A DNA stretch of 64,000 bases from Mycobacterium kiyosense (GTDB lineage: Bacteria; Actinomycetota; Actinomycetes; Mycobacteriales; Mycobacteriaceae): contig AP025179.1 in assembly GCA_021654635.1 (NCBI GenBank), positions 4,216,001-4,280,000 on the forward strand, in the 5' to 3' direction. This document shows, in pieces, positions 1 to 64,000 of the stretch. Both the position numbers and the translations under genes were made by a program. How positions within the stretch are numbered: position 1 is the first letter of the stretch; every line of letters begins with the position of its first letter. Below the pieces are notes generated by a model. That model did no database searches and was not told where the DNA came from. It worked only from the letters and a program-made list of their open reading frames with translations.

Positions 1-198
1 AACGATGTGCACAAGGTCTTCCAGGGCATTGCGGACCTGTGGTCGGGCCAGACGCCTGAGGCCCTGCAGGCCGCCCACCAGCGGATCAACACGCAGCTGG
101 AGGACTACCTGCATGCGATTCAGGCGACCGGTGCCGCGGCCGGCAACCAGCAAGACGAAATGCAGGCACTGGACTCACAGCTGGCCGGCGGTTTCTGA
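1..198 (+). CDS. WXG100 (Esx/ESAT-6-like) protein, 3' part only
   Basis: The reading frame is open from the first base, so the gene starts before the window. The 65 visible residues hold a Trp-Ser-Gly turn (about residue 14) followed by a long amphipathic helix and a short glycine-rich tail ending in AGGF. That is the second half of a WXG100 helical hairpin, the family of small secreted partners of ESX systems, usually about 100 residues and encoded in pairs. The partner gene would lie to the left of the window. It is convergent with the espI-like gene and belongs to the adjoining ESX core by position. No C-terminal YxxxD/E signal is seen, so it could be the EsxA-type rather than the EsxB-type partner (inference). 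Confidence 0.8.
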   Translation, partial: NDVHKVFQGIADLWSGQTPEALQAAHQRINTQLEDYLHAIQATGAAAGNQQDEMQALDSQLAGGF

Positions 199-230
199 CT
201 CCGGACGGAGGCATCAGCTCGACTCGCAGG

Positions 231-258
231 CCCGGACTCCGCACCAGCGGAGTCCGGG
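231..258 (+). terminator. Rho-independent-type hairpin after the esx gene
   Basis: A perfect 12-bp inverted repeat (231-242 and 247-258, arm CCCGGACTCCGC) with a 4-base loop is followed by a T-rich stretch (259-269). It sits 32 bases after the esx stop codon and before the convergent end of the espI-like gene, so it can end the esx transcript. Confidence 0.75.
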
Positions 259-274
259 TCTTCTTGTTTGCCCG

Positions 275-306
275 CCGTTCGCTGATCTCTCCGTTCGCTG
301 ATGTCT
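275..306. repeat. 16-bp tandem duplication
   Basis: Two adjacent 16-base copies (275-290 and 291-306) differ at one base (CCGTTCGCTGATcTCT against CCGTTCGCTGATgTCT). They lie between the terminator and the end of the espI-like gene. No function is evident. Confidence 0.6.
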
Positions 307-340
307 CCGCTCGCACAGCGACACGGGCTCCGCCGAACGA

Positions 341-2754
341 CTACGCCTGTTCCCTCGCTCCGCGCAACCGCCCGAAATTCTCCGACACCGAACCAGCCAA
401 TTCCAGATAAGCCTGCCTGGTGGCGGGCCGCAGCCTGTCGAAATCGACGTCGGCCCCCTCAGCGAGATGCGGGTCGAACGGAATCAGATGAATTGACCGG
501 CAGCGCGTCTGGAAATGTTCGTACACCTTGTCCAGCTTGAGCGCCGCCGACCCGGGCCGCGAGGCACTCAGGACTACGTGCGCCTCCCGGACCAGACCCG
601 AATGCCCGTGCTGCATAAGCCAATCCAGTGTCGCCGAGGCGCTACGGGCGGCGTCGATGGCCGGTGAACTGACCAGCACGATGGTGTGAGCCAGGTCCAG
701 CACCGCCGACATGGCCGAGTGCATGATGCCGGTGCCGCAGTCGGTCAGGATGATGTTGTAGAAGTGCCGCAGAATATCGATGGTGCGCCGGTAGTCGTCG
801 GCGCCGAAGACCTCCGATACCGCCGGATCCTGTTCACTGGCAAGCACTTCCAGTCGGCTGGTGGCCATCAAGGTGTGGTTGCGGACGTCGGCGTAACGGT
901 TGATGTTCGGGTCGGCCAGCAGGTCACGCACCGTTGACCGGGTGGACATGTCACCGACGCGTTCCCCCAGCGTGCCGCGGTCGGGGTTGGCGTCGACGGC
1001 GATGACGCGGTCGTGCCGCACCGTCGCCAGTGCTGATCCCAATCCGAACGTGGTGGTGGTCTTGCCGACTCCGCCCTTGATCGACAGCACCGCGATGCGG
1101 AAGTCACCGACAATGGGCTGTCGGATCTCGGCGAGCAGATGCTCGTGCCGGCGTTGCTTGCGTGACGCTCCGGGGTTGAGGTGCCCCCCGGTCGCCCTGT
1201 GTACTGCGCGGCGCCAGCCCGACGGCGGGGCGAAGCGGTCCAGGTTGTCCACCTCGGCCTCGTCGATCGGGGGCGGCACCTGGAACGGTTGGTAACTCGG
1301 GGGCGGCCCCACGGGCGCTGGCGGCCCGCCCGGCGGTGCGGCCCGGCGTGCACGCACCGGTTGTCCGGCGACCGGCCGCGGCGTCGCCGGTGGCACGCGC
1401 TGCCCGGGCGGGGGCCCGGCCACCAGGGCGGCGGCGGAAACGGGCCCGGCGGGGGCGGCGGCGGGAACGGCGGGAGAGCGCCGGGCCGGCGGCGAGGGCC
1501 CGGTGTCGGGCGCCCGGACGGCGCTGACGTCGTGGGCGATTCCTGCGCAGCGGTCGCATCGTGCGCTGCCTCGTCGCGGCCCGCGGTGGCCGTCGATCCC
1601 GGCACCTGCCACGGCGGAATCACCGGCCGATGGGTGACCGACGGATCCGGGCCGTTCTCGGCGGAACTCGCGCCGGGCGGGACCCGGTGATCGGCCGGCT
1701 GGTCCTCAGCGGCCGGCTGCGGTGCCGACTCGGCACCCGGCATGAAATCGGTCCATCGCCATTCGGCCGCGGGCGCGACTACTTCCGCAGGTTCTTCGAC
1801 CGCGGGTTCTTCGACCGCGGTCGGGGAAGATTCCTCCTCCGGCGCAACGCTTTTCGGTGTCACCGGCGGGCTGACCGAGTCCGACGGCGCCCAGTCATCG
1901 GCGCTCTGCTGCGGCGCGGACTCCTGGCTCTCGACGGCGACGGGCGCTGCCTCCGGCTCCGCCGGGGCAGTCTCCTCTTGCGCCCGCTTGGCGTGCATCT
2001 GCTCGAGCAGCGCCGCCGCTCTCAACTCGATGTCGTCGAGTTCGCCCGCCGCCGAGACTGTCGGCTGCTCGGGCACCGTCGGGGTCTCGGGTTCCACCGG
2101 GGACTGCGGCTCCCATCCGGTCTGTGTCGAAACCTCAACGCGGGCATCGGTTTCCGCCCCATGATCGGTGGGCGGCACCGCGGGCGCCGCGCCCCACTCG
2201 CGTTCCGTCGAAACCTCTACCGGCGCTTCGGATTCCACCGTGGCATCGGGTTGCTCAGAAATTTCCGGTGGCGCCGTCGATACCCACCACCCGGTATCCG
2301 GTGCGGATGCGCCGGCCGGAGCCGAAATCCCCGATTCCGGTGGTGCGATGCTTTCCTCGTCGATCTCCTCACCGCCCCGGCTCGGCGGGCCGGACGAATC
2401 AGTCCGGTAATCCGGCGACGAATCATCGGCGTGCTCGTCAGCCGGCGGCACCGGACGGTCGGCAGGTCGGCGCTCGCTGTCGTGACCGGCCCGCAAAGCC
2501 ACTCGGTTTCGAGAACCCGCAGCGCCTTCGTGCTCGTCGTCGCGAACCGCCTCCGGCCCGGCCGACGACTGGACCGCTCCCGAAACGTCGTCGCCACCAC
2601 GCGCGTGACTCTCGGCGTCGTCGGCACGTTCTTGCTTCCCGCGACCCAGCGGGGTGCGCTTCCGCTGCGGGTCGCCGGTCAGCCAGGGAGGATGCGCCAG
2701 CGATCCGCGTTCGTCCCCAGGCGTTTGCTTGGGCGTTTGCTTCGGCACCGTCAT
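341..2754 (-). CDS. espI: EspI-like MinD/ParA-type ATPase, frameshifted
   Basis: The N-terminal about 430 residues are acidic and proline-rich, ending in a poly-proline stretch. The C-terminal about 270 residues are a MinD/ParA-like domain with a deviant Walker A motif (KGGVGKTTT) and an RVIAVDANPDRG motif. This architecture is that of EspI (Rv3876) and its ESX-2 counterpart, cytosolic ATPases of ESX loci. The two halves are in different frames: the N-terminal frame reads PPPPWWPGPR and the other continues GPPPGQRVPP. Adding one base to the G5 run at 1410-1414 joins them, and the total length (2414) is one short of a multiple of three. Start: ATG at 2754 just after a G-rich ribosome site. It follows mycP by 141 bases on the same strand, so it is probably the last gene of the eccC-eccD-mycP operon. 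If the shift is real, the ATPase part would be lost. Confidence 0.75.
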
Positions 2755-2895
2755 CCCCCCTTTCGATCGCAAATCGGTCGGCACGCCGTCTTCAATCCTA
2801 CGTACGGGGACACGGATAATTTGCAGTACGACAGTCGCACACATTCGACACGGCACACGAACGGCAATTCCGCCGGAAGCCAGGGGTGCGGCGCC

Positions 2896-4305
2896 TTACT
2901 CCAGCAGGTCCGTGGCCTCGGATTGCACCGCTGCCGAAGCGCGGCGGCGCCGGGCCAGCGAAACCGCGCCCGCCACTCCCGCCAGCGCAACCGCGCCCAC
3001 TGTGACCGACAACACGATGATCTGCGCGCGCTGGCTGGCCGGGTCGCGACGCGGCCGGCCGGCAATCGGCGTCGCCTGGTCCGGATTAGGCAGCTGGTTC
3101 GCCGCTGGAAGTCGATAGGTCAGCGCCGCGACCGGGTCGACCACCCCGTATCCGGTGGCCTCGTTCGGCCCCGCGCCCGGCGTGTGGGCGGTGCGCTTGA
3201 CCAGCTCGATCACCTGGCCGGCGGTCAACTCGGGAAACCTGGACCGGATCAACGCCACCACGCCGGAGACGAACGGCGCCGCGAAACTCGTGCCGTTGAT
3301 CGGCGCCAACCCTTGCTGGCTGAGCACGGCGTTGATCAGACCCGGGCCGTTGGAGTCCAGCGACGTGATCCGTTCACCGGGCGCGGCTACGCCGACCCAG
3401 GGTCCGCGCAGGCTGAAATCCGCGGGCTCGCCGGAGGTGGTCAGCGCGCCGACGGTCAGCACGTAGTCGCTGAACCAGGCGGGGCTGGCGATGGTCCGCA
3501 CCGAATCCCAACCGCTGCGCAGTGGCATATTCGGGTCTGGCATCGCGTTCTGCGTCTTGCACAGGCCCTGGTTGTTGAAGTTGCCCGCCGCGGCCACCAC
3601 CACCACGTTGCGTTCGAACGCGTAGCGCACCGCGCGGCCCAACTGGGCGTCGTCGAGTCCGGCGCCGACCGGGCTGCAGGCCACCTCGGACAGGTTGATG
3701 ACGGTGGCGCCCAGATCGACCGCGCGGGTGATCGCGTAAGCCAGCGTCAGGGTGTTGCCGTATCCCGGCGAGGTGGCATTGGGATCGTTGGTCTGCGCGG
3801 AACCACCTTCCCTGACCGCGTAGACCGCGCTGTTCTGCCGGATCGACAAGATCGTCGCGTCGGGCGCCACCCCGAAGAAGCGGTCGGCCGGGCTGGGTTG
3901 CGCGGCGATGATCCCCGCCACCAGCGTGCCGTGGGCGTCGCAGTCCTGCAGACCGTCGGTGCTGGACACATAGTCGCCGCCGCCCTGCAACGCGGGCAGC
4001 CGTGGATGCCGGTTGACGCCGGTGTCGATCACCGCGACCTTCTGCCCGGCACCGCGCGAGAGCCGCCACGCGTCGGTGAAGTTCAGCATCGCCTCGGCGC
4101 TGGTCTGCACGGTGAAGTCGGTCTGCGGCAGTACCCCGGTGGGAACGCCGCAGATCGCCTTCAGATCGGTCGGCTCCGGCGGACCGACCGGCCCACTGGG
4201 CGGCGGACCCGGTTCCACCACCGGCGGTCTAATCGCCAGCGCGGGAGCGGCATCCACCGCACCGGTCACCAGTAAGACGGACAGAACCGCGACCAGGCGC
4301 CGCAT
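2896..4305 (-). CDS. mycP: Mycosin, subtilisin-like membrane protease of ESX
   Basis: The 469-residue product has a signal peptide (about 1-24), a subtilase domain with the catalytic Asp94 (VIDTG), His125 (HGTLVAG) and Ser340 (GTSFAAP), and a C-terminal transmembrane helix (about 432-455) with an Arg-rich cytosolic tail. This is the usual layout and length of mycosins, which sit in the periplasm, associate with the ESX core complex and are needed for its stability and for substrate processing. The ATG at 4305 shares one base with the eccD stop codon (TGATG), so translation is likely coupled. All three catalytic residues are present, so it should be active. It is the third gene of an eccC-eccD-mycP run, an order seen in several ESX loci. 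Confidence 0.93.
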   Translation of the reverse strand: MRRLVAVLSVLLVTGAVDAAPALAIRPPVVEPGPPPSGPVGPPEPTDLKAICGVPTGVLPQTDFTVQTSAEAMLNFTDAWRLSRGAGQKVAVIDTGVNRHPRLPALQGGGDYVSSTDGLQDCDAHGTLVAGIIAAQPSPADRFFGVAPDATILSIRQNSAVYAVREGGSAQTNDPNATSPGYGNTLTLAYAITRAVDLGATVINLSEVACSPVGAGLDDAQLGRAVRYAFERNVVVVAAAGNFNNQGLCKTQNAMPDPNMPLRSGWDSVRTIASPAWFSDYVLTVGALTTSGEPADFSLRGPWVGVAAPGERITSLDSNGPGLINAVLSQQGLAPINGTSFAAPFVSGVVALIRSRFPELTAGQVIELVKRTAHTPGAGPNEATGYGVVDPVAALTYRLPAANQLPNPDQATPIAGRPRRDPASQRAQIIVLSVTVGAVALAGVAGAVSLARRRRASAAVQSEATDLLE

Positions 4306-5780
4306 CAGAATCCCAGCCGCTGGTAGATGCCCACCACCCACAGCGCTAGCGGTATCAGCGACCCGACAGCCAGGTAATCCAGATACGCGAGCAAAGTCGC
4401 CGTTCGCGAAGGCGACCCGTCGCCGGCATCGACCAACCCGGCCGCCGCGGCGCCGAGCGCCACGACCAGCAGCACGCCGAGCGCCACCTGCGGCATCGGT
4501 CGCATCCCGTCCTGCGCCGTCACGCAGGTAAACACCATGATCGTGACAGCCGGCACCTCCAACGCGGCGCGCTCCAACCAGCTGCCGAAGACTCTGCTGT
4601 GCAAGGCCAGCACCGTCGCGGCCGTCAACGCGAACGCGAACGTGGGCCAGTCCAGCGGCACACCGCTGCGCAACAGCAGTGCCAGCAGCACCGTCGCAGC
4701 GCCCGCCGCGCCGGCCAGCAGTGCAGCGCGGGTCACCGCCGCCGACTTGGCCCTGGTCCACACCTCCTCGGCGGTCGGCATGGTCACGCCCGGACCACCA
4801 TCTGCGGCCGGAGCGGACGGCTCGAACGGATTCTCGAAATCCCAGTCCTCGCGCCGGGTTTCGACAGCGACGGACGGGGTCTCGAATCGACCCCACCTCG
4901 CCGTCAGCCGGCGCACCGCCAGGCAGATCAAGAGCGTGGTCACCGCCGCGGTCACGTACACGATGTCGGCGCGGCCATGCAGCGCCCGGGCCGGCATCAC
5001 CAGACCGACCAGACCGAACAACACAGCGTTGGCCAAAAACGCCCCGTGCCCGGTGCCGATCACCCGGTCATACACGACGCAGAGCAGCAGCACCGCCGCG
5101 CAGGCGCCGGCCAAGCCGTAATAGCCGTACCGCCCCCCCACCGCGAAGGCGACACCGGCGGTGACCGGGATCGCCGCCCAGCCCAGCGCCGCCGCGACGT
5201 CGCTCAGCCGATAGGACCGGTGCGCCATGGCGGCCCCGCCCACCAGGGCCAGCACCACGGCCACCGCCAGGGCGACGATCACGAGGTGGTGCGCCGCGGC
5301 AATCCTGCCGACGACGCAATAGGTGATGGCCAACGCGGCGAGATGAACTCCGGCGAACGCCATCCAGCGTGCAGACCCGGCATCCCAGGCGGCGTAGGCC
5401 ACCTTGTTCAGCCGACCGACGGCGTCCACCACGTCGTCGTAGAGGGTGGGCGGCGACAGTGCCCGTTGCGACGCGAGGCGCAGCAGTTCACCACCACCCA
5501 CACCGGCCTGGCGCAGCGTCTGTTCCGGCTTCAACGCGACGCCGCCGTCGACTCGGCTGAGCACCCAGAAGTTGCGCCGCTGGTCCCTGGCGGCCTCGTC
5601 GTCGCGGTCGAAATCCCGGGACCGGACCAGCCGGGCCAGGTCGGGAACGATGTTCGAAATCGGAATGTCCAGTGGCAACGCGATATCCAGCTGGGTGTTC
5701 CCGCCCAACACCGACACCCGGATGTGCTCCGGTGCGGCCGACACCACCCGGAGCTGGCTGAGCTCGCTGATGCCGGTCAC
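4305..5780 (-). CDS. eccD: EccD membrane channel component (copy b)
   Basis: The 491-residue protein has a ubiquitin-like N-terminal domain (about residues 15-95, beginning with a beta strand IRVSVLGG), a cytosolic linker, then about eleven hydrophobic helices. A long polar loop in the middle (about residues 285-340) carries an acidic NPFEPS segment. EccD proteins dimerise in each ESX protomer and are thought to line the membrane chamber. The GTG start at 5780 overlaps the eccC stop (GTGA), and mycP follows with a one-base overlap, so the three genes form a tight operon. A second full-length eccD lies at 9911-11407 on the other strand. This copy has the usual mycP neighbour, but its middle loop is unlike that of copy a. 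Confidence 0.9.
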   Translation of the reverse strand: MTGISELSQLRVVSAAPEHIRVSVLGGNTQLDIALPLDIPISNIVPDLARLVRSRDFDRDDEAARDQRRNFWVLSRVDGGVALKPEQTLRQAGVGGGELLRLASQRALSPPTLYDDVVDAVGRLNKVAYAAWDAGSARWMAFAGVHLAALAITYCVVGRIAAAHHLVIVALAVAVVLALVGGAAMAHRSYRLSDVAAALGWAAIPVTAGVAFAVGGRYGYYGLAGACAAVLLLCVVYDRVIGTGHGAFLANAVLFGLVGLVMPARALHGRADIVYVTAAVTTLLICLAVRRLTARWGRFETPSVAVETRREDWDFENPFEPSAPAADGGPGVTMPTAEEVWTRAKSAAVTRAALLAGAAGAATVLLALLLRSGVPLDWPTFAFALTAATVLALHSRVFGSWLERAALEVPAVTIMVFTCVTAQDGMRPMPQVALGVLLVVALGAAAAGLVDAGDGSPSRTATLLAYLDYLAVGSLIPLALWVVGIYQRLGF

Positions 5781-8700
5781 AGGTCCGGCATCCTGGACAG
5801 CTGGATCACGCCGCTCTTTGTGGTCCGCGAAACCAACATGCCTCGGCCCGGGGGCATTTCGGTGGCTTTGTAGCCGAACAGTGCACCTTCGTCCTTGGTG
5901 CCGCTCATCACCAAACCGTTGCACGACAGATCCTTGAGCCGTCCCAGGAACTGGTCCAGCATGGCGCGCCCGGCACCGCCGATCCGGCGGGTGACGACGA
6001 CCCGCAGGCCGATGTCACGGGCCTGGGGCAGAAATTCGATCAGCGGAGTCAACGGGCTGCTCAGCGATCCGGTGGCGACCAGGTCGTAGTCGTCGATCAT
6101 CACGAAGATGTCCGGACCCGACCACCAGGACCTTTCCTTGAGCTGCTGCTGGGTGATGTCGCTGGGCGGCAACCGGCCCTTCAGGGTGGTGGCCAGCGCT
6201 GTCATCAGCTCGGTACACGACTGCGACGCCGTGGCATAGCCCGCCAGGTACTCGTTGTCCACCACACCGAGCATCGAACGACGGTAGTCGACCAGGATGA
6301 TCTTGCACTGATCGGCCGTTGCGTTCTCCATCAACCCGGTGGCGACGTTACGCAGCAGGCTGGTCTTGCCGCACTCCGTGTCACCCAGCGCCACAAAATG
6401 CGGCTGCGCATCGAAATCGATTATCACGGGTGCTAATTCGGATTCGTTGATCCCCACGGCAACGCGGGATGGGCCCAGCATCCCGGCCGTGCGGGCCGCG
6501 CGGACCACGGCCTTGCGATCCAGATTGTGCGGCAGCATCCGCACCCGGGGCGCCTGCCGTTTGCCGTAGTGCGCGCGCATCGCGCTGACCGCGCCGGCAA
6601 CACCCTCCGGCAGATCCTCGACGCCGGAACTGGAATCCAGCCGCGGCAGTGCGATCAGGATGTGCAACCGTTCGCTGTTGATACCCCGGCCCGGGCGGCC
6701 GACCGGCACCAATTCGTTGTATCGGCGGCCCACGTCGCTGTCCAGCGCGTCGCCCAGCTTCAGTTCGATGCGGGTACCCAACATGTCCTTGACGGCCGCA
6801 CGCATCTCCATCCAACGCGTCGCGGAGACCACCAGGTGCACCCCGTATGAAAGCCCTTGCACCGCAAGCGAAGTCAGAACAGGCTCGAGCATTTCAAAGT
6901 CGCTGCGGATCGAGGCCCAGCCGTCGACCACGAGGAAAAGGTCGCCGAACTTGTCCTGGCTCAACGGATCCTGCGCGGCCACCTCCGGCGCCAGCGTCGC
7001 CAGGCGGGCCTTGCGGGCGCGGAAGTCCCGCATCGACTCGATGCCCAGCTCGCGGAACCGCATCTCGCGGGCGCGCAGCACTCCCGACACCTCGGCGACG
7101 GTGCGACGGATACCGTCGGCATCCATCCGGCCGGCAACCCCGCCCACATGCGGCAGGTTGGCCAGGCTGGCCAGCGTCCCGCCGCCGAAGTCCAGGCAGA
7201 AGAACTGCACCTGCTCGGGAGTGTGCGTGGCCGCCGCCGACATGATCAGCGTGCGCAGCGCCGTCGACTTGCCCGACTGTGGGCCGCCGACCACCGCGAC
7301 ATTGCCCTGGGCGCCACTCAAATCGACCATCAACACGTCGCGGCGCTGATCGTATGGTCGGTCCACCACTCCCATGGGCAGCCACAGCCGGCCGTCGAGA
7401 TTCTCCGGCGCGGCCCAATTGCTGTCCGGCAGAAGTTGATTGACCGCCGGGCTCTCGTCCAGCGGCGGCAGCCACACCTCGTGCGCCGGGCGTCCGTGGC
7501 CCCGCAGCCGGGACACCACGACGTCGAGCAGTGTCGTCTTGGCCGGACCGGCAGGCACGCTGATCTGCGGCTCGTCCACTTCGACCGGGGCGGCGCGCTC
7601 GGAGGCCACGGTTTCCTTTTTCACCGGCGTGGCGGTGAAAAGCTTGGGCGCCAACGCGCCCAGCTGCCGGCCCCTGCTGCCCTGAGCGGCCCGGCGGGGC
7701 CGGACGTATTCGCCCGACACGTAGCACGTGTTGAACCGAATCGGTTCGGAGGCATCACATTTCAGAAACGCCGAGCCTGGCACACTGGGCAGGTGATAGG
7801 CGTCCGGGACACCGAGCACGCTGCGCGACTCACCGGCCGAGAACGTCTTGAGCCCGATCCGGTAGGACAGATGCGAGTCCAGGCCGCGTAGTTTTCCTTC
7901 TTCCAGGCGTTGCGACGCCAGCAGCAGGTGTACGTGCAGCGACCGGCCCAGTCGGCCGATCATCACGAAGAGCTCCGCGAAATCCGGTTTCTGCGAGAGC
8001 AATTCGGAGAATTCGTCGACGATGATGAACAACGCCGGCAGCGGGTCCAGCTCGGCGCCGTTGGCGCGGGCGCGTTCGTATTCGTTGACGTTGGGGAAGT
8101 TGCCCGCCGCGCGCAACAGTTCCTGGCGGCGGTTCAGCTCACCGGCCAGCGCATCGCGCATCCGGTCGACCAGGATGAGCTCGTCCTCCAGGTTGGTGAT
8201 GATCGCCGCGATATGCGGCACCCCCTCGAGCCCGAGAAACGTTGCGCCACCTTTGAAGTCGACCAGCACCATGTTCAACACATCGGGCGAGTGCGAGGTG
8301 ATCATCGACAACACCAGCGTGCGCAGGAACTCCGACTTGCCCGACCCGGTGGCGCCGATGCACAGGCCATGCGGGCCCATGCCGGACTCGGCGGACTCCT
8401 TGATGTCCAGCTCCAGCGGTTGGCCGTTGGGGGTGTAGCCGATCGGCACCCGCAACCGCTCGCGGGGCGAGCGTTTCCGCCACACCTGCTCGGGGACGAT
8501 CTCGGCTGCGTCGGGGATCTTCAGCAGCGTCATCAAACCCGGGTCGGTGGCGCGCGAATCGGCCTCCAGGTTGACGATGTGCGCGGCGCTGGCCAACCGG
8601 TAGCGGCCGATGCGGCGGGCCGTCGCCTCCGCCTCGGCGATGGTGATCGCGTCGGGCGTCGCGAACCGCTCGACCCCGACCGCGGTGCGGGCACCGACGT

Positions 8701-9817
8701 GCTCGCCTTCGGCGTCGGCTTCCAGCACCAGCGCCAGCCCGCGCCGGCTCGCCGCGGTGTCGGAGCCGTTGAGGTCCAGCAACACGACACTGTCCAATCC
8801 GGCGTCGGTGACCAGACGTTCGGTTCCGGTGACGTAGCCGTCGTCGACGACCACCACCAGCTGCTTGAGCCCCTTGGTGGGTTCCGCGTTGCGGGTGAAC
8901 CGGCCCCGCTCGCCCAGGTCGGCGGCCAGCGACCGCTCGAGCAGATCGAGGCTGGGAAACAGCATGCGCATCGGACCCAGGCCGTCGCGGGCCGTGGCGT
9001 GCTGCGCGTGCGGCAACCACTTGACCCAGCTCCAGTTCTCGCCGTCGGGGTTTGCCGTCACCACCGCCACCTGTACCTGGTCCGGGCCGTGGAACGTGCA
9101 CAACTCCAGCACCATGGACCGCACCAACTGCCGCGCCAGCTTGCGGTCGCCTTCGAAACTGATGGCGGGGAAAGCGCGCAGGGACACCGCGGTGGGCAGG
9201 GCGTGTACCACCGAATGCGTTTTGACGAACCGACGCAACGCCACCGTCGAGACCGGCTCGAGGTCCTCCGGTGGGCCGGTCTCGGGTGCCAGCAGCCGGG
9301 TCGCCAGCCGGTGGGTGCCGATGCCCACCCGCACGTGGCACCAGTCGTTGTCGGTGGTTCGACGTTCCCACATCCGCCGGCTGCCCACCACGTCACCCAG
9401 GGCGCGCGGGTCGGGGTGACTCCACTCCAGCGCCGTGCGCTGACCCTCGCCGGTTTCCTCGGCGTCGTCACGCAGGTTCGCCAGGTAACTGAAGTAGTCC
9501 TTGCGTTCCTCGTTGAGTTCCGCGGCCGCCTTGCCGGAACGTCCGCCGCCGCCCATGAACATGCCGGCCATCGACATGATCATCATCATCGGGAAGATCA
9601 GGAACATCGGATTGCGCGCCAGATCCCGGCCGCCGACCGTCACCATCAGCGCGATCATCCCGACGACGGCGACGATCATCACGAACGGCAGCAGCTTCAC
9701 CACCAGGTTGCCGGGAACCACCCGCGGCACTTCCGGCGGCGGCTGCAAGTTGACTTCACCACCGGGCATGCGCGGCGGCGACGCCCGCTGCCGGCGCACG
9801 AAACCCTGCGTACTCAA
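5777..9817 (-). CDS. eccC: EccC, FtsK/SpoIIIE-type ESX motor ATPase (undivided)
   Basis: At 1346 residues this is a one-piece EccC; in ESX-1 the gene is split into eccCa and eccCb. Two transmembrane helices (about 37-60 and 72-90) precede three ATPase domains with P-loops GATGSGKSEF (near residue 490), GGPQSGKSTAL (near 845) and GDTECGKTSLL (near 1145). EccC recognises secretion signals of Esx/PE-type substrates and drives export at the inner membrane. The start is a TTG at 9817 behind a GGGGAAAAGG ribosome site; no better upstream start is visible. It opens the minus-strand operon eccC-eccD-mycP-espI and is divergent from the second eccD, a head-to-head eccC/eccD arrangement also known from ESX-4. 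Confidence 0.95.
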   Translation of the reverse strand: MSTQGFVRRQRASPPRMPGGEVNLQPPPEVPRVVPGNLVVKLLPFVMIVAVVGMIALMVTVGGRDLARNPMFLIFPMMMIMSMAGMFMGGGGRSGKAAAELNEERKDYFSYLANLRDDAEETGEGQRTALEWSHPDPRALGDVVGSRRMWERRTTDNDWCHVRVGIGTHRLATRLLAPETGPPEDLEPVSTVALRRFVKTHSVVHALPTAVSLRAFPAISFEGDRKLARQLVRSMVLELCTFHGPDQVQVAVVTANPDGENWSWVKWLPHAQHATARDGLGPMRMLFPSLDLLERSLAADLGERGRFTRNAEPTKGLKQLVVVVDDGYVTGTERLVTDAGLDSVVLLDLNGSDTAASRRGLALVLEADAEGEHVGARTAVGVERFATPDAITIAEAEATARRIGRYRLASAAHIVNLEADSRATDPGLMTLLKIPDAAEIVPEQVWRKRSPRERLRVPIGYTPNGQPLELDIKESAESGMGPHGLCIGATGSGKSEFLRTLVLSMITSHSPDVLNMVLVDFKGGATFLGLEGVPHIAAIITNLEDELILVDRMRDALAGELNRRQELLRAAGNFPNVNEYERARANGAELDPLPALFIIVDEFSELLSQKPDFAELFVMIGRLGRSLHVHLLLASQRLEEGKLRGLDSHLSYRIGLKTFSAGESRSVLGVPDAYHLPSVPGSAFLKCDASEPIRFNTCYVSGEYVRPRRAAQGSRGRQLGALAPKLFTATPVKKETVASERAAPVEVDEPQISVPAGPAKTTLLDVVVSRLRGHGRPAHEVWLPPLDESPAVNQLLPDSNWAAPENLDGRLWLPMGVVDRPYDQRRDVLMVDLSGAQGNVAVVGGPQSGKSTALRTLIMSAAATHTPEQVQFFCLDFGGGTLASLANLPHVGGVAGRMDADGIRRTVAEVSGVLRAREMRFRELGIESMRDFRARKARLATLAPEVAAQDPLSQDKFGDLFLVVDGWASIRSDFEMLEPVLTSLAVQGLSYGVHLVVSATRWMEMRAAVKDMLGTRIELKLGDALDSDVGRRYNELVPVGRPGRGINSERLHILIALPRLDSSSGVEDLPEGVAGAVSAMRAHYGKRQAPRVRMLPHNLDRKAVVRAARTAGMLGPSRVAVGINESELAPVIIDFDAQPHFVALGDTECGKTSLLRNVATGLMENATADQCKIILVDYRRSMLGVVDNEYLAGYATASQSCTELMTALATTLKGRLPPSDITQQQLKERSWWSGPDIFVMIDDYDLVATGSLSSPLTPLIEFLPQARDIGLRVVVTRRIGGAGRAMLDQFLGRLKDLSCNGLVMSGTKDEGALFGYKATEMPPGRGMLVSRTTKSGVIQLSRMPDL

Positions 9818-9910
9818 AAGGCCTTTTCCCCGAAACTCGCGACAGATTCTCCACCCGCCCCTGGGTAATGTGACCAGCGAAATGCCACAACACGCAGGAG
9901 GCCGACAGCG
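9818..9910. promoter_or_regulatory. Divergent promoter region between eccC and eccD-a
   Basis: These 93 bases must hold the promoters of both the eccC operon and eccD-a. The region includes the eccC ribosome site on the minus strand and an AGGAGG site nine bases before the eccD-a ATG. I cannot identify -10/-35 boxes with confidence. Confidence 0.45.
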
Positions 9911-11407
9911 ATGACTCTACCGCCGTCGCTGTCGGAATTAGACGCCGAATCCGAGGCCGAACCCACCCTCAGCCGCGTCACTTTGGTGGTCGGTGACCTG
10001 CGGCTGGACTTCGGGCTACCGGCCGACACCAGCATCGGTGCGTTCATCGACGACGTCATCGACATCGCCAACGAGCAGATCGCCGCACACCCCGGCCCGG
10101 ACGCCGAACTCGAACAGGTCGTCTTCGACACCACGGAGGGCAAGTGGACGCTGGCCCGGCTCGGTGACGATGCGATCGACCCGAGCCGTTCACTGCGCGA
10201 GGCCGGCATTTACGACGGCGAGTTGCTGACCATTCGGGAAATCGACCAGCCGGCCCGGCCGATGTTGTTCGACGACGTGCTGGACACCGACGGGCAGCCG
10301 GACAGCTCGATACTCGGCATGGGTGCCCGCCACGCGCGACTGATCACCAGCTTCGGTGTGGGCCTGACCGCTTCGGTGACCATCGCTTTCCTGCTGCCGC
10401 GGCACGCCACCGTGATCTACCTTCCCGCTACTGCGCTGGGTATCGGATGCCTGGCGGTACTCCTCGCCTGCGTCGTCGCTCACCGCTGCGGCGGTGCGCG
10501 ACGCTCGGAGTGGCTCGCGGCGGTCGCCACGCCGCTGTTGTTCGGCGGCGCCCTGTACGTGGTGCCCGACGGCTGGGGAGCCAAATCGCTGCCGATGGCG
10601 TTCGCGCTGACCGGACTGGCGTCGCTGCTGGTGTTGCTGGTCACCGGCCGCGGCCGGGCGCTGCACACCGCGGTGATCGCGTTGGCGGTGATCGGTGGCG
10701 CCGCCGCGGTGGCCGGGCTGCTGTGGAGTCCGCCGCCGCGCGCCACCGGCGCGGTGCTGGCCACGGTGTCGGTGATCGTCGTGTACCTGTCACCACGGGT
10801 GACGATCCTGCTGGCGAAACTGCCCGTCCCGCGGGTGCCCACGGCCGGCGAGCCGCTCGACGACATCGAAACGCAGGGCGGGACGACCGTCGAGGGGGTC
10901 AACGCCGTCGGCAAACAGGTGATCCCGACCGAGGAAGGCATGATCGTGCGGGTGCGGCGGGCAAGTCAGTACCTGACCGGCATCCTGACCGCCACCGCCG
11001 TCACCGCAACGGTCGGCTGTTACCTGGCGGTCGACGTCAGCGACGGATTTTATTGGCAGGGAACGGTTTTCGCGACCGCGGTGGCGACCGTGCTGTGCCT
11101 GCGCGGACGCAGCCACCACGATCTGCGCCAGTCGGCGACGCTGATCGCAGCGGGTTTGACGATCGCGCTGTTGACCATCGTCAAAACTGCTGTCGGCCTG
11201 GACAATTGGGAGTTCAACGGCACCGCGGCGCTGGTGGTGCTGATGGTGTTGGTGGTCGCCTGCGGCATCATCGCCCCCCGGTTGGAGTTCTCGCCGGTGC
11301 TGCGGCGGCAGGTGGAGCTCCTGGAATACCTGGCGATCGTGCTGATCTTCCCGCTGTGCTGCTGGATGGTGCGTCTGTACGCGATGTTCCGCGAGCTCCG
11401 GATCTGA
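9911..11407 (+). CDS. eccD: EccD membrane channel component (copy a)
   Basis: The 498-residue protein has a ubiquitin-like domain (about residues 20-105, starting SRVTLVVGDLRLDFGLPAD) and then about eleven hydrophobic helices. A polar cytosolic loop (about 295-350) carries the VRRASQ segment typical of the family. It is full length with intact frame, so it is not a remnant. The ATG at 9911 has a strong AGGAGG site. It is divergent from eccC and convergent with eccB (three bases between stops). Together with 4305-5780 this gives two different EccD proteins in one locus; the two differ clearly in sequence, so it is not a recent duplication. Function in the family: dimeric membrane core of the ESX translocon. 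Confidence 0.92.
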   Translation: MTLPPSLSELDAESEAEPTLSRVTLVVGDLRLDFGLPADTSIGAFIDDVIDIANEQIAAHPGPDAELEQVVFDTTEGKWTLARLGDDAIDPSRSLREAGIYDGELLTIREIDQPARPMLFDDVLDTDGQPDSSILGMGARHARLITSFGVGLTASVTIAFLLPRHATVIYLPATALGIGCLAVLLACVVAHRCGGARRSEWLAAVATPLLFGGALYVVPDGWGAKSLPMAFALTGLASLLVLLVTGRGRALHTAVIALAVIGGAAAVAGLLWSPPPRATGAVLATVSVIVVYLSPRVTILLAKLPVPRVPTAGEPLDDIETQGGTTVEGVNAVGKQVIPTEEGMIVRVRRASQYLTGILTATAVTATVGCYLAVDVSDGFYWQGTVFATAVATVLCLRGRSHHDLRQSATLIAAGLTIALLTIVKTAVGLDNWEFNGTAALVVLMVLVVACGIIAPRLEFSPVLRRQVELLEYLAIVLIFPLCCWMVRLYAMFRELRI

Positions 11408-11410
11408 CGG

Positions 11411-12916
11411 CTAGGACCTGGGCTGCTCGACCTTGGAGCCACGCGGGTCGGCGGCCATCCCGTCGTGCGCGACCAGCGCCGCTTCCTGGGACAGTTCCGG
11501 TCCGGCCGGCAACAACGACACGACCGGCCACGGAGCCAGTTGCGGCACCTCGCTGTCGTCTCCCGGCTTGCGCACGCCGGTGACACCCAGCGCCGCGGCG
11601 GTGGGCAGATCCTTGATGTGATAGCGCACGCCGGCGTCGGAGATGTAGAAGAGCTGCCCCTTGGCCCGGCTGTCCGGCTCCGCCCCGGTGGCTTGCACGT
11701 ACTCGCCGGTGCCGGGTTTGAGGTACACCGAGTCGACGCCGGGCCCGTTGCCGTCGGCGGTGGCCAGACCGACCGGCTGCGCCCCGTCCGGAATCGGCAG
11801 CCGGTGCCCGACCAGCACCCGCACCGTGGCCTGCGCGGCGGAGTTCGCCCGTTCCCAGGCCATGCACACCACCCGGTCCGGCTCCACGGGCACCACCTGC
11901 GGCGACACTTTCGGGTAGTGATCCACCGGCAGGGTGTGCGCAATCGGGATGTGACTGACCACCGCCGGCGACACCTCGTGGGTCGCCTGGGACACGACAT
12001 CGTTGGGATTGCTGTACCGGATGATGTCGGCCGCCGCCGCGGACACCGGTTGCAAACCATTGGGCAGTACGACGTAGAGCTGCTCGCCGCGCGAATCGAC
12101 GGTCTTGACGATCGATCCGACCGGATAGCTGGCAGGCACGCCGGGTACGACACTGCCGGCCCCCTCGATGACCACCGGGCGGATCGGCGGGACCAGCGGG
12201 AAAGTGTTGAGTAGTGAGGCCGAGATGGGCCGCGTCGGCTCGTTCTGCAGATGCAGGGCGTTGACGACGACGGTGTCGCCGGGGTCGATCAGCGCGCGGA
12301 CGCCATCGAAGATCAGGTAGACCGAGTCGCCGGCCCGGACCAGCAGCATCTGCGCCGGCGCCGCCGCGCCGATGTCGTCGCCCAAAGTGAGGTCGCCCGC
12401 GACGACCGTGGTCAGCACGCTGGCCGTCCCGATGCTTCTCGACACGTCGGGGGTGGTGACGGTGTCACACACCGTCCAATGCGAGCTGCGCATGTCGGCG
12501 CCACCGTGAATGGCGTTGGGCGCGCCGATGATCCCCACCATCGGCCCGCGCGGCACTTGATTGAGCCACTTGTCGCTGACCGATTTGGGGAGATCGGGCT
12601 TGCCGGTGATCATCCGGGCCGACGCCAGGTTCAGGACGGGATGCAGGCGCTCGCCGATGCGCACGTAGAGGCCGCCGCCGTTGCTGAGCAAAATCTGGGC
12701 ATTACCGATGTTCGGCGACGGTTTGAAGAAGGCCAGCACCCCGGCCGCCCCGGTGATGAGGATCGCGATCACCAAACCCACCAGCAACGACCGCATCTGC
12801 CCGCGCATGGGGTCGTGAATCATCCGCGAGTCGGCCCGGATCAGCGCGTGCTCGAGCCGGCGGATCAGGAACCGATAGCCGTTGACTTGCGCGCGCGTCG
12901 TGACTTGCGCGGGCAT
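11411..12916 (-). CDS. eccB: EccB, periplasmic ESX core component
   Basis: The 501-residue product starts with a basic cytosolic segment (QVNGYRFLIRRLEHALIRAD), one transmembrane helix (about 44-64) and a large periplasmic domain with the repeated EccB folds and two widely spaced cysteines (WTVCDTV and VVCMAWE) that form a disulphide in relatives. The FKPSP segment after the helix and the LYVRIGERLHPVLNLASAR block are family hallmarks. Parts of the C-terminal half (LATADGNGP, VYLKPG) look closest to EccB of ESX-4, as far as reading by eye allows. EccB links protomers of the ESX hexamer in the periplasm. The ATG at 12916 is divergent from eccE with a 111-base gap. Confidence 0.93.
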   Translation of the reverse strand: MPAQVTTRAQVNGYRFLIRRLEHALIRADSRMIHDPMRGQMRSLLVGLVIAILITGAAGVLAFFKPSPNIGNAQILLSNGGGLYVRIGERLHPVLNLASARMITGKPDLPKSVSDKWLNQVPRGPMVGIIGAPNAIHGGADMRSSHWTVCDTVTTPDVSRSIGTASVLTTVVAGDLTLGDDIGAAAPAQMLLVRAGDSVYLIFDGVRALIDPGDTVVVNALHLQNEPTRPISASLLNTFPLVPPIRPVVIEGAGSVVPGVPASYPVGSIVKTVDSRGEQLYVVLPNGLQPVSAAAADIIRYSNPNDVVSQATHEVSPAVVSHIPIAHTLPVDHYPKVSPQVVPVEPDRVVCMAWERANSAAQATVRVLVGHRLPIPDGAQPVGLATADGNGPGVDSVYLKPGTGEYVQATGAEPDSRAKGQLFYISDAGVRYHIKDLPTAAALGVTGVRKPGDDSEVPQLAPWPVVSLLPAGPELSQEAALVAHDGMAADPRGSKVEQPRS

Positions 12917-13027
12917 ATGTGCACCCCCATCAACGTCGGTCCAGCACCGAGCCTCGGTAGCGTATAACAGCGCGACCGCGGAAATGCGCGCCAGTTTTCG
13001 CTGCGCACACTGGTTAGGATTTCGTCT
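12917..13027. promoter_or_regulatory. Divergent gap between eccB and eccE
   Basis: The 111 bases between two opposite starts must contain both promoters. An AGGA ribosome-like site lies eight bases before the GTG at 13028. No clear operator is seen. Confidence 0.35.
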
Positions 13028-14740
13028 GTGCCGCGTCGTGCAGCAACGTCCCGGGAGCGGGGCGCGCCTTCTGACCCCCCCCCGAGTTGCGCTCGACGAT
13101 CGACATCGGGGCGCAGCGCGTATTGCCGCTGCCCGATCTGCTGGTGCTGCAATTACTGGTGGCCGCGGGGACGGTCACAGCGCCGCTGCTCGGGTTCCCG
13201 GGATGGCAGGGCAGCGCGGTCGGCTTTGGCGGCCGCTCTGATTCTGGTCGTGCGGGTTCGCGGCATGACTCTGCCCAGGTTGGTCGCGCTGCGGACGGGT
13301 TTTCGGCGGCAACGCCGCAAGAGGGCCAAGAAGCGGACCCTGGCCGAACCTTTCGACGTCCCGACGGCCGATGGCGCCCTGATCGGCTTCCGTTGGGACG
13401 GAAGCACTCTGATGTCGTTGTTGAAGATCGAAGAGAACCCGCAGGCGATGACCATCATGGAGCCGGGGACGACGGTTTCCGGAGAAACCGTGCCGGTGCA
13501 GGCGTTGGTGGAATGCCTGCAGCAGTTCGACATCACCCTGGACTCCATCGACGTGATCAGCCAGGGCGCCCGGTCGCAGGGCCACAGCCAGGTGGCCGCG
13601 GTGTACGACGCCGTGCTGGGGCCGCTGCCGGCGATCGCCCAGCGCAATGTATGGATCGCCGTCCGGTTCGACCCGTCGCGCTGCGCGGCGGCGGTACGCC
13701 GGCGCGGCGGCGGCCGCGACGGCATCCTGCGGGCCGCCACGACTGCGACTCGCCGGGTGGCCAACCGGCTGACCGAGGGCGGGCTGCGCACCCGGGTGCT
13801 GACCGCCGGGGAGATCGGCCAGGCCACCCACCAGCTCACCGACGGGGTGGATCTGGCCACCGTCGAGGAGACCTGGCGGACCTGCCGGGAAGGCAGGTTC
13901 AGGTTGCGCAGCTTCGCCGTCGCACCGCGCATGCTGACCACGGCCGGACTCGGGCTGTTGTGGACCATCCCCAGCTACTCGACCACCATGAGCCTGTCGT
14001 TGCGGCGCGACCACCCGCGCGGCCCCGTCGCGATCCGGGGCCTGGCCCGCTTCGACACCCACGGCCGGTCGCGGGTCAACCTGCGCGGCCTGACCCATCT
14101 GCGGGGACATCAGTATTCGGCGCTGGCCGCCAGTCTGCCGGTGCCGGCCCCGGCCCGGCCGATCGAAAAGTGGGCCTACTCGACCGCGGATCCGATCGGG
14201 GATTTCGCGTCGCTACGCGTTCCCGCCTCGGGCTGCGGGCAGGTGATCGGCGCCGACGAGCATGGTCGCGCGGTGGCGCTGGCCCTGTTCGGCCCGCAGA
14301 TCCGGCGCGTCGAAATCGCCGGCACGCTGCACCTGGCCCAGCAGGTGGTGCTGCGGTCGCTGGCGTTGGGGGCGCACGTGCTGGTACACACCCGTCGGCC
14401 GGCCAAGTGGCGCACCATGGTCGACGAGGTCGACGACCACGACCTGCTGTGGGTCGCCGACTTCAATCGAGGCTCGATGCAGGCCGGCGCGGACCGGAAC
14501 TATTCGGTGGAGATGTTCGACGGGGTGGCCGAGCAGGCGGTGCGGGTGGGAGTGACCGCGATCGTGGTGATACCGCCGGAGTCGGCGGTCACGGCAAACG
14601 CCGACGTGGCCCTGGAACTGCTGGACTTCGCCAGCGACACGGTCAGGGTGAGCACGCGGGCGGGGTCGTCGGTGGTCACCATGGTCGCGACCGACGAGGA
14701 GATGCGCTACCTCAAGGCCTCGTTCGCCGACGAAGAGTGA
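13028..14740 (+). CDS. eccE: EccE, ESX core component, with compensating frameshifts near the 5' end
   Basis: From about residue 65 the product is a typical EccE: a hydrophobic helix (SALAAALILVVRV), a basic stretch, then a large C-terminal domain rich in Arg and Val that ends at 14740. EccE caps the outside of each ESX protomer and is present in most ESX types but missing from the ESX-4 of M. tuberculosis. In the frame of the GTG at 13028, residues about 20-60 look wrong (many Arg and Cys). Bases 13087-13215 read in another frame give a proper first membrane helix (LPDLLVLQLLVAAGTVTAPL). One indel near the C9 run at 13075-13083 and a second near 13205-13235 would restore a two-helix N terminus. 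A TTG at 13087 is an alternative start that needs only the second shift. The last 510 residues are intact. Confidence 0.82.
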   Translation: MPRRAATSRERGAPSDPPPSCARRSTSGRSAYCRCPICWCCNYWWPRGRSQRRCSGSRDGRAARSALAAALILVVRVRGMTLPRLVALRTGFRRQRRKRAKKRTLAEPFDVPTADGALIGFRWDGSTLMSLLKIEENPQAMTIMEPGTTVSGETVPVQALVECLQQFDITLDSIDVISQGARSQGHSQVAAVYDAVLGPLPAIAQRNVWIAVRFDPSRCAAAVRRRGGGRDGILRAATTATRRVANRLTEGGLRTRVLTAGEIGQATHQLTDGVDLATVEETWRTCREGRFRLRSFAVAPRMLTTAGLGLLWTIPSYSTTMSLSLRRDHPRGPVAIRGLARFDTHGRSRVNLRGLTHLRGHQYSALAASLPVPAPARPIEKWAYSTADPIGDFASLRVPASGCGQVIGADEHGRAVALALFGPQIRRVEIAGTLHLAQQVVLRSLALGAHVLVHTRRPAKWRTMVDEVDDHDLLWVADFNRGSMQAGADRNYSVEMFDGVAEQAVRVGVTAIVVIPPESAVTANADVALELLDFASDTVRVSTRAGSSVVTMVATDEEMRYLKASFADEE

Positions 14741-14798
14741 AATGCGGCGCAGGGTGCCGATTTGCCTGACCGGGGTGCGCTAGCGTGAATCGAGGTCA

Positions 14799-14810
14799 CC
14801 CCGATCGGGG
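14799..14810. promoter_or_regulatory. 12-bp palindrome before the DUF5336 gene
   Basis: A perfect palindrome, CCCCGATCGGGG, lies seven bases upstream of the AAGGAG ribosome site of the next gene. It could be an operator or a 5' UTR element; chance is not excluded. Confidence 0.3.
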
Positions 14811-14828
14811 CGGTTTGAAGGAGTGATC

Positions 14829-15596
14829 ATGGCTTACCCCACGGGCCCGTCGGGCGGTTACTACGGCGACCACTCGCAGTGGGTCGCCGATTCCAAATCC
14901 GGTGCCAAGTCGCACCGCCATCTGACGCTGGCCGTGGCATTGCTGGGTATGGGTTCCTACCTGGTCAGTTTCGGGCCGATGCTCGGCGTGGGCGGGATCG
15001 ACTGGGACGTCCGCTTCGCCGCGCTGGCGGGCCTGCTTGCGGTGTTCGGGCTGCTGCCCGGGCAGACGCCCACCGGCAAGGTCATCGCAGCGCTGGCCGC
15101 GATCGGTTTCCTCGATGCCCTGTCGAGGGCGATCGTGGTCCCCGACGGCGTCGAGCCGGGGTGGGCGCTGTGGGTGGTCGTGGTGCTCAACGCGCTGCAG
15201 GCGGCGGCCGCGGTGGGCGCATTGCTCAATCAGCCGACCGAAGCCGACGCGCAGCAGGCGTGGTATGCGGCCTACGCCGAACAGTATGCGCAGGCCGCAG
15301 CCCAGTACTACGGCCAGTACGAGCAGGAGGAACAGGCCGAGGATCGGTATGAAAGCGGTACCGCGCACGCCCAGCAGACCCAGCAGGTCTCGGCACCGGC
15401 GCCCGGACGCGCCGCCAGCCCGCAGGGCGCCAGCTACGCGGAGTTCATCGGCGACCAAGCCGCCGCGGACACCCGCGCGCCGCAGACCCAGGCGCCGGCG
15501 CCCGCCACCGGTGTGCCCAACGCGGCGCATTCCCCGACTCCGGCGCAGCAGCAGACCGTCGCGTTTCAGACGCCCTACCGAACGTCGCCGCAGTAG
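14829..15596 (+). CDS. DUF5336 membrane protein, 34-kDa-antigen-like (Rv0954-type)
   Basis: The 255-residue protein has a short Gly/Tyr-rich start, four hydrophobic helices (about residues 35-135) and a long disordered tail rich in Ala, Gln, Tyr and Pro. This matches the mycobacterial 34-kDa antigen family (Rv0954), membrane proteins linked with the cell pole and division zone whose biochemical role is not settled. The ATG at 14829 was chosen over a GTG six bases upstream because AAGGAG ends only five bases before it. It follows eccE by 88 bases on the same strand and may be co-transcribed. Its presence beside an ESX core is unusual and could mean a link between secretion and cell-wall growth sites (inference). 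The tail contains repeated AQQ and YGQY-like segments. Confidence 0.75.
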   Translation: MAYPTGPSGGYYGDHSQWVADSKSGAKSHRHLTLAVALLGMGSYLVSFGPMLGVGGIDWDVRFAALAGLLAVFGLLPGQTPTGKVIAALAAIGFLDALSRAIVVPDGVEPGWALWVVVVLNALQAAAAVGALLNQPTEADAQQAWYAAYAEQYAQAAAQYYGQYEQEEQAEDRYESGTAHAQQTQQVSAPAPGRAASPQGASYAEFIGDQAAADTRAPQTQAPAPATGVPNAAHSPTPAQQQTVAFQTPYRTSPQ

Positions 15597-15599
15597 GGC

Positions 15600-16754
15600 T
15601 CAGCTGATCGACAGCTGTCCGATCAGGGTGCTCAGCGCCGCGGCGACATCGTTGGGGATGGGCCGTTCCGCCTCCGCGTCGGCCAGGAACGATGCGGGCA
15701 GGCCCGCAGCGGCAGCCGCCTCCTCGATGCTGAGTTCCGCGCGGTGCCGCGCCCCGTACAGCCGTTGACCCAACGTCGCGTGCGGTGATCGCGCAGCCCG
15801 CGCCATCACGTCGTTGTACGCGCGTCGCACGCTGCTCAGCGCCAACACCACCGCCGGTGTGCCCTTGGCGTTACGCGCGGCGCTGGCGGCCACGTTCTCG
15901 AGTTTGCGCAGATCAGCGAGGATGCTGGTGACCCGCGGGGTGAAATCCGGATGGGTCGGTTCCGGCAGCAGCCTGGTGGCCGCGTTGATGCTGTGCATGG
16001 CCAGTTCGACGGCCTCGGCCATCAGCGGGGCGCGCACGGTGTCGGTGAGCACCTCGGTGGTGTCGTCCCCGACCGCCGGAGCGGGAGCGCCCGGTAGTGA
16101 CGCTTCACCGCTGCGAATCCGCGTGATCGTGCCGGGCGACCATTGCAGCGCCTTTTCCAGTTTGGCCAGGGTGGCGCGGCGCGGCCAGCTGCGCCCCTTC
16201 TCGAAGGCGATGAGGGTACCGGCGTTGATGACTTTGTCCTTGGCCAGACCTCGCTGAGTGATCTCGAGTTCGGCACGCCGGGCAGCAACCGCGCGGCCGG
16301 CGCGTGCGACGCCCGGGTCGCTGTCGGCCCCCCACCATTCGTCGTCCTCGTCACCCTCGGGCAGTTCGATCACGCCGGTCGCTTCGGTCGAGGGGTCGAC
16401 CTGCGCGCCCGGGTCACCCGGTGCGCCGGCCACGCTCGGCGTCAGCGAGACCGGGATGCCTTCGGGTGCGCCCAGGTGCAAGGTGGTGGGCCCGGTGATC
16501 AGCACCGAGCTGCGCCGCACGCCGTCGAGATACATGCCGTTGGTGCTGGTGTCGATCGCTTGCCAGGCGTCCTGGCCCGGCTCGAGACGCACGTGTGACC
16601 GGGAAATGCGCTCATCGGCCAGATGTACTGCCGCGGCGCTGTCCCGGCCGATCACCGCGACTCCGGCGTGCGGATCCAGGGTATGCACTTGATCGCCGAG
16701 TCGCACCGCGATGGCGGGCGTGGCCACCGCGCGACCCGCGTGATCAACGGTCAC
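15600..16754 (-). CDS. FHA-domain protein with two HTH (XRE-type) domains
   Basis: The 384-residue product starts with a forkhead-associated domain (about 14-105) holding the conserved GR (36-37), SRSH (51-54) and STNG (70-73) phosphothreonine-binding residues. An acidic linker leads to an XRE-type helix-turn-helix (about 155-215, with TLIAFEKGRSWPRRATLAKL). The last about 60 residues look like a second, weaker HTH (LSIEEAAAAAGLPASFLADA). Such a protein could read Ser/Thr-kinase signals and bind DNA; this is inferred from domains. The GTG at 16754 was chosen because a GGGGGAG site precedes it and the sequence farther upstream looks non-coding; an ATG at 16952 is the longer option. It is divergent from the whiB6-like gene, so it is a candidate regulator of it. 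Confidence 0.72.
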   Translation of the reverse strand: MTVDHAGRAVATPAIAVRLGDQVHTLDPHAGVAVIGRDSAAAVHLADERISRSHVRLEPGQDAWQAIDTSTNGMYLDGVRRSSVLITGPTTLHLGAPEGIPVSLTPSVAGAPGDPGAQVDPSTEATGVIELPEGDEDDEWWGADSDPGVARAGRAVAARRAELEITQRGLAKDKVINAGTLIAFEKGRSWPRRATLAKLEKALQWSPGTITRIRSGEASLPGAPAPAVGDDTTEVLTDTVRAPLMAEAVELAMHSINAATRLLPEPTHPDFTPRVTSILADLRKLENVAASAARNAKGTPAVVLALSSVRRAYNDVMARAARSPHATLGQRLYGARHRAELSIEEAAAAAGLPASFLADAEAERPIPNDVAAALSTLIGQLSIS

Positions 16755-17009
16755 CGCGTCACTCCCCCGGTCACTTCCGCACGCGTCGGCTCCGAATGGT
16801 TGAGCATCCTTGCTACAGCCTTTCTCAAGCACTGCGGTTACTGATGCTACATGTTTCCTGGCACATATCTCCGCGTCAGATGTCACGGATTCGCAGCACC
16901 CAGCGTTCCCACTGGCGGAGCGGTTGCCGCCGACACGCCGCTGATCAGGCATTTCATCGTGCTCCCCTAACGGCGCTTGTACGTTTTCGTAGACCGCTTC
17001 GATTTAGTT

Positions 17010-17040
17010 GTTGCACTAGCGCTGCAACTTTGGTTAAAGT
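17010..17040. promoter_or_regulatory. Two adjacent inverted repeats upstream of whiB6
   Basis: GTTGCA (17010-17015) and TGCAAC (17023-17028) form a 6-bp inverted repeat with a 7-base spacer. It is followed at once by ACTTTGGTTAAAGT (17027-17040), with 5-bp arms. They lie 54-84 bases before the WhiB6 start in the divergent gap and are candidate operators, for example for the FHA-HTH protein. Confidence 0.45.
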
Positions 17041-17093
17041 CGTCGCATCGGCGCCCTGCGGGGCCCAGACAGCCAGACACGGAGGGGGCAGTG

Positions 17094-17411
17094 ATGACTG
17101 CAACGGCGGTACCGCTGGTCACACGGTTGGACGAATACGTTCCGGTGTGCGCCGCCCAACCACAGCGATGGACGACCACCGAGCCCGACGACGAAGCCAA
17201 AGCGTTGTGCCAGGCCTGCCCGCGGCGCTGGCTCTGCGCGCGTGAGGCGTGCCAGGACCCCGCTGTCGAGGGCCTGTGGGCCGGCGTGGTGATCCCAGAA
17301 TCGGGACGGCCGCGAGACTTCGCTTTGCGACAGCTACGCGCACTGGCCGAACGCGGCGGTTACCAGGTTGCGCCGCGACGGCGCGGGCGACCGCGGAAGT
17401 ATCTGCCGTAG
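17094..17411 (+). CDS. whiB6: WhiB6-like iron-sulfur transcription factor
   Basis: The 105-residue protein has the four WhiB cysteines (Cys19, Cys39, Cys42, Cys48, i.e. C-X2-C-X5-C for the last three), the WTTTEPDDEAKALC segment, the GLWAGVVIPESGR turn and a basic C-terminal tail (RRRGRPRKYLP) for DNA binding. The core resembles M. tuberculosis WhiB6 (Rv3862c) closely. That protein carries a 4Fe-4S cluster, responds to redox/NO and controls ESX-1 genes. The ATG at 17094 sits behind GGAGGG; an in-frame GTG lies directly before it. The tail ends in an AT-hook-like GRPRK, unlike the M. tuberculosis protein as I recall it. Its place between the ESX core and the Esp-like cassettes suggests it regulates this ESX system. 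Confidence 0.88.
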   Translation: MTATAVPLVTRLDEYVPVCAAQPQRWTTTEPDDEAKALCQACPRRWLCAREACQDPAVEGLWAGVVIPESGRPRDFALRQLRALAERGGYQVAPRRRGRPRKYLP

Positions 17412-17480
17412 CCGTGCGGCGCCCGGTCTATCGATTGGCGGTCGCGGACAGACCACGGCGTCGTGGTCGCGCCGCTCGGA

Positions 17481-18005
17481 TTACGGGACCGGTGCTGAAC
17501 CGATCTGGCACACCAACAGCTCCCCGTTACGCACCTGCAAGGTGAATGTCCCCACCCCACCGTCCGGGCGGATGGCGTCGACCGTCCACACCGGACCACT
17601 GCGGGTGAACCTGACCACCTTGTCAACCGGCGACAGCACCGTAAAGAAGTCCTCACCTTTGATACCGGCGATCTCGGCGGCAAGGACCCCGTCATGGGTA
17701 TCTGGACACGACAGTGCGAGCACGTTGGCCAGATGCCGTTCGTTTCGTTCCCGCATCCACACCCGTACCGTGTTCGCGGCAACGGCGAATGCCCGTTCGT
17801 CGGACATCGATTCGCTAGCGGCCATCGGCCGCAGCGTCGGAAGACTCGGGCCAGGCTTGTCCTCGGGATGGCCGCGGGTGCGGCCCACGATCGCAACGAC
17901 CAGCACGACGATCGAAATAAGTGCCGCTACGCCCCACCCGGCAACCCACCGCCACCGCCGGCCCGTGCCGAATTGCGGATCAGCGGCTTCGGTAGCCACG
18001 ATCAC
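17481..18005 (-). CDS. Membrane-anchored protein of unknown function (paralogue 1)
   Basis: The 174-residue product has one transmembrane helix (about 23-43) after an Arg/Trp-rich cytosolic start, then an extracytoplasmic domain (about 65-174). This domain has two cysteines (LSCPD and LLVCQIG), an FTRSGPVWTVDAIR strand and a final GELLVC strand. I do not recognise the family. The fold pattern resembles lumazine-binding/NTF2-like domains of mycobacterial Mce-associated and ESX-neighbour proteins, but this is weak. The GTG at 18005 overlaps the stop of the next upstream gene, so the two are co-translated. The partner at 18002-18841 has a similar C-terminal domain, so they are probably paralogues. 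By position they belong to the ESX accessory region. Confidence 0.6.
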   Translation of the reverse strand: MIVATEAADPQFGTGRRWRWVAGWGVAALISIVVLVVAIVGRTRGHPEDKPGPSLPTLRPMAASESMSDERAFAVAANTVRVWMRERNERHLANVLALSCPDTHDGVLAAEIAGIKGEDFFTVLSPVDKVVRFTRSGPVWTVDAIRPDGGVGTFTLQVRNGELLVCQIGSAPVP

Positions 18006-18841
18006 ACCCGCGGCGGCGTGTCGGCGTCACATACCTTCAATTGGCCACCTTCTGATACCAGCGTGTACTCGTCGGAGAAATAGCCACCGTGCTGCTGTGC
18101 CTGCTCGACCAGCTGTTTGTCGCGCTCGGTGAGCGGATGCACCCGCAGCATGAACTTGCCCCAGACCCCGTCCCCCTCGTCCCGGAATCCCACCACCGCT
18201 TCCAAGTAGCTGATCCCTTGGACGGTCTTGGTCTGTTCGAATCCTTCGATCTCGTCCTCGACGTTCTTGCCCGGATGCGCACACGCCAGCGCGCGCAACG
18301 CCGCACCGTCCGCCCGATTCTCCGCGTCGTACCAGCGCTTCAACACTTCGAAGGCTTCCTGTTCACGCGGCGAGGGCGGCGGCACGTCGATCATCGCCGC
18401 ACGGGGCGGCGGCGGCGGCACCGGCGGCGGCACCGGTGTCCGCCATCCCACCGCGAACACCACCGCCGCGGCCACCGAGCACCCTGCGGTGATCGTCGCC
18501 AGCACCCAGGTGTACCACCGCTTGGGCTCGTGCACAGGGCCGGCCGGGTCCGTCTGCATCGACAGCCGCCCGTCTGGACGGCAGTCGATCACCAGCCTGC
18601 GCCACGCTGCTCCGGCGGCCCTTGACCGCACCTGGTATTCGTTCAGCGCCTCGTATGCCTCGGCAGGCACTGTCAACGGCGTCCGCACCGAATCGGCCCC
18701 GGTCACCGATGCGGTGGCTACCGGCGGCAGCGCAGCGGAGTCGAACTCCAGTCCAAGGCGCGTCCATCCCGCGGGCGCCCGTTCGATCAGCATCGCCACG
18801 GCATCCTCGATACAACGACGATCGTCGGCACCCGAAGTCAT
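18002..18841 (-). CDS. Membrane-anchored protein of unknown function (paralogue 2) with an extra N-terminal domain
   Basis: The 279-residue protein has a cytosolic N-terminal domain of about 100 residues (IEDAVAMLIERAPAGWTRLG and an LVIDCRPDGRLSM strand). This looks weakly like small immunity-type folds. A transmembrane helix follows (about 110-132), then a proline-rich linker and an extracytoplasmic domain (about 160-279). That domain, with LACAHPG, VWGKFMLRV and QLKVCDAD, mirrors the domain of the next gene (two Cys, a Trp strand, a terminal VC strand). The pair form a two-gene operon with a 4-base overlap. No catalytic signature is visible. A role as an ESX accessory or immunity-like membrane protein is possible but not shown. 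Confidence 0.6.
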   Translation of the reverse strand: MTSGADDRRCIEDAVAMLIERAPAGWTRLGLEFDSAALPPVATASVTGADSVRTPLTVPAEAYEALNEYQVRSRAAGAAWRRLVIDCRPDGRLSMQTDPAGPVHEPKRWYTWVLATITAGCSVAAAVVFAVGWRTPVPPPVPPPPPRAAMIDVPPPSPREQEAFEVLKRWYDAENRADGAALRALACAHPGKNVEDEIEGFEQTKTVQGISYLEAVVGFRDEGDGVWGKFMLRVHPLTERDKQLVEQAQQHGGYFSDEYTLVSEGGQLKVCDADTPPRV

Positions 18842-18993
18842 GAAGTCAGATTAACGAAACGCCCCCGCAGACCCCGACGGCGTGAAATCGGCCCGCCGCT
18901 GATCAAGCGGGTGGTCGCAGCCAGGTCATCGCATTGTGGGTTTGATCGCTTTGCAGCAAACCGGTGCCAACCTTCCAGAGGTTGACCCGCACA
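18842..18993. other. Short gap without a gene
   Basis: These 152 bases separate the start of the paralogue pair (18841) from the end of the repeat-protein gene (18994). The pair's promoter must lie here. No repeat or RNA gene was noticed. Confidence 0.4.
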
Positions 18994-20401
18994 TCAGCGG
19001 GGGGTTTTCCACAGGATCTGACACGTGGTCCTGTTCATCGCGGCGTATTGCCCAACAAACACGCCACCCGTTTTACCGATAACGGTCGTGCCATCGGAGG
19101 CGACGTATTCTCCCGAAGGCGCGGTCTCTTCGAGATTCTGACCGGCGCACGTCGCACCGGATTGTCCGGTATGCAGATCCCACTGCTGCCACGCGTGGTC
19201 GATGACATCACCCCGCTGCACATACAGCTTGGACCCGATCATCCGCAGTATTGGAACCATCTCGGGGGGCTGCGATCTCGGTCACCGGCTTGCCCACCGC
19301 GGTGAACACCTGCCACTGACCATCAACGGCCACCACCGGCATCGCCGGGTTATCCAGCAGCTTCACCGTCGACGGGCCCATCGGGCGCTGCGCCAGTACC
19401 TTCCCCGACACGTCATAAAACATCACCCCGTTCTGGCCGGTCTGCCCCTCACGGTAGGCATAGGCAAACCCGCCGTTATAGACCACCGCACGGGTCAACG
19501 ACGTTCCCGCCGGAGCCGCCGGGGTGACCTCATGACCATCAGCCGGCGAAAACACCCGATCCGCCACATCGTTCAACCCACTGGGCGAGACCGCCAACAC
19601 CGGCGCCGGAATATCGTCGGCCACCCGAGCATCGGTCGGATTGAAATACCCCGTCCCCGGCACAAACCAGGTCCGCTCCCCATGCGACCCCACCCCATAC
19701 ACACCCCGACCATTAACCGAGGCGACCAACCACGACTGCCCCAAATACGTACCCACGGCATGCGCCTCAGGGCCGGGAAACGCAGAAACCGCCACGTCGG
19801 TCGGGCCGGTGAAACTCAACACACCGTGAACAAGGTCGATCACCGACGCCGTCGGCGGCTTTATCTCAGCCAGACACACCGCCACCCCCGGCCCGTTCCC
19901 GTAACACGTCACCCCCCACCTGGGTAACACCACCGGATCGAACAACTTCTTCCCGGTCGTGGTGTCGATGCCATACACCCACGCCTGCGGTGGGCGACAA
20001 GCGTTCCCACAGTCGTTGTCATGGAATTCCGACAGAAAGTACGCCCGGTCACCGTCGCTGGCGAACAGGTTCCCGATCGGCGCGTAATCGGGCAGCCCCA
20101 CATCGGTCGGACGCACCTGCCAGCCCGCCACCGGTTGCCGATCCAACGAAAACGACACCAACAACTCCTGCGGCGTCCCTATCGGCGGCACCCACGGCCG
20201 CTGCGCCTGGGCATTACCGGGACCTTTGCTGGCACCGAGCACGCCCGAACGCCACACCCACAACCCCCCCACCAACACCACAACCACCACCAACACCGCC
20301 ACCACCCACCACCGGCGCCGCCCACGCCTCGGCGGCGAGCCTTCCCCGCTGGGCGACTCCACCCAGCGAAAACCACCTGAAGAAAGCTCCGGTTCAGCCA
20401 C
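18994..20401 (-). CDS. Membrane-anchored beta-propeller-like protein, frameshifted
   Basis: The N terminus is cytosolic and basic (SPPRRGRRR), followed by one transmembrane helix (VVAVLVVVVVLVGGLWVW). The rest is extracytoplasmic with repeated strand motifs such as AYFLSEFHDN, WVYGIDTTTGKKLFDP, GGFAYAYREG and LYVQRGDVIDHAWQQWDLHTG. These look like PQQ/WD-type blades, so a beta-propeller is likely; the ligand is unknown. The last 89 residues are in another frame. Removing one base from the G6 run at 19264-19269 joins VTEIAAP to EMVPILRMIGSKLYV, and the total length (1408) is one base over a multiple of three. The GTG at 20401 has an AAGGGGG site. Its place among ESX accessory genes suggests a cell-envelope role. 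Confidence 0.65.
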
Positions 20402-20688
20402 GATTTGCCCCCTTACGATTCGCGTAGGTCGCGAGGCCAGGCACGCCTGCACGTTGGACCATGGCGATGACAAGCGATTCTCCGCGCACAATAAGCCAAG
20501 TGATGTCTTAGGCTTAAATGCGAGAAACGACGGAGCCAAGATATCTCGGTGCGTACGTTTCCCAGGGGGATCGACGAGGAGCGGCGATCGGCGTCAATTC
20601 TCGTTCGTGGCCAGCGAGCGCGACAGGTAAGGGACGCGCATCGCTGCCGTCGCCCACAAGTCGGCGACGATTTGCGAGGAGTGACCAC
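20402..20688. other. Divergent gap before the EspB-like cassette
   Basis: The 287 bases separate two opposite starts. The plus-strand cassette has a GAGGAG ribosome site at its end. No operator is obvious, and the base composition begins to drop in GC here. Confidence 0.35.
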
Positions 20689-21060
20689 ATGAGCAACGAC
20701 GACCGAAACCTTCTCGATCTGACGACGCAGATGAGCGCGTGGAGATCGGCGGGCAACGACCTGTGGACGGCGGATCAACTCCGTCTCGAAGCGGGCGCAG
20801 CGACCCGCTTCATAGGCAACATTGACGCCGCGTTAGACACCCTTCGTTCTCAACTCGCCGGAGCCCAGGGGCTACAAAGTTGGCTCGCGAACGCCGATGT
20901 GGGGCAATTCGTCTCGGCTACGACAACCCGAGGCCATCTGCAGCAGGACATCACTGAGTTCCTCGAAGCGGTGAACAAATACGCGAACTACCTTCAGGCG
21001 CTCAAGACAGCAACAGCCGGCGCTGCGCGTCTCATCACCACCGCCGACCAACCCCGCTGA
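20689..21060 (+). CDS. Small helical protein, probable ESX substrate or partner
   Basis: The 123-residue product is almost entirely helical by sequence (Leu/Ala heptads) with a Trp near residue 17, a loop around NADVGQF and a polar C-terminal tail, and no membrane segment or signal peptide. Its size matches the small ESX-1-associated Esp proteins (EspC/EspF) and WXG100 proteins, but no clean WXG motif or YxxxD/E tail is seen. The ATG at 20689 has GAGGAG upstream. It is followed after 62 bases by the large EspB/EspK-like gene and then an EspG-like gene, which is what one expects of a co-secreted partner pair with its chaperone. The assignment rests mainly on context. Confidence 0.5.
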   Translation: MSNDDRNLLDLTTQMSAWRSAGNDLWTADQLRLEAGAATRFIGNIDAALDTLRSQLAGAQGLQSWLANADVGQFVSATTTRGHLQQDITEFLEAVNKYANYLQALKTATAGAARLITTADQPR

Positions 21061-21122
21061 TGAATGGTGCGACGTCGTCTCAATACCGGCGCTTCTGCAC
21101 AAGATTGATTTAGGACGCAACC

Positions 21123-22661
21123 GTGGCTACCGGCGCCGATATACAAGCCATGCTCGATGCAATACACAGAGTCGCTCCGCAGTGGCAACCGTCGTTATTT
21201 CTGCAAAGCTCCCTGTCCGTGGGGGCAAATCTGCCCTTGGTGCCGAACTCGGTTGTGGACGCGATCCGGAGGGAAGCTCCGCCTGGGGTCTTCGACGCCA
21301 ACGGGCAAATCGTCAACCCGGCGCCAAACGCGCCCACTTTGCCTCGCCCCAGCTCCCCGACCCGACCGAACCGACCCCCGCCGCCGAATATCCCGGGTCC
21401 GGCAACTGGTACACCAATTGATAGAGACCTCGCGCGGCCACCGAATCACTTGCACGAACTGAGTGGGCGCGGCCACCCCTGTAAATCCGCGAAAAATGTT
21501 CCCCATGATGATGTCAAGAAATACATTGACGGCTACAACGCGATCGTCAATGCAACCGAGCAAGGCCCACAAAATCCTGGTTGGGATGCAACCATAAGAG
21601 CGATAAATACCGAGCTACAAAATGGCTTGCGCCTGCTTGGTGACGGCTTTACCGGCCAAGCCGCCGGCGCGATGAAGGCGAACCTGGATCGGTCTTTTCA
21701 AGTGCTCGAACAGATGAGACAGCACGCAGAGACTATGGAAACCTTGTTTCAAGCATTTTTTGACGACCTCAGCACCACAAAGCAGAACTTCGCCCAATAC
21801 ATGCCTCAATATAATGAAGCCGCAGCTCACCCGGATGAGCCATCAAGCCAAGAAACGCTGAATCAACTGAACGATCTTGTGGTGGGCATCATGAACGTCT
21901 ACCGAGGCCCTATCGACGAAATCTCGACAAATCATCCGAGCGTCAACAGCGCGGTGCCCGACGTCAGCCCGCCCACGGACGGACCGTCCAGAGCGGGGTC
22001 CGGCACACCCAGCGGCACTGGCGGAGGCACACCGCAGACCCTTCCCCAACAGGGCCTGAACACAGGTGAACCTGCCCGCCTGACCGGACCGGACAATGCA
22101 CAGCCGGACAACACAGGTGGAAAATCGGCGCCCACCTCGCCGGCCGGCGGCCAGGACGGCGGGGGCGACTCGGGCAAAGGTGGTGCCGACGGCTCAGGAA
22201 AAGCCGGCAGCCAGGGAAGCGACCCCGCTTCCAAGACGTTGGGCGGCGCAGGGCAGGGCGATCCGAAAGCCGGGGTGGGCGGTCCGACCGGTTTGCTGGG
22301 ACCAGGCGCCAAGGGGCTGTCCAGCGCCTTGAAGGCGGGCTCCGGCGGCAGCGGGGCTGGTGGTGCGGGTGGACGCGGCGCCATTAACGCAAAGCCGGCG
22401 GCCAACGTCCCCGCGACACCCAAGGTCGCGAACAGCGCAGCCCCGGTCTCGCGTGCCGGAGTCAGCAGTGCCGGACAGGGCACCGGCGGCACCCCGGTTG
22501 CTGGTCATCAGGGCAACAAAGCCGACAAAACCCACAAGGCCAGCAAGGCGTTGCGCCTTCCCAAGAACGGCGAAGAGGTGGCCGGTGAGGCCGACGCGGT
22601 CGCGCCGGTGATCGGCGGCGCGCCACCGAAGGCAACTCCCCCGACTCCGAAGAAGACCTAG
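21123..22661 (+). CDS. EspB/EspK-like ESX-secreted protein with Pro- and Gly-rich regions
   Basis: The 512-residue protein has a short helical start and a proline-rich stretch (about 60-105). A helical region (about 140-270) contains a long WXG100-like hairpin whose turn reads FTG instead of WXG (GDGFTGQAAGAMKANLD). A long low-complexity tail rich in Gly, Ala, Pro and Ser (about 280-512) follows. ESX-1 substrates such as EspB and EspK have this type of layout. There is no signal peptide. The GTG at 21123 follows AGGA; it is the only plausible start. GC content drops visibly in about 21480-21860, unlike the flanking DNA, which may mean foreign origin for the helical part. The downstream EspG-like gene (11-base gap) is a likely dedicated chaperone. 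I cannot name the exact homologue. Confidence 0.6.
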   Translation: MATGADIQAMLDAIHRVAPQWQPSLFLQSSLSVGANLPLVPNSVVDAIRREAPPGVFDANGQIVNPAPNAPTLPRPSSPTRPNRPPPPNIPGPATGTPIDRDLARPPNHLHELSGRGHPCKSAKNVPHDDVKKYIDGYNAIVNATEQGPQNPGWDATIRAINTELQNGLRLLGDGFTGQAAGAMKANLDRSFQVLEQMRQHAETMETLFQAFFDDLSTTKQNFAQYMPQYNEAAAHPDEPSSQETLNQLNDLVVGIMNVYRGPIDEISTNHPSVNSAVPDVSPPTDGPSRAGSGTPSGTGGGTPQTLPQQGLNTGEPARLTGPDNAQPDNTGGKSAPTSPAGGQDGGGDSGKGGADGSGKAGSQGSDPASKTLGGAGQGDPKAGVGGPTGLLGPGAKGLSSALKAGSGGSGAGGAGGRGAINAKPAANVPATPKVANSAAPVSRAGVSSAGQGTGGTPVAGHQGNKADKTHKASKALRLPKNGEEVAGEADAVAPVIGGAPPKATPPTPKKT

Positions 22662-22672
22662 CCGGCGCAGCT

Positions 22673-23440
22673 ATGAGCGACCGCACGGTGGACTTGAAGC
22701 GACTGAGCCGCCTCGACGTGCTGGATCTGGGCATGATCAGCAATTACCTGGGCCGCGAGTTCCTGCCGTTCCCGTTCGTCCCGACGCTGCCGAATCGTTT
22801 TGCCGACTTCGGCGCCTACAACGCCCATGCCAGAACCCTGCCGGATCGGGTGAACCACGGCGACCTGAAGGTGTTCAAGACGTGGTTCGCGACCTATGCC
22901 GAGGCCGATGTCCGCGTCGAGTGCCGGGTGCAGTATTTCCCCGTGCACCTTCCCAGCACTCGGTTGCTGGCGCACCGTTGCGGCGACCGCGGCTTTCTGG
23001 CGAGCCAACATTCGGACGACGTCGTCGAATTATTCGCCCTCTCCCCCTACGACCTGGGGCCGGCTATCGCGGGCATGGTGGAGCTGACGAGGCCAGGCCC
23101 ACGTCCGAGGGTTGTGATTCCCGAATACGTACCGCAGTCCCTGCGTGACAGCAAAGAGGTTGCAGCACAACCTAACTGGGGTTCAGGTCCGGTGATCGAC
23201 GTGCCGAGTGCGGAGGTCACCGCCTACGCCACGGTGCAGAGCCACCGTCTGCCGGCACGTGCGTGGGGATTGGATCAGGACACGGATGCCGTGGTATGGG
23301 TTCGCATCAAAGATGACGGCGAATACATCTACAACCCTGACTACCGCTGGGCCCAACCGATGACCCGGCGTTACCTCAGCGAGCGGATCGATAACCTGAT
23401 CGCGGCCGACATTGCGGCGGTACGGCGACAACGAGAATGA
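22673..23440 (+). CDS. EspG-like ESX chaperone (probable)
   Basis: The 255-residue product has features of the EspG family: an early LDVLDLGMISNYLGREFLPFPF block, a mid-protein strand that ends RLLAHRCGDRGFLA, a VELFALSPYDLGPAIAGMVEL helix, and a proline-rich strand after it. It has no signal or membrane segment, as expected of a cytosolic chaperone. EspG proteins bind secreted PPE-type partners of ESX systems before export. The match is by pattern only and weaker than for the Ecc genes. The ATG at 22673 lies 11 bases after the EspB/EspK-like stop, so the two should be co-expressed. The C terminus (YLSERIDNLIAADIAAVRRQRE) is a charged helix. An alternative is an unrelated cytosolic ESX accessory protein. 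Confidence 0.5.
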   Translation: MSDRTVDLKRLSRLDVLDLGMISNYLGREFLPFPFVPTLPNRFADFGAYNAHARTLPDRVNHGDLKVFKTWFATYAEADVRVECRVQYFPVHLPSTRLLAHRCGDRGFLASQHSDDVVELFALSPYDLGPAIAGMVELTRPGPRPRVVIPEYVPQSLRDSKEVAAQPNWGSGPVIDVPSAEVTAYATVQSHRLPARAWGLDQDTDAVVWVRIKDDGEYIYNPDYRWAQPMTRRYLSERIDNLIAADIAAVRRQRE

Positions 23441-23550
23441 CTGATTACCAACGTTTTACAAGATCAAGCGTAAGCAGCGGGTCGTCGACTCCCGGGCGAC
23501 GAGCCAGCTTGCCTACGATGGTCGACAGTGGATCGGAAACGGGGGTGGGC

Positions 23551-24471
23551 ATGAGCGGGTCGGTCGGCAAGCGCAGCTTCGGAGGCAACCGGTTCATCGC
23601 TTGGCTCGCCCTGCTCGTGACCGCCATCGCAGCCTGCCGCGCACCCGAAGGTCCACGGGCCGGCACGACGCCAGGGTCCGGTACCACCACCCCTCAGACG
23701 AGCAGCGCAGCCGCGAGCCCGCAGATTGTGCTGCCCCTGCCCGGACTTGAGCATCCGCGCAAGCTGGCAGTCGATGCCGAGGGCGCCCTGTACATCACCG
23801 ACAGCTCCGAAAAGCCGCGGGTAGTCAAGTTTCCGCCTGGGACGAGCGATCCGACCGCGTTGCCCTTCACCGATGTGCAGACTCCGAACTTCGTAGCGGT
23901 AGATCGGTCTGGCGGTGTCTACGTCAGCGACTACACGCAGAACAAGGTACTCGCGCTGGCTGCTGGAGCGGCACTCCCGAAGACTCTGCCGTTCAATGGA
24001 TTACAACTTCCGTCTGGTGTCGCCACAGACGCCGCTGGTGCCCTCTACGTCGCCGACACCGGCAACGACCGCGTCCTGAAACTGCCGGCCGGCGCTGACA
24101 ATCCGATCGTGCTGCCGTTCAGCGGTCTCTTCCGCCCGGTCGGCGTGGCAGTCGACAGCGCGGGTGCTGTGTACGTGTCCGACATGCGCCAGTTCGTGCT
24201 CAAATTGCCGCCCGGCGCAGACGTTTCGACCGATGTGCCCTTCTCGGGTCTGACGAACCCCTCCGGTGTCGCCGTCGACGGCGCCGGATCGGTCTTCGTC
24301 GCCGACAGCAGCAACAATCGCGTTCTCAAGATGGTGGCTGGGTCCACGACGCAGATCGAGCTGCCGTTCAACGGATTACGCAATCCAGAAGGCCTCGCCG
24401 TCGACCCCGGCGGGAACCTCTACGTGGTCGATGCCGGCAACAATCGAGTGCTCAAGCTTGCCGCGGCATGA
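23551..24471 (+). CDS. NHL-repeat beta-propeller lipoprotein
   Basis: The 306-residue protein starts with a lipoprotein signal whose lipobox ends at Cys29 (TAIAAC). After a Thr/Ser/Pro-rich linker come about six NHL repeats with recurring GVAVD-AG-VYVAD-NNRVLKL units, enough for a six-bladed propeller. The extracytoplasmic sensor of the kinase PknD is built this way, but no kinase domain is present here. It probably sits on the outer face of the inner membrane. The start at 23551 was chosen because GGGGGTGGG precedes it and it places the signal peptide at the N terminus; longer in-frame starts give an unlikely 38-residue extension. The gene is convergent with the EspA-like gene (7 bases between stops). 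Ligand unknown. Confidence 0.8.
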   Translation: MSGSVGKRSFGGNRFIAWLALLVTAIAACRAPEGPRAGTTPGSGTTTPQTSSAAASPQIVLPLPGLEHPRKLAVDAEGALYITDSSEKPRVVKFPPGTSDPTALPFTDVQTPNFVAVDRSGGVYVSDYTQNKVLALAAGAALPKTLPFNGLQLPSGVATDAAGALYVADTGNDRVLKLPAGADNPIVLPFSGLFRPVGVAVDSAGAVYVSDMRQFVLKLPPGADVSTDVPFSGLTNPSGVAVDGAGSVFVADSSNNRVLKMVAGSTTQIELPFNGLRNPEGLAVDPGGNLYVVDAGNNRVLKLAAA

Positions 24472-24478
24472 CGAAGGA

Positions 24479-25225
24479 TCACAGCGGTATCCACTGATCA
24501 CGCTGCTGGGAGTTGTAGCTGGCGACATTGGGTGTCGGCCAGTCCCCCTGGGCATCCAGCGCTCGCTGCAATGCATTGGCTTGATCGCTTTGTGCATTCT
24601 CGACTGAGACGAACCCGGCGATAATCGCAGCAGCACTGGCAAGGAAGGTGGCGATCGTGGTCAGGACAAAGGCGAGCGTCGCCGGCAGGCCGACAACCGT
24701 TACCGCCGTCGCGATCGCACCGGCAATGGACAGCAGCAGGCCGGCCACGCCGGGAATGATCGTGTACCCGGCCGTGTCCAACGCACTTGCTACTGCTTCC
24801 AACGAAGTTTGGATCGCTTGTGCTGCCGTACTCAAACCGGTAACCGCCGTCTTCTGGTGACCCACAGATACCCCGTATGCATTGGCCGCGGCACCCGTCC
24901 AATGCACTTGGCCGCGGATTCCGTTGACTTCGTCGTCCAATTTGTCCGAGATGCCTCGGGCCCCGGAATCGATTGTCTGCCAACCGTTTTTATGGTCGCG
25001 CAGCACATCAGACATGGACAGGGTGTCGGCGATCTTCTTGACGGTGGGAATCACCTGGTTTCGTAGCGCACCGATGACCAGCTTTCCGGCGGCACGGATC
25101 TCCTCGTCCAGATCCAGCGTTCGGGCCAGCCAGCTGTCAGCGGCTTCGTTGATCGCCCGCTCGAGCTCGTCGGTTCGCTTCACCAGATCTCGGTAATACT
25201 GTTGCAATTCGTCGCCGATACTCAC
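24479..25225 (-). CDS. EspA/EspE-like protein: WXG motif followed by hydrophobic helices
   Basis: The 248-residue product has long amphipathic helices (about 1-105), a WTG turn at 109-111 (HWTGAAANAYG), another helix, then a strongly hydrophobic stretch (about 155-205) and a short polar tail. EspA (Rv3616c) has the same order (WLGSAADKY turn, helix, then hydrophobic helices), as does EspE. EspA is a substrate of ESX-1 whose secretion depends on EspC and EspD. Here EspC- and EspD-like genes lie just upstream on the same strand. It is shorter than EspA (392 residues) and lacks its Gly/Ser-rich tail. The GTG at 25225 follows AGGGGAT. The hydrophobic region could insert in membranes (inference). 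Similarity is by pattern, not measured. Confidence 0.6.
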   Translation of the reverse strand: MSIGDELQQYYRDLVKRTDELERAINEAADSWLARTLDLDEEIRAAGKLVIGALRNQVIPTVKKIADTLSMSDVLRDHKNGWQTIDSGARGISDKLDDEVNGIRGQVHWTGAAANAYGVSVGHQKTAVTGLSTAAQAIQTSLEAVASALDTAGYTIIPGVAGLLLSIAGAIATAVTVVGLPATLAFVLTTIATFLASAAAIIAGFVSVENAQSDQANALQRALDAQGDWPTPNVASYNSQQRDQWIPL

Positions 25226-25253
25226 ATATCCCCCTGCCTCGACAACCGCGCGG

Positions 25254-25568
25254 TCAACGTGGTGTGTCAGTCGAATGAAACGCGTTCGCGACACCCACCA
25301 GCGTGGTGCTCATGGCTTCCATCCCTTCTCGACCCTTACTGGCCCGGCTGGAAAACGCCTCGCTGAACTTGTTGTAGGCAGTCAAGAATTCCTTGATCAG
25401 GGCGTACGGGTCGTAAGGCATTTCACCTGCCGATGGTTGACCGAAGGGGCTGCTGATCTTCGCCCCTGCCGCCGTGCTCGCGAACTCGCCTAATTTATCG
25501 GCGCTGCCCGACCAGAGCCGGGCATCCTTCCGCAGCCATTCGAGGTCGACCTTCAGATTGGGTGCCAT
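25254..25568 (-). CDS. EspC/EspF-like small ESX substrate
   Basis: The 104-residue protein matches EspC (103 residues) in length and layout: an N-terminal NLKVDLEWLRKDA segment, a helix, a glycine-containing loop (about 40-55), then a long second helix ending in a polar tail. EspC and EspF are co-secreted with EspA and EspE and may form needle-like assemblies (proposed for EspC). No signal peptide or cysteine is present. The ATG at 25568 has a GAGAAAG site. It sits 28 bases before the EspA-like start and 32 bases after the EspD-like stop, all on one strand, so the three are one operon. The order is D-C-A, the reverse of the M. tuberculosis espA-espC-espD operon. Confidence 0.6.
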   Translation of the reverse strand: MAPNLKVDLEWLRKDARLWSGSADKLGEFASTAAGAKISSPFGQPSAGEMPYDPYALIKEFLTAYNKFSEAFSSRASKGREGMEAMSTTLVGVANAFHSTDTPR

Positions 25569-25600
25569 TTGCTATCGCTTTCTCGCAGGAGCCGGTGACA

Positions 25601-26491
25601 TCAGCGCTCACCCAGGTATTGCAGCGCAGCAATCCCCTCGCGGGTCAGATTGCTCAATTGAGCCAGCAGTGCCTGCTTTTCAGCTTCCAGCGCCGGCCCG
25701 CCGGCTTGGTTGTCCTTCGCCTGCTGCAGTGCAACTGCGAACTCGTTCATGATCCGGGCCGCGGCGGCTTGCTCCGCCCATTCGGCGTTGATCTGGCATC
25801 CGACCAACCAGGCACCGTCGAGCTGTACTGCGATCGTTCGGGGTTCAGCGGGCGCACCGCCGGCTTTGCGGGCTGCGGCCGCCGATGCCAGCGCAGTGGA
25901 CAACCGGTTGGCTTGATCGCAGGCCGCGTACACATCCTCCCGGAATCGGGCCAGCGGTCTCGGCGGGTCGCGGTAGTCGTCCAGCGGCCCAACCAAGTCC
26001 TGCAGCGTCGCCGGCTTCGGCGGCGGCTCGTCGCTCGCGGCCTGGCGAGCCTGCTGGTATTGGATATCCAGGGCAGCCCTATAAGCGCCGAAAATGGCCG
26101 TCGGCAGCGCTTGCGCCGGTACCGCATCAGTCCAGTCGTTGCGCAGGTCCAGACGTAGAGGTGTGTGCATTTCGTCGACGGTGAGCGCGACCATCCCTGT
26201 GGTGTCGCGGCCGATCGCCGGTCCGGGCGCCGGCCCGGTGCGCAGGCGGAGGTCCTGCAAGGTGTCGGCGAACGCCGCGGCCGCTGCGGGTGCCAGTCCG
26301 ATTTCGGCCGCGGTCTCCGGCGAGAGGGCGGTGAATGCCTGCAGCGGCGGCGCGACAAAGCGATGCCGCGGCTCGTGCGACTGCCCGGCAGCCTCGTCGA
26401 CTGCATCCGTATCGGCCGCATCCGCGTCTGCCCAAGCCCGAGCCGTCGCGGGATCCACACCTTGCGAGAGGTACTCGTCGTAGGTCCCCAT
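25601..26491 (-). CDS. EspD/EspH-like protein with two YbaB-like domains
   Basis: The 296-residue protein begins with an acidic stretch (DADAADTDAVDEA). A domain at about 100-150 (MVALTVDEMHTPLRLDLRNDW then a helix) and a second at about 219-262 (TIAVQLDGAWLVGCQINAEW then a helix) share the pattern strand-D-strand-W-helix of YbaB/EbfC-type folds. EspD and EspH have one such unit (VSVSTLMDGRIDHVELSARVAW in EspD, from memory). EspD keeps EspA and EspC stable in the cell. Here the first gene of the cassette would supply that role for the EspC- and EspA-like proteins downstream. The length is well above EspD (184). The ATG at 26491 is used; the gap upstream has no other gene. Confidence 0.55.
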   Translation of the reverse strand: MGTYDEYLSQGVDPATARAWADADAADTDAVDEAAGQSHEPRHRFVAPPLQAFTALSPETAAEIGLAPAAAAAFADTLQDLRLRTGPAPGPAIGRDTTGMVALTVDEMHTPLRLDLRNDWTDAVPAQALPTAIFGAYRAALDIQYQQARQAASDEPPPKPATLQDLVGPLDDYRDPPRPLARFREDVYAACDQANRLSTALASAAAARKAGGAPAEPRTIAVQLDGAWLVGCQINAEWAEQAAAARIMNEFAVALQQAKDNQAGGPALEAEKQALLAQLSNLTREGIAALQYLGER

Positions 26492-26856
26492 GGCGCGTTA
26501 GGTTCGCCCGCCCAGGTCACCTGCGCGTTCCGGCTCCAACGGAGTCGACACCATGACCAAAACCCCCAGGTGGATCGCTGTGCGAATAGCGTAACTAGCG
26601 TCACCAACGATAAACAGCGCAGATCTTCGGCGGGGTGGGGGCATCGGCGCGCCCACGGCGATGGCTGTGCGCCGCCGAGGCCCGCCAGAACCCCACATCG
26701 GGCGACTGTGGGCGGGTGTAGCGGTCCCGAATCACGGCACGCTGCGCGGCCCATGCACATCACCAACCGGACGGGCATCCTCGCACCGGTGTCGACCATG
26801 TTGGGTCCGGCACCAGCGGTAGCGGCTTCTCGGAACGGCTCAGCGGCAGAAAGATT
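26492..26856. other. Intergenic gap upstream of the EspD-C-A cassette
   Basis: I see no gene in these 365 bases. The promoter of the EspD-like operon should lie at the left end. Reading frames through it show no recognisable protein. The right end joins the truncated methyltransferase, so this may be scar tissue from a deletion. Confidence 0.4.
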
Positions 26857-27256
26857 CAGCAGAAAGCGATCTCGTCCCACCACAAGTCGACCGGATGTCG
26901 GCTGGTCACCAAGTCAAAAGCATTGTCGGCGAAGGGAAGTGGCCGCTGGGCGCACACGACGACGACCCCCAGCGGATGCAGCAGTTGCGTGGCCAAAGCC
27001 AGATTCGGCGGCCACGACTCGGTCGCCACCATGGCCGGCGGGAAAGGCCCGGCGCGGCCAGAACTTCGCCGCCGCCGGTCTGGATGTCCAGCGCGGACGT
27101 CACCCCCGCTAATCGGTCGCGCAGCAACCTCTGGTAGCCCCAGGACGGGCGCTGCTCGGTGGCCCTGCCGTCGAGCCAGGAGAAATCCCAGCCGTCTACC
27201 GATACCGCATCAGCCTCTGCAACCAGCTGGTCGAATCTCTTTCGCAACCCTTCCAT
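26857..27256 (-). pseudogene. Remnant of a SAM-dependent methyltransferase
   Basis: The first about 70 residues (RKRFDQLVAEADAV, WDFSWLDGRATEQRPSWGYQ, ALDIQTGGGEVLA) match the start of a common mycobacterial methyltransferase family with a glycine-rich SAM site. The frame then changes: a second frame carries on with PPAMVATESWPPNLALATQL, VVVVCAQRPL and HPVDLWWDEIAF, and stops with TGA at 26857. One missing base near 27075-27090 explains the shift, but the protein also ends before its C-terminal half (normally about 250 residues). So the gene is truncated even after correction. It marks the edge between the ESX accessory region and the regulators to the right. Confidence 0.7.
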
Positions 27257-27406
27257 CTTCGACTACGTACTCCACAAAGGCGAAGCGCACCATACTGATA
27301 CACCACAGTGACGATGTCTCAGCGCCGCTGAACCGTCACGACAGTCCACGCGGTAACCTGATTCTCAAAGCGTCGTCGCAGCGCTCTCGCAGAGGAGAAT
27401 CCGCCC

Positions 27407-28441
27407 ATGGCCGACCCCACCGACGAAGCCGAAGTCACCCGCGCCGACCGCTTCATCAAGACCGCCGTCGAGATTCTGGGCGAAACCGGACGCACCGACT
27501 TCACCGTCCAGGAGGTGGTCGCCCGCTCCAAGACCTCACTGCGCGCCTTCTACCAGCACTTCGCCAGCAAGGACGAACTCCTGCTGGCTCTGTTCGACCG
27601 GACCATGGCCCAGGCGGCCCAGCAGTGGCGCGCCGAAATCAACGGCCTGGACAGCACCGCGGCGCTCAAGCTGGTCATCGACCGCGTCACCGCACAGCCG
27701 GAATCGACCACCCAGGACAGCCTCAACCGCGCGCTCAGCCTCTACAACCAGCACCTGGCCGAGACGCGGCCGCGCGACTATGCCCGGGTGCTGTCCCCCT
27801 TGCATCGGTTGATGCGCGACATCGTCGGGCAGGGCATCACGGAGGGGCTGTTCGATCCCTCGCTCGATGTCGGGGCGGCATCGGCGATCGCCATGCAGAC
27901 GATCATCGGCGCGATGCGACTGCATTGGTTGGGCACCGAATTGAACGGCACGCCGATCGAGTCCGGCCAGATCTACGACTTCTGCAGCCGCGCGCTGGGC
28001 ATCCGCGACACCGGTGACGATGCATCCGAGGCCACCCTGGCCGAACTGTTTGCCCGAATCGGCCTGCGTCCGGCCAGCGCGCCCGACGGTGAGTTGGCCA
28101 TGACGATGCCGGTCAGCCCGCAGGTGGTCAACACTTCCGGCGCCTTGCAGGGCGGCCTGATCGCCACGCTGGCCGACGTCGCCGGCGGCCAGCTCGGGCT
28201 GGAATACCTGCAGCCCGGTACCGCGATGACAACCTCTGATCTGGTCATCCGCTACCTGCGCCCGATTCGGCACGGATCGGCGCGTGCCGTCCCGAAGGTA
28301 CTGCGCGCCGGTCGGCGCTCACTGGTCATGCAGATCGACATCTTCGGCGACAGCGACAGCGAACTGGCGGCCATCGCGACGGTCAACTTCGCCATCGTCG
28401 GGCACCCGACCGAACCCGAAGGTGCCGCGGGGATTCGCTGA
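27407..28441 (+). CDS. TetR-type regulator fused to a hotdog thioesterase domain
   Basis: The 344-residue protein has a TetR N-terminal DNA-binding domain (about 10-70, helix-turn-helix FTVQEVVARSKTSLRAFYQH), a TetR C-terminal ligand region (to about 200), then a hotdog-fold domain (about 215-335). The hotdog part contains NTSGALQGGLIATLADVAGGQ, where many PaaI-type thioesterases have HGG. The fusion suggests an acyl-CoA or acyl ligand is sensed or hydrolysed by the same protein. Start: ATG at 27407 with GAGGAG upstream. It stands alone between a pseudogene and the RsfA gene. It could control the FadE, FadD and P450 genes to the right, but that is inference. No frameshift is seen at the junction, so the fusion looks real. 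Confidence 0.8.
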   Translation: MADPTDEAEVTRADRFIKTAVEILGETGRTDFTVQEVVARSKTSLRAFYQHFASKDELLLALFDRTMAQAAQQWRAEINGLDSTAALKLVIDRVTAQPESTTQDSLNRALSLYNQHLAETRPRDYARVLSPLHRLMRDIVGQGITEGLFDPSLDVGAASAIAMQTIIGAMRLHWLGTELNGTPIESGQIYDFCSRALGIRDTGDDASEATLAELFARIGLRPASAPDGELAMTMPVSPQVVNTSGALQGGLIATLADVAGGQLGLEYLQPGTAMTTSDLVIRYLRPIRHGSARAVPKVLRAGRRSLVMQIDIFGDSDSELAAIATVNFAIVGHPTEPEGAAGIR

Positions 28442-28825
28442 ACGACCGCCGCGAAACCCCCTATCGCTTACCGCCCGTCATCGCGTGCTGTGCGGATCAT
28501 TCACCGGGATCGTCGGGGTACGCGGTACCACCCTGGGAACTTACGGTTCGAACTGACCGCATTGCACGGCAACGAGATACCCGTCCCGGCGGCGAATCGA
28601 CGCCGAAAGATGCTGCGCCGCAACGCATGAAAGCCGATCATTCGATCGCGGCCGGCTCGCTCCCGCCGCCGACGGCACCAGATTCTGTGAGGCACCTGTC
28701 GGATATGCACAAACGGCCGAATCCGCTGCTGGTCTCTGCTATATAAAAGGCACCACGTTTTGTCCCGGCCCGCAGCTGATATCCATCGGGGAGATATTCC
28801 AGTGCGGCCTCAATGGGGGTGCCTG
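28442..28825. other. Intergenic region upstream of rsfA
   Basis: These 384 bases hold no gene. An AT-rich box (CTATATAAAAGG, 28739-28750) about 75 bases before the rsfA start could be a -10 element. I could not find a clear SigF-type GTTT...GGGTAT pair. Confidence 0.35.
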
Positions 28826-29251
28826 ATGAACATTGGACCATCCGAGTCGTTCTCGATTCCGCTGCCGTTCAGCAGCCGGTTGGCATCGGAGTTGGGTGGC
28901 CCGACGAGCACCTTGCGGGCCACCACGCTGCGCAACGGCTCCGCGGTGGTCGTCCAGGCCGGCGGCGAGGTCGACGCCGCCAACGAACACACCTGGCAGG
29001 GCCTGCTGCGCGAGGCGGCGGCCGTTGCCGTCGCACCCGGCCCCCTGGTGGTCGACGTCAGCGGGCTGGACTTCATGGGTTGCTGCGCGTTCACCGTGTT
29101 GGCCGACGAGGCCGAGCGCTGCCGTCGCCGCGGCATCACGCTGCGCATGGTCAGCGACGACCCGGGACTGGGTCGCATCGTCCACGCTTGCGCACTGAGC
29201 GGCGTACTGCCCGTTCACCCGACGACGGAAGCCGCCTTGGCAGCGGCATAA
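28826..29251 (+). CDS. rsfA: RsfA-like anti-anti-sigma factor (STAS domain)
   Basis: The 141-residue protein is a STAS domain with the GGEVDAANEHTWQGLL strand-helix, the LVVDVSGLDFMGCCAFTVLA strand containing adjacent cysteines, and the HPTTEAALAA end. It closely resembles M. tuberculosis RsfA (Rv1365c), which binds the anti-sigma factor RsbW/UsfX and frees sigma F. That control is redox dependent through its cysteines. In many STAS proteins a phosphorylatable Ser precedes the helix; here the site reads DFMGC, as in RsfA. The ATG at 28826 was chosen because GGGGGTG precedes it. The next gene is the Rv1364c-type regulator on the same strand, the same pairing as in M. tuberculosis. Confidence 0.87.
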   Translation: MNIGPSESFSIPLPFSSRLASELGGPTSTLRATTLRNGSAVVVQAGGEVDAANEHTWQGLLREAAAVAVAPGPLVVDVSGLDFMGCCAFTVLADEAERCRRRGITLRMVSDDPGLGRIVHACALSGVLPVHPTTEAALAAA

Positions 29252-29293
29252 CCCGGGGACCCGCACGGGGGGGTGCCGACGAAATTTTGGTGA

Positions 29294-31354
<2,061 letters not shown>

Positions 31355-31364
31355 TCTTCGACGC

Positions 31365-32600
31365 TCAGCGTGACCGGCCGTGCCGCACCTGGTTGAAGGG
31401 CACGCCGCGGTCGGCGGCGTATTCGCGCGGGAAGTTCAGCACCCGCTCGCCGATGACGTTGCGGGCCATCTCGGTGGTGCCGCCGCCGATGGCGACCGAC
31501 TGCCGCGACAGATAGCGCAGTCCGGCCTGCAGCCCTTCGCCGACCTCTCCGACCACCCCGGCCGCACCGGCGATCGACAGCGCGGTGTCCATCTCCAGCA
31601 TCACCGTCTCGGCGTGGAAAAGCCGGATCAGTGATCCCGCGGCCGGCGGCAAAGCGCCATGGCGGACGTGGTGGGACACGTGGCTGATGAGTTGCTGGGC
31701 GACGGCGCGATGCACCAGCGCCCGGCCGGCCATCTCCTGCACTCGCTCGCTGTCGGACTGCCCGGTCGCGGCCGCGAGATCGTGGTAGTCCACCGGGATG
31801 GTGTGGCCGCCCTCGTTGCCGGAGCCGCTGGCGAATTCCGAACCCTGACCGACCGCGCGCCGCTCGTGGTAGAGCTGCCGCGACGCCACCGCCCATCCGC
31901 CGTTGACCTCGCCGACCACGGCGTCGTCGCCGACGTCCACGCCGTCGAGGAATTCCTCGCAGAACTCGGCGCCGCCGTTGACCTGGGTGATGCGCCGCAG
32001 CGTGATGCCGGGGTGGTGGATCGGCACCAGGAACATGGTCAGCCCGTCGTGCTTGGGTACATCCCAGTCGGTGCGGGCCAGGCAGAGCCCGTAGTCGGCG
32101 GCGAACGCGCTGGTGCTCCAGGTCTTGGCGCCGTTGATCACCCACCGGTCACCTCGGCGTTCGGCCCGGGTGATGACGCCGGCCAGGTCGGATCCACCGC
32201 TGGGTTCGGAGAGCAGTTGCACCAGAATCTCGTCGCCGCGCAGTGCGCCGGCGATGTGCTGTCGCTTCTGCTCCTCGCTGCCGGTGTCCAGCAGGGTGGC
32301 GCAGCAGATCGTGAAGGTGGGCACGTTGAGGATCAGCGGCATCTCGTAGCCGAGGGATTCGACGTTGAATGCGCGCTGGTATTCGGGATCCAGGCCCAGG
32401 CCGCCGTATTCGCGGGGGAAGCAGATACCGGCAAACCCGCCGTCCCACAATCGCTTCTGCAGCTCCCGGGCGCGTTGCCAGGACCGTTCGTCGTCGCGGG
32501 GCGCCGCCGGCGGCGAATCGGGGTCGATGGCGGGCATGTTGGCGGCCAGCCAGGCCCGGGCCCGGACGGCGAATTCGGCGACCGATTCGGCACCTGTCAT
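31365..32600 (-). CDS. Acyl-CoA dehydrogenase (FadE), subunit 1 of a pair
   Basis: The 411-residue protein has the ACAD fold: N-terminal helices (FAVRARAWLA, PREYGGLGLD), the flavin-binding strand block (LLSEPSGGSDLA, WVINGAKTWST) and the C-terminal helical domain ending in IGGGTTEMARNVIGERVLNFPRE. These enzymes use FAD to make a 2,3-double bond in acyl-CoAs. The usual EGT at the catalytic glutamate position reads GGT here, as in many paired mycobacterial FadE subunits. The ATG at 32600 overlaps the stop of the next upstream FadE by four bases, so both are made together, probably as a heteromeric enzyme like those that act on steroid side chains. The substrate is not known. Confidence 0.87.
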   Translation of the reverse strand: MTGAESVAEFAVRARAWLAANMPAIDPDSPPAAPRDDERSWQRARELQKRLWDGGFAGICFPREYGGLGLDPEYQRAFNVESLGYEMPLILNVPTFTICCATLLDTGSEEQKRQHIAGALRGDEILVQLLSEPSGGSDLAGVITRAERRGDRWVINGAKTWSTSAFAADYGLCLARTDWDVPKHDGLTMFLVPIHHPGITLRRITQVNGGAEFCEEFLDGVDVGDDAVVGEVNGGWAVASRQLYHERRAVGQGSEFASGSGNEGGHTIPVDYHDLAAATGQSDSERVQEMAGRALVHRAVAQQLISHVSHHVRHGALPPAAGSLIRLFHAETVMLEMDTALSIAGAAGVVGEVGEGLQAGLRYLSRQSVAIGGGTTEMARNVIGERVLNFPREYAADRGVPFNQVRHGRSR

Positions 32601-33724
32601 CGGCTCTCCATCTGGTAGACCCGCAGGTTGTGTTCCTCGGGGGTGCCGAACATCGCGCGATACAACGTGACTCGCCGCAGGTAGAGGTGCAGGTCGTGCT
32701 CCCAGGTCACCCCGATGCCGCCGTGCATCTGCACACAGCGCTGGACGATCTGGCCGGCCAGTTCGCCCACGTAGGATTTGGCGATGCCGGCCGAGAGTGC
32801 GGCTGTGGGCGCGCCGACCGAGACGTCGGCGACCGCGGCGGCGGTGGTCGCCCGGCAGGCTTCGAGCCACATTTTCATGTCGGCGAACGCGTGTTTGAGC
32901 GCCTGGTAGGACGCCAGCGGACGGCCGAAGGAGTGCCGGTCCAGCGCCCACTGGACGGTGAAGTCGAAGACGGTCTGCAGGATTCCGACGGTTTCGGCGC
33001 AGACCAGCACCTGGGCGATCTGACTCTGCCGCTCGATCAGCGCGGGCGTCTCGGCGGCACTCCCGACCGCGCGGTCACCGTCGATGAGCACGCCGTCGAA
33101 CTCCACTTTGGCGTACTGCTTGACCAGGTCAACGGAGTCCTGCGGCGTGATCCGGACACCTGGTGCGTCCGTGGGCACCAGGTACTGGCAAACCTCGTCC
33201 CCGCTACGCGCGACGACCAACAGAACCGCGCTCTGCGCCGCCGCTTCCACCCGGTCCTTTACGCCGTCGATCCGGAAGCCGCCGTCGGTCTCGGCAACGG
33301 TGACCTGCGGATGCAGCGGCACCCACCCGCGCCGCGGCTCGCAGACCGCCCACGACGCCACCGTCTCGCCCGACATCAGCGCTTCGACCAGCTCGCTGTG
33401 GCGCTCCCGTTCGGCGCAGGCCACCAAGCCGGCGAGCACGGTACTGACCGGGTACAGCGGTCCCGGCGCCACGGTCTTGCCGAGAAATTCGGCGACCATG
33501 GCCAGGTCGGCGAGCCCATCCCCGGAAGCGCTGCCACCGCCGAGTTCCTCGGGAACCAGCAGGGCCGTCCAGCCGAGTTCGGCGGCTCGCCGCCACCAGG
33601 CGGGGTCGAACGACTGTCCCGCGGCGTGCAGTTCCCGGACGTGACGCAAGGACGCTTCTTTGGACAGAAACGCTTGGGTGGTGGAGCTGAAGAGTATCTT
33701 TTCGGGAGAGTCGACAGCGGTCAT
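32597..33724 (-). CDS. Acyl-CoA dehydrogenase (FadE), subunit 2 of a pair
   Basis: The 375-residue protein is shorter and more divergent than its partner. It has PEELGGGSASGDGLADLAMVAE (N-terminal domain), a degenerate middle domain (ASWAVCEPRRGWVPL) and the C-terminal helices (ALDRHSFGRPLASYQALKHAFADM, QRCVQMHGGIGVTWEHDLHLYLRR). In paired FadEs one subunit often lacks a complete flavin or catalytic site; this one has the look of that subunit, though I cannot prove it. Its ATG at 33724 opens the two-gene operon. Upstream is a divergent gap shared with the Mce-associated genes, in which a degenerate copy of the catabolic-cluster motif is present (33859-33877). Confidence 0.85.
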   Translation of the reverse strand: MTAVDSPEKILFSSTTQAFLSKEASLRHVRELHAAGQSFDPAWWRRAAELGWTALLVPEELGGGSASGDGLADLAMVAEFLGKTVAPGPLYPVSTVLAGLVACAERERHSELVEALMSGETVASWAVCEPRRGWVPLHPQVTVAETDGGFRIDGVKDRVEAAAQSAVLLVVARSGDEVCQYLVPTDAPGVRITPQDSVDLVKQYAKVEFDGVLIDGDRAVGSAAETPALIERQSQIAQVLVCAETVGILQTVFDFTVQWALDRHSFGRPLASYQALKHAFADMKMWLEACRATTAAAVADVSVGAPTAALSAGIAKSYVGELAGQIVQRCVQMHGGIGVTWEHDLHLYLRRVTLYRAMFGTPEEHNLRVYQMESR

Positions 33725-33908
33725 GACGACAGCCGGACTTTTCTCGGTTTTCCCGCGCTGGCGCGCCGGGGCTCGGGGGAAAAATTCGGGTGGCTGGTCA
33801 TCCGCCTGATCGGTCCTCGTCGGGGTTCGCTGGCGACTCCGATGTTAGCAATGGGCGATACCGTAAGAGATACCGGAGTTCAGTCGATAATGACGAGCGG
33901 TGGCTGTA

Positions 33909-34796
33909 ATGGCTGACACGACCGACGATGCCGTGCCATCGAAAGCCGACGTGCTGGCGCTTGCCGCGGAGGCCGAAGCCGAGGCAGCCGAGGCCGAAGC
34001 GCTGGCCGCCGCGGCACGCGCCAAGGCCCGCGCGGCCCGGTTGAAGCGCGAGGCGCTCGCCGCCGCCGATCGCGATGACGACGACGAGTACGACGAGTAC
34101 GACGAGTACGACGAGTACGAAGACGACGGCGAAGAAGAGGACGAGTACGAATACGAGTACGAGGACGACTCGGACGAGTACGAAGCAGCCGGCGAGTACG
34201 AGTCCGAGGATTACGACGAGTCGCAGAATTACAGCGAGTCCGAGTCGGCTTCCGAAGCAGCTCCGGCGGTCACACTGTCGCGACGGCAGCGGTTGCGCAA
34301 CGCGATTCGATTGCCGAAGCTGTCCACTGTCGCCGCTGTCGCAGCGGTGCTTCTGACCGTCGTGTTCACGGTTTTCAGCATCCTTTTCGTCTGGTGGCAC
34401 CACCAGGCCACCGACAAACACCATCGCGAAGAGGCGTTCCTCGCCGGCGCGAAGCAGGGCGTGGTCAACATGACCTCGCTGGACTTCAACCGGGCCAAGC
34501 AAGACGTGCAGCGTGTGATCGACAGCTCCACCGGCGAGTTCCGCGACGACTTCCAGCAGCGCGCAACCGATTTCACCAAGGTGGTAGAGCAGTCCAAGGT
34601 GGTGACCGAGGGCACGGTGAACGCGGCAGCCATCGAGTCGATCGACGGGAACACCGCTCACGTGTTGATCTCGGCCACCTCCCGTGTCACCAATTCCGCG
34701 GGCGCAAAGAACGAGCCTCGCACGTGGCGGCTGCGGGTGACCGTGACCGAGGAGGACGGACAGTACAAGATGTCGAAAGTCGAGTTCGTGCCGTGA
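33909..34796 (+). CDS. Mce-associated-type membrane protein with an acidic DEY-repeat head
   Basis: The 295-residue protein has an Ala/Glu-rich coiled-coil-like start (about 10-50). A cytosolic acidic tract with repeated Asp-Glu-Tyr units follows (about 58-115), then a transmembrane helix (about 140-164) and an extracytoplasmic NTF2-like domain typical of Mce-associated (Mam) proteins ([32 protein letters not shown]). Mam proteins stabilise Mce lipid importers. No mce genes are in this window, so it belongs to the orphan Mam class. The ATG at 33909 follows a GTG at 33900 in the same frame; either could be used. The stop overlaps the next gene's GTG, so the two are coupled. Confidence 0.78.
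34083..34121 (+). repeat. In-frame 9-bp coding repeat (Asp-Glu-Tyr)
   Basis: GACGAGTAC is repeated about four times in tandem within the acidic tract of the Mce-associated protein. Such repeats change copy number easily and lengthen or shorten the disordered head. Confidence 0.8.
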
Positions 34797-35686
34797 CCGA
34801 CGACGTGGACGGGATCAACCTGACCAATAAAGGCTCCGGTGCACAGGCCGCCGCGGACGGCGACACCGAGACGGCAGTGATCCAGACGCCGACGAGCGAC
34901 ACACCTGACCCGCACGCCGATGCTGATGCGCACGCCGACGCTGATGCGGACGCCGACGTTGATGCGCACGCCGATGCTGATGCGCACGCCGATGCCCAAT
35001 TCGCCGAGGCGGCCGAGGCGGACGATGCCGCCTGGTCACTGGACGGCGACTTCGCGGACGGACTGGTGGAGCACGGCGTGACAGCGGACGGCCTGGTGGC
35101 TGACGACGCCGAGGGCGTAGCCGCCGACTCGACGGACGTCGACGACTCCGCCGCCGCTGCCAAACCGAAGCGGAACTGGCGCGGACTCTGGCAACGCCAG
35201 ATCACCGTCAAACCCGTTGCCGTGATCCTGACCCTGCTGGTGCTGATCTCCGGCGGCATCGCGACCTGGCTCTACTTCTTGTATTACCGCCCCGACGAGC
35301 AGACCAGCCAGCGCGTCGCGCGGGCAGCGATCAACGCGGCCACCGACGGAACGGTGGCGTTGCTGTCCTACTCACCGGACAGCCTCGACAAGGATTTCGC
35401 CAGCGCGAGGTCGCATCTGTCCGGCGATTTCCTGTCGTACTACGACCAGTTCACCCAGCAGATCATCGGTCCGGCGGCAAAGCAGAAGTCGCTGAAGACC
35501 ACCGCCCGCGTAGTCCGTGCCGCGGTGCAGGAATTGCACCCCACGTCGGCGGTCGTGCTGGTCTTCGTCGATCAGAACACCAGCAGTAAGGAGAGCCCGG
35601 AGCCGTCGATGACCGCCAGCAGCGTGCTGGTGAACCTGGCGCTGCTCGACGGGAAGTGGCTGATCACCAAGTTCACCCCGGTCTGA
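34793..35686 (+). CDS. Mce-associated-type membrane protein with a HADADA-repeat head
   Basis: The 297-residue protein has a long acidic, disordered N terminus with tandem His-Ala-Asp-Ala-Asp-Ala units (about 40-70). A transmembrane helix follows (about 141-164, [20 protein letters not shown]), then an extracytoplasmic domain ([39 protein letters not shown]) of the Mce-associated/NTF2-like type. The GTG at 34793 overlaps the previous stop by four bases. The two adjacent Mam-like proteins share layout (acid head, helix, NTF2-like domain) but differ in the repeat, so they are old paralogues. They may pair in a complex that supports an Mce importer encoded elsewhere. Confidence 0.8.
34910..34997 (+). 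repeat. In-frame coding repeat (Asp-Ala / His-Ala units)
   Basis: GATGCTGATGCGCACGCC-like units repeat four to five times with small changes, coding for the acidic HADADA head of the second Mce-associated protein. Confidence 0.75.
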
Positions 35687-35698
35687 GCGCAGCTCGCG

Positions 35699-36658
35699 CT
35701 ACACCGCGAACGCGCGTCGCAACGACTGCGCATGCAGTGCCCGGTTCTCTTGGGACACAACCCAATCCGGCACCACCGAGTCGAAGCCGTTGAATGTCGC
35801 CGCGATGACGTGCAGCCCGGTCGGCACGTAGGCGTGCAGCAGCCGGTTCGCGTAGTCGATGGCCTCGTCGCGGCAGGGATCGACGTCGGCGCAGCTGACG
35901 AAGGTCGGCGGCAACCCCTTCAAGTTGGCCCGATGCGCGGGCACGTGCTGGCCGTTGGCAGTGGCGTGGCCCAGGTAGTGGCCCCAGGCCCGGCTGACCG
36001 CCTGACCGTTGAGACCCGGGGTGCGCTGGAACTCCCGCCGCGACGGCGTGGCATCGGAGTCCAGCATCGGCTGATGCAGGATCTGCACCAGAATCTTGGG
36101 GCCTTCGTCGTCGAAGGTCCGCTGAGCCAGGCCGGCCACCAGTGCGGCGCCCGCGTCGCGGCCCATCACGGCGATGCGACTGGCGTCGGCATCGAGTTCG
36201 GCGGCGTGCTCGACGGCGTAGTACAGCGCGGCCTCGACGTCGTCCAGGGCCGCCGGGGCGGGGTGCTCGGGTGCCAGCCGGTAGCCGACGGAGACCACCA
36301 GGGTGCCCGAGTCCCGAGCCAGCTCGACGCAGTGCGCGTGATCGGTGTCCAGGTTTCCGGTCACGAAAGCGCCGCCGTGGGCGTAGATCACCAGTGGCAG
36401 CGCGGCGGCGCCGGCGCCCCGGTACAACCGGATGGCCAGTTGACCGCCATCCGGACCCGCAATCGTGCGTGTTTCGACGCTGACGCCGGTGGTGTCGGCG
36501 GCCGCGGCCCGCTCGGCGGCGGCGCGGTCGGCCCGCTCCCGTTCGTCGGGCAGGCTCTCGGTGCTGAATTCGACTACACCCAGCGCTTCGGCGGTGGCCC
36601 GCAAAGCCGGGTCGATACGGCTGAGGCCTTGCGGCCGTGTGACATTCGTTTGCGTCAT
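35699..36658 (-). CDS. HSL-type alpha/beta hydrolase with altered catalytic residues
   Basis: The 319-residue protein has the HSL/esterase layout: an oxyanion-hole HGG (95-97, YAHGGAFV), a GYRLAPEHPAPA loop, and a DPCRDEA segment whose Asp260 fits the catalytic acid. The nucleophile elbow, normally GDSAGG, reads GRDAGA, so the serine is an aspartate (Asp168). The His of the usual HGF motif reads NGF (Asn290). Two of three triad residues are therefore absent, and normal esterase activity is unlikely. It may bind a ligand or act by a different mechanism. The frame is intact and the fold residues are kept, so it is under selection rather than decayed (inference). It stands alone, with the Mce-associated pair ending 13 bases away on the other strand. 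Confidence 0.8.
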   Translation of the reverse strand: MTQTNVTRPQGLSRIDPALRATAEALGVVEFSTESLPDERERADRAAAERAAAADTTGVSVETRTIAGPDGGQLAIRLYRGAGAAALPLVIYAHGGAFVTGNLDTDHAHCVELARDSGTLVVSVGYRLAPEHPAPAALDDVEAALYYAVEHAAELDADASRIAVMGRDAGAALVAGLAQRTFDDEGPKILVQILHQPMLDSDATPSRREFQRTPGLNGQAVSRAWGHYLGHATANGQHVPAHRANLKGLPPTFVSCADVDPCRDEAIDYANRLLHAYVPTGLHVIAATFNGFDSVVPDWVVSQENRALHAQSLRRAFAV

Positions 36659-36876
36659 GCCCTCTTGTCTTCCGTTTCGATGGCCCGGCCCCGGGAGCCG
36701 AAAACCCTCTCCAAGGTAGACCTGCGCTGATCAGCGCCTCAATCGAGGGCATCCCGCCAGTCGCGCGCTCGCCGGACAACGCCTCGACGGTCGCCGGCTG
36801 ACCATACGGTGCGATCGCGTTGCCGTGAGCGTCCAGTCCGACCAGAAAGTCATGACATCAGACGATTGCCGCTGCC

Positions 36877-36890
36877 CTACTATATAAATG
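36877..36890 (+). promoter_or_regulatory. AT-rich box before the PE_PGRS gene
   Basis: CTACTATATAAATG lies about 45 bases before the PE_PGRS start and may be a -10 element or start-site region. A similar TATATAAA box occurs before rsfA. Confidence 0.35.
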
Positions 36891-36931
36891 TCAAATATCG
36901 GTGGTTCATGTGTACCCGTTCGGAGAAAATT

Positions 36932-38877
36932 ATGTCTTTTGCATTTGCGGCACCTGAGCATATGGCGGCGGAGGCGACGGACTTAGCAAAACTCGGTTCG
37001 GCGATCGAATCAGCCAACTCGGCGGTAAATCTCCCTACTACCAGCGTCCCGGCCGCAGCGGCCGACGAGGTTTCTGCGGCCATCGCCGCCGTGTTTGGCG
37101 CCCATGGTCAGGCGTATCAAGCCCTCAGCGGGGAGGCTGCTTCTTTCCACCAGCAATTTGTCACGTTGCTGAATGGGAGCGCGGCACAATATCTCGGTAC
37201 CGAATTCGCCAACGCGCAGCAAACCATTCTGGGCGCTGTCAATACGCGTACCGAAATGTTGCTGGGACGCCCGCTGATCGGAAACGGAGCCGCTGGCTCG
37301 GCCGCGAATCCCAACGGCGGCGCCGCCGGGATTCTGTACGGCAACGGCGGCAACGGCTATTCCGAAGCGGCTAACGGCGGTGTGGCCGGCGGCAACGGCG
37401 GCGCGGCGGGACTGATCGGGTTCGGCGGCAACGGCGGCGCGGGCGGTGCGGAGCTGCGGGCGGCGCCGGCGGTCACGGCGGGTGGCTCGATGGCGGAGGT
37501 GGACAGGGCGGCGCCGGCGGGGCCGCCACGGCGGTGGGGGCTTCGGGCGGTAATGGCGGCGCTGGCGGCGCTGCCGGATTGTGGGGCGGCGGCGGAATCG
37601 GCGGGGCCGGCGGGGCCGGGGCGGCCAACAACTCCAACAGCGGCGCCCCGACCGGCGGCAACGGCGGTAGCGGTGGTGTCGGCGGGGCCGGAGGGCTGCT
37701 CGCCGGCAGCGGCGGAGCCGGCGGGCAAGGTGGCGCGGGCGGGAACTCCCACAACGGCCCCCAAACCGGCAACGGCGGGCAGGGTGGCGCGGGCGGTAAC
37801 GGTGGCGCCGCCGGCCTGCTGGGCAATGGTGGTGCCGGCGGGGCCGGTGGGCAAGCTGGAATCGGCGATGAGGGCGGCGGCGGCGTCAACGGTGTCGGCG
37901 GCGTCGGCGGCAACGGCGGCACCGTCGCCGGGATCGGCAACGGCGGTGCCGGAGGCGCCGGCGCGGGCAACTCCACGTACGTCGACACCGGCTCGAACGG
38001 CGGGAACGGCGGTGCGGCCGGGCTGTGGGGCGCGGCGGGGCCGGCGGGCAGGGCGGGTTGGGCTACGGCAACGGCGGCGCCGGCGGCACCGGCGGGTTCT
38101 TCGGCAACGGCGGTGCCGGTGGTGCCGGCGGGGCAGGCGGCGACGGCAGCCACGCCGCGGGCAATGGCGGTGCCGGCGGCGCGGCGAGGATGTTCGGTGA
38201 CGGCGGCGCCGGTGGTGCCGGCGGGGCCGGCAATTCGATCTCCGGCAACGGGGCGCCGGCGGTCGCGGAGGCTCGTTCGTCGGCAACGGTGGGGCGGGCG
38301 GCGCCGGCGGGTCCGCCGGTGGTTCTACCCCTATCGGTGACGCAGGCAACGGCGGCCGCGGCGGCGATGCGGGCCTGCTCGGGAGCGGCGGAAGGGTGGC
38401 GCCGGCGGGGCCGGGGCGGCACGAACAGCTTCGGCGGCCCCGGTGGCGACGGCGGCGACGGCGGGTCCGGCGGGGCCGGCGGTTTGTGGATCGGTGACGG
38501 TGGGGCCGGCGGCGCCGGTGGCGCCGGCGGAGCGGGAAACGAGTTTCAGTTCGGTAGCGGCGGCGGTGATGGTGGGATGGGCGGTCACGGCGGAGCGGCC
38601 AGAGGAATCGGCAACGGCGGCGCCGGTGGTGTAGGCGGGGCCGGGGAATCGGCAACACCAACAACGTCGGCGGCGTCGGTGGAGCCGGCGGGACCGGTGG
38701 GTCGGCCGCGACGATCGGCGACGGTGGCGACGGCGGTAACGGTGGCGCCGGCGGCGACGGTGGTGCGAGGCCGCCGGCGGGGCCGGCGGGCCCGGGGGCG
38801 GAAATGGGACCGGCGGGACACGTTTCGGGGCGGCCGGGGCGCCTGGCCAGCAGGGTGCGTCGGGCGCGAACGGCTAG
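36932..38877 (+). CDS. PE_PGRS family protein, broken into several frames
   Basis: The first about 100 residues are a PE domain ([20 protein letters not shown] start, with the [13 protein letters not shown] helix and the [12 protein letters not shown] end). This domain in PE proteins carries an ESX export signal. It is followed by Gly-Gly-X repeats (GGAGG, GNGG) typical of PGRS regions. After about 37450 the repeats continue only if the frame is changed, at least six times, up to a TAG at 38875. The total length (1946) is not a multiple of three. All breaks lie in GC-rich repeat DNA, so sequencing error or real decay are both possible. The ATG at 36932 has a GGAGA site. The export route would be an ESX system, commonly ESX-5 for this class. 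Confidence 0.8.
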
Positions 38878-39200
38878 CAACTGCACGAGTGGTCGGTGCC
38901 AGTGCGCGCCGCGCCGGGGCCGACTGCCGAAATCCCAACCGTCCGAGAGCTATCGACCAGGTTGCGGCCGGTGGAGATGTCGAATTTCGCATTGCGCCAA
39001 CGGCATCGAGGCATCACGTACCCGGCGCAAGCCGTCGGGCTGGGGTGGGGTCGGGTTCGTTAGTGCCGTCCCGCAGACCCAGGCACCGGGGCCACCCGGA
39101 CCGGCCGTTGGGCTTCGTTGCTATTTATATTATGATAGCGATATTCCGCTTTCCAAGCCCGCGCCCTCGGGCTCACTCGGTTGCTCAGAGAGGAGCGCTG
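38878..39200. other. Gap between PE_PGRS and the P450 gene
   Basis: The 323 bases show no gene. An AT-rich stretch (39118-39143) stands out against the GC-rich background and may be the P450 promoter. A strong AGAGAGGAG ribosome site precedes 39201. Confidence 0.4.
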
Positions 39201-40424
39201 ATGACGCTCAGCACCGACCAGGAGGACGCCCCGGTCCTCGACTTCACCGGTGAAACCAGCCCGTATCCGTTCTTCGAGCACATGCGGCACACCGACCCGG
39301 TGTGGCATGGCGGTCTTTCGGACCAGGACCAGATGCCCGACGAACTCAAGCCGAGCGACGAGTGGACCTTGTTCGGCTACGACGATGTATTCACGGCTTT
39401 CCGGGACGACCAGACGTTCACCTCGGCCAAGTACGACGAGACCATCGGGCTGGTGATGGGCCACACCATCCTGGCGATGGGCGGCAAAGAACACCACGAC
39501 CACCGCAATCTGGTGGCCAAGGCTTTTCGGGCCACCGCGCTGGAGCGCTGGGAACCGTCGGTGATCGGGCCGGTGTGCGATCAGCTGGTCGACGAGATCA
39601 AAGACCAGGGCGAGGCGGACCTGGTCAAGGCGGTGACCTTCGAATTTCCCACCCGGATAATTTCCGCGCTGCTGGGGTTGCCGCCCGAAGATCTCGACAT
39701 GTTCCGCCGGCTGTCGCTGGACCTCATCTCCATCCCGACCGACATCATGGCAGGCCTAACGGCGGCGGCCGAGTTGCACGGCTACTTCCTCAACCAGGTC
39801 GAACAGCGTCGCCGCAAGCCGACCGACGACATCATCGGCGACCTGGTCGCCGCGGAGATCGACGGCGAAAAACTCGACGACGAGGCGATCATCGCGTTCC
39901 TGCGCCTGCTGTTGCCGGCCGGCTTGGAGACCACCTACCGTTCGTCGGGCAACTTGCTGCACTCGCTGCTGACCCACCCCGAGCAACTGGAAATGGTGCG
40001 GCAGGACCGGTCGTTGATCCCGCTGGCGATGGAGGAGGGTCTGCGTTACGAGACTCCGCTCACGATGGTCATGCGGACTACCACCCGCGAGATCGAATTC
40101 GGCGGCAAGACAATTCCCGCGGACGCGCAGATCGACATGTGCATGGGCTCGGCGAATCGCGACGAAACCCGCTGGACAGATCCGAACACCTTCGATATCC
40201 GCCGCCCCCGCCAGCCCCATATCGCCTTCGCCGGCGGCATCCACATGTGCCTGGGCATGCACCTGGCCCGGCTGGAGACGAGGGTGATGCTCAACAGCCT
40301 CTTCGACCGCGTCAAGGACCTCAAGCTCGTCGAAGACGACGGCACCGGGGTGGAGTCCAAGATCGTCGGACTCGTGTTCCGCTCCCCCAACAAGCTTCCC
40401 GTCACCTTCAGCCCGGTCGCATGA
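39201..40424 (+). CDS. Cytochrome P450 (A)
   Basis: The 407-residue protein has the P450 hallmarks: an oxygen-binding helix segment (LPAGLETTYRSSGNLL, with Glu-Thr-Thr in place of D/E-T-T), an EGLRYE segment that supplies the ExxR motif, and the heme-binding loop FAGGIHMCLGMHLARLE with the cysteine ligand. It is soluble and needs ferredoxin partners from elsewhere. The ATG at 39201 follows a strong AGAGAGGAG site. It is followed by the convergent SDR gene at 40540. The substrate class is unknown; neighbours point to lipid or terpenoid oxidation. Confidence 0.9.
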   Translation: MTLSTDQEDAPVLDFTGETSPYPFFEHMRHTDPVWHGGLSDQDQMPDELKPSDEWTLFGYDDVFTAFRDDQTFTSAKYDETIGLVMGHTILAMGGKEHHDHRNLVAKAFRATALERWEPSVIGPVCDQLVDEIKDQGEADLVKAVTFEFPTRIISALLGLPPEDLDMFRRLSLDLISIPTDIMAGLTAAAELHGYFLNQVEQRRRKPTDDIIGDLVAAEIDGEKLDDEAIIAFLRLLLPAGLETTYRSSGNLLHSLLTHPEQLEMVRQDRSLIPLAMEEGLRYETPLTMVMRTTTREIEFGGKTIPADAQIDMCMGSANRDETRWTDPNTFDIRRPRQPHIAFAGGIHMCLGMHLARLETRVMLNSLFDRVKDLKLVEDDGTGVESKIVGLVFRSPNKLPVTFSPVA

Positions 40425-40539
40425 CAAGTCCGTGGCGTCCTCGATTACGGGCTGGCCTCAGGCCTGCGCCTCCACCGCCGAATGTAAAGCGCACGACGCG
40501 ACACGCCGGTGGAGCGTCGTCGACTTCACAGTCGACGTG

Positions 40540-41322
40540 TTAGGCCTCGTTGGCTTTTTGCTTCGCGGCGTGTAGCTCCTTTAGCCTTTTCAGCCGCATC
40601 AGCTTCTCGACCTGGCCGTAGGCGTCGATCGGGCTGTGCAGCGACAGCCCGCCGTCGGCATGCAGCACTTGGCCTGTCACCCAAGACATTTCGAGAACAC
40701 CGACAATCGCCTCGGCGATGTCGCCGGGCTCCCCCAACCGACGCAGCGCCGTCCGCTTGGACATGCCTTCCACCCAGGCGGGCCACTTCTCGGCATCAGG
40801 CAGCATCGGGGTGCGGGTGACGCCGGGCCCGACGGCATTGACCCGGATGCCATGGCTGCCCCACTCCACCGCGGCGACCTTCACCAGCATGTCCAGGCCG
40901 GCCTTCGACACGCAGTAGGCACCCATGTCCCGGTCGGCGAGGGTGCCGCTGATGCTGGAGACTACGACGATCGAGCCGTCCAATTCGGCGTCGATCATGG
41001 CCTGGGCGGCGGCCCGGATCGTGTACCAGGTGCCGGTGAGGTTGACCGACAGCACTCGCTGCCACTCCGCGGGTGGCAATTGCAGCAGCAGGCCCGACGA
41101 CCCGATGCCGGCCGATGTCACCACTCGCGTGGGTACCCCGTGCTCGCGGATGGTCTGTTCCATCGCCGCCGACACCGCGTCGAGATCGCTGACATCGCAG
41201 TCGATATCGCCGCCGGCGATATCCCACACCACGACGTCGTGGCCGGCCTCGCGCAGCATCGATGCCGCCGCCCAGCCGATGCCCGAGCCGCCGCCGGTCA
41301 CCAGCGCGACGGAGGCGCTCAT
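40540..41322 (-). CDS. Short-chain dehydrogenase/reductase (A)
   Basis: The 260-residue product has the NAD(P)-binding TGGGSGIG, the catalytic Ser in the IVVVSSISG strand, and the YCVSK active-site pair. The end carries the HADGGLSL loop, followed by an extra 30-residue charged helix (QVEKLMRLKRLKELHAAKQK) that most SDRs lack. The ATG at 41322 overlaps the stop of the small upstream gene by four bases. It is the last gene of a five-gene minus-strand operon (44764 to 40540): LLM oxidoreductase, P450, SDR, small protein, SDR. The likely job is to oxidise or reduce a hydroxyl/keto group of a substrate already attacked by the P450. Confidence 0.88.
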   Translation of the reverse strand: MSASVALVTGGGSGIGWAAASMLREAGHDVVVWDIAGGDIDCDVSDLDAVSAAMEQTIREHGVPTRVVTSAGIGSSGLLLQLPPAEWQRVLSVNLTGTWYTIRAAAQAMIDAELDGSIVVVSSISGTLADRDMGAYCVSKAGLDMLVKVAAVEWGSHGIRVNAVGPGVTRTPMLPDAEKWPAWVEGMSKRTALRRLGEPGDIAEAIVGVLEMSWVTGQVLHADGGLSLHSPIDAYGQVEKLMRLKRLKELHAAKQKANEA

Positions 41323-41597
41323 ATCGCAGGCCCGATCAGCTGTACCGGCACACCACCGGGGGCGGTGACGACCGCCATCGTCACGGTCTTGTCGCGCACC
41401 AATTCCACGATCCCCCCGTCGGGTATTTGCGAATCTCCCAGAGCTACCGATCTCGACCAATCCGTCTCGGCGCCGGACAACTCCGGGCGGTCACCGGTGC
41501 ACGTATGGTCGAACAGCTCGGTCGGCCCGCGCCCGTCACGCCAGAACCGCAGCTGAGGTCCGACGTTGCGCAGCGCGCTTTGAGGAACACCCGGCAT
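41319..41597 (-). CDS. Small protein of unknown family in the P450 operon
   Basis: The 92-residue product (ending MAVVTAPGGVPVQLIGPAI) lies between two SDR genes, three bases after the upstream stop and overlapping the downstream start. Strand-rich sequence with WRDGRGPTELFDH and IPDGGIVELVRDK hints at a glyoxalase/VOC-like half domain, but this is weak. The tight spacing on both sides supports it as a real gene. It has no membrane segment or Cys. Confidence 0.5.
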   Translation of the reverse strand: MPGVPQSALRNVGPQLRFWRDGRGPTELFDHTCTGDRPELSGAETDWSRSVALGDSQIPDGGIVELVRDKTVTMAVVTAPGGVPVQLIGPAI

Positions 41598-41599
41598 GC

Positions 41600-42427
41600 T
41601 CAGACCGCGACCTTGGCCAGCGTGCTCTCCCACAGCTCGGCGGCCAGCCGGGGATCCTTCGCCAAGCGGTTCACCCGGGCGATCTTGTGCCGCGAATAGT
41701 ATTGCCCCGGAACCCAATCCAGCCCGGGACGACTCGACGCCAACCAGATCAGCTGCTCGGCACCCTGTTCCGGTGTGGCGGTGTATCGCTCGGTCGGCAG
41801 GTATCGCTTCGAGAACGCGAGCACCTTGGATCCCGACGCCGGGCCGAAGTTGGAGTTGACGTAACCCGGGTGGACCGTCGCGACGTTGAGGCCGCAGCCG
41901 TGGTAGCGCCGATGTAATTCCTTGGTGAACAACACGATAGCCAGCTTGGACAACGCATAGGCGGTGCTGGGCCGGCGCCGTCCGGTGTTCTCCAGGTCCG
42001 CCACGGTAGCCCGCAGTATCAGCAGATGCGACGAACTGGTGGTGTTGACCACGCTGGCCCGGGATTCGACGAGCACTTCCATCAGCTGCGTGGTCAGCAG
42101 GAACGGCGAGAGGTAGTTGACCTGGTAGGTGTGCTCGTAGCCGTCAGGCGTGAAATGGATCTTCGTGCCCATGCCGCCGGCATTGTTGACCAGGACGTCG
42201 ATGCGCGGATACTGCGTTCGCAACTTCTCCGACAGCGCGCGAACCTGCGCCAGGTCGGCGAAGTCGACGACGAAATGGTCGGCGTCCAATTCCGCGGCGA
42301 CCGCTTCGGTCTTGGTTTGCGACCGGCCGATCACGACGACGTTGGCGCCGCTGCGGCGTAACCGTCGTGCGGCCGCCGCTCCGATACCGTCGCTGGCACC
42401 GGTGATGATGATCGTCCTAGGGCTCAT
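41600..42427 (-). CDS. Short-chain dehydrogenase/reductase (B)
   Basis: The 275-residue protein has the cofactor motif TGASDGIG, NNAGG, a Ser in VVNTTSSSH and the YALSK pair. The longer C-terminal region (VHPGYVNSNFG, WLASSRPGLDWVPGQYYSRHK) is that of retinol-dehydrogenase/protochlorophyllide-reductase-like SDRs. An Arg in VVVIGRSQTKT suggests NADPH use. The ATG at 42427 follows a GGAGGACAGCAGCC stretch. It is the third gene of the 44764-40540 operon. Confidence 0.87.
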   Translation of the reverse strand: MSPRTIIITGASDGIGAAAARRLRRSGANVVVIGRSQTKTEAVAAELDADHFVVDFADLAQVRALSEKLRTQYPRIDVLVNNAGGMGTKIHFTPDGYEHTYQVNYLSPFLLTTQLMEVLVESRASVVNTTSSSHLLILRATVADLENTGRRRPSTAYALSKLAIVLFTKELHRRYHGCGLNVATVHPGYVNSNFGPASGSKVLAFSKRYLPTERYTATPEQGAEQLIWLASSRPGLDWVPGQYYSRHKIARVNRLAKDPRLAAELWESTLAKVAV

Positions 42428-42500
42428 GTGGCTGCTGTCCTCCGGGTGGGAGTCTATGGCCTGCGCCACACGCGCCGAGCGCTCGGGTGCCCAAGGGGGT

Positions 42501-43736
42501 TCATCCCAACGAGTAGCGCACCGGCAGGTGTTTGAGGCCGCCGACGAACGTGGTCGCCATATACTCTGGATCACCGGCCAGCTCAATGGATTTCAGCCTG
42601 GGCAATAACTCGGTGAAGAAGCTGCTGACCTCCATGCGGGCCAGTGCCGCCCCCATGCAGAAGTGCACCCCGTAGCCGAAGGCCACGTGCTTGTTCGGCT
42701 CCCTGCCGACGTCGAAACGGAACGGGTCGTCGAACACCTCTTCGTCCCGGTTGCCCGATACGTAGGACAACAGCACGGATTCGCCTGCCGCAATCGGGAT
42801 TCCGCGTACCACGGTGTCCTGGGCTGCAGTGCGCATGAACTGTTTGACGGGGGTGACCCAGCGGATCATCTCCTCGGTCGCCTTGGGCATCAGGCCCAGA
42901 TCGGCACGCAGTCGCTGCAACTGGTCCGGATTCTCGGCCAGCGCGTGCAAGCCACCGGAGATGGTGGCGCTGGTGGTGTCGTGGCCGGCGGTCGCCACGA
43001 TCAGGTAGTAAGACACCGTCTCGATGTCGGACAACGGTTCGCCGTCGATGCGGGCGTTGGCGATCGCCGAGGCGAGGTCTTCGGTCGGCTGCTCGCGGCG
43101 CGCGGCGGTCACTTCGTTGAAGTAGCCGAACATGTCCAGCAGCACCGGCAACTGGTCCTCGATCGTGCTGCCGCGTTTGAATTCGTTGTCGTCGCTGCCG
43201 AACAGCTCCTGGGTCAGCTTGAGCATTCGCGGAAAGTCGGCCTCCGGGATACCCAGCAGCGACATGATCACGTACAGCGGGTAATTGACCGCAACCTCCT
43301 GCACGAAGTCGCACTCCGGACCCACCTGCATCATCTTGTCGACGTAGATTTTGGCCAGCTCGTCGACGCGTTGCTTCAGCGCGCGCATCGCCTTGGGCCG
43401 GAACCAGTCCGAGCCGATCGCGCGTACCACCCGGTGCTGCGGGTCGTCGAGGTGGATCAGCGTCTTGACGCCGATCGCGGCCTGCTGCTCGTCGCCGGCG
43501 GCGGTGGTCAGCACGGGTCGCGGCCAGTTGGTGAACAGGGTGTTGTCCCGCTCGATGTCCATGATGTCGGTGTGTTTGGTGATCGCCCAGAACGGCCGGT
43601 AATTCTCCACGTCCACCCAGGACACCGGAGCGTTGGCGCGCAGGTGGGTCAGCGTCGCATGCAGTCGGGCCTCGTCGGCGTAAGTCTGCGGGTCGGCGAG
43701 CAGCTTGGCGGCCTCGTCCATCACCGGGGTGCTCAT
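42501..43736 (-). CDS. Cytochrome P450 (B)
   Basis: The 411-residue protein has the oxygen-binding helix with AGHDTTSATISGG, the ExxR motif near EEMIRWVTP, and the heme loop FGYGVHFCMGAALARME with the cysteine ligand. The C-terminal FVGGLKHLPVRYSL resembles the ends of mycobacterial CYP124/125/142-type steroid oxidases, but no exact family is claimed. The ATG at 43736 overlaps the LLM stop by four bases (ATGA), and the SDR gene follows after 73 bases. It is part of the same operon, which joins a P450 with two dehydrogenases and an F420-type enzyme. Confidence 0.9.
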   Translation of the reverse strand: MSTPVMDEAAKLLADPQTYADEARLHATLTHLRANAPVSWVDVENYRPFWAITKHTDIMDIERDNTLFTNWPRPVLTTAAGDEQQAAIGVKTLIHLDDPQHRVVRAIGSDWFRPKAMRALKQRVDELAKIYVDKMMQVGPECDFVQEVAVNYPLYVIMSLLGIPEADFPRMLKLTQELFGSDDNEFKRGSTIEDQLPVLLDMFGYFNEVTAARREQPTEDLASAIANARIDGEPLSDIETVSYYLIVATAGHDTTSATISGGLHALAENPDQLQRLRADLGLMPKATEEMIRWVTPVKQFMRTAAQDTVVRGIPIAAGESVLLSYVSGNRDEEVFDDPFRFDVGREPNKHVAFGYGVHFCMGAALARMEVSSFFTELLPRLKSIELAGDPEYMATTFVGGLKHLPVRYSLG

Positions 43737-44764
43737 CGTCGAAACTCCTTCAGTGCCTGGTCGATACAGTCTTGCGAGGCGGCGTAGAAGATCGGCCATA
43801 CCCGGTCGGCGAGACCTTCGCAGCGGCTGCGCAGCGCTGCGGCGACCTCGTGCACCGGACCGACCACTACGAAGGCGTGCAGGATCTCGTCGTCGACCAG
43901 CGAGGCCATCGCCTCCCACTGGCCTTCCTTGGACAGCCGGTGCAGCTCGGTGTGCAGGTCGCCCCAGCCGTGCAGGTCGAGCACCCGGCGGTAGGCGGGC
44001 GTGGACCCGTAGAACGCGATCTGCTTGCGGGCAGCCGCGATCGAGGTCGCCAGCTCCTCTTCGGTGCTGCCGGTGGCCACCATCACCTCCGCGGCGACCT
44101 CGAACTCCGAGCGGTCCCGGCCCGACCGTTGCAGGCCTTGCTGCAACAACGGCAACGTCACCTCGGTGAGATAGCGCTGGGAGACCATGGGGTGACCGAG
44201 GTGGCCGTCGGCGACTTCGCCGCACATCTGGGTCATCGCCGCACCGACGGCGGCCAGGAACACCTTTGGAGCCGGGTACGGCATCGGCTCCGGAGTGAAC
44301 ATCGGTGTCATGATCTTGTGGGTGTAGAACTCGCCCTCGAACCGCAGCCGCTCGCCGTCTTTCCAATTCGCCCAGATCGCGTGCAGCGCCGCGACGAATT
44401 CACGCATGCGCCGGGCCGGGTGACTCCACGGCATGCTGAACCGTTTCTCGATGTGGGGCGCAATCTGGGTGCCCAGACCGAGGATGAACCGGCCGCCGGA
44501 ATAGGCCTGCAGGTCCCAGCCCAGGTTGGCCACGATCATCGGATTACGCGCGAACGCGACCGCGATGTTGGTGCCCAGTTCGATGCGCGAGGTGTGTTCG
44601 GCCGCCAGCAACAACGGCAGAAAAGGATCATGACTGGTTTCGGCGGTCCAGCCGCCGTCCAAGCCCAATCGTTCCAAGCTGCCGGCCGCCTCGGCAGCCT
44701 GGTCGAGCCTGTTCGGGATGCCTCCGTCGATTTTGAGGCCCGGCACTGGACCTCCACCCACCAT
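43733..44764 (-). CDS. LLM-class F420-dependent oxidoreductase (A)
   Basis: The 343-residue protein is of the luciferase-like (TIM-barrel) class with the early DGGWTAETSHDPFLPLLLAAE, IELGTNIAVAFARNP and GRFILGLGTQ blocks and the MTPMFTPEP segment. This subfamily is common in mycobacteria and uses reduced coenzyme F420. The ATG at 44764 is the first start of the five-gene minus-strand operon. Its close relative at 54458-55537 is in another operon of this window. It is divergent from the carboxyltransferase gene, with two operator-like repeats in the gap. The reaction is probably a hydride transfer to a substrate; the substrate is unknown. Confidence 0.85.
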   Translation of the reverse strand: MVGGGPVPGLKIDGGIPNRLDQAAEAAGSLERLGLDGGWTAETSHDPFLPLLLAAEHTSRIELGTNIAVAFARNPMIVANLGWDLQAYSGGRFILGLGTQIAPHIEKRFSMPWSHPARRMREFVAALHAIWANWKDGERLRFEGEFYTHKIMTPMFTPEPMPYPAPKVFLAAVGAAMTQMCGEVADGHLGHPMVSQRYLTEVTLPLLQQGLQRSGRDRSEFEVAAEVMVATGSTEEELATSIAAARKQIAFYGSTPAYRRVLDLHGWGDLHTELHRLSKEGQWEAMASLVDDEILHAFVVVGPVHEVAAALRSRCEGLADRVWPIFYAASQDCIDQALKEFRR

Positions 44765-44775
44765 GACGGAAAAGC

Positions 44776-44794
44776 TACAGTAAGCGATTCGGTA
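44776..44794. promoter_or_regulatory. Shared operator-like motif, site 1
   Basis: TACAGTAAGCGATTCGGTA, 12 bases upstream of the LLM start. It matches four other sites in this block (sites 2-5) at the core GTAA-N3-(A/T)TT. Confidence 0.6.
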
Positions 44795-44846
44795 GGGTCA
44801 ACGTCTGCCCGCCTCCGGGCAGTGCTTGGCCACCGTCCGCACCCGC

Positions 44847-44865
44847 TACAGTAAGCAATTCAGTA
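44847..44865. promoter_or_regulatory. Shared operator-like motif, site 2
   Basis: TACAGTAAGCAATTCAGTA, 35 bases before the carboxyltransferase start; 16 of 19 bases agree with site 1. It is the best candidate for a divergent operator. Confidence 0.62.
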
Positions 44866-44899
44866 TGTATCCATCCGGCGAACGAGGACGAGGACGACG

Positions 44900-46396
44900 A
44901 TGGGCAAGCCCGAGGACTGGGAAGAAACCCTCGACGACCTCGACCGGCGCCGCCGGCATTCCCGGGGCATGGGCGGCCCGGAGCGGCTCGACAAGCACCG
45001 GGGCAAGGGCAAATTGGACGCCCGTGGCCGGATCGCGCATCTGCTCGATCCGGGGACGTTCCGCGAGATCGGCACCCTGGTCGGCGGTGAGGTCGCCGCC
45101 GACGCGATCGTCACCGGCTCCGGGCTGATCAACGGCGAGCCGGTGCTGGTGGGCGCCGAAGACTTCACCACGCTGGCCGGCAGCATCGGTCCGGGCGGCA
45201 ATTCCAAGCGCTACCGGATCGCCGAATTGGCGGTGCGCAACAAGGTTCCGCTGGTGATGTTGCTCGACGGCGCCGGCTTCCGCCCGACCGGTGGCCACTA
45301 CGGACGCTCGCCCACCGATCTACTCGCCCAGACCCGGTGCTCGGGTCGGGTGCCCACCGTCGCCGCGGTGCTGGGACCGTCGGCCGGACACGGCGCCCTG
45401 GTCGCGCCGGTGTGCGACTTCCGGATCATGAGCCGCAACGGCACCATCTTCACCGCTGGCCCGCCGGTGGTCAAAGAGTCGACGGGCGAAGAGATTTCGA
45501 AGCACGACCTGGGCGGACCGGACGTCGCCCTGCCCAGCGGAGTGATCCACAACGTCGGCGAGGACGACGAGTCGGTGCTCGACGAGATCCGCCGCTATCT
45601 GTCCTATTTTCCGGCCAGCGCATGGTCCTACCCGCCGTCGCGGGAGCCGGATCACACCGCGGGGCCGCGCCCGACGCCGGAGCTGCTGGGCATCGTCTCC
45701 CGCGACAACCGCCGCGTCTACGACATGCGGCAGGTGCTCGACGTGGTGTTCGACCGCCCGGACTGGTTCGAGGTCCAGCCGTCCTTCGGCAAGGCCATCA
45801 TCTGCGCCCTGGCGCATCTGGGCGGCCACCCGGTCGCCGTGGTGGCCAACCAGCCGCAGGTGCTGGCCGGGTCCATCGACTCCGACGCGGCCGACAAGGC
45901 GGCGCATTTCATCATGGTGGCCGACTCCTTCCATCTGCCCCTGGTCTTCCTGGCCGACAACCCGGGCATGCTGCCGGGCAGCCGCTCCGAGCGACAGGGC
46001 GTATTACGTAGCGGTGCAAGGATGTTCGCCGCACAGACCGCTGCGACCACGATCAAGTTGCATGTGACGCTGCGCAAGGCCTACGGCTTCGGGTCCATGG
46101 TCATGTCGCTGCTCAGCTTCGATCATCAGACCGCGACGTTCGCCTATCCGGGGGCCACCATGGGGGCCATGAGCGCCGCGGCGCTCAGCCGGGCTTCCCA
46201 CGCCGGTGAGGATCTGGCCGCGCGGCTGCGTAAAGCGGAGTTGGAGGCGTCCTACCGGTCGGCCGAGGGGATGGGGTTCGACGAGCTGATCGATCCACGC
46301 GAGACGCGGGATGCGCTGCTGGCCGCTCTGCAGCGCGGCCTGTCCGCCCGGCAGGCCGCCGCCGAACCGGTGACGCGCACCGTCATCCTGCCGTAG
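44900..46396 (+). CDS. Acyl-CoA carboxylase beta (carboxyltransferase) subunit
   Basis: The 498-residue protein has the two crotonase-like carboxyltransferase domains: an N-terminal half (GGPERLDKHRGKGKLDARGR, VPLVMLLDGAGFRPTGG, GPSAGHGALVAPVCDF) and a C-terminal half (GHPVAVVANQPQVLAGSID, PLVFLADNPGMLPG, AYGFGSMVMSLLSFD). It lacks a biotin-carboxylase domain, so it needs an AccA-type partner from elsewhere. Substrate pocket residues cannot be assigned by eye; the group includes propionyl- and methylcrotonyl-CoA-type enzymes. The ATG at 44900 follows an operator-like repeat. It is divergent from the P450/SDR operon, suggesting joint control. It would fit a pathway that releases branched or short acyl-CoA. 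Confidence 0.88.
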   Translation: MGKPEDWEETLDDLDRRRRHSRGMGGPERLDKHRGKGKLDARGRIAHLLDPGTFREIGTLVGGEVAADAIVTGSGLINGEPVLVGAEDFTTLAGSIGPGGNSKRYRIAELAVRNKVPLVMLLDGAGFRPTGGHYGRSPTDLLAQTRCSGRVPTVAAVLGPSAGHGALVAPVCDFRIMSRNGTIFTAGPPVVKESTGEEISKHDLGGPDVALPSGVIHNVGEDDESVLDEIRRYLSYFPASAWSYPPSREPDHTAGPRPTPELLGIVSRDNRRVYDMRQVLDVVFDRPDWFEVQPSFGKAIICALAHLGGHPVAVVANQPQVLAGSIDSDAADKAAHFIMVADSFHLPLVFLADNPGMLPGSRSERQGVLRSGARMFAAQTAATTIKLHVTLRKAYGFGSMVMSLLSFDHQTATFAYPGATMGAMSAAALSRASHAGEDLAARLRKAELEASYRSAEGMGFDELIDPRETRDALLAALQRGLSARQAAAEPVTRTVILP

Positions 46397-46422
46397 TCCC
46401 CTGCCGCGAGCAGACGCTCGCG

Positions 46423-47460
46423 CTACGTCCGGTAGGCGGCCACGACGGGTTCGAGCTCGTCGGGGGTGGCACCGTGCAGGATCACCGCGTCCGCCCCGTA
46501 GTCGAACTCGCGCCGGATCCGGTCCACGCACTGCTGCGCCGATCCGGTGGCCGACGGTTCCAGCCATTCGTCGGGGATCAGCGTCGCGATGTGCTCGATC
46601 TGCTCGGGCGTGGCCTTGTGGTCGATGCCGCCGGCGATCGACGTCACCACCGAGTCTTCCCGGAACCGTTGCAGCACAGCGGGATCCCAGCCGTTGGTGC
46701 TGACCAGCAGGTCCCCGTAGCCCTGCAGGTAGGTGGCCAGTCGCGCCACCGTCTTCTTCAGCCGCAACTGCTCGGGCAGGTGGTCGCCGACGGTGGCGAA
46801 ACACGACCACACCCGCACGCTGTCGGGGTCGCGACCGGCTTTCTCCGCGGCCGTCTTGACCGTTGCCACGCAGCGCTGCAGCGTTTCAGGCGTGAAGTAG
46901 GTGTGCAGGATGACGTCGTCGAAGGCGCGGCCGCCCAGTGCCAGCGTGTTGGGCCCGAACGCGACCAGGGCCAGTCGGATGTCCTCGTCGAAGTCGGGGT
47001 CGAGGAACAGCACGGGATACTTGCCCATCGGCCCGTCGTGGTTGAAGATCAGCTCGCCGTGCCACAGCCGGCGCATCACGTTGGCCCAGTCCTCCATCTG
47101 GGCGGTGGTCACCGCCGGGATGCCGAATGCCCCGTAGATCGCGGCGATGCCGCGGCCGATGCCCAGCGTGAACCGGCCTCCGGAGAGCCGGTGCATGGTG
47201 GTGGCCCAGGAGCCGGTGATCAAGGGATGGCGGGTGTTGTGATTGGTTGCGGCGGTGGCGATCTGCATCCGGTTGGTCACCGCGCAGGCGGCGCCGACGA
47301 GGGACGACGCCTCCTTGACGTTCCAGCGTTCGGAGATGAACGCGGTACCGAAGCCGAGCGCCTCGCCACGGCGCGCCTCGTCCATCAGCGTGGCCGGTCC
47401 CTCACCTCCGGCGCCGGCCAGCAGGTAGTAGCCCAGCTCGTCGAGAACGCGTTCAGCCAA
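46423..47460 (-). CDS. LLM-class F420-dependent oxidoreductase (B)
   Basis: The 345-residue protein has the luciferase-like blocks FGTAFISERWNVKEASSL, QIATAATNHNTRHP and GGRFTLGIGRG, and a C-terminal DYGADAVILHG segment. It belongs to a different subfamily from copies A and C. The ATG at 47460 lies 24 bases after the stop of the hydrolase gene. The three genes BVMO, hydrolase and this LLM form a minus-strand operon (50251 to 46423). Confidence 0.85.
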   Translation of the reverse strand: MAERVLDELGYYLLAGAGGEGPATLMDEARRGEALGFGTAFISERWNVKEASSLVGAACAVTNRMQIATAATNHNTRHPLITGSWATTMHRLSGGRFTLGIGRGIAAIYGAFGIPAVTTAQMEDWANVMRRLWHGELIFNHDGPMGKYPVLFLDPDFDEDIRLALVAFGPNTLALGGRAFDDVILHTYFTPETLQRCVATVKTAAEKAGRDPDSVRVWSCFATVGDHLPEQLRLKKTVARLATYLQGYGDLLVSTNGWDPAVLQRFREDSVVTSIAGGIDHKATPEQIEHIATLIPDEWLEPSATGSAQQCVDRIRREFDYGADAVILHGATPDELEPVVAAYRT

Positions 47461-47484
47461 TTCCGAACTCCTTGCTAGTCATCG

Positions 47485-48618
47485 TCATTCGGCCACCCGG
47501 AGCGCGGCGTCCTCGCTGACCTCGCGCAGGAACCGCTCCGAGACAGCCAGGACCCGGCGGGAGAATACGTGACTGACGTGGCCGCCGGCATACCAGTACA
47601 GCTGGCCGCCCCACTTCTGCTGCAGTGCCAGCGTCGGCTCCAGCATCGCCATCCGGTCGTGACGCGCGCCGATGATCAGCCGTCGGTGCGGCGGGGGCGC
47701 CGGGTCGGCCTGCAGCGGGTCGATCACCGTGGTCAGTTGGGCCACCACGTCGGACCGCAGCAGCGTGCGGTAGTCGCTGTGCGAGGCGCCCGACCTGCCG
47801 AGGTGGCGCGCGATCATCGTGTTCAGCCCGAGGATCGGCGTGTACAGCGCGACGGCGTGCACCTGCCGCTCCAGATGCGAGACCAGGGCGGCCACCGGGC
47901 TGCCCATCGAAACTCCCGCTACCACAACCGGGGTGCCCTGCCGCTGCGCCCAGCGGACCACAGCGCGGATCTCCGACACCGAACGCATCATGCCGGCGAC
48001 GTTGCCCAGTGGATCCATGTCCGGGTAGGTCGGCCAGTACTTGCGCCGGCTGCCGTGGCCCGGCTGCACCGGCATCGCGACGTTGAATCCCAGGCCGTGA
48101 TGGATCCGGTCGATCCGCGACATCAGCATGTCTTGCGCGCCGCCCTGACCGGCACCGTGGATCCAGATCAGCCAAGGCCGCGGACGGTCCCGGTGCCGGC
48201 ACAGGTGCACCACCGCCCGCGACGGGCCGCCGAACCCTTCATCCAGCAGTGACTCGGGCAACTGCGGATCGTGCTCGAACGTCATGCGCTCGTAGGACAA
48301 GCCGCCGATGCGCCGCCGTCGGATGCCGTGCACCCGCAGCGGGGCGGGATCCGCGTACGCGCCGTCCAGACCGAGCGCCGACAACTCCTCGGCGGCCGCC
48401 ACGCACGCCGCCGGCGACCGGACAGTCACCGGGCCACCACCGCCGAGTACCGAAAAGCCGGTCAGCACCAGCTCATCCAGCAGCACTTCACCGAATTGAC
48501 GCACTCCGCACGGGCCTGGCCCGTCGGCCTGGGAACCGGCCCGCACCCCGGCCACGGTCCGCGGCAGCAGCATGCCCACCTCCCGGGTGACGCCCAGCCC
48601 GCGGGTAGCAAACGACAC
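47485..48618 (-). CDS. Alpha/beta hydrolase
   Basis: The 377-residue protein has the oxyanion segment WIHGAGQGG, the nucleophile elbow GVSMGSP (serine present), an Asp in GARHDRMAM and a His in GGHVSHVF, so a complete triad can be traced. About 130 residues before the hydrolase domain contain no clear motif. An ester from a Baeyer-Villiger step could be its substrate, since the BVMO gene lies 11 bases upstream (ends 48629). The GTG at 48618 was used. Confidence 0.8.
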   Translation of the reverse strand: MSFATRGLGVTREVGMLLPRTVAGVRAGSQADGPGPCGVRQFGEVLLDELVLTGFSVLGGGGPVTVRSPAACVAAAEELSALGLDGAYADPAPLRVHGIRRRRIGGLSYERMTFEHDPQLPESLLDEGFGGPSRAVVHLCRHRDRPRPWLIWIHGAGQGGAQDMLMSRIDRIHHGLGFNVAMPVQPGHGSRRKYWPTYPDMDPLGNVAGMMRSVSEIRAVVRWAQRQGTPVVVAGVSMGSPVAALVSHLERQVHAVALYTPILGLNTMIARHLGRSGASHSDYRTLLRSDVVAQLTTVIDPLQADPAPPPHRRLIIGARHDRMAMLEPTLALQQKWGGQLYWYAGGHVSHVFSRRVLAVSERFLREVSEDAALRVAE

Positions 48619-48628
48619 GATCGATCAC

Positions 48629-50251
48629 CTACCTCAGCTTGAAACCGGTATAGCCGGTGGCGGCGATCTCGTCGCAGCGTCGCCGGTATTCGGGGATTCC
48701 GCCGGTATAGCCCATGTACATCCGTTTCTTGCCGGGTACGTTGCCACCGTTGTACCAAGAGTTGCAGGACGGATGGACCAGGACCGTCGCCGCCACCAGC
48801 GAGGTGGCGTGGTCGATCCATTCCCGTTGTGCGCTCTCGAGGGCTTCGATGGTGCGAATCCCGTTGCCGCGCAGATAAGCAACGCAGTCGGCTATCCATT
48901 CGACGTGTTGCTCGAGGGCGGCCACGTAGTTGGTCGCTGCGCTGGGGCTGCCGGGCCCCTGGATGGTGAACAGGTTCGGGAAGCCGGCGACCGCCAAACC
49001 CAGATACGACAACGGTCCCTCCTCGGCCCAATACCGGCCCAGGGACATCCCGTCGCGGCCGCGGATGTCGATGCGGCTCAACGCCCCGGTCATCGCGTCG
49101 AATCCGGTGGCGTAGACGATCACGTCGAGTTGGTACTCGTTGCGCTGGGTGCGGATGCCGGTTCGGGTGACCGTTCGGATCGGGTCGGCGCGCAGGTCGA
49201 CCAGGGTGACGTTGTCCCGGTTGAACGTCTGGTAATAGCCCTGGTCGATGATCGGACGCTTGCAGGCGAACGGGTGCCGAGGTACCAGCGCGGCCGCCGT
49301 CGCCGGATCCTTGACAATTCGCGCGACCGCTTCGCCGTAGAGCTCCGCGGCCATCCGGTTGGCCTCGATATCGAAGAAGACGTCGCTCCAATTCAATGCT
49401 CCCAGAACGCCTTTCTCCTCGATTGCGCGTAGTTGCTCGTCCCGGGTCGCCGTCTTCAGCGCCGGGCTGGCCAGCATCTCCAACAGCACCGAGAACGCGC
49501 TCAGCCGGGCCGCGCCGATCGGGTGCTCGCGTTGCGCGGCGCGTATCTCGCCGTAGCGGGCCTTCATCGCGTCGAGTTCGCCCGGTTCGAACCGGTGCAC
49601 CCGCCACGGCAGGGTGTAGGGGGCCGAACGCTGGAACACGACGAGCTGCTGAGCTTCCCGGGCCACCACCGGGATGAGCTGGACGCCGGTGGAGCCGGTC
49701 CCGATCACACCGACCCGCTTTCCGCTCAGCTCGAAACCCTCGCGTGGCCAGCGGCTGGTGTACAGCGATGTCCCGGCGAACGACTCCCGGCCGGGGATGT
49801 CGGGTTCCAGCGGCACCGACAGGATGCCGGAGGCGGCCACGACGAACGCGGCGGTGTAGGTCTGTCCGGCCTGCGTCCGCACCTGCCAAACCGCGGCGTC
49901 TTCGTCGAAGGTCATCGCGACCACCTGGGCGCCGAAGGTGATGTCGCGGCGCAGGTCCAGGCGGTCGGCGACGAAGTTCAGGTAGGCCTCGATCTCGGGC
50001 TGGGCCGGCATGGACTCGGTCCATACCCACTCCTGCTGAATATCTTCGGAGAAGCTGTAGGAGTATTCGATGCTCTCGATGTCGCAGCGCGCACCCGGGT
50101 AGCGGTTCACCAGCCAGGTGCCACCGACACTGTCGGCCATCTCCAGAACCAGGGTGCGCAGCCCGAGTTCGCGCAGCCGGTGCAGCATGTACAGGCCGGC
50201 GAATCCGGCCCCGATGACGAGTACGTCGAGAACGTCGCAGTCAGGATCCAC
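48629..50251 (-). CDS. Flavin-containing monooxygenase, Baeyer-Villiger type
   Basis: The 540-residue protein has an FAD-binding GxGxxG (VIGAGFAG, 12-19), an NADPH-binding VIGTGSTGVQ and the long BVMO-type body with NRYPGARCD and ATGFDAMTGAL. The BVMO fingerprint FxGxxxHxxxWP reads FAGTSLYTSRWP (158-169), with Tyr164 in place of the histidine. Such a change may alter NADPH handling or mean a related, non-Baeyer-Villiger activity. The GTG at 50251 overlaps an upstream 26-residue reading frame with a strong ribosome site. It is the first large gene of a minus-strand operon with the hydrolase and LLM B, divergent from the Rieske oxygenase operon. Confidence 0.85.
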   Translation of the reverse strand: MDPDCDVLDVLVIGAGFAGLYMLHRLRELGLRTLVLEMADSVGGTWLVNRYPGARCDIESIEYSYSFSEDIQQEWVWTESMPAQPEIEAYLNFVADRLDLRRDITFGAQVVAMTFDEDAAVWQVRTQAGQTYTAAFVVAASGILSVPLEPDIPGRESFAGTSLYTSRWPREGFELSGKRVGVIGTGSTGVQLIPVVAREAQQLVVFQRSAPYTLPWRVHRFEPGELDAMKARYGEIRAAQREHPIGAARLSAFSVLLEMLASPALKTATRDEQLRAIEEKGVLGALNWSDVFFDIEANRMAAELYGEAVARIVKDPATAAALVPRHPFACKRPIIDQGYYQTFNRDNVTLVDLRADPIRTVTRTGIRTQRNEYQLDVIVYATGFDAMTGALSRIDIRGRDGMSLGRYWAEEGPLSYLGLAVAGFPNLFTIQGPGSPSAATNYVAALEQHVEWIADCVAYLRGNGIRTIEALESAQREWIDHATSLVAATVLVHPSCNSWYNGGNVPGKKRMYMGYTGGIPEYRRRCDEIAATGYTGFKLR

Positions 50252-50321
50252 CGAAAACCCGCACTGTGGTCCCGGCGGTGAGCCGGCGTATCGCCTCGAG
50301 TTCGTCCGCCGCTGCGGTCAT
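50241..50321 (-). CDS. 26-residue leader reading frame before the monooxygenase
   Basis: An ATG at 50321 with a GAGGAG site five bases upstream opens a 26-residue frame that ends (TGA 50243-50241) just past the monooxygenase GTG at 50251, in another frame. It may be a translational coupling leader, a frameshifted N terminus, or chance. No homologue is known to me. Confidence 0.3.
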   Translation of the reverse strand: MTAAADELEAIRRLTAGTTVRVFGGS

Positions 50322-50375
50322 GTCACTCCTCGCCCACACCGGACGGTCTGTCAGTTGCCGTCCAGCTGAAATCTA

Positions 50376-50394
50376 TACTGTAATGGATTAAGTA
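50376..50394. promoter_or_regulatory. Shared operator-like motif, site 3
   Basis: TACTGTAATGGATTAAGTA, between the monooxygenase operon (minus) and the Rieske operon (plus), 27 bases before the Rieske GTG. Confidence 0.62.
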
Positions 50395-50420
50395 TCAGCC
50401 CACACGCGAAAGGTGCCGCC

Positions 50421-51431
50421 GTGAAGGTCCCTTTCACCTGGAAAGTCACCGGGTGGTTCATGGTCGGGTGGTCGCCCGAATTCCCGGTCGGCGAGGTGCG
50501 CCCGTTGCAGTACTTCGGCGAAGACCTGGTCGCTTACCGCGACGAGGCCGGCACGCTGCACGTGCTGGAAGCTCACTGCAAGCACCTCGGTGCCCACCTC
50601 GGTCACGGCGGCACGGTGATCGGCGACTGCGTGCAATGCCCGTTCCACGGGTGGCGCTGGGGGCCGGACGGCACCAACCGGTACATCCCCTACCAGCCGG
50701 ACCGCCCCAACAAGGCGCTGACGCTGCGGGCATATCCCGTCCACGAACAGTACGACTGCGTATTCGTCTGGCACCACCCCGACGGTAAGGAACCGCAGTG
50801 GGAGATGCCCGACATCTTCACCAAGTTCCCGCAGTTCGAGACGGACCCGTCGGCCTACTACCGGGCCTACCCGGAGTTCTCCCGGCGCGCCGAACGCGAG
50901 CCGGTGCATCCGCAGATCGTGGCCGAAAACGCACCGGACAGCGCGCATTTCGAATACGTGCACCACGCGACCGTGACGCCGCGGGTGCTGGACTGGCGCA
51001 TCGTCGACCACGAATGGCAGTTCACCGCCGGCTGGCCGGACGCACGCAGCGACGATCCCGACGATTTGGCGCTGGTGTTCCACAGCCACCTGTTCGGGCT
51101 CGGCGGCGCTATCAGCGTGTTCGAGGGCGCCCAGAACCACCGGCTGATCTTCACCTGCACGCCGGTCGACGACCAGTGTTCGGACCTGTTCTACTCGATC
51201 TGGTGGCCGCGGGTGCCGGGCGACGAGGCCCCGGTGCCCGAGGGCAAGCTACGCGAGCTGATCGAAAAGCAGTTCCTGTCAACCGTTTTCGACGACCTGC
51301 AGATCTGGCGCTACCAGAAGTACGTGGAGCGTCCGCCGCTGTCCAAGGTGGACGCGAAAGGCTATATGGCGCTGCGGAAATGGGCGACACAGTTCTACGA
51401 TGTCCCGGCCGGCGTCGGGGCTCCGGCATGA
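50421..51431 (+). CDS. Rieske non-heme iron oxygenase, KshA-like
   Basis: The 336-residue protein has a Rieske 2Fe-2S site (Cys53-x-His55 and Cys73-x2-His76, within DCVQCPFHGW) and a mononuclear iron site with the ENAPDSAHFEYVHH segment. This is the oxygenase component class that includes 3-ketosteroid 9-alpha-hydroxylase (KshA). It needs a reductase partner, which is not in this window. GTG start at 50421 behind AAAGG. It is the first gene of a plus-strand operon with the isochorismatase-like protein, the thioesterase and FadD (tight overlaps). A ring-hydroxylating step on a steroid- or terpenoid-like compound is plausible. Confidence 0.87.
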   Translation: MKVPFTWKVTGWFMVGWSPEFPVGEVRPLQYFGEDLVAYRDEAGTLHVLEAHCKHLGAHLGHGGTVIGDCVQCPFHGWRWGPDGTNRYIPYQPDRPNKALTLRAYPVHEQYDCVFVWHHPDGKEPQWEMPDIFTKFPQFETDPSAYYRAYPEFSRRAEREPVHPQIVAENAPDSAHFEYVHHATVTPRVLDWRIVDHEWQFTAGWPDARSDDPDDLALVFHSHLFGLGGAISVFEGAQNHRLIFTCTPVDDQCSDLFYSIWWPRVPGDEAPVPEGKLRELIEKQFLSTVFDDLQIWRYQKYVERPPLSKVDAKGYMALRKWATQFYDVPAGVGAPA

Positions 51432-52048
51432 CGAGCCGGCTCGTCGGCCTCGTCGAGCCGGGGCGCACCGCGGTCGTCACCCAGGAATGCCAGGGCGCAG
51501 TGATGGGCGCCGACGCCGGGCTGGGGATGCTGGCCGCCGAGGCACGCCGGGTGGCGCTGCCCAATATCGTCCGGCTGCTTCCGGCGGCGCGGGCCGCCGG
51601 CGTGCACGTGGTGCACTGCCTGGTGCAGAAGCGGCCGGACGGGCTGGGATCCAACCACAACGCCAAGATCTTCGCCCTGGACCGTGGCGAAGTGGACATC
51701 ACTCCCGGCACCCCCGGCGCGAAACTGTTGCCCGAATTAGGTCCGGAGCCAACGGATCTGGTGCTGGCCCGCTGGCACGGCGTCGGGCCGATGGGCGGCA
51801 CCGACCTGGACGCGGTGCTGCGCAACCTCGGCGTGTCCACCGTCGTGGTGGTGGGCGTTTCGCTCAACATCGCGATCCCCAACTTCGTGATGGACGCCGT
51901 CAACGCCGCTTACCGGGTGGTGCTGCCCCGCGACGCGGTGGCCGGCATCCCCACCGAATACGGCGAAGCCATGATCGCCAACACCCTGTCGCTGCTGGCC
52001 ACCATCACCACCACCGACGACCTGCTGCACACCTGGCAGGCGGCATGA
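51428..52048 (+). CDS. Isochorismatase-fold protein lacking the catalytic triad
   Basis: The 206-residue protein has the fold of cysteine hydrolases (AVVTQECQGAV strand-loop, VHVVHCLVQ strand, LGVSTVVVVGVSLNIAIPNF loop, YRVVLPRDAVAGIP strand). The residues that normally act are changed: the first-strand Asp is a Glu20-type position, the Lys position reads Arg115, and the cysteine position reads Ala149 (LNIAI for the usual DVCV). Hydrolase activity by the normal mechanism is therefore unlikely. Similar actinobacterial proteins with this feature exist, to my knowledge, so it may be a subfamily. The ATG at 51428 overlaps the Rieske stop by four bases. Confidence 0.8.
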   Translation: MTSRLVGLVEPGRTAVVTQECQGAVMGADAGLGMLAAEARRVALPNIVRLLPAARAAGVHVVHCLVQKRPDGLGSNHNAKIFALDRGEVDITPGTPGAKLLPELGPEPTDLVLARWHGVGPMGGTDLDAVLRNLGVSTVVVVGVSLNIAIPNFVMDAVNAAYRVVLPRDAVAGIPTEYGEAMIANTLSLLATITTTDDLLHTWQAA

Positions 52049-52665
52049 CCGAGACCGCATCGCCGAGCCGCGGCGGCTTTCCCGACCTCAGACCGGTCCA
52101 GGATGCGCCCCCGGAACTGAACCGCTACGTGGCCGCACTGCACCGGCTGCAGGATCTGACCGTCTCCACCCGCCCGGACCCCGCACTCTGGACCGCCGCC
52201 GCCGAACACCTCGAACAGGCGTGTGCGCTGCTGGACGGCCATCAGGTTGCGGAGGTCGAGGCCGTGGCCGGCCGGGTCCTCACCATCCCCGGTCTGGGAC
52301 ATCCGCTGCTGCCGCCGTGGACGGTCGCCGAGTCCGGCCGCGACGGGGTGACCATGGCCGGGCACTTCAGACAGGCCCACGTCGGCGGTAATCACGCCGT
52401 GCACGGGGGCATGATTCCGCTGCTCTACGACTGGCTGTTCGGCATGGTGGTCACCGCCGCCGAGATCCGCCCGACCCGCACCGCCTACCTGCATGTGGAC
52501 TACCGCAAGATCACCCCGATCGACGAGCCACTGACCGCCCGCGGCAGGATCAGCGACGTCGACGGCCGGAAGGTTTTCATTGCGGCTACCATGACGTCGG
52601 CCGACGGAACGGTGCTGACCGAAGCCCGTGGGCTGATGGTCCGCTTGTTACCCCACCAGCCGTGA
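52045..52665 (+). CDS. PaaI-type hotdog thioesterase
   Basis: The 206-residue protein has an N-terminal helical part (about 1-85) and a C-terminal hotdog domain with the NHAVHGGMIPLLYDWLFG motif, including the catalytic-type HGG. It should cleave an acyl-CoA. The ATG at 52045 overlaps the previous stop by four bases, and FadD follows after eight bases, so it is a tight operon member that may recycle or divert CoA intermediates of this pathway. Confidence 0.85.
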   Translation: MTETASPSRGGFPDLRPVQDAPPELNRYVAALHRLQDLTVSTRPDPALWTAAAEHLEQACALLDGHQVAEVEAVAGRVLTIPGLGHPLLPPWTVAESGRDGVTMAGHFRQAHVGGNHAVHGGMIPLLYDWLFGMVVTAAEIRPTRTAYLHVDYRKITPIDEPLTARGRISDVDGRKVFIAATMTSADGTVLTEARGLMVRLLPHQP

Positions 52666-52673
52666 GAGAGATA

Positions 52674-54326
<1,653 letters not shown>

Positions 54327-54349
54327 GCCGGCCGGTCGGTCGCGCGACG

Positions 54350-54440
54350 CGGCGCCCGCTTAACCCGCTCACGCGCTTACCCGCTTAACCGCTTACGCCG
54401 CTTACCCGCTCACGCCGAGCGTCACGCTGGCGTGACGCTC
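54350..54440. repeat. Tandem CGCTTA-type repeats and a perfect hairpin
   Basis: About 54355-54415 is built of repeated CGCTTACC/CGCTCACG units of eight to nine bases. It runs into GAGCGTCACGC (54417-54427) and GCGTGACGCTC (54430-54440), an 11-bp perfect inverted repeat with a two-base loop. It lies between convergent genes (FadD A and LLM C) and may be a bidirectional terminator. Confidence 0.55.
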
Positions 54441-54457
54441 GACCGTCCAGCGTTGCA

Positions 54458-55537
54458 CTAGCGTGACGTTGAGCGGCCCGAAGGTTCGGCGATCGGCGTA
54501 TCGGGGGCGGCGCGCATCTGCTGCAGGATCGAGATGACCGTTTCGGCGGGCAGTGCCGCTGGCAGTGCCGGCATCACCCGGTCCACCGCGCCCACGCAAC
54601 GAGCACGCAGCGCGGCGGCCAGTTCGTCGACAGGTGCCACGACGGCGAAGGCGTCCAGCACGTCGTCGTCGATCAACTCGGCCATCGCATCCCATTCACC
54701 CTGCCGGGACAGCCGATGTAGCTCGGTGTGCAGGTCTGCCCAGCCGTGCAGGTCGAGCACCTTCAGGTACGCCGGCGTGGACCCGTAGAAGGCGATCTGC
54801 TTACGCACTCCGGCGGCCGCGGCGGCCATCTCGGCTTCGGTTCGACCCGTCACCACGAACACCGGACACGCCACCGCGACCTCACCGGGATCCCGTCCGG
54901 CGCGCGTGATTCCGCGCCGCAACGCCGGCAGCGTCACCTCGTCCAGATACCGGCGGGTGGTGAAGGCGTGGGCGATCAGACCGTCGGTGACCTCACCGCA
55001 CAGCTGCGTCATCGCCTCGCCGACCGCGGAGACGAAAACCTTTGGCACCGAACAGGTCAGGCGTTCCGGGGTGAACATCGGCGTCATGATCTTGTGGGTG
55101 TAGAACTCCCCTTCGAAGCTTAACCGGGTCCCGTGCTGCCAGCAGTCCCAGATCGCCCGGACCGCCGCGATGAACTCGCGCATCCTGGCCACCGGCCGGC
55201 TCCACGGCATGCTGAACCGCTTCTCGATGTGCGGCTGGATCTGGGTGCCCAACCCCAGGATGAACCGGCCGCCGGAGTAGGACTGCAGGTCCCAGGCGAC
55301 GTTGGCGACGATCATCGGGTTACGGGCGAAGGCCACCGCAATGCTGGTGCCTATCTCGATCGTGGCGGTGTGTTCGGCTGCGAGCAGCATGGGCAGGAAC
55401 GGATCGTGGTTGATCTCTCCGGTCCATCCGCCGTCATAGCCACGACGCTGCAGCTCGGCCGCGACCGCGGGCACGCGCGCCAGTTCCATGGGGATGCCCC
55501 CATCGATTTTGATCGCGGCGCCGGACTGGTCATTCAT
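54458..55537 (-). CDS. LLM-class F420-dependent oxidoreductase (C)
   Basis: The 359-residue protein closely follows LLM A (43733-44764): DGGWTGEINHDPFLPMLLAAE, IEIGTSIAVAFARNP and GRFILGLGTQ blocks, and the same MTPMFTPE segment. The two are paralogues in operons that share the operator-like motif. The C-terminal tail is about 20 residues longer. The ATG at 55537 lies 36 bases before site 4. It is divergent from the small lipocalin-like gene. Confidence 0.85.
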   Translation of the reverse strand: MNDQSGAAIKIDGGIPMELARVPAVAAELQRRGYDGGWTGEINHDPFLPMLLAAEHTATIEIGTSIAVAFARNPMIVANVAWDLQSYSGGRFILGLGTQIQPHIEKRFSMPWSRPVARMREFIAAVRAIWDCWQHGTRLSFEGEFYTHKIMTPMFTPERLTCSVPKVFVSAVGEAMTQLCGEVTDGLIAHAFTTRRYLDEVTLPALRRGITRAGRDPGEVAVACPVFVVTGRTEAEMAAAAAGVRKQIAFYGSTPAYLKVLDLHGWADLHTELHRLSRQGEWDAMAELIDDDVLDAFAVVAPVDELAAALRARCVGAVDRVMPALPAALPAETVISILQQMRAAPDTPIAEPSGRSTSR

Positions 55538-55572
55538 CGCTACGCCAGCACTCCGCTCATGCGGGTGGACGT

Positions 55573-55591
55573 TACTGTAATTGATTCGATA
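55573..55591. promoter_or_regulatory. Shared operator-like motif, site 4
   Basis: TACTGTAATTGATTCGATA, in the divergent gap between LLM C and the lipocalin-like gene, ending 12 bases before the latter's start. Confidence 0.6.
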
Positions 55592-55602
55592 GGTTCAACC
55601 GG

Positions 55603-55989
55603 ATGAGTGGGTTAGCTGAAGCGCTGCTGGGCGGCTGGCTGCTGGAATCGTTCGTGTCCCGTCATGACGGCACCGACGAGGTCCGGCACCCGTTCGGGGA
55701 CAACCCGTCCGGGTTGATCCTCTACACCGCCGACGGCCACATGTCGGCCCAGTTGACGCCCGGCGGCGACGGCGAATTCGTCTCCTACGGCGGCAGGTTC
55801 GACGTCGACGAAGCCGCGGCGACGGTGTGCCACCACGTGGTCATCTCGACACTGCCGGAGTTGTTGCGCCAGCCGCAGATTCGGCACGCCAAGATCGACG
55901 GGGACCGGTTGACCCTGTCGGTGACCCAAACCTCCGCGAAAGGCCGCGTCGTACACAGCACCCTGGTCTGGCGCCGCGACACCGGTTAG
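55603..55989 (+). CDS. Small lipocalin-like protein
   Basis: The 128-residue protein is strand-rich (GLILYTADGHMSAQL, LTLSVTQTSAKGR, LVWRRDTG) with a GGWLLESF start, the look of the lipocalin-like family of small actinobacterial barrels. Its role is unknown. The ATG at 55603 follows site 4 at close range, so it may be leaderless or tightly regulated. Its last bases overlap the end of the convergent P450 C gene by four bases. Confidence 0.7.
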   Translation: MSGLAEALLGGWLLESFVSRHDGTDEVRHPFGDNPSGLILYTADGHMSAQLTPGGDGEFVSYGGRFDVDEAAATVCHHVVISTLPELLRQPQIRHAKIDGDRLTLSVTQTSAKGRVVHSTLVWRRDTG

Positions 55990-57191
55990 CGCAGCACCCG
56001 CACCGGTACGTTGCTCCACCCGGCCACGTTCTGCATGTTCACCCGCTTGCAGCCGTCCCAGTCGACCTCGTAGTGCGGCATGAAATCCAGCATTCGCTCG
56101 AGCGCGATCACGCTCTCCAACCGGGCCAGGGCGGCGCCCAGGCAGCTGTGAATCCCGTAGCCGAGCCCCAGGTTCTGCGCCTCGGTGCGGTCCCGGTCCA
56201 GCTCGAAGGTGTCCGCGTCGGTCCAGGCTTGCGGATCCCGATTCGCCGAGGCGCCCACCAGGAACACCGGTTTGCCGGCCGGAATCGTCACCCCGTGCAA
56301 CGTGACCTCGCGCATCGAACGGCGCACGTTGTACTGCGATGGCGCCTCATAACGCAACAGTTCCTCGACCGCCAGCGGCACCTTGCTGCGGTCGTCCAGC
56401 AGTTTCTGCCACTGGCCCGGGTTTCGTGCGAACACCACTGCCGCATTGCCCAGCAACTTGGTCACGGTCTCGGCGCCCGCACCACCCAACAATGTTGCGA
56501 ATTCCGTGATCTCGAGATTGTTCAGCGGCACCAGTTGGCCGTCGTCGCGCTCGATCTCGGACTCGATCAGCTTGCTCAGCAGGTCGTCGCCCAGGTCCTC
56601 ACGACGTGCCTTGATCAGCCGGTAGTAATAGATGGACATGTCGATGGCCGATTTGATGCCGCCCTCGCTGGCCTCGACCTGGCCGGGTTCGCGGTGCAAC
56701 AGGTCGTCGATCCAGATCCGGATCTGTTGGCGATCCGGTTCGGGTACGCCCTGCAATGTGGTCATCACATCGACCGGGAACAGCGCGGAGAAGTCCTGGA
56801 CGAAGTCGAAGCCGTCCGGGTTCAGCGCGGCGAGGTGCTTGTCGACGGACTCGGTCACCAGTGGCCGGAACGCCTGAATGGCGCGCGGGGTGAACACCTT
56901 GTTGAGCAGGCCCCGCATGCGCCGGTGCGCCGGCGGATCCATTGCGATGATCGACCCGTGCTCGGCGACCTGACCGGTGCGCACCTGGGCGAGGTCCACG
57001 CCGTAGGCCGACGAGAAGGTCTGGTGATCCTTGAACGCCGCCGCGACGTCTTCGTGGCGCGTCAGTGCGTAGAAGTCGTATTCCGCGCTGTAGTAGACGG
57101 GCGCTTCCGCCCGCATCCGGCGGTAGGTCTGGTAGGGGTCGGTGAAAAACTCCTCAGAGAACGGGTCGAACACCACCGTGGCTGTGGTCAT
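55986..57191 (-). CDS. Cytochrome P450 (C)
   Basis: The 401-residue protein has an oxygen-binding segment LLGGAGAETVTKLL, an ExxR motif in EELLRYEAPS, and the heme loop LGYGIHSCLGAALARLE with the cysteine ligand (the usual first Phe is Leu). The start MTTATVVFDPFSEEFFTDP is typical. Its ATG at 57191 is divergent from the thiolase, with the related site 5 between them. Confidence 0.9.
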   Translation of the reverse strand: MTTATVVFDPFSEEFFTDPYQTYRRMRAEAPVYYSAEYDFYALTRHEDVAAAFKDHQTFSSAYGVDLAQVRTGQVAEHGSIIAMDPPAHRRMRGLLNKVFTPRAIQAFRPLVTESVDKHLAALNPDGFDFVQDFSALFPVDVMTTLQGVPEPDRQQIRIWIDDLLHREPGQVEASEGGIKSAIDMSIYYYRLIKARREDLGDDLLSKLIESEIERDDGQLVPLNNLEITEFATLLGGAGAETVTKLLGNAAVVFARNPGQWQKLLDDRSKVPLAVEELLRYEAPSQYNVRRSMREVTLHGVTIPAGKPVFLVGASANRDPQAWTDADTFELDRDRTEAQNLGLGYGIHSCLGAALARLESVIALERMLDFMPHYEVDWDGCKRVNMQNVAGWSNVPVRVLR

Positions 57192-57332
57192 GAAATCGCC
57201 CTTCTAGCAATGACTTTCGCTCTGCGGACCCGAATCCGATCCGGCGCGGGCCGATACACACCGGCGACTTCCACCAACCTGCCCACGGGGCGCGACCCCT
57301 CCCTGCTGACGGCACCTTCGGAACGCTCAACG

Positions 57333-57343
57333 GTAATGGTTAC
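57333..57343. promoter_or_regulatory. Shared operator-like motif, site 5 (core only)
   Basis: GTAATGGTTAC, a perfect inverted repeat with a 3-base spacer, matches the core of sites 1-4 but not their outer bases. It lies between P450 C and the thiolase. Confidence 0.45.
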
Positions 57344-57405
57344 AGTAGTATAGACAAGTCTGTCCGTACAGCATGCACCGAACCTCGACCGGAAGGCGTT
57401 GCTCC

Positions 57406-58551
57406 GTGAATGATGTGGCCATCGTCGGCGTGGGTCTGCACCCCTTCGGCCGGTTCGACGGGAAGTCCGCAATGCAGATGGGTGTCGAGGCCATCGTCGC
57501 CGCCGTCGCGGACGCCGGCGTGCAGTGGAGCGACATCCAGGCGGCCACCGGAGGCAGTTGGACGGTGGCCAACCCGGACGCCATCGTGGGGATGGTCGGG
57601 CTGTCCGGCATACCGTTCACCAACGTCTTCAACGCCTGCGCCACCGCGGCCAGTGCCGCCAAGGCCTGTGCCGACGGGATCAGGTTGGGCGACTACGACA
57701 TCGGCATCGCCGTCGGTCTGGACAAGCACCCCCGCGGCGCGTTCACCGAGGATCCCGCGCTGGTCGGGATGCCTCGCTGGTACGCCGAGAACGGTCAGTA
57801 CCTCACCACCCAGTTCTTCGGTATGAAAGCCAACCGGTACCTACACGACCACGGCATCTCTCAGCGCACCCTGGCGCGCGTGGCCGCCAAGAACTTCCGC
57901 AACGGCGCGCTCAACCCGAATGCGTTTCGGCGCAAGCCGATCTCCGAGGAGGACATCCTCAACTCGACGATGCTGAACTACCCACTCACCCAGTACATGT
58001 TCTGCGCGCCGGACGAGGGCGCGGCCGCGGTGGTGATGTGCCGCGCCGAAATGGCACACCGCTACACCGACAAGCCGGTCTACCTCAAGGCTGTCGAGGT
58101 CCGCACCCGCAGGTACGGCGCCTACGAGGTCAACACCACCTTCGCCCCGGTCGAAGAGGACGTGGCGCCCACGGTGTACGCCGCCCGTGCCGCATTCGAG
58201 AAGGCCGGCGTCGGCCCCGACGAGGTCGACGTGATCCAGTTGCAGGACACCGACGCCGGCGCCGAAATCATCCATCTGGCCGAGTGCGGTTTCTGCGCAC
58301 ACGGCGACCAGGAGAAGCTGCTGGCCGAGGGCGCCACCGAGATCGGCGGGCCGATGCCGGTCAACACCGACGGTGGTCTGATCGCCAACGGCGAGCCGAT
58401 CGGGGCCTCAGGGCTGCGCCAGATCCACGAGGTCGTCCGACAGCTGCGCGGCCAGGCCGGCGACCGCCAGGTACCCGGTGCGCCCAGAGTCGGTTTCACC
58501 CAGTTGTACGGTGCGCCCGGCACGGCGGCGGCGTGCGTGCTCACCACCTGA
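57406..58551 (+). CDS. Thiolase-like lipid-transfer protein
   Basis: The 381-residue protein has the thiolase layout with a nucleophilic cysteine in FNACATAASAAKAC, and the QLQDTDAGAEIIHLAECG and GGPMPVNTDGGLIANGEPIGASGLRQIHE blocks near the active-site His and C-terminal loop. This is the group of SCP2/lipid-transfer-type thiolases (Ltp) that cleave side chains by thiolysis or retro-aldol steps. The GTG at 57406 has GGAAGG upstream; an ATG at 57373 is the longer option. It is the likely carbon-carbon cleavage enzyme of this block. Confidence 0.85.
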   Translation: MNDVAIVGVGLHPFGRFDGKSAMQMGVEAIVAAVADAGVQWSDIQAATGGSWTVANPDAIVGMVGLSGIPFTNVFNACATAASAAKACADGIRLGDYDIGIAVGLDKHPRGAFTEDPALVGMPRWYAENGQYLTTQFFGMKANRYLHDHGISQRTLARVAAKNFRNGALNPNAFRRKPISEEDILNSTMLNYPLTQYMFCAPDEGAAAVVMCRAEMAHRYTDKPVYLKAVEVRTRRYGAYEVNTTFAPVEEDVAPTVYAARAAFEKAGVGPDEVDVIQLQDTDAGAEIIHLAECGFCAHGDQEKLLAEGATEIGGPMPVNTDGGLIANGEPIGASGLRQIHEVVRQLRGQAGDRQVPGAPRVGFTQLYGAPGTAAACVLTT

Positions 58552-58631
58552 GCCTCGACCAGACCGGCGGCCGTCCGCCGCGCTATCGCATATTCTCCAC
58601 GGCGCGGCGCGAGAACCCGAATCGGGCAGCC

Positions 58632-58780
58632 CTACAGCCCATTCGCCGCGGCCACCGCCACGCAGATCGAGGCCGGAACCACCAGTGCGTATCCACCGAC
58701 CAGGTGCCCGCGACGATCCCCGTCACCGCGCCCGCGAGGAACAGCAGCGCGCGGGCACGTACGCCGCCCCGGCGTTGCAC
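58632..58780 (-). pseudogene. Remnant of a small membrane protein
   Basis: One frame encodes RALLFLAGAVTGIVAGTW and another LVGGYALVVPASICVAVAAA, which together would be the last two membrane helices of a DUF1275/YoaK-like protein, separated by a frameshift near 58695. There is no N-terminal part. It lies between the thiolase and the FadE operon. Confidence 0.35.
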
Positions 58781-58800
58781 GGTTGACCGACTGGCGCGGG

Positions 58801-60000
58801 TCAGGAAACCTTCTGCACCGGCGGCGAGTAGTTCGGCTTGCCGAGTCCGAGCACATGCTGGGCGATCATGTTGCGGAACACTTCCAGTGTGCCGCCGTAG
58901 ATCCCGGCCAGCGGGGCGAATCGGTAGAGATACTCCGATGTTCCGTTATCCGCTGCACCTTCGGTCTCGATCGGCAGCACCGATGCCGGCCCGGCGATGT
59001 CCATCAGGTCGGGCCCGATGTCGCGCATCGTCTGTGCCTGCGCGACCCGACCGAAGATGCTCGGAGTCGACAATGCCGCCTCCAACCGGGCTGTGCTGCG
59101 GCCCAGCCGGTAGGCGACCGATCCGTCGTCGATGCGCCGCGACCCGTCCGGTCCGCGGCGGCCCACCGAGGCCGCGACGGCATCCACGGCCGCCGACATG
59201 AACCCGGTCTGGTGCTGCATGATCGCGACATCCTGCAGGCCGTCCGACGCGGCGGCGACCGCGCCGTGTTCGGCGTCCAACGGCCCGCGCAGCACGGTCC
59301 AACCGCCGTTGACCTCGCCCAGCAGGTACTTGTCGTCGACCCGGACGTCACTGTAATAGACGATGTTGGTCCGGTCGCCGTCGACGGTGCGGATGCCCTG
59401 GATCTCGATGCCCGGCAGATCCAGCGGAACCAGAAACATGGTGAGGCTCTTGTGTTTCCGCGCGCTCGGGTCGGTGTTGGTGATCAGGAAGACGTACTGG
59501 CAGTTGTGCGCGCCGGTGGTGAACATCTTGGCGCCATTGACGATCCAGCTCGATCCATCCGCCTCCCGGACAGCCCGGGTCTTGCAGGTCGCCACGTCGG
59601 AACCACCCTCGGGTTCGGTGTAGCCCAGGCACATCCGGACTTCGCCGGTGAAGACTTTGGGCATCACTTCCTCGACGAGCTCGGGTTTGCCGAACGCGGC
59701 CACGGCGCGCGCCACCATCGCGGTGGTGCCCCAGGTGACCCAGGGTGTGTGCACCCGGCGCTTCTCCAGTTCCCAGATTCGCCGTCGTACCCGGGTGAAC
59801 CCGCCGTCGGCCAACGGCTTCCACTCTTTCTCCAGGTATCCGGCGGCGCCCATCGCCAGGTGGACGGCCTCGTCGAAGTTGTCGCCGGTCTCGCGGTCGC
59901 GGCGACGCACCTCGTCGGTGACGTGTTCGGCGAGAAAGGCGCGGACTTCGGCCAGGAAAGCCTGATCTTCTTCGTCAAGCTCGACGCGGGTGAAATCCAT
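58801..60000 (-). CDS. Acyl-CoA dehydrogenase (FadE), subunit of the second pair
   Basis: The 399-residue protein has the ACAD blocks: RMCLGYTEPEGGSDVATC and SSWIVNGAKMFTTGAHNCQY (flavin region), GEVNGGWTVLRGPLDAEHGA, and the C-terminal IYGGTLEVFRNMIAQHVLGL. As in the first pair, the catalytic-Glu loop reads GGT. It follows the shorter FadE by four bases on the same strand, so they probably form a heteromer. The ATG at 60000 was used. Confidence 0.88.
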   Translation of the reverse strand: MDFTRVELDEEDQAFLAEVRAFLAEHVTDEVRRRDRETGDNFDEAVHLAMGAAGYLEKEWKPLADGGFTRVRRRIWELEKRRVHTPWVTWGTTAMVARAVAAFGKPELVEEVMPKVFTGEVRMCLGYTEPEGGSDVATCKTRAVREADGSSWIVNGAKMFTTGAHNCQYVFLITNTDPSARKHKSLTMFLVPLDLPGIEIQGIRTVDGDRTNIVYYSDVRVDDKYLLGEVNGGWTVLRGPLDAEHGAVAAASDGLQDVAIMQHQTGFMSAAVDAVAASVGRRGPDGSRRIDDGSVAYRLGRSTARLEAALSTPSIFGRVAQAQTMRDIGPDLMDIAGPASVLPIETEGAADNGTSEYLYRFAPLAGIYGGTLEVFRNMIAQHVLGLGKPNYSPPVQKVS

Positions 60001-60004
60001 TGCC

Positions 60005-61051
60005 TTATGCGCTTTCCCGCTCGGCGACGAGTTGTCCGACCTGTTTGGCGGTGAGGCCCGGATCACCACCGGCCAGCGCCCAGCCACGGGCCCGCACCAG
60101 ATACGCCGTCGCGGCAGCCTCCACGGAAACTCCGAGTCCACCCTGGATATGCACCGCCATGGTTGCCGCTTTGGGCGCCTCCTCGGCCATGAAGACGAAG
60201 GCGCAGCCGGGCAGTTCGGGTCGCTCGTCGGGTTCGTTGTCCAGGAACCAGGCGGCCCGCCGGGCCAGGTTGCGTCCGCCCTGCACGGTGATGGCCATGT
60301 TGGCCAGCGGATGCGAGATCGCCTGCAGTGTCGAGATCGGGACGCCCAGGGTGTAGCGGGTCTTGGCGAATTCGGCGGCGATGGTCATGGTCTGCTCGAC
60401 CAGTCCGGCCAGCGCGGCCGCGGTCAGCACCCGCCATTCGTCGAAGGCCCGACGGTAGGCGGCAAGCGCCTCCGGACCCGAACCCAGCACCGTCCGTGAA
60501 TCCGCCGCCGCGGGGTCCACCCAGGCCATCGGCAGCTGCCCGAGATTGGGCACCCGCGCCGGTCTGGTGGCAAACGTCAGGAGCACCACCTCGTCGCCGT
60601 CGGCGACCACCAGGGCGTCGGCGATCGCCGCCGAGGCGACAAGCCTTGACCCGGTGGTCGATTCCGGCGCGACGTCGAGTCCCAGGATGCGGCTGCCCTT
60701 GACCACGTCGGCAAGATCGGCCTCGGCGACGCCGAGCCGTTCGGCCAGCCGCGCCGCGCAGACGTGCTCGATCCACGGCACCGGGGCCAGCGCCCGACCC
60801 AATTCCTCGGCCACCAGTGCGAGATCCACCAGCGTCGCGCCGTCGCCGCCCGAGTCCTCCCCCACCGCCATCGACGTCGCGCCGGTCGCGCACAATCGCT
60901 CCCACAAGCTCTTGTCGAACCCGGTTTCCTGTGCTGCCCAGACGGTTTCGATCGGGCAGTGGGTTTCCAGCAGCTGCCGATAGGCGGACTGAAGAGCCTT
61001 GTGGTCGTCGGTCAGGCTGTAGTCGACTCGGCGTAATTCGTAGCGATCCAT
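60005..61051 (-). CDS. Acyl-CoA dehydrogenase (FadE), second subunit of the pair
   Basis: The 348-residue protein is a shorter ACAD with GEDSGGDGATLVDLALVAEE (N-terminal domain), TRYTLGVPISTLQAISHPLANM and AVHIQGGLGVSVEAAATAYLVRA (C-terminal helices). The middle flavin domain is divergent. The ATG at 61051 shares one base with the amidohydrolase stop. It belongs to the minus-strand run from beyond 64000 to 58801. Confidence 0.85.
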   Translation of the reverse strand: MDRYELRRVDYSLTDDHKALQSAYRQLLETHCPIETVWAAQETGFDKSLWERLCATGATSMAVGEDSGGDGATLVDLALVAEELGRALAPVPWIEHVCAARLAERLGVAEADLADVVKGSRILGLDVAPESTTGSRLVASAAIADALVVADGDEVVLLTFATRPARVPNLGQLPMAWVDPAAADSRTVLGSGPEALAAYRRAFDEWRVLTAAALAGLVEQTMTIAAEFAKTRYTLGVPISTLQAISHPLANMAITVQGGRNLARRAAWFLDNEPDERPELPGCAFVFMAEEAPKAATMAVHIQGGLGVSVEAAATAYLVRARGWALAGGDPGLTAKQVGQLVAERESA

Positions 61052-61905
61052 CAGGGCTCCTGATCCTCGTCCGCGTTGAAGAAGAATGTGTCGGCATTGT
61101 TGTACAGGTAGTTGTCCAGGACTTCCGCGGGCAGGTCCAGGGCGTTGGCCTCCGGCACCACCCGGTGCTGGCGCAGCACCGGCCAGTCCGAGGCGAAGAT
61201 CACCTTCTCGGCACCGCGGCTGCGCATGTAGTGAATCAGGCTGTCCGGCAACCGCTTCGGTGACCACGCTGAGGTCATCAGCCGCAGGTTGCGGTACTTG
61301 ATCAGCATCCGGATCGCGATCTCCCACCACGGGTCTGCACCGTGAATCATGCACAACTTGAGTTCCGGGAAACGCACGCACACCCGGTCCAGATGGATCG
61401 GGTTCTGTACCTCGCCGGGGATCGGTGGGCCCGGGATGCCGGTGTTGACGCAGAGCGGCAGCCCGATCTCGGCGCATTTGGCATACAGCGGGTAGTAGAC
61501 GGCGTCACTCGGCGGGTATTGCCCGTCTGCCCAGAAGCTGGGCCCCACAACGGTATAGGCGACCGGAAGGTCGGCCACCGTGGCGGCCAACTCGCGCAGC
61601 GACGCCACCGGGCGCAACAGGTTGACGCCCCCCATGGCGAGCGCGAAGCGGTCCGGGCGGGCTTCGACGAACTTGCGGGCGGTGACCGAAGGCTTGGCCA
61701 GGTTGTCCATCAGGATGGCCTTGCGCACCCCGTGCTGGTCCATCTCGTCGAGCAACTCAGGAAGCTCCACCGGGTCGAACATCGACTTGGGGCCCTTGAA
61801 GTAGTCGTCGCGGACTCTCTTCATGAATTCCGGTTGGGTCTCGGTCTCGCCGAAGTGGACGTTGACCAGGCAGTCGATGACTCGGCGGGGTCCGGACGGC
61901 GTCAT
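61051..61905 (-). CDS. Amidohydrolase-family protein (ACMSD-like)
   Basis: The 284-residue protein has an early metal-site region (DCLVNVHFGE, where many relatives have HxH), a MIHGADPWWE segment with a His, and FASDWPVLRQH with the conserved Asp. It is of the amidohydrolase-2 type, which includes decarboxylases and C-C hydrolases of ring fragments. The first metal-site His seems to be Asn. The ATG at 61905 overlaps the FadD B stop by four bases. Confidence 0.78.
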   Translation of the reverse strand: MTPSGPRRVIDCLVNVHFGETETQPEFMKRVRDDYFKGPKSMFDPVELPELLDEMDQHGVRKAILMDNLAKPSVTARKFVEARPDRFALAMGGVNLLRPVASLRELAATVADLPVAYTVVGPSFWADGQYPPSDAVYYPLYAKCAEIGLPLCVNTGIPGPPIPGEVQNPIHLDRVCVRFPELKLCMIHGADPWWEIAIRMLIKYRNLRLMTSAWSPKRLPDSLIHYMRSRGAEKVIFASDWPVLRQHRVVPEANALDLPAEVLDNYLYNNADTFFFNADEDQEP

Positions 61906-63534
61906 CGGTGCATCCTTGCCGTGTCCGTGGCCTGTCGTCGGGCCCAGCGGTAGTCGGCCTTGCCGTTGCCCAGCCGGCGCACCTTGTCCACCACGATGAA
62001 GGCTTTCGGCGTCTTGAATCGCGCCAGCTCGGCGTTGCAGTGCTCCCGCAGCTCTTCCTCGGGCGCCTCGGCCCCGTCGCGTAACTCGACGAGCGCCACC
62101 ACCTCCTGCCCCCAGCGTTCGCTGTCGCGGCCGATGACCAACGCGTCGGCGATGGCGGGATGGGCGCGCAGCACCTCTTCGACCTCCTCGACGAACACCT
62201 TCTCGCCACCGGTGTTGACCACCAGGGAATCGCGGCCGAACAGCCGCAACGTGCCGTCGGCGTCGACGGCGGCCCGGTCACCGGAGATCACCACCCGCTG
62301 TCCCTGCACCACCGGGAACGTCTTTGCGGTCGCGGCCTCGTCCTCGAAGTAGCCCAACGGGATTCGGCCGGTGCGGGCCACCCACCCGACGTGTGGTTCG
62401 CCCGGCCGCAGGAAGCGGGCGTAGTCCTCCGACAGCACCAGGCCGCCGGGCCGGATGGTGAAGGTGTCGGCCTGGGTGTCCTGCTTGCTGTGCCCGAATC
62501 CCATGTTTCCGGTCTCCGAAGATCCGTAGCCGTTGATCACGGTGATGTGCGGCAGGTACTTCAGCAGCGCCCGTTGGTGTTTGACGTTGGTGGCCGCTCC
62601 GCCGGTGCCGATGGCGAACAGACTGGACAGGTCGTAGCGGCGCCGGCCGAGTTCCTCGACGATCGGCGCGGCGTATGCGTCACCGACCATCGTCATCAGG
62701 CCCACTTTCTCGCGTTCGGCGATCTGCAGCACCGCGGCCGGGTCGAACTTCTGGCGGGTGTCGTAGAGCACGACGGTCTGCCCGTTCAGGATCGCCGAGA
62801 AGGCGGTCCACATGCCGGCCGCATGCATCAGTGGGGACACCGCGAACCAGGGCGCCCCGGCGTGTTGCACGCGCTGGTGGATTTCGGCGGCTTCCGCGTG
62901 GTCGGCACCGTTCATCGAGGACACATAGATGTCGGCCTGGCGCCACAGCACCCCCTTGGGGCGTCCGGGTCGTGCCGCCGGTGCAGATCATCAGCAGATC
63001 ATCCGGCTGCGGCGTCGTTGGGTGGTCGGAATCACCTTGTGCCAGTGCATCTTCGAGTGGCACAGCACCGGACAGCTCGGGCAGCTCGCTGCCGTCGTCG
63101 ATCGAGATCAGCAGTTCGGTGCCTGCCCAGGACAGCGCGGGCAGGACGTCGGCGAACTTGGCGCCCAGCGCGCGGTGATAGATGACGCCGCGCGGCTTGA
63201 CGTAGGCCAGCAGGTCGGCAACCTCGCGCGGGGTGTAGTAGTGATTCACGTTGACCGGAACCACCCGCGCCTTGAGGCACGCGATCACCATTTCTGGATA
63301 CAGGTCGTTGTGCATGATCAGCGCGACCCGGTCCTGACCACACTCCCAGTTGCCCAGCTGGTCACGCTCGGTGTGCACGCCGAATCCGTTGGCCGCCAGG
63401 TAATTGGCCAGCCGGCGGGTCCGGTCCGCGGATTGCGCGAAGGTACTGCGGCGACTGCCACAGATCGTCATCAGCCGATCGGGCACTGCGTCGGCGACCG
63501 CGTCGAGGACCGCCCCGATCGTCCATTCGCCCAT
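61902..63534 (-). CDS. Acyl-CoA synthetase (FadD-type) B, frameshifted
   Basis: The N-terminal part (from ATG 63534) reads MGEWTIGAVLDAVADAVPDR and on to ICTGGTTRTPQGGAV. The C-terminal part in another frame reads MLWRQADIYVSSMNGADH through NGKADYRWARRQA. Removing one base from the G4 run at 62958-62961 makes the signature TPKGVLWRQADI continuous, and the total length (1633) is one over a multiple of three. The signature also has Arg where Gly is usual (TTRTP). If the shift is not an error, the gene is dead. The stop overlaps the amidohydrolase start; the upstream neighbour ends three bases away. Confidence 0.78.
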
Positions 63535-63537
63535 CGG

Positions 63538-64000
63538 CTACGCCGACACCGGCACGTTCGCACCGAGCAGGTCAAGTGCGTTGTCGCGCATGACTTTACG
63601 GGTATCCTCGGCGCTGAACTCGGGGAACTGCGGTATGTCGGCGGTGAACGCCATCGGGTCGGCCAGTCCCTCCCCGTGCGGCCAGTCCGAGCCGAACAAG
63701 ATCTTGTCCACCCCGATCGTCTCGGCGAGCAGCTTCACGTCGTCCTCGTAATACGGTGCGATCCAGACGTTGTTACGCAGCTGCGCGACCGGGTCCTCCT
63801 TGAAGTGATAGGGCGCGGTGTTGGCGGCCTTCTTGAGACGCTTGATCAACCGGTAGACGAAGTAAGAGCCGTTCTCGATGCTGGCGACCTTCAGCTTGGG
63901 ATGCCGGGTGAAGACCTGATGCACGATCATCGACGCCATGGTGTCGTGGATCGCACGGTCGTCGAGCAGCACCTGGTCCAACGGATCCTTTTTGCCGAAT
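63538..64000 (-). CDS. Amidohydrolase-family protein, 3' part
   Basis: The frame stays open to the window edge, so the gene starts to the right. The visible about 150 residues include TRHPKLKVASIENGSYFVYRL and ILFGSDWPHGEGLADP, with the metal-binding Asp, and a C-terminal RDNALDLLGANVPV. It is a second amidohydrolase-2 member next to FadD B. The fold matches the 61051-61905 protein. Confidence 0.8.
   Translation of the reverse strand, partial: FGKKDPLDQVLLDDRAIHDTMASMIVHQVFTRHPKLKVASIENGSYFVYRLIKRLKKAANTAPYHFKEDPVAQLRNNVWIAPYYEDDVKLLAETIGVDKILFGSDWPHGEGLADPMAFTADIPQFPEFSAEDTRKVMRDNALDLLGANVPVSA

Follow-up and report, generated by a model that had tools for sequence, protein, structure and literature searches.

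The window analyzed here, 64,000 nucleotides of contig AP025179.1 of Mycobacterium kiyosense, carries a type VII secretion locus of the published ESX-4-bis type, with two different EccD proteins that we call EccDa and EccDb. Comparison of their sequences suggests that the EccD pair of each ESX-4-bis protomer is probably made of these two old, specialized paralogues, which would form an obligate heterodimer with EccDa in the outer seat and EccDb in the inner one.

Layout of the locus

The gene for EccDa, the predicted outer-seat EccD (491 aa), lies at 4305..5780 on the minus strand, and that for EccDb, the predicted inner-seat EccD (498 aa), at 9911..11407 on the plus strand. Between them is the sole eccC of the locus, fused and full-length (5777..9817, minus strand; 1346 aa), from which eccDb is divergent, with starts at 9817 and 9911 on opposite strands. 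In 27 of the 28 loci the start of eccDa and the stop of eccC share 4 bases. Directly after eccDa comes mycP (2896..4305, minus strand), encoding a mycosin of 469 aa, with an overlap of 1 base in the window. Profile and domain matches identified both eccD genes, the core genes eccB (11411..12916, minus strand) and eccE (13028..14740, plus strand), and the MinD/ParA-like gene of the locus (341..1612, minus strand). Positions 1..198 (plus strand) hold the 3' part of a WXG100-like gene whose start precedes the window (L038 17905-18198); the genomic DNA upstream of it encodes a second WXG100-like protein, EspG, PPE, PE, and EccA, with eccA about 8 kb beyond mycP. An FHA-HTH protein encoded at 15600..16952 (minus strand) reaches an EspM-like score of 402.8 of 550 bits, under the equivalog cut-off, and is a possible regulator.

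Both copies pass the curated cut-off of the EccD profile TIGR03920 (94.95 bits), EccDa with 168.7 and EccDb with 273.4 bits, and both contain PF08817 and PF19053, the YukD/ubiquitin-like head and the EccD membrane domain. Hydropathy averaged over each family yields 11 membrane segments per protein, and in all 28 first-sampled loci the two eccD genes have frames open from end to end. The first-pass annotation, which had described two intact, divergent eccD genes around a single eccC, each product with a ubiquitin-like head and about eleven helices, was thus correct in coordinates, lengths, strands, and domain content. Two eccD in one ESX-4-bis locus, a locus type that it did not know to be reported, are already in print in the passages of PMC7478629 cited here.

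Co-occurrence of the two copies

We surveyed 396 sampled genomes of the genus with an EccDb profile (E<=1e-90) and an EccDa profile (E<=1e-60), scoring three candidates in each genome, which makes absences less certain than presences. EccDb was found in 63 of the 396 and EccDa in 62, all of them among the 63. In the remaining genome (G657) EccDa is cut by a contig end, and EccDa or part of it accompanies EccDb in 63/63. EccDa without EccDb was seen in none of the 396. Matches were only partial for EccDa in G151, G505, G513, and G577 and for EccDb in G505. Both copies also occur in 28/28 loci of the first sample and in 45/45 mycobacterial loci of named records, which share some assemblies with the other sample and include two loci (L200, L220) with copies in pieces. 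The pair is fixed in these samples. The expectation of the earlier annotation that it would recur in other genomes was borne out. As to absence from relatives, which had been listed as evidence against a pair, the whole locus is missing from 333 of the 396 genomes, but loss of one copy without the other was not seen.

Three gene orders, found on a plasmid and in Gordonia among others, keep the pair: the common one; eccC-eccDa-mycP-ParA-eccDb (L037, L256); and that of two Gordonia genomes, where 15-19 kb separate the two eccD and eccDa-mycP lies apart from eccC. These Gordonia eccDa-mycP stretches without eccC (L098, L099) had been considered orphans, a reading dropped after whole-genome searches found eccC, eccDb, eccB, and eccE on the same contig in both genomes. 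Neighbors of eccDa-mycP in L098 encode a WXG100_2 protein and Imm49. In another locus, L065, eccC is in two overlapping frames.

Phylogeny and selection

Set labels EccD1, EccD3, EccD4, and EccD5 were assigned from match length and score; for EccD3, EccD5, and EccD1 a sequence check confirmed one member of each set, while the EccD4 label is by length and score alone. A 112-row tree used every second one of the EccD3 and EccD4 sequences fetched, together with some of the EccD1 and EccD5. In it L177, first labeled EccD5, grouped with EccD1 and does not enter the conservation counts, and own_L003, labeled EccD1, fell apart from that set and was kept in the counts. To limit size and long branches, an 83-row tree was built without any EccD1, EccD3, or EccD5 row and with 10 fewer rows of EccDa/EccDb and 2 fewer of EccD4.

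In the 83-row tree EccDa with its Gordonia members forms one clade and EccDb with its Gordonia members another, each with SH-aLRT 100, and their subclades are, by eye, largely mirrored. The two clades are old and branch in a similar way. Clustering of one copy with an unrelated locus, which the first-pass annotation would have counted against the pair, was not seen. The nearest EccD relatives outside the pair belong to ESX loci with a single EccD, in Gordonia, Williamsia, and further genera of the family. Both copies are under purifying selection, with dN/dS of 0.16-0.36 for EccDa and 0.09-0.22 for EccDb over the 8 locus pairs computed, EccDa being the faster-evolving. Distances in EccDa and EccDb correlate at 0.94, a level also reached with EccB or EccC and hence not specific. 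A single clade of EccDa and EccDb was not rejected in a chosen 31-row set (p-AU 0.11). Gene position and slower evolution favor EccDb as the ancestral copy, a question that the tree does not settle.

Conservation of seat-specific stretches

According to the published passages on the ESX-3 and ESX-5 structures (6umm, 7np7; PMC6986878, PMC8131196, PMC8232910), each protomer contains two EccD and one EccB, EccC, and EccE, and a single EccD gene product fills two non-equivalent seats. In the outer seat of both systems, the linker that joins the ubiquitin-like head to TM1 is described as packing on the EccC stalk and EccB; in ESX-3 this linker of the bent copy also touches the TM6-7 loop of the other copy (PMC11370616). 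For the inner EccD of ESX-5, the TM6-7 loop of EccD5 is reported to run along the EccC stalk/DUF, and the TM10-11 loop site to take the N-terminus of the neighboring protomer's EccB; in the inner seat of both systems the TM10-11 loop and TM11 hold EccB. By combining these passages we equate outer with bent and inner with extended, and we transfer the seat features from ESX-3 and ESX-5 EccD that are about 20% identical.

The best-conserved stretch of EccDa is the linker (residues 105-132, LYDDVVDA..RLN..W; 5385..5468, minus strand), at the 100th percentile among windows of its own family. The EccDb linker (residues 111-136; 10241..10318, plus strand) is poorly conserved past its DD motif and lies at the 5th. 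In the TM6-7 loop the order is reversed: that of EccDb (residues 293-346, KLPVPRVPTAGEPLDDIETQGG...; 10787..10948, plus strand) is strongly conserved, at the 96th percentile, and that of EccDa (residues 299-330; 4791..4886, minus strand) is degenerate, at the 5th. An RGRS loop after TM8 (EccDb residues 396-411; 11096..11143, plus strand) is conserved in EccDb and mostly lost in EccDa, and the EccDb TM10-11 loop (residues 453-473, FSPVxRR..E..EY; 11267..11329, plus strand) is conserved as well, with a degenerate counterpart in EccDa. In an unguided scan of 15-column windows, the top difference in favor of EccDa was the linker, and the three top differences in favor of EccDb were in the TM6-7 loop (two) and the TM10-11 loop. 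For the preset regions, the contrast was matched by 1 of 499 circular shifts. Conservation within the two families is complementary.

Single-EccD relatives conserve 31 inner-loop positions, of which EccDa retains 4 and EccDb 25. Within the TM6-7 loop region (n=17) the counts are 1 for EccDa, 12 for EccDb, 7 each for EccD1 and EccD3, and 5 each for EccD4 and EccD5; EccDa has a mean TM6-7 retention of 0.25, near the 0.28 of EccD5. At the linker (n=10), EccDa keeps 7 and EccDb 6, with fewer in EccD1 (5), EccD3 (4), EccD4 (3), and EccD5 (3). The difference in retention between loops and linker is significant for EccDa (Fisher p 0.0013) but not for EccDb (p 0.22). Since EccDb keeps nearly as many linker positions as EccDa, the case for its linker rests on variability within the family.

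As the mark of a homodimer, we looked for one EccD family above its own median for both the linker and the inner-seat loops. EccD1, EccD3, EccD5, and the single EccD of other genera exceed their family median in the linker as well as in the loops, although a gap penalty leaves EccD3 and EccD5 with no more than average inner loops (z -0.02, 0.06). In the ESX-4-bis pair these features are split between EccDa and EccDb. EccD4, a single EccD, falls short at the linker (4th percentile) and the RGRS loop, with loops at percentiles 60, 41, and 54 and a loop z of -0.44, and poor conservation therefore does not prove loss of a seat. Loss of residues contacting EccC had been named beforehand as evidence against a pair; it was found in part, in the degenerate inner-seat loop of EccDa and the poorly conserved linker of EccDb, and we read this complementary degeneration as a probable division of seats rather than a refutation.

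The best Foldseek matches of both models are EccD of the ESX-3 and ESX-5 structures. By TM-score both favor 6umm_B over 6umm_C; by E-value EccDa favors 6umm_B and EccDb 6umm_C. Seat assignment by Foldseek conformer was dropped, as the ESX-3 conformers were not told apart. In the AlphaFold monomers EccDa has a linker helix at 114-128 and EccDb lacks one at 111-133, at a block pLDDT of 33-58. A sequence search found no solved structure of an ESX-4-bis system.

A proposed EccD heterodimer and its alternatives

We infer heterodimer assembly, the assignment of seats, and that neither copy works alone. EccDa would be a dedicated outer subunit, its linker packed on the EccC stalk and EccB; EccDb would be a dedicated inner subunit, its TM6-7 loop running along EccC and packed on the EccDa linker, its TM10-11 loop and TM11 holding EccB. 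The 22-helix EccD ring would then be an obligate heterodimer. Co-occurrence, two old, similarly branching clades, and complementary conservation lend this indirect support, and the retention figures of EccD5 and EccD4 slightly lower our confidence. That the seats are split between two genes of an obligate pair, with one heterotypic contact to EccC and EccB built from the linker of EccDa and the TM6-7 loop of EccDb, still seems likely, if a little less so than the reading as a whole.

It is rather unlikely that EccDb alone forms a homodimeric membrane ring, with EccDa as an EccD-like accessory that stays out of the core ring and serves, for instance, in assembly or regulation in connection with MycP. 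The higher dN/dS of EccDa would fit such a role, as would its place directly upstream of mycP, kept even in Gordonia where the two lie apart from eccC; a homodimer of EccDb would find precedent in the single EccD4 with its poorly conserved linker, and the EccDb linker does keep 6 of 10 positions. Against this, every sampled genome with EccDb also has EccDa or part of it, the eccDa start runs into the end of eccC in 27 of 28 loci, and the most conserved stretch of EccDa is the one that contacts EccC and EccB in known structures.

Still less probable are two alternative homodimeric machines, EccDa2 and EccDb2, sharing EccC and serving different substrates or conditions. The divergent starts of eccC and eccDb on opposite strands could allow separate regulation, and the locus holds two WXG100-like genes and a PE/PPE pair; yet each copy is weak, in complementary fashion, in a stretch that a homodimer needs once per protomer, and no genome among the 396 was seen with only one copy. 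The first-pass suggestion of two substrate sets found no support. A recent redundant duplication, an assembly artefact, or a decaying copy, as the split or shortened copies in assemblies L200 and L220 and the partial matches in a few sampled genomes might suggest, is refuted for this locus by the two deep clades that both include Gordonia, by purifying selection on both copies, and by the open frames in all 28 first-sampled loci.

Comparison with known systems

Published examples of ESX-4-bis include ICEMyc226 and M. mageritense (PMC7478629), and the loci of Mycobacteriaceae are spelled ESX-4-bis/EVOL in PMC8767326. The host strain of ICEMyc226, CBMA 226 (L205), has the same gene order as the window locus, and in the 112-row tree the copies of L057/G148, taken as the CBMA 226 locus, fall inside the EccDa and EccDb clades. 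The passages of PMC7478629 at hand give the gene order and neither call the copies two conserved families nor propose roles for them; they place eccA about 17 kb downstream, compared with about 8 kb past mycP here. Our literature search found, in the passages retrieved, no report of two different EccD in one complex and none of the EccD pair as fixed and specialized. The single-EccD loci have one eccD within the fetched stretch rather than two, and 12 of the 17 fetched (15 genomes, 10 genera by code) show divergent eccC/eccD followed by mycP.

In ESX-3 and ESX-5 a mutation affects both seats because the two EccD copies are identical, and in the EccD3 mutational scan the relevant copy was, in the passages cited, inferred from mutation patterns (PMC11370616). 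If the seats of ESX-4-bis are encoded separately, each could be deleted or tagged alone and so be open to genetics, which would allow tests of which EccD seat binds EccC, EccB, EccE, or MycP and of whether ring asymmetry is needed for secretion; the pair would also supply a natural division of residues by seat, of use in interpreting structures. Where one gene product occupies both EccD seats in ESX-3 and ESX-5, ESX-4-bis has two gene products with complementary conservation.

Organization of the ESX locus

The window carries a complete ESX core, comprising mycP (2896-4305, minus strand), eccDa (4305-5780, minus), eccC (5777-9817, minus), eccDb (9911-11407, plus), eccB (11411-12916, minus), and eccE (13028-14740, plus), in that order. 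The first-pass annotation had reported two intact eccD genes on opposite strands around a single eccC, and this was borne out. EccDa (491 amino acids) and EccDb (498 amino acids) both exceed the curated EccD cut-off, both have a YukD-like head and the EccD membrane domain, and 11 membrane segments are predicted in each. Two WXG100-like genes sit immediately to the left of the window (one extends into it; one is slightly under the Pfam cut-off), together with EspG, PPE, PE, a YbaB-like gene, EccA, and a second MinD/ParA-like gene. The roughly 1.3 kb between the window's MinD/ParA-like gene and mycP (1613-2895) holds a long open reading frame without a Pfam match, and no gene was assigned there. 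Beyond eccE, an FHA-HTH protein (15600-16952) resembles the ESX-1 regulator EspM, at 402.8 bits against a cut-off of 550, and is a possible regulator of the ESX locus.

The source genome contains further EccD genes outside the locus, and two of them have matches to EccD5 and EccD3 from solved complexes. Another of its eccD genes (G000:C1:6302097-6303549 in source genome coordinates; fetched loci L006, L008, and L009) is split across three reading frames, reflecting either gene disruption or an error in sequencing.

EccDa and EccDb co-occur

The EccDa/EccDb pair is fixed in our samples. EccDa matches were found in 27 of 198 genomes sampled from the genus, and eccC is flanked by EccDa and EccDb in all 27 of these loci; on a plasmid of M. 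arabiense both lie on one side of eccC. Two open eccD frames are present in 28/28 loci when this plasmid is included, the shortest EccDa being 450 (L066) and 463 (L067) amino acids. A larger sample of 396 genomes gave EccDb in 63. EccDa was recovered from 62 of these 63 and from no other sampled genome, and in the 63rd an EccDa fragment runs off the contig. Matches in this sample were partial for EccDa in genomes G151, G505, G513, and G577 and for EccDb in G505, although the open EccDa frame of G151 is 450 amino acids despite its partial profile match. Genome G638 has two double-EccD loci (L256 and L257), both on contigs of >2.7 Mb, one with the common and one with the plasmid-type gene order.

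The EccDa profile also recovered 75 loci from named records, some of them from the same assemblies as the sampled genomes. Both copies surround eccC in 45 mycobacterial loci; the remainder are 3 Gordonia EccDa loci, 26 single-EccD loci from Gordonia and Williamsia, and 1 with EccC only. Copies in L200 and L220 are in pieces (M. talmoniae EccDa in two pieces; M. houstonense EccDa short and EccDb in two pieces), through either assembly error or decay.

Age and origin of the two copies

EccDa and EccDb are old copies with a common history. A quick-method tree of 83 EccD sequences placed EccDa together with its Gordonia members, and EccDb together with its own, in one clade each, both at SH-aLRT support of 100; without Gordonia the support was 80 and 96, respectively. 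Judged by eye, the EccDa and EccDb subclades largely mirror each other, with a few rows differing (e.g., L057). Both copies are under purifying selection, with EccDa under looser constraint. The tree neither shows nor rejects EccDa and EccDb as sisters (p-AU 0.11).

In 12 of 17 single-EccD loci, eccC and eccD-mycP diverge, and eccB and eccE come next in 5. EccDb is divergent from eccC and faces eccB, which is the position of eccD in single-EccD loci, an arrangement suggesting addition of an eccD-mycP unit behind eccC and loss of the older mycP.

Complementary conservation and the two EccD seats of ESX-3 and ESX-5

ESX-3 is described as containing two EccD copies of unlike shape, bent and extended, with the linker (residues 100-127) forming a helix touching EccB and EccC in the bent copy and a shorter helix passing EccE in the extended copy (PMC6986878). 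Bent-linker residues fit into a pocket that the extended copy forms with its TM6-7 loop (PMC11370616). In the ESX-5 descriptions (PMC8131196, PMC8232910), TM6 and TM11 of the inner EccD grip the EccB helix, its TM8, TM10, and TM11 receive the N-terminus of the next EccB, and one of its loops, starting from 307-315, extends along EccC; the short linker helix of the outer EccD props the EccB N-terminus. Since MycP is partnered with the inner EccD (PMC8131196), or the extended copy in the terms of PMC11370616, we combine these descriptions and equate outer with bent and inner with extended.

Conservation of EccDa and EccDb is complementary. Stretches in an alignment of 140 EccD sequences were ranked by percentile of own-family conservation. 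Within EccDa, no stretch is better conserved than the linker (mean 3.63 bits vs 2.66 over the full protein; 100th percentile), with the TM6-7, RGRS, and TM10-11 loops at the 5th, 45th, and 10th percentiles. For EccDb, the linker stands at the 5th percentile and the three loops at the 96th, 95th, and 87th. All four stretches lie above the family's own median in EccD1, EccD3, EccD5, and the single EccD of other genera. A region-free scan in 15-column windows placed the top EccDa-over-EccDb difference at EccDa 117-131, in the linker, and the top opposite differences at EccDb 305-319 and 324-338 (TM6-7 loop) and 454-468 (TM10-11 loop). The preset-region contrast was matched by 1 of 499 circular shifts, a rank rather than a strict probability since neighbouring shifts are not independent.

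A less clean measure is retention, scored over positions that at least 80% of 17 single EccD conserve. EccDa keeps 4/31 positions in the three inner-seat loops and 7/10 in the linker; EccDb keeps 25/31 and 6/10. EccD1, EccD3, EccD4, and EccD5, which are more distant from single EccD, keep 3-5 of 10 linker and 5-7 of 17 TM6-7 loop positions. Because the loop-linker difference is significant within EccDa (p 0.0013) but not within EccDb (p 0.22), loss of the inner-seat loops is well supported for EccDa, whereas the apparently weaker EccDb linker rests on variability within its family.

AlphaFold2 monomers (mean pLDDT 82 for EccDa from 42 sequences and 78 for EccDb from 37) both have their best matches in EccD of ESX-5 and ESX-3, and comparison with the two conformers of ESX-3 EccD did not discriminate between them. 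The EccDa model has a helix at 114-128 and the EccDb model has no helix at 111-133, which at low local confidence would agree with bent and extended linkers.

The two proteins co-occur, share their history, are under constraint, and show complementary conservation, and these observations are most economically explained by an obligate heterodimer, in which EccDa would take the outer seat and EccDb the inner. The leading alternative is that EccDb forms a homodimer and EccDa serves as an accessory factor. It is kept alive by EccD4, whose linker is poorly conserved, yet which appears to be the sole EccD of its system (percentiles of 4 for the linker and 60, 41, and 54 for the TM6-7, RGRS, and TM10-11 loops).

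Relation to known type VII loci

In the EccD4 set (L138-L157), the poorly conserved linker is accompanied by a shorter TM6-7 loop whose consensus lacks the LPxPxVP motif. Judging from these sequence features, what holds the ring of ESX-4 together may differ from what does so in ESX-3 and ESX-5.

An EccDa profile search of 301 family genomes (31 genera) gave, among the matches listed, scores of >300 bits in 5 genomes of the genus and two Gordonia, with the next listed at ≤263 bits. In these two Gordonia, of the 3 Gordonia cases, eccC, eccDb, eccB, and eccE share a contig with EccDa, and both Gordonia genomes checked that lack EccDa have one EccC and one EccD above cut-off. In two Gordonia species, eccDa-mycP has as neighbours genes for a large protein with a WXG100_2 domain and for Imm49 immunity proteins (a single Imm49 in L098, 10800-16364; three in L216, 2577-9923), an arrangement like that of polymorphic toxin loci; the third (L218) has EccA and a MinD/ParA-like gene at that place.

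In the consulted portions of the papers cited here, we found no discussion of the second copy's role (PMC7478629, PMC4791881, PMC8767326, PMC8131196, PMC8232910, PMC11217815, PMC12803027, PMC9505556, PMC8262963, PMC6986878, PMC11370616). As annotation, two eccD in one locus are already known, since the locus type has been published as ESX-4-bis, including that of M. mageritense (PMC7478629); ESX-4EVOL is a related group described by Newton-Foot et al. (PMC4791881). Both EccD copies of L057 (genome G148) fall in the same clades as EccDa and EccDb of the window, and strain CBMA 226 (L205), host of the published ESX-4-bis example ICEMyc226, has the same gene order as the window.
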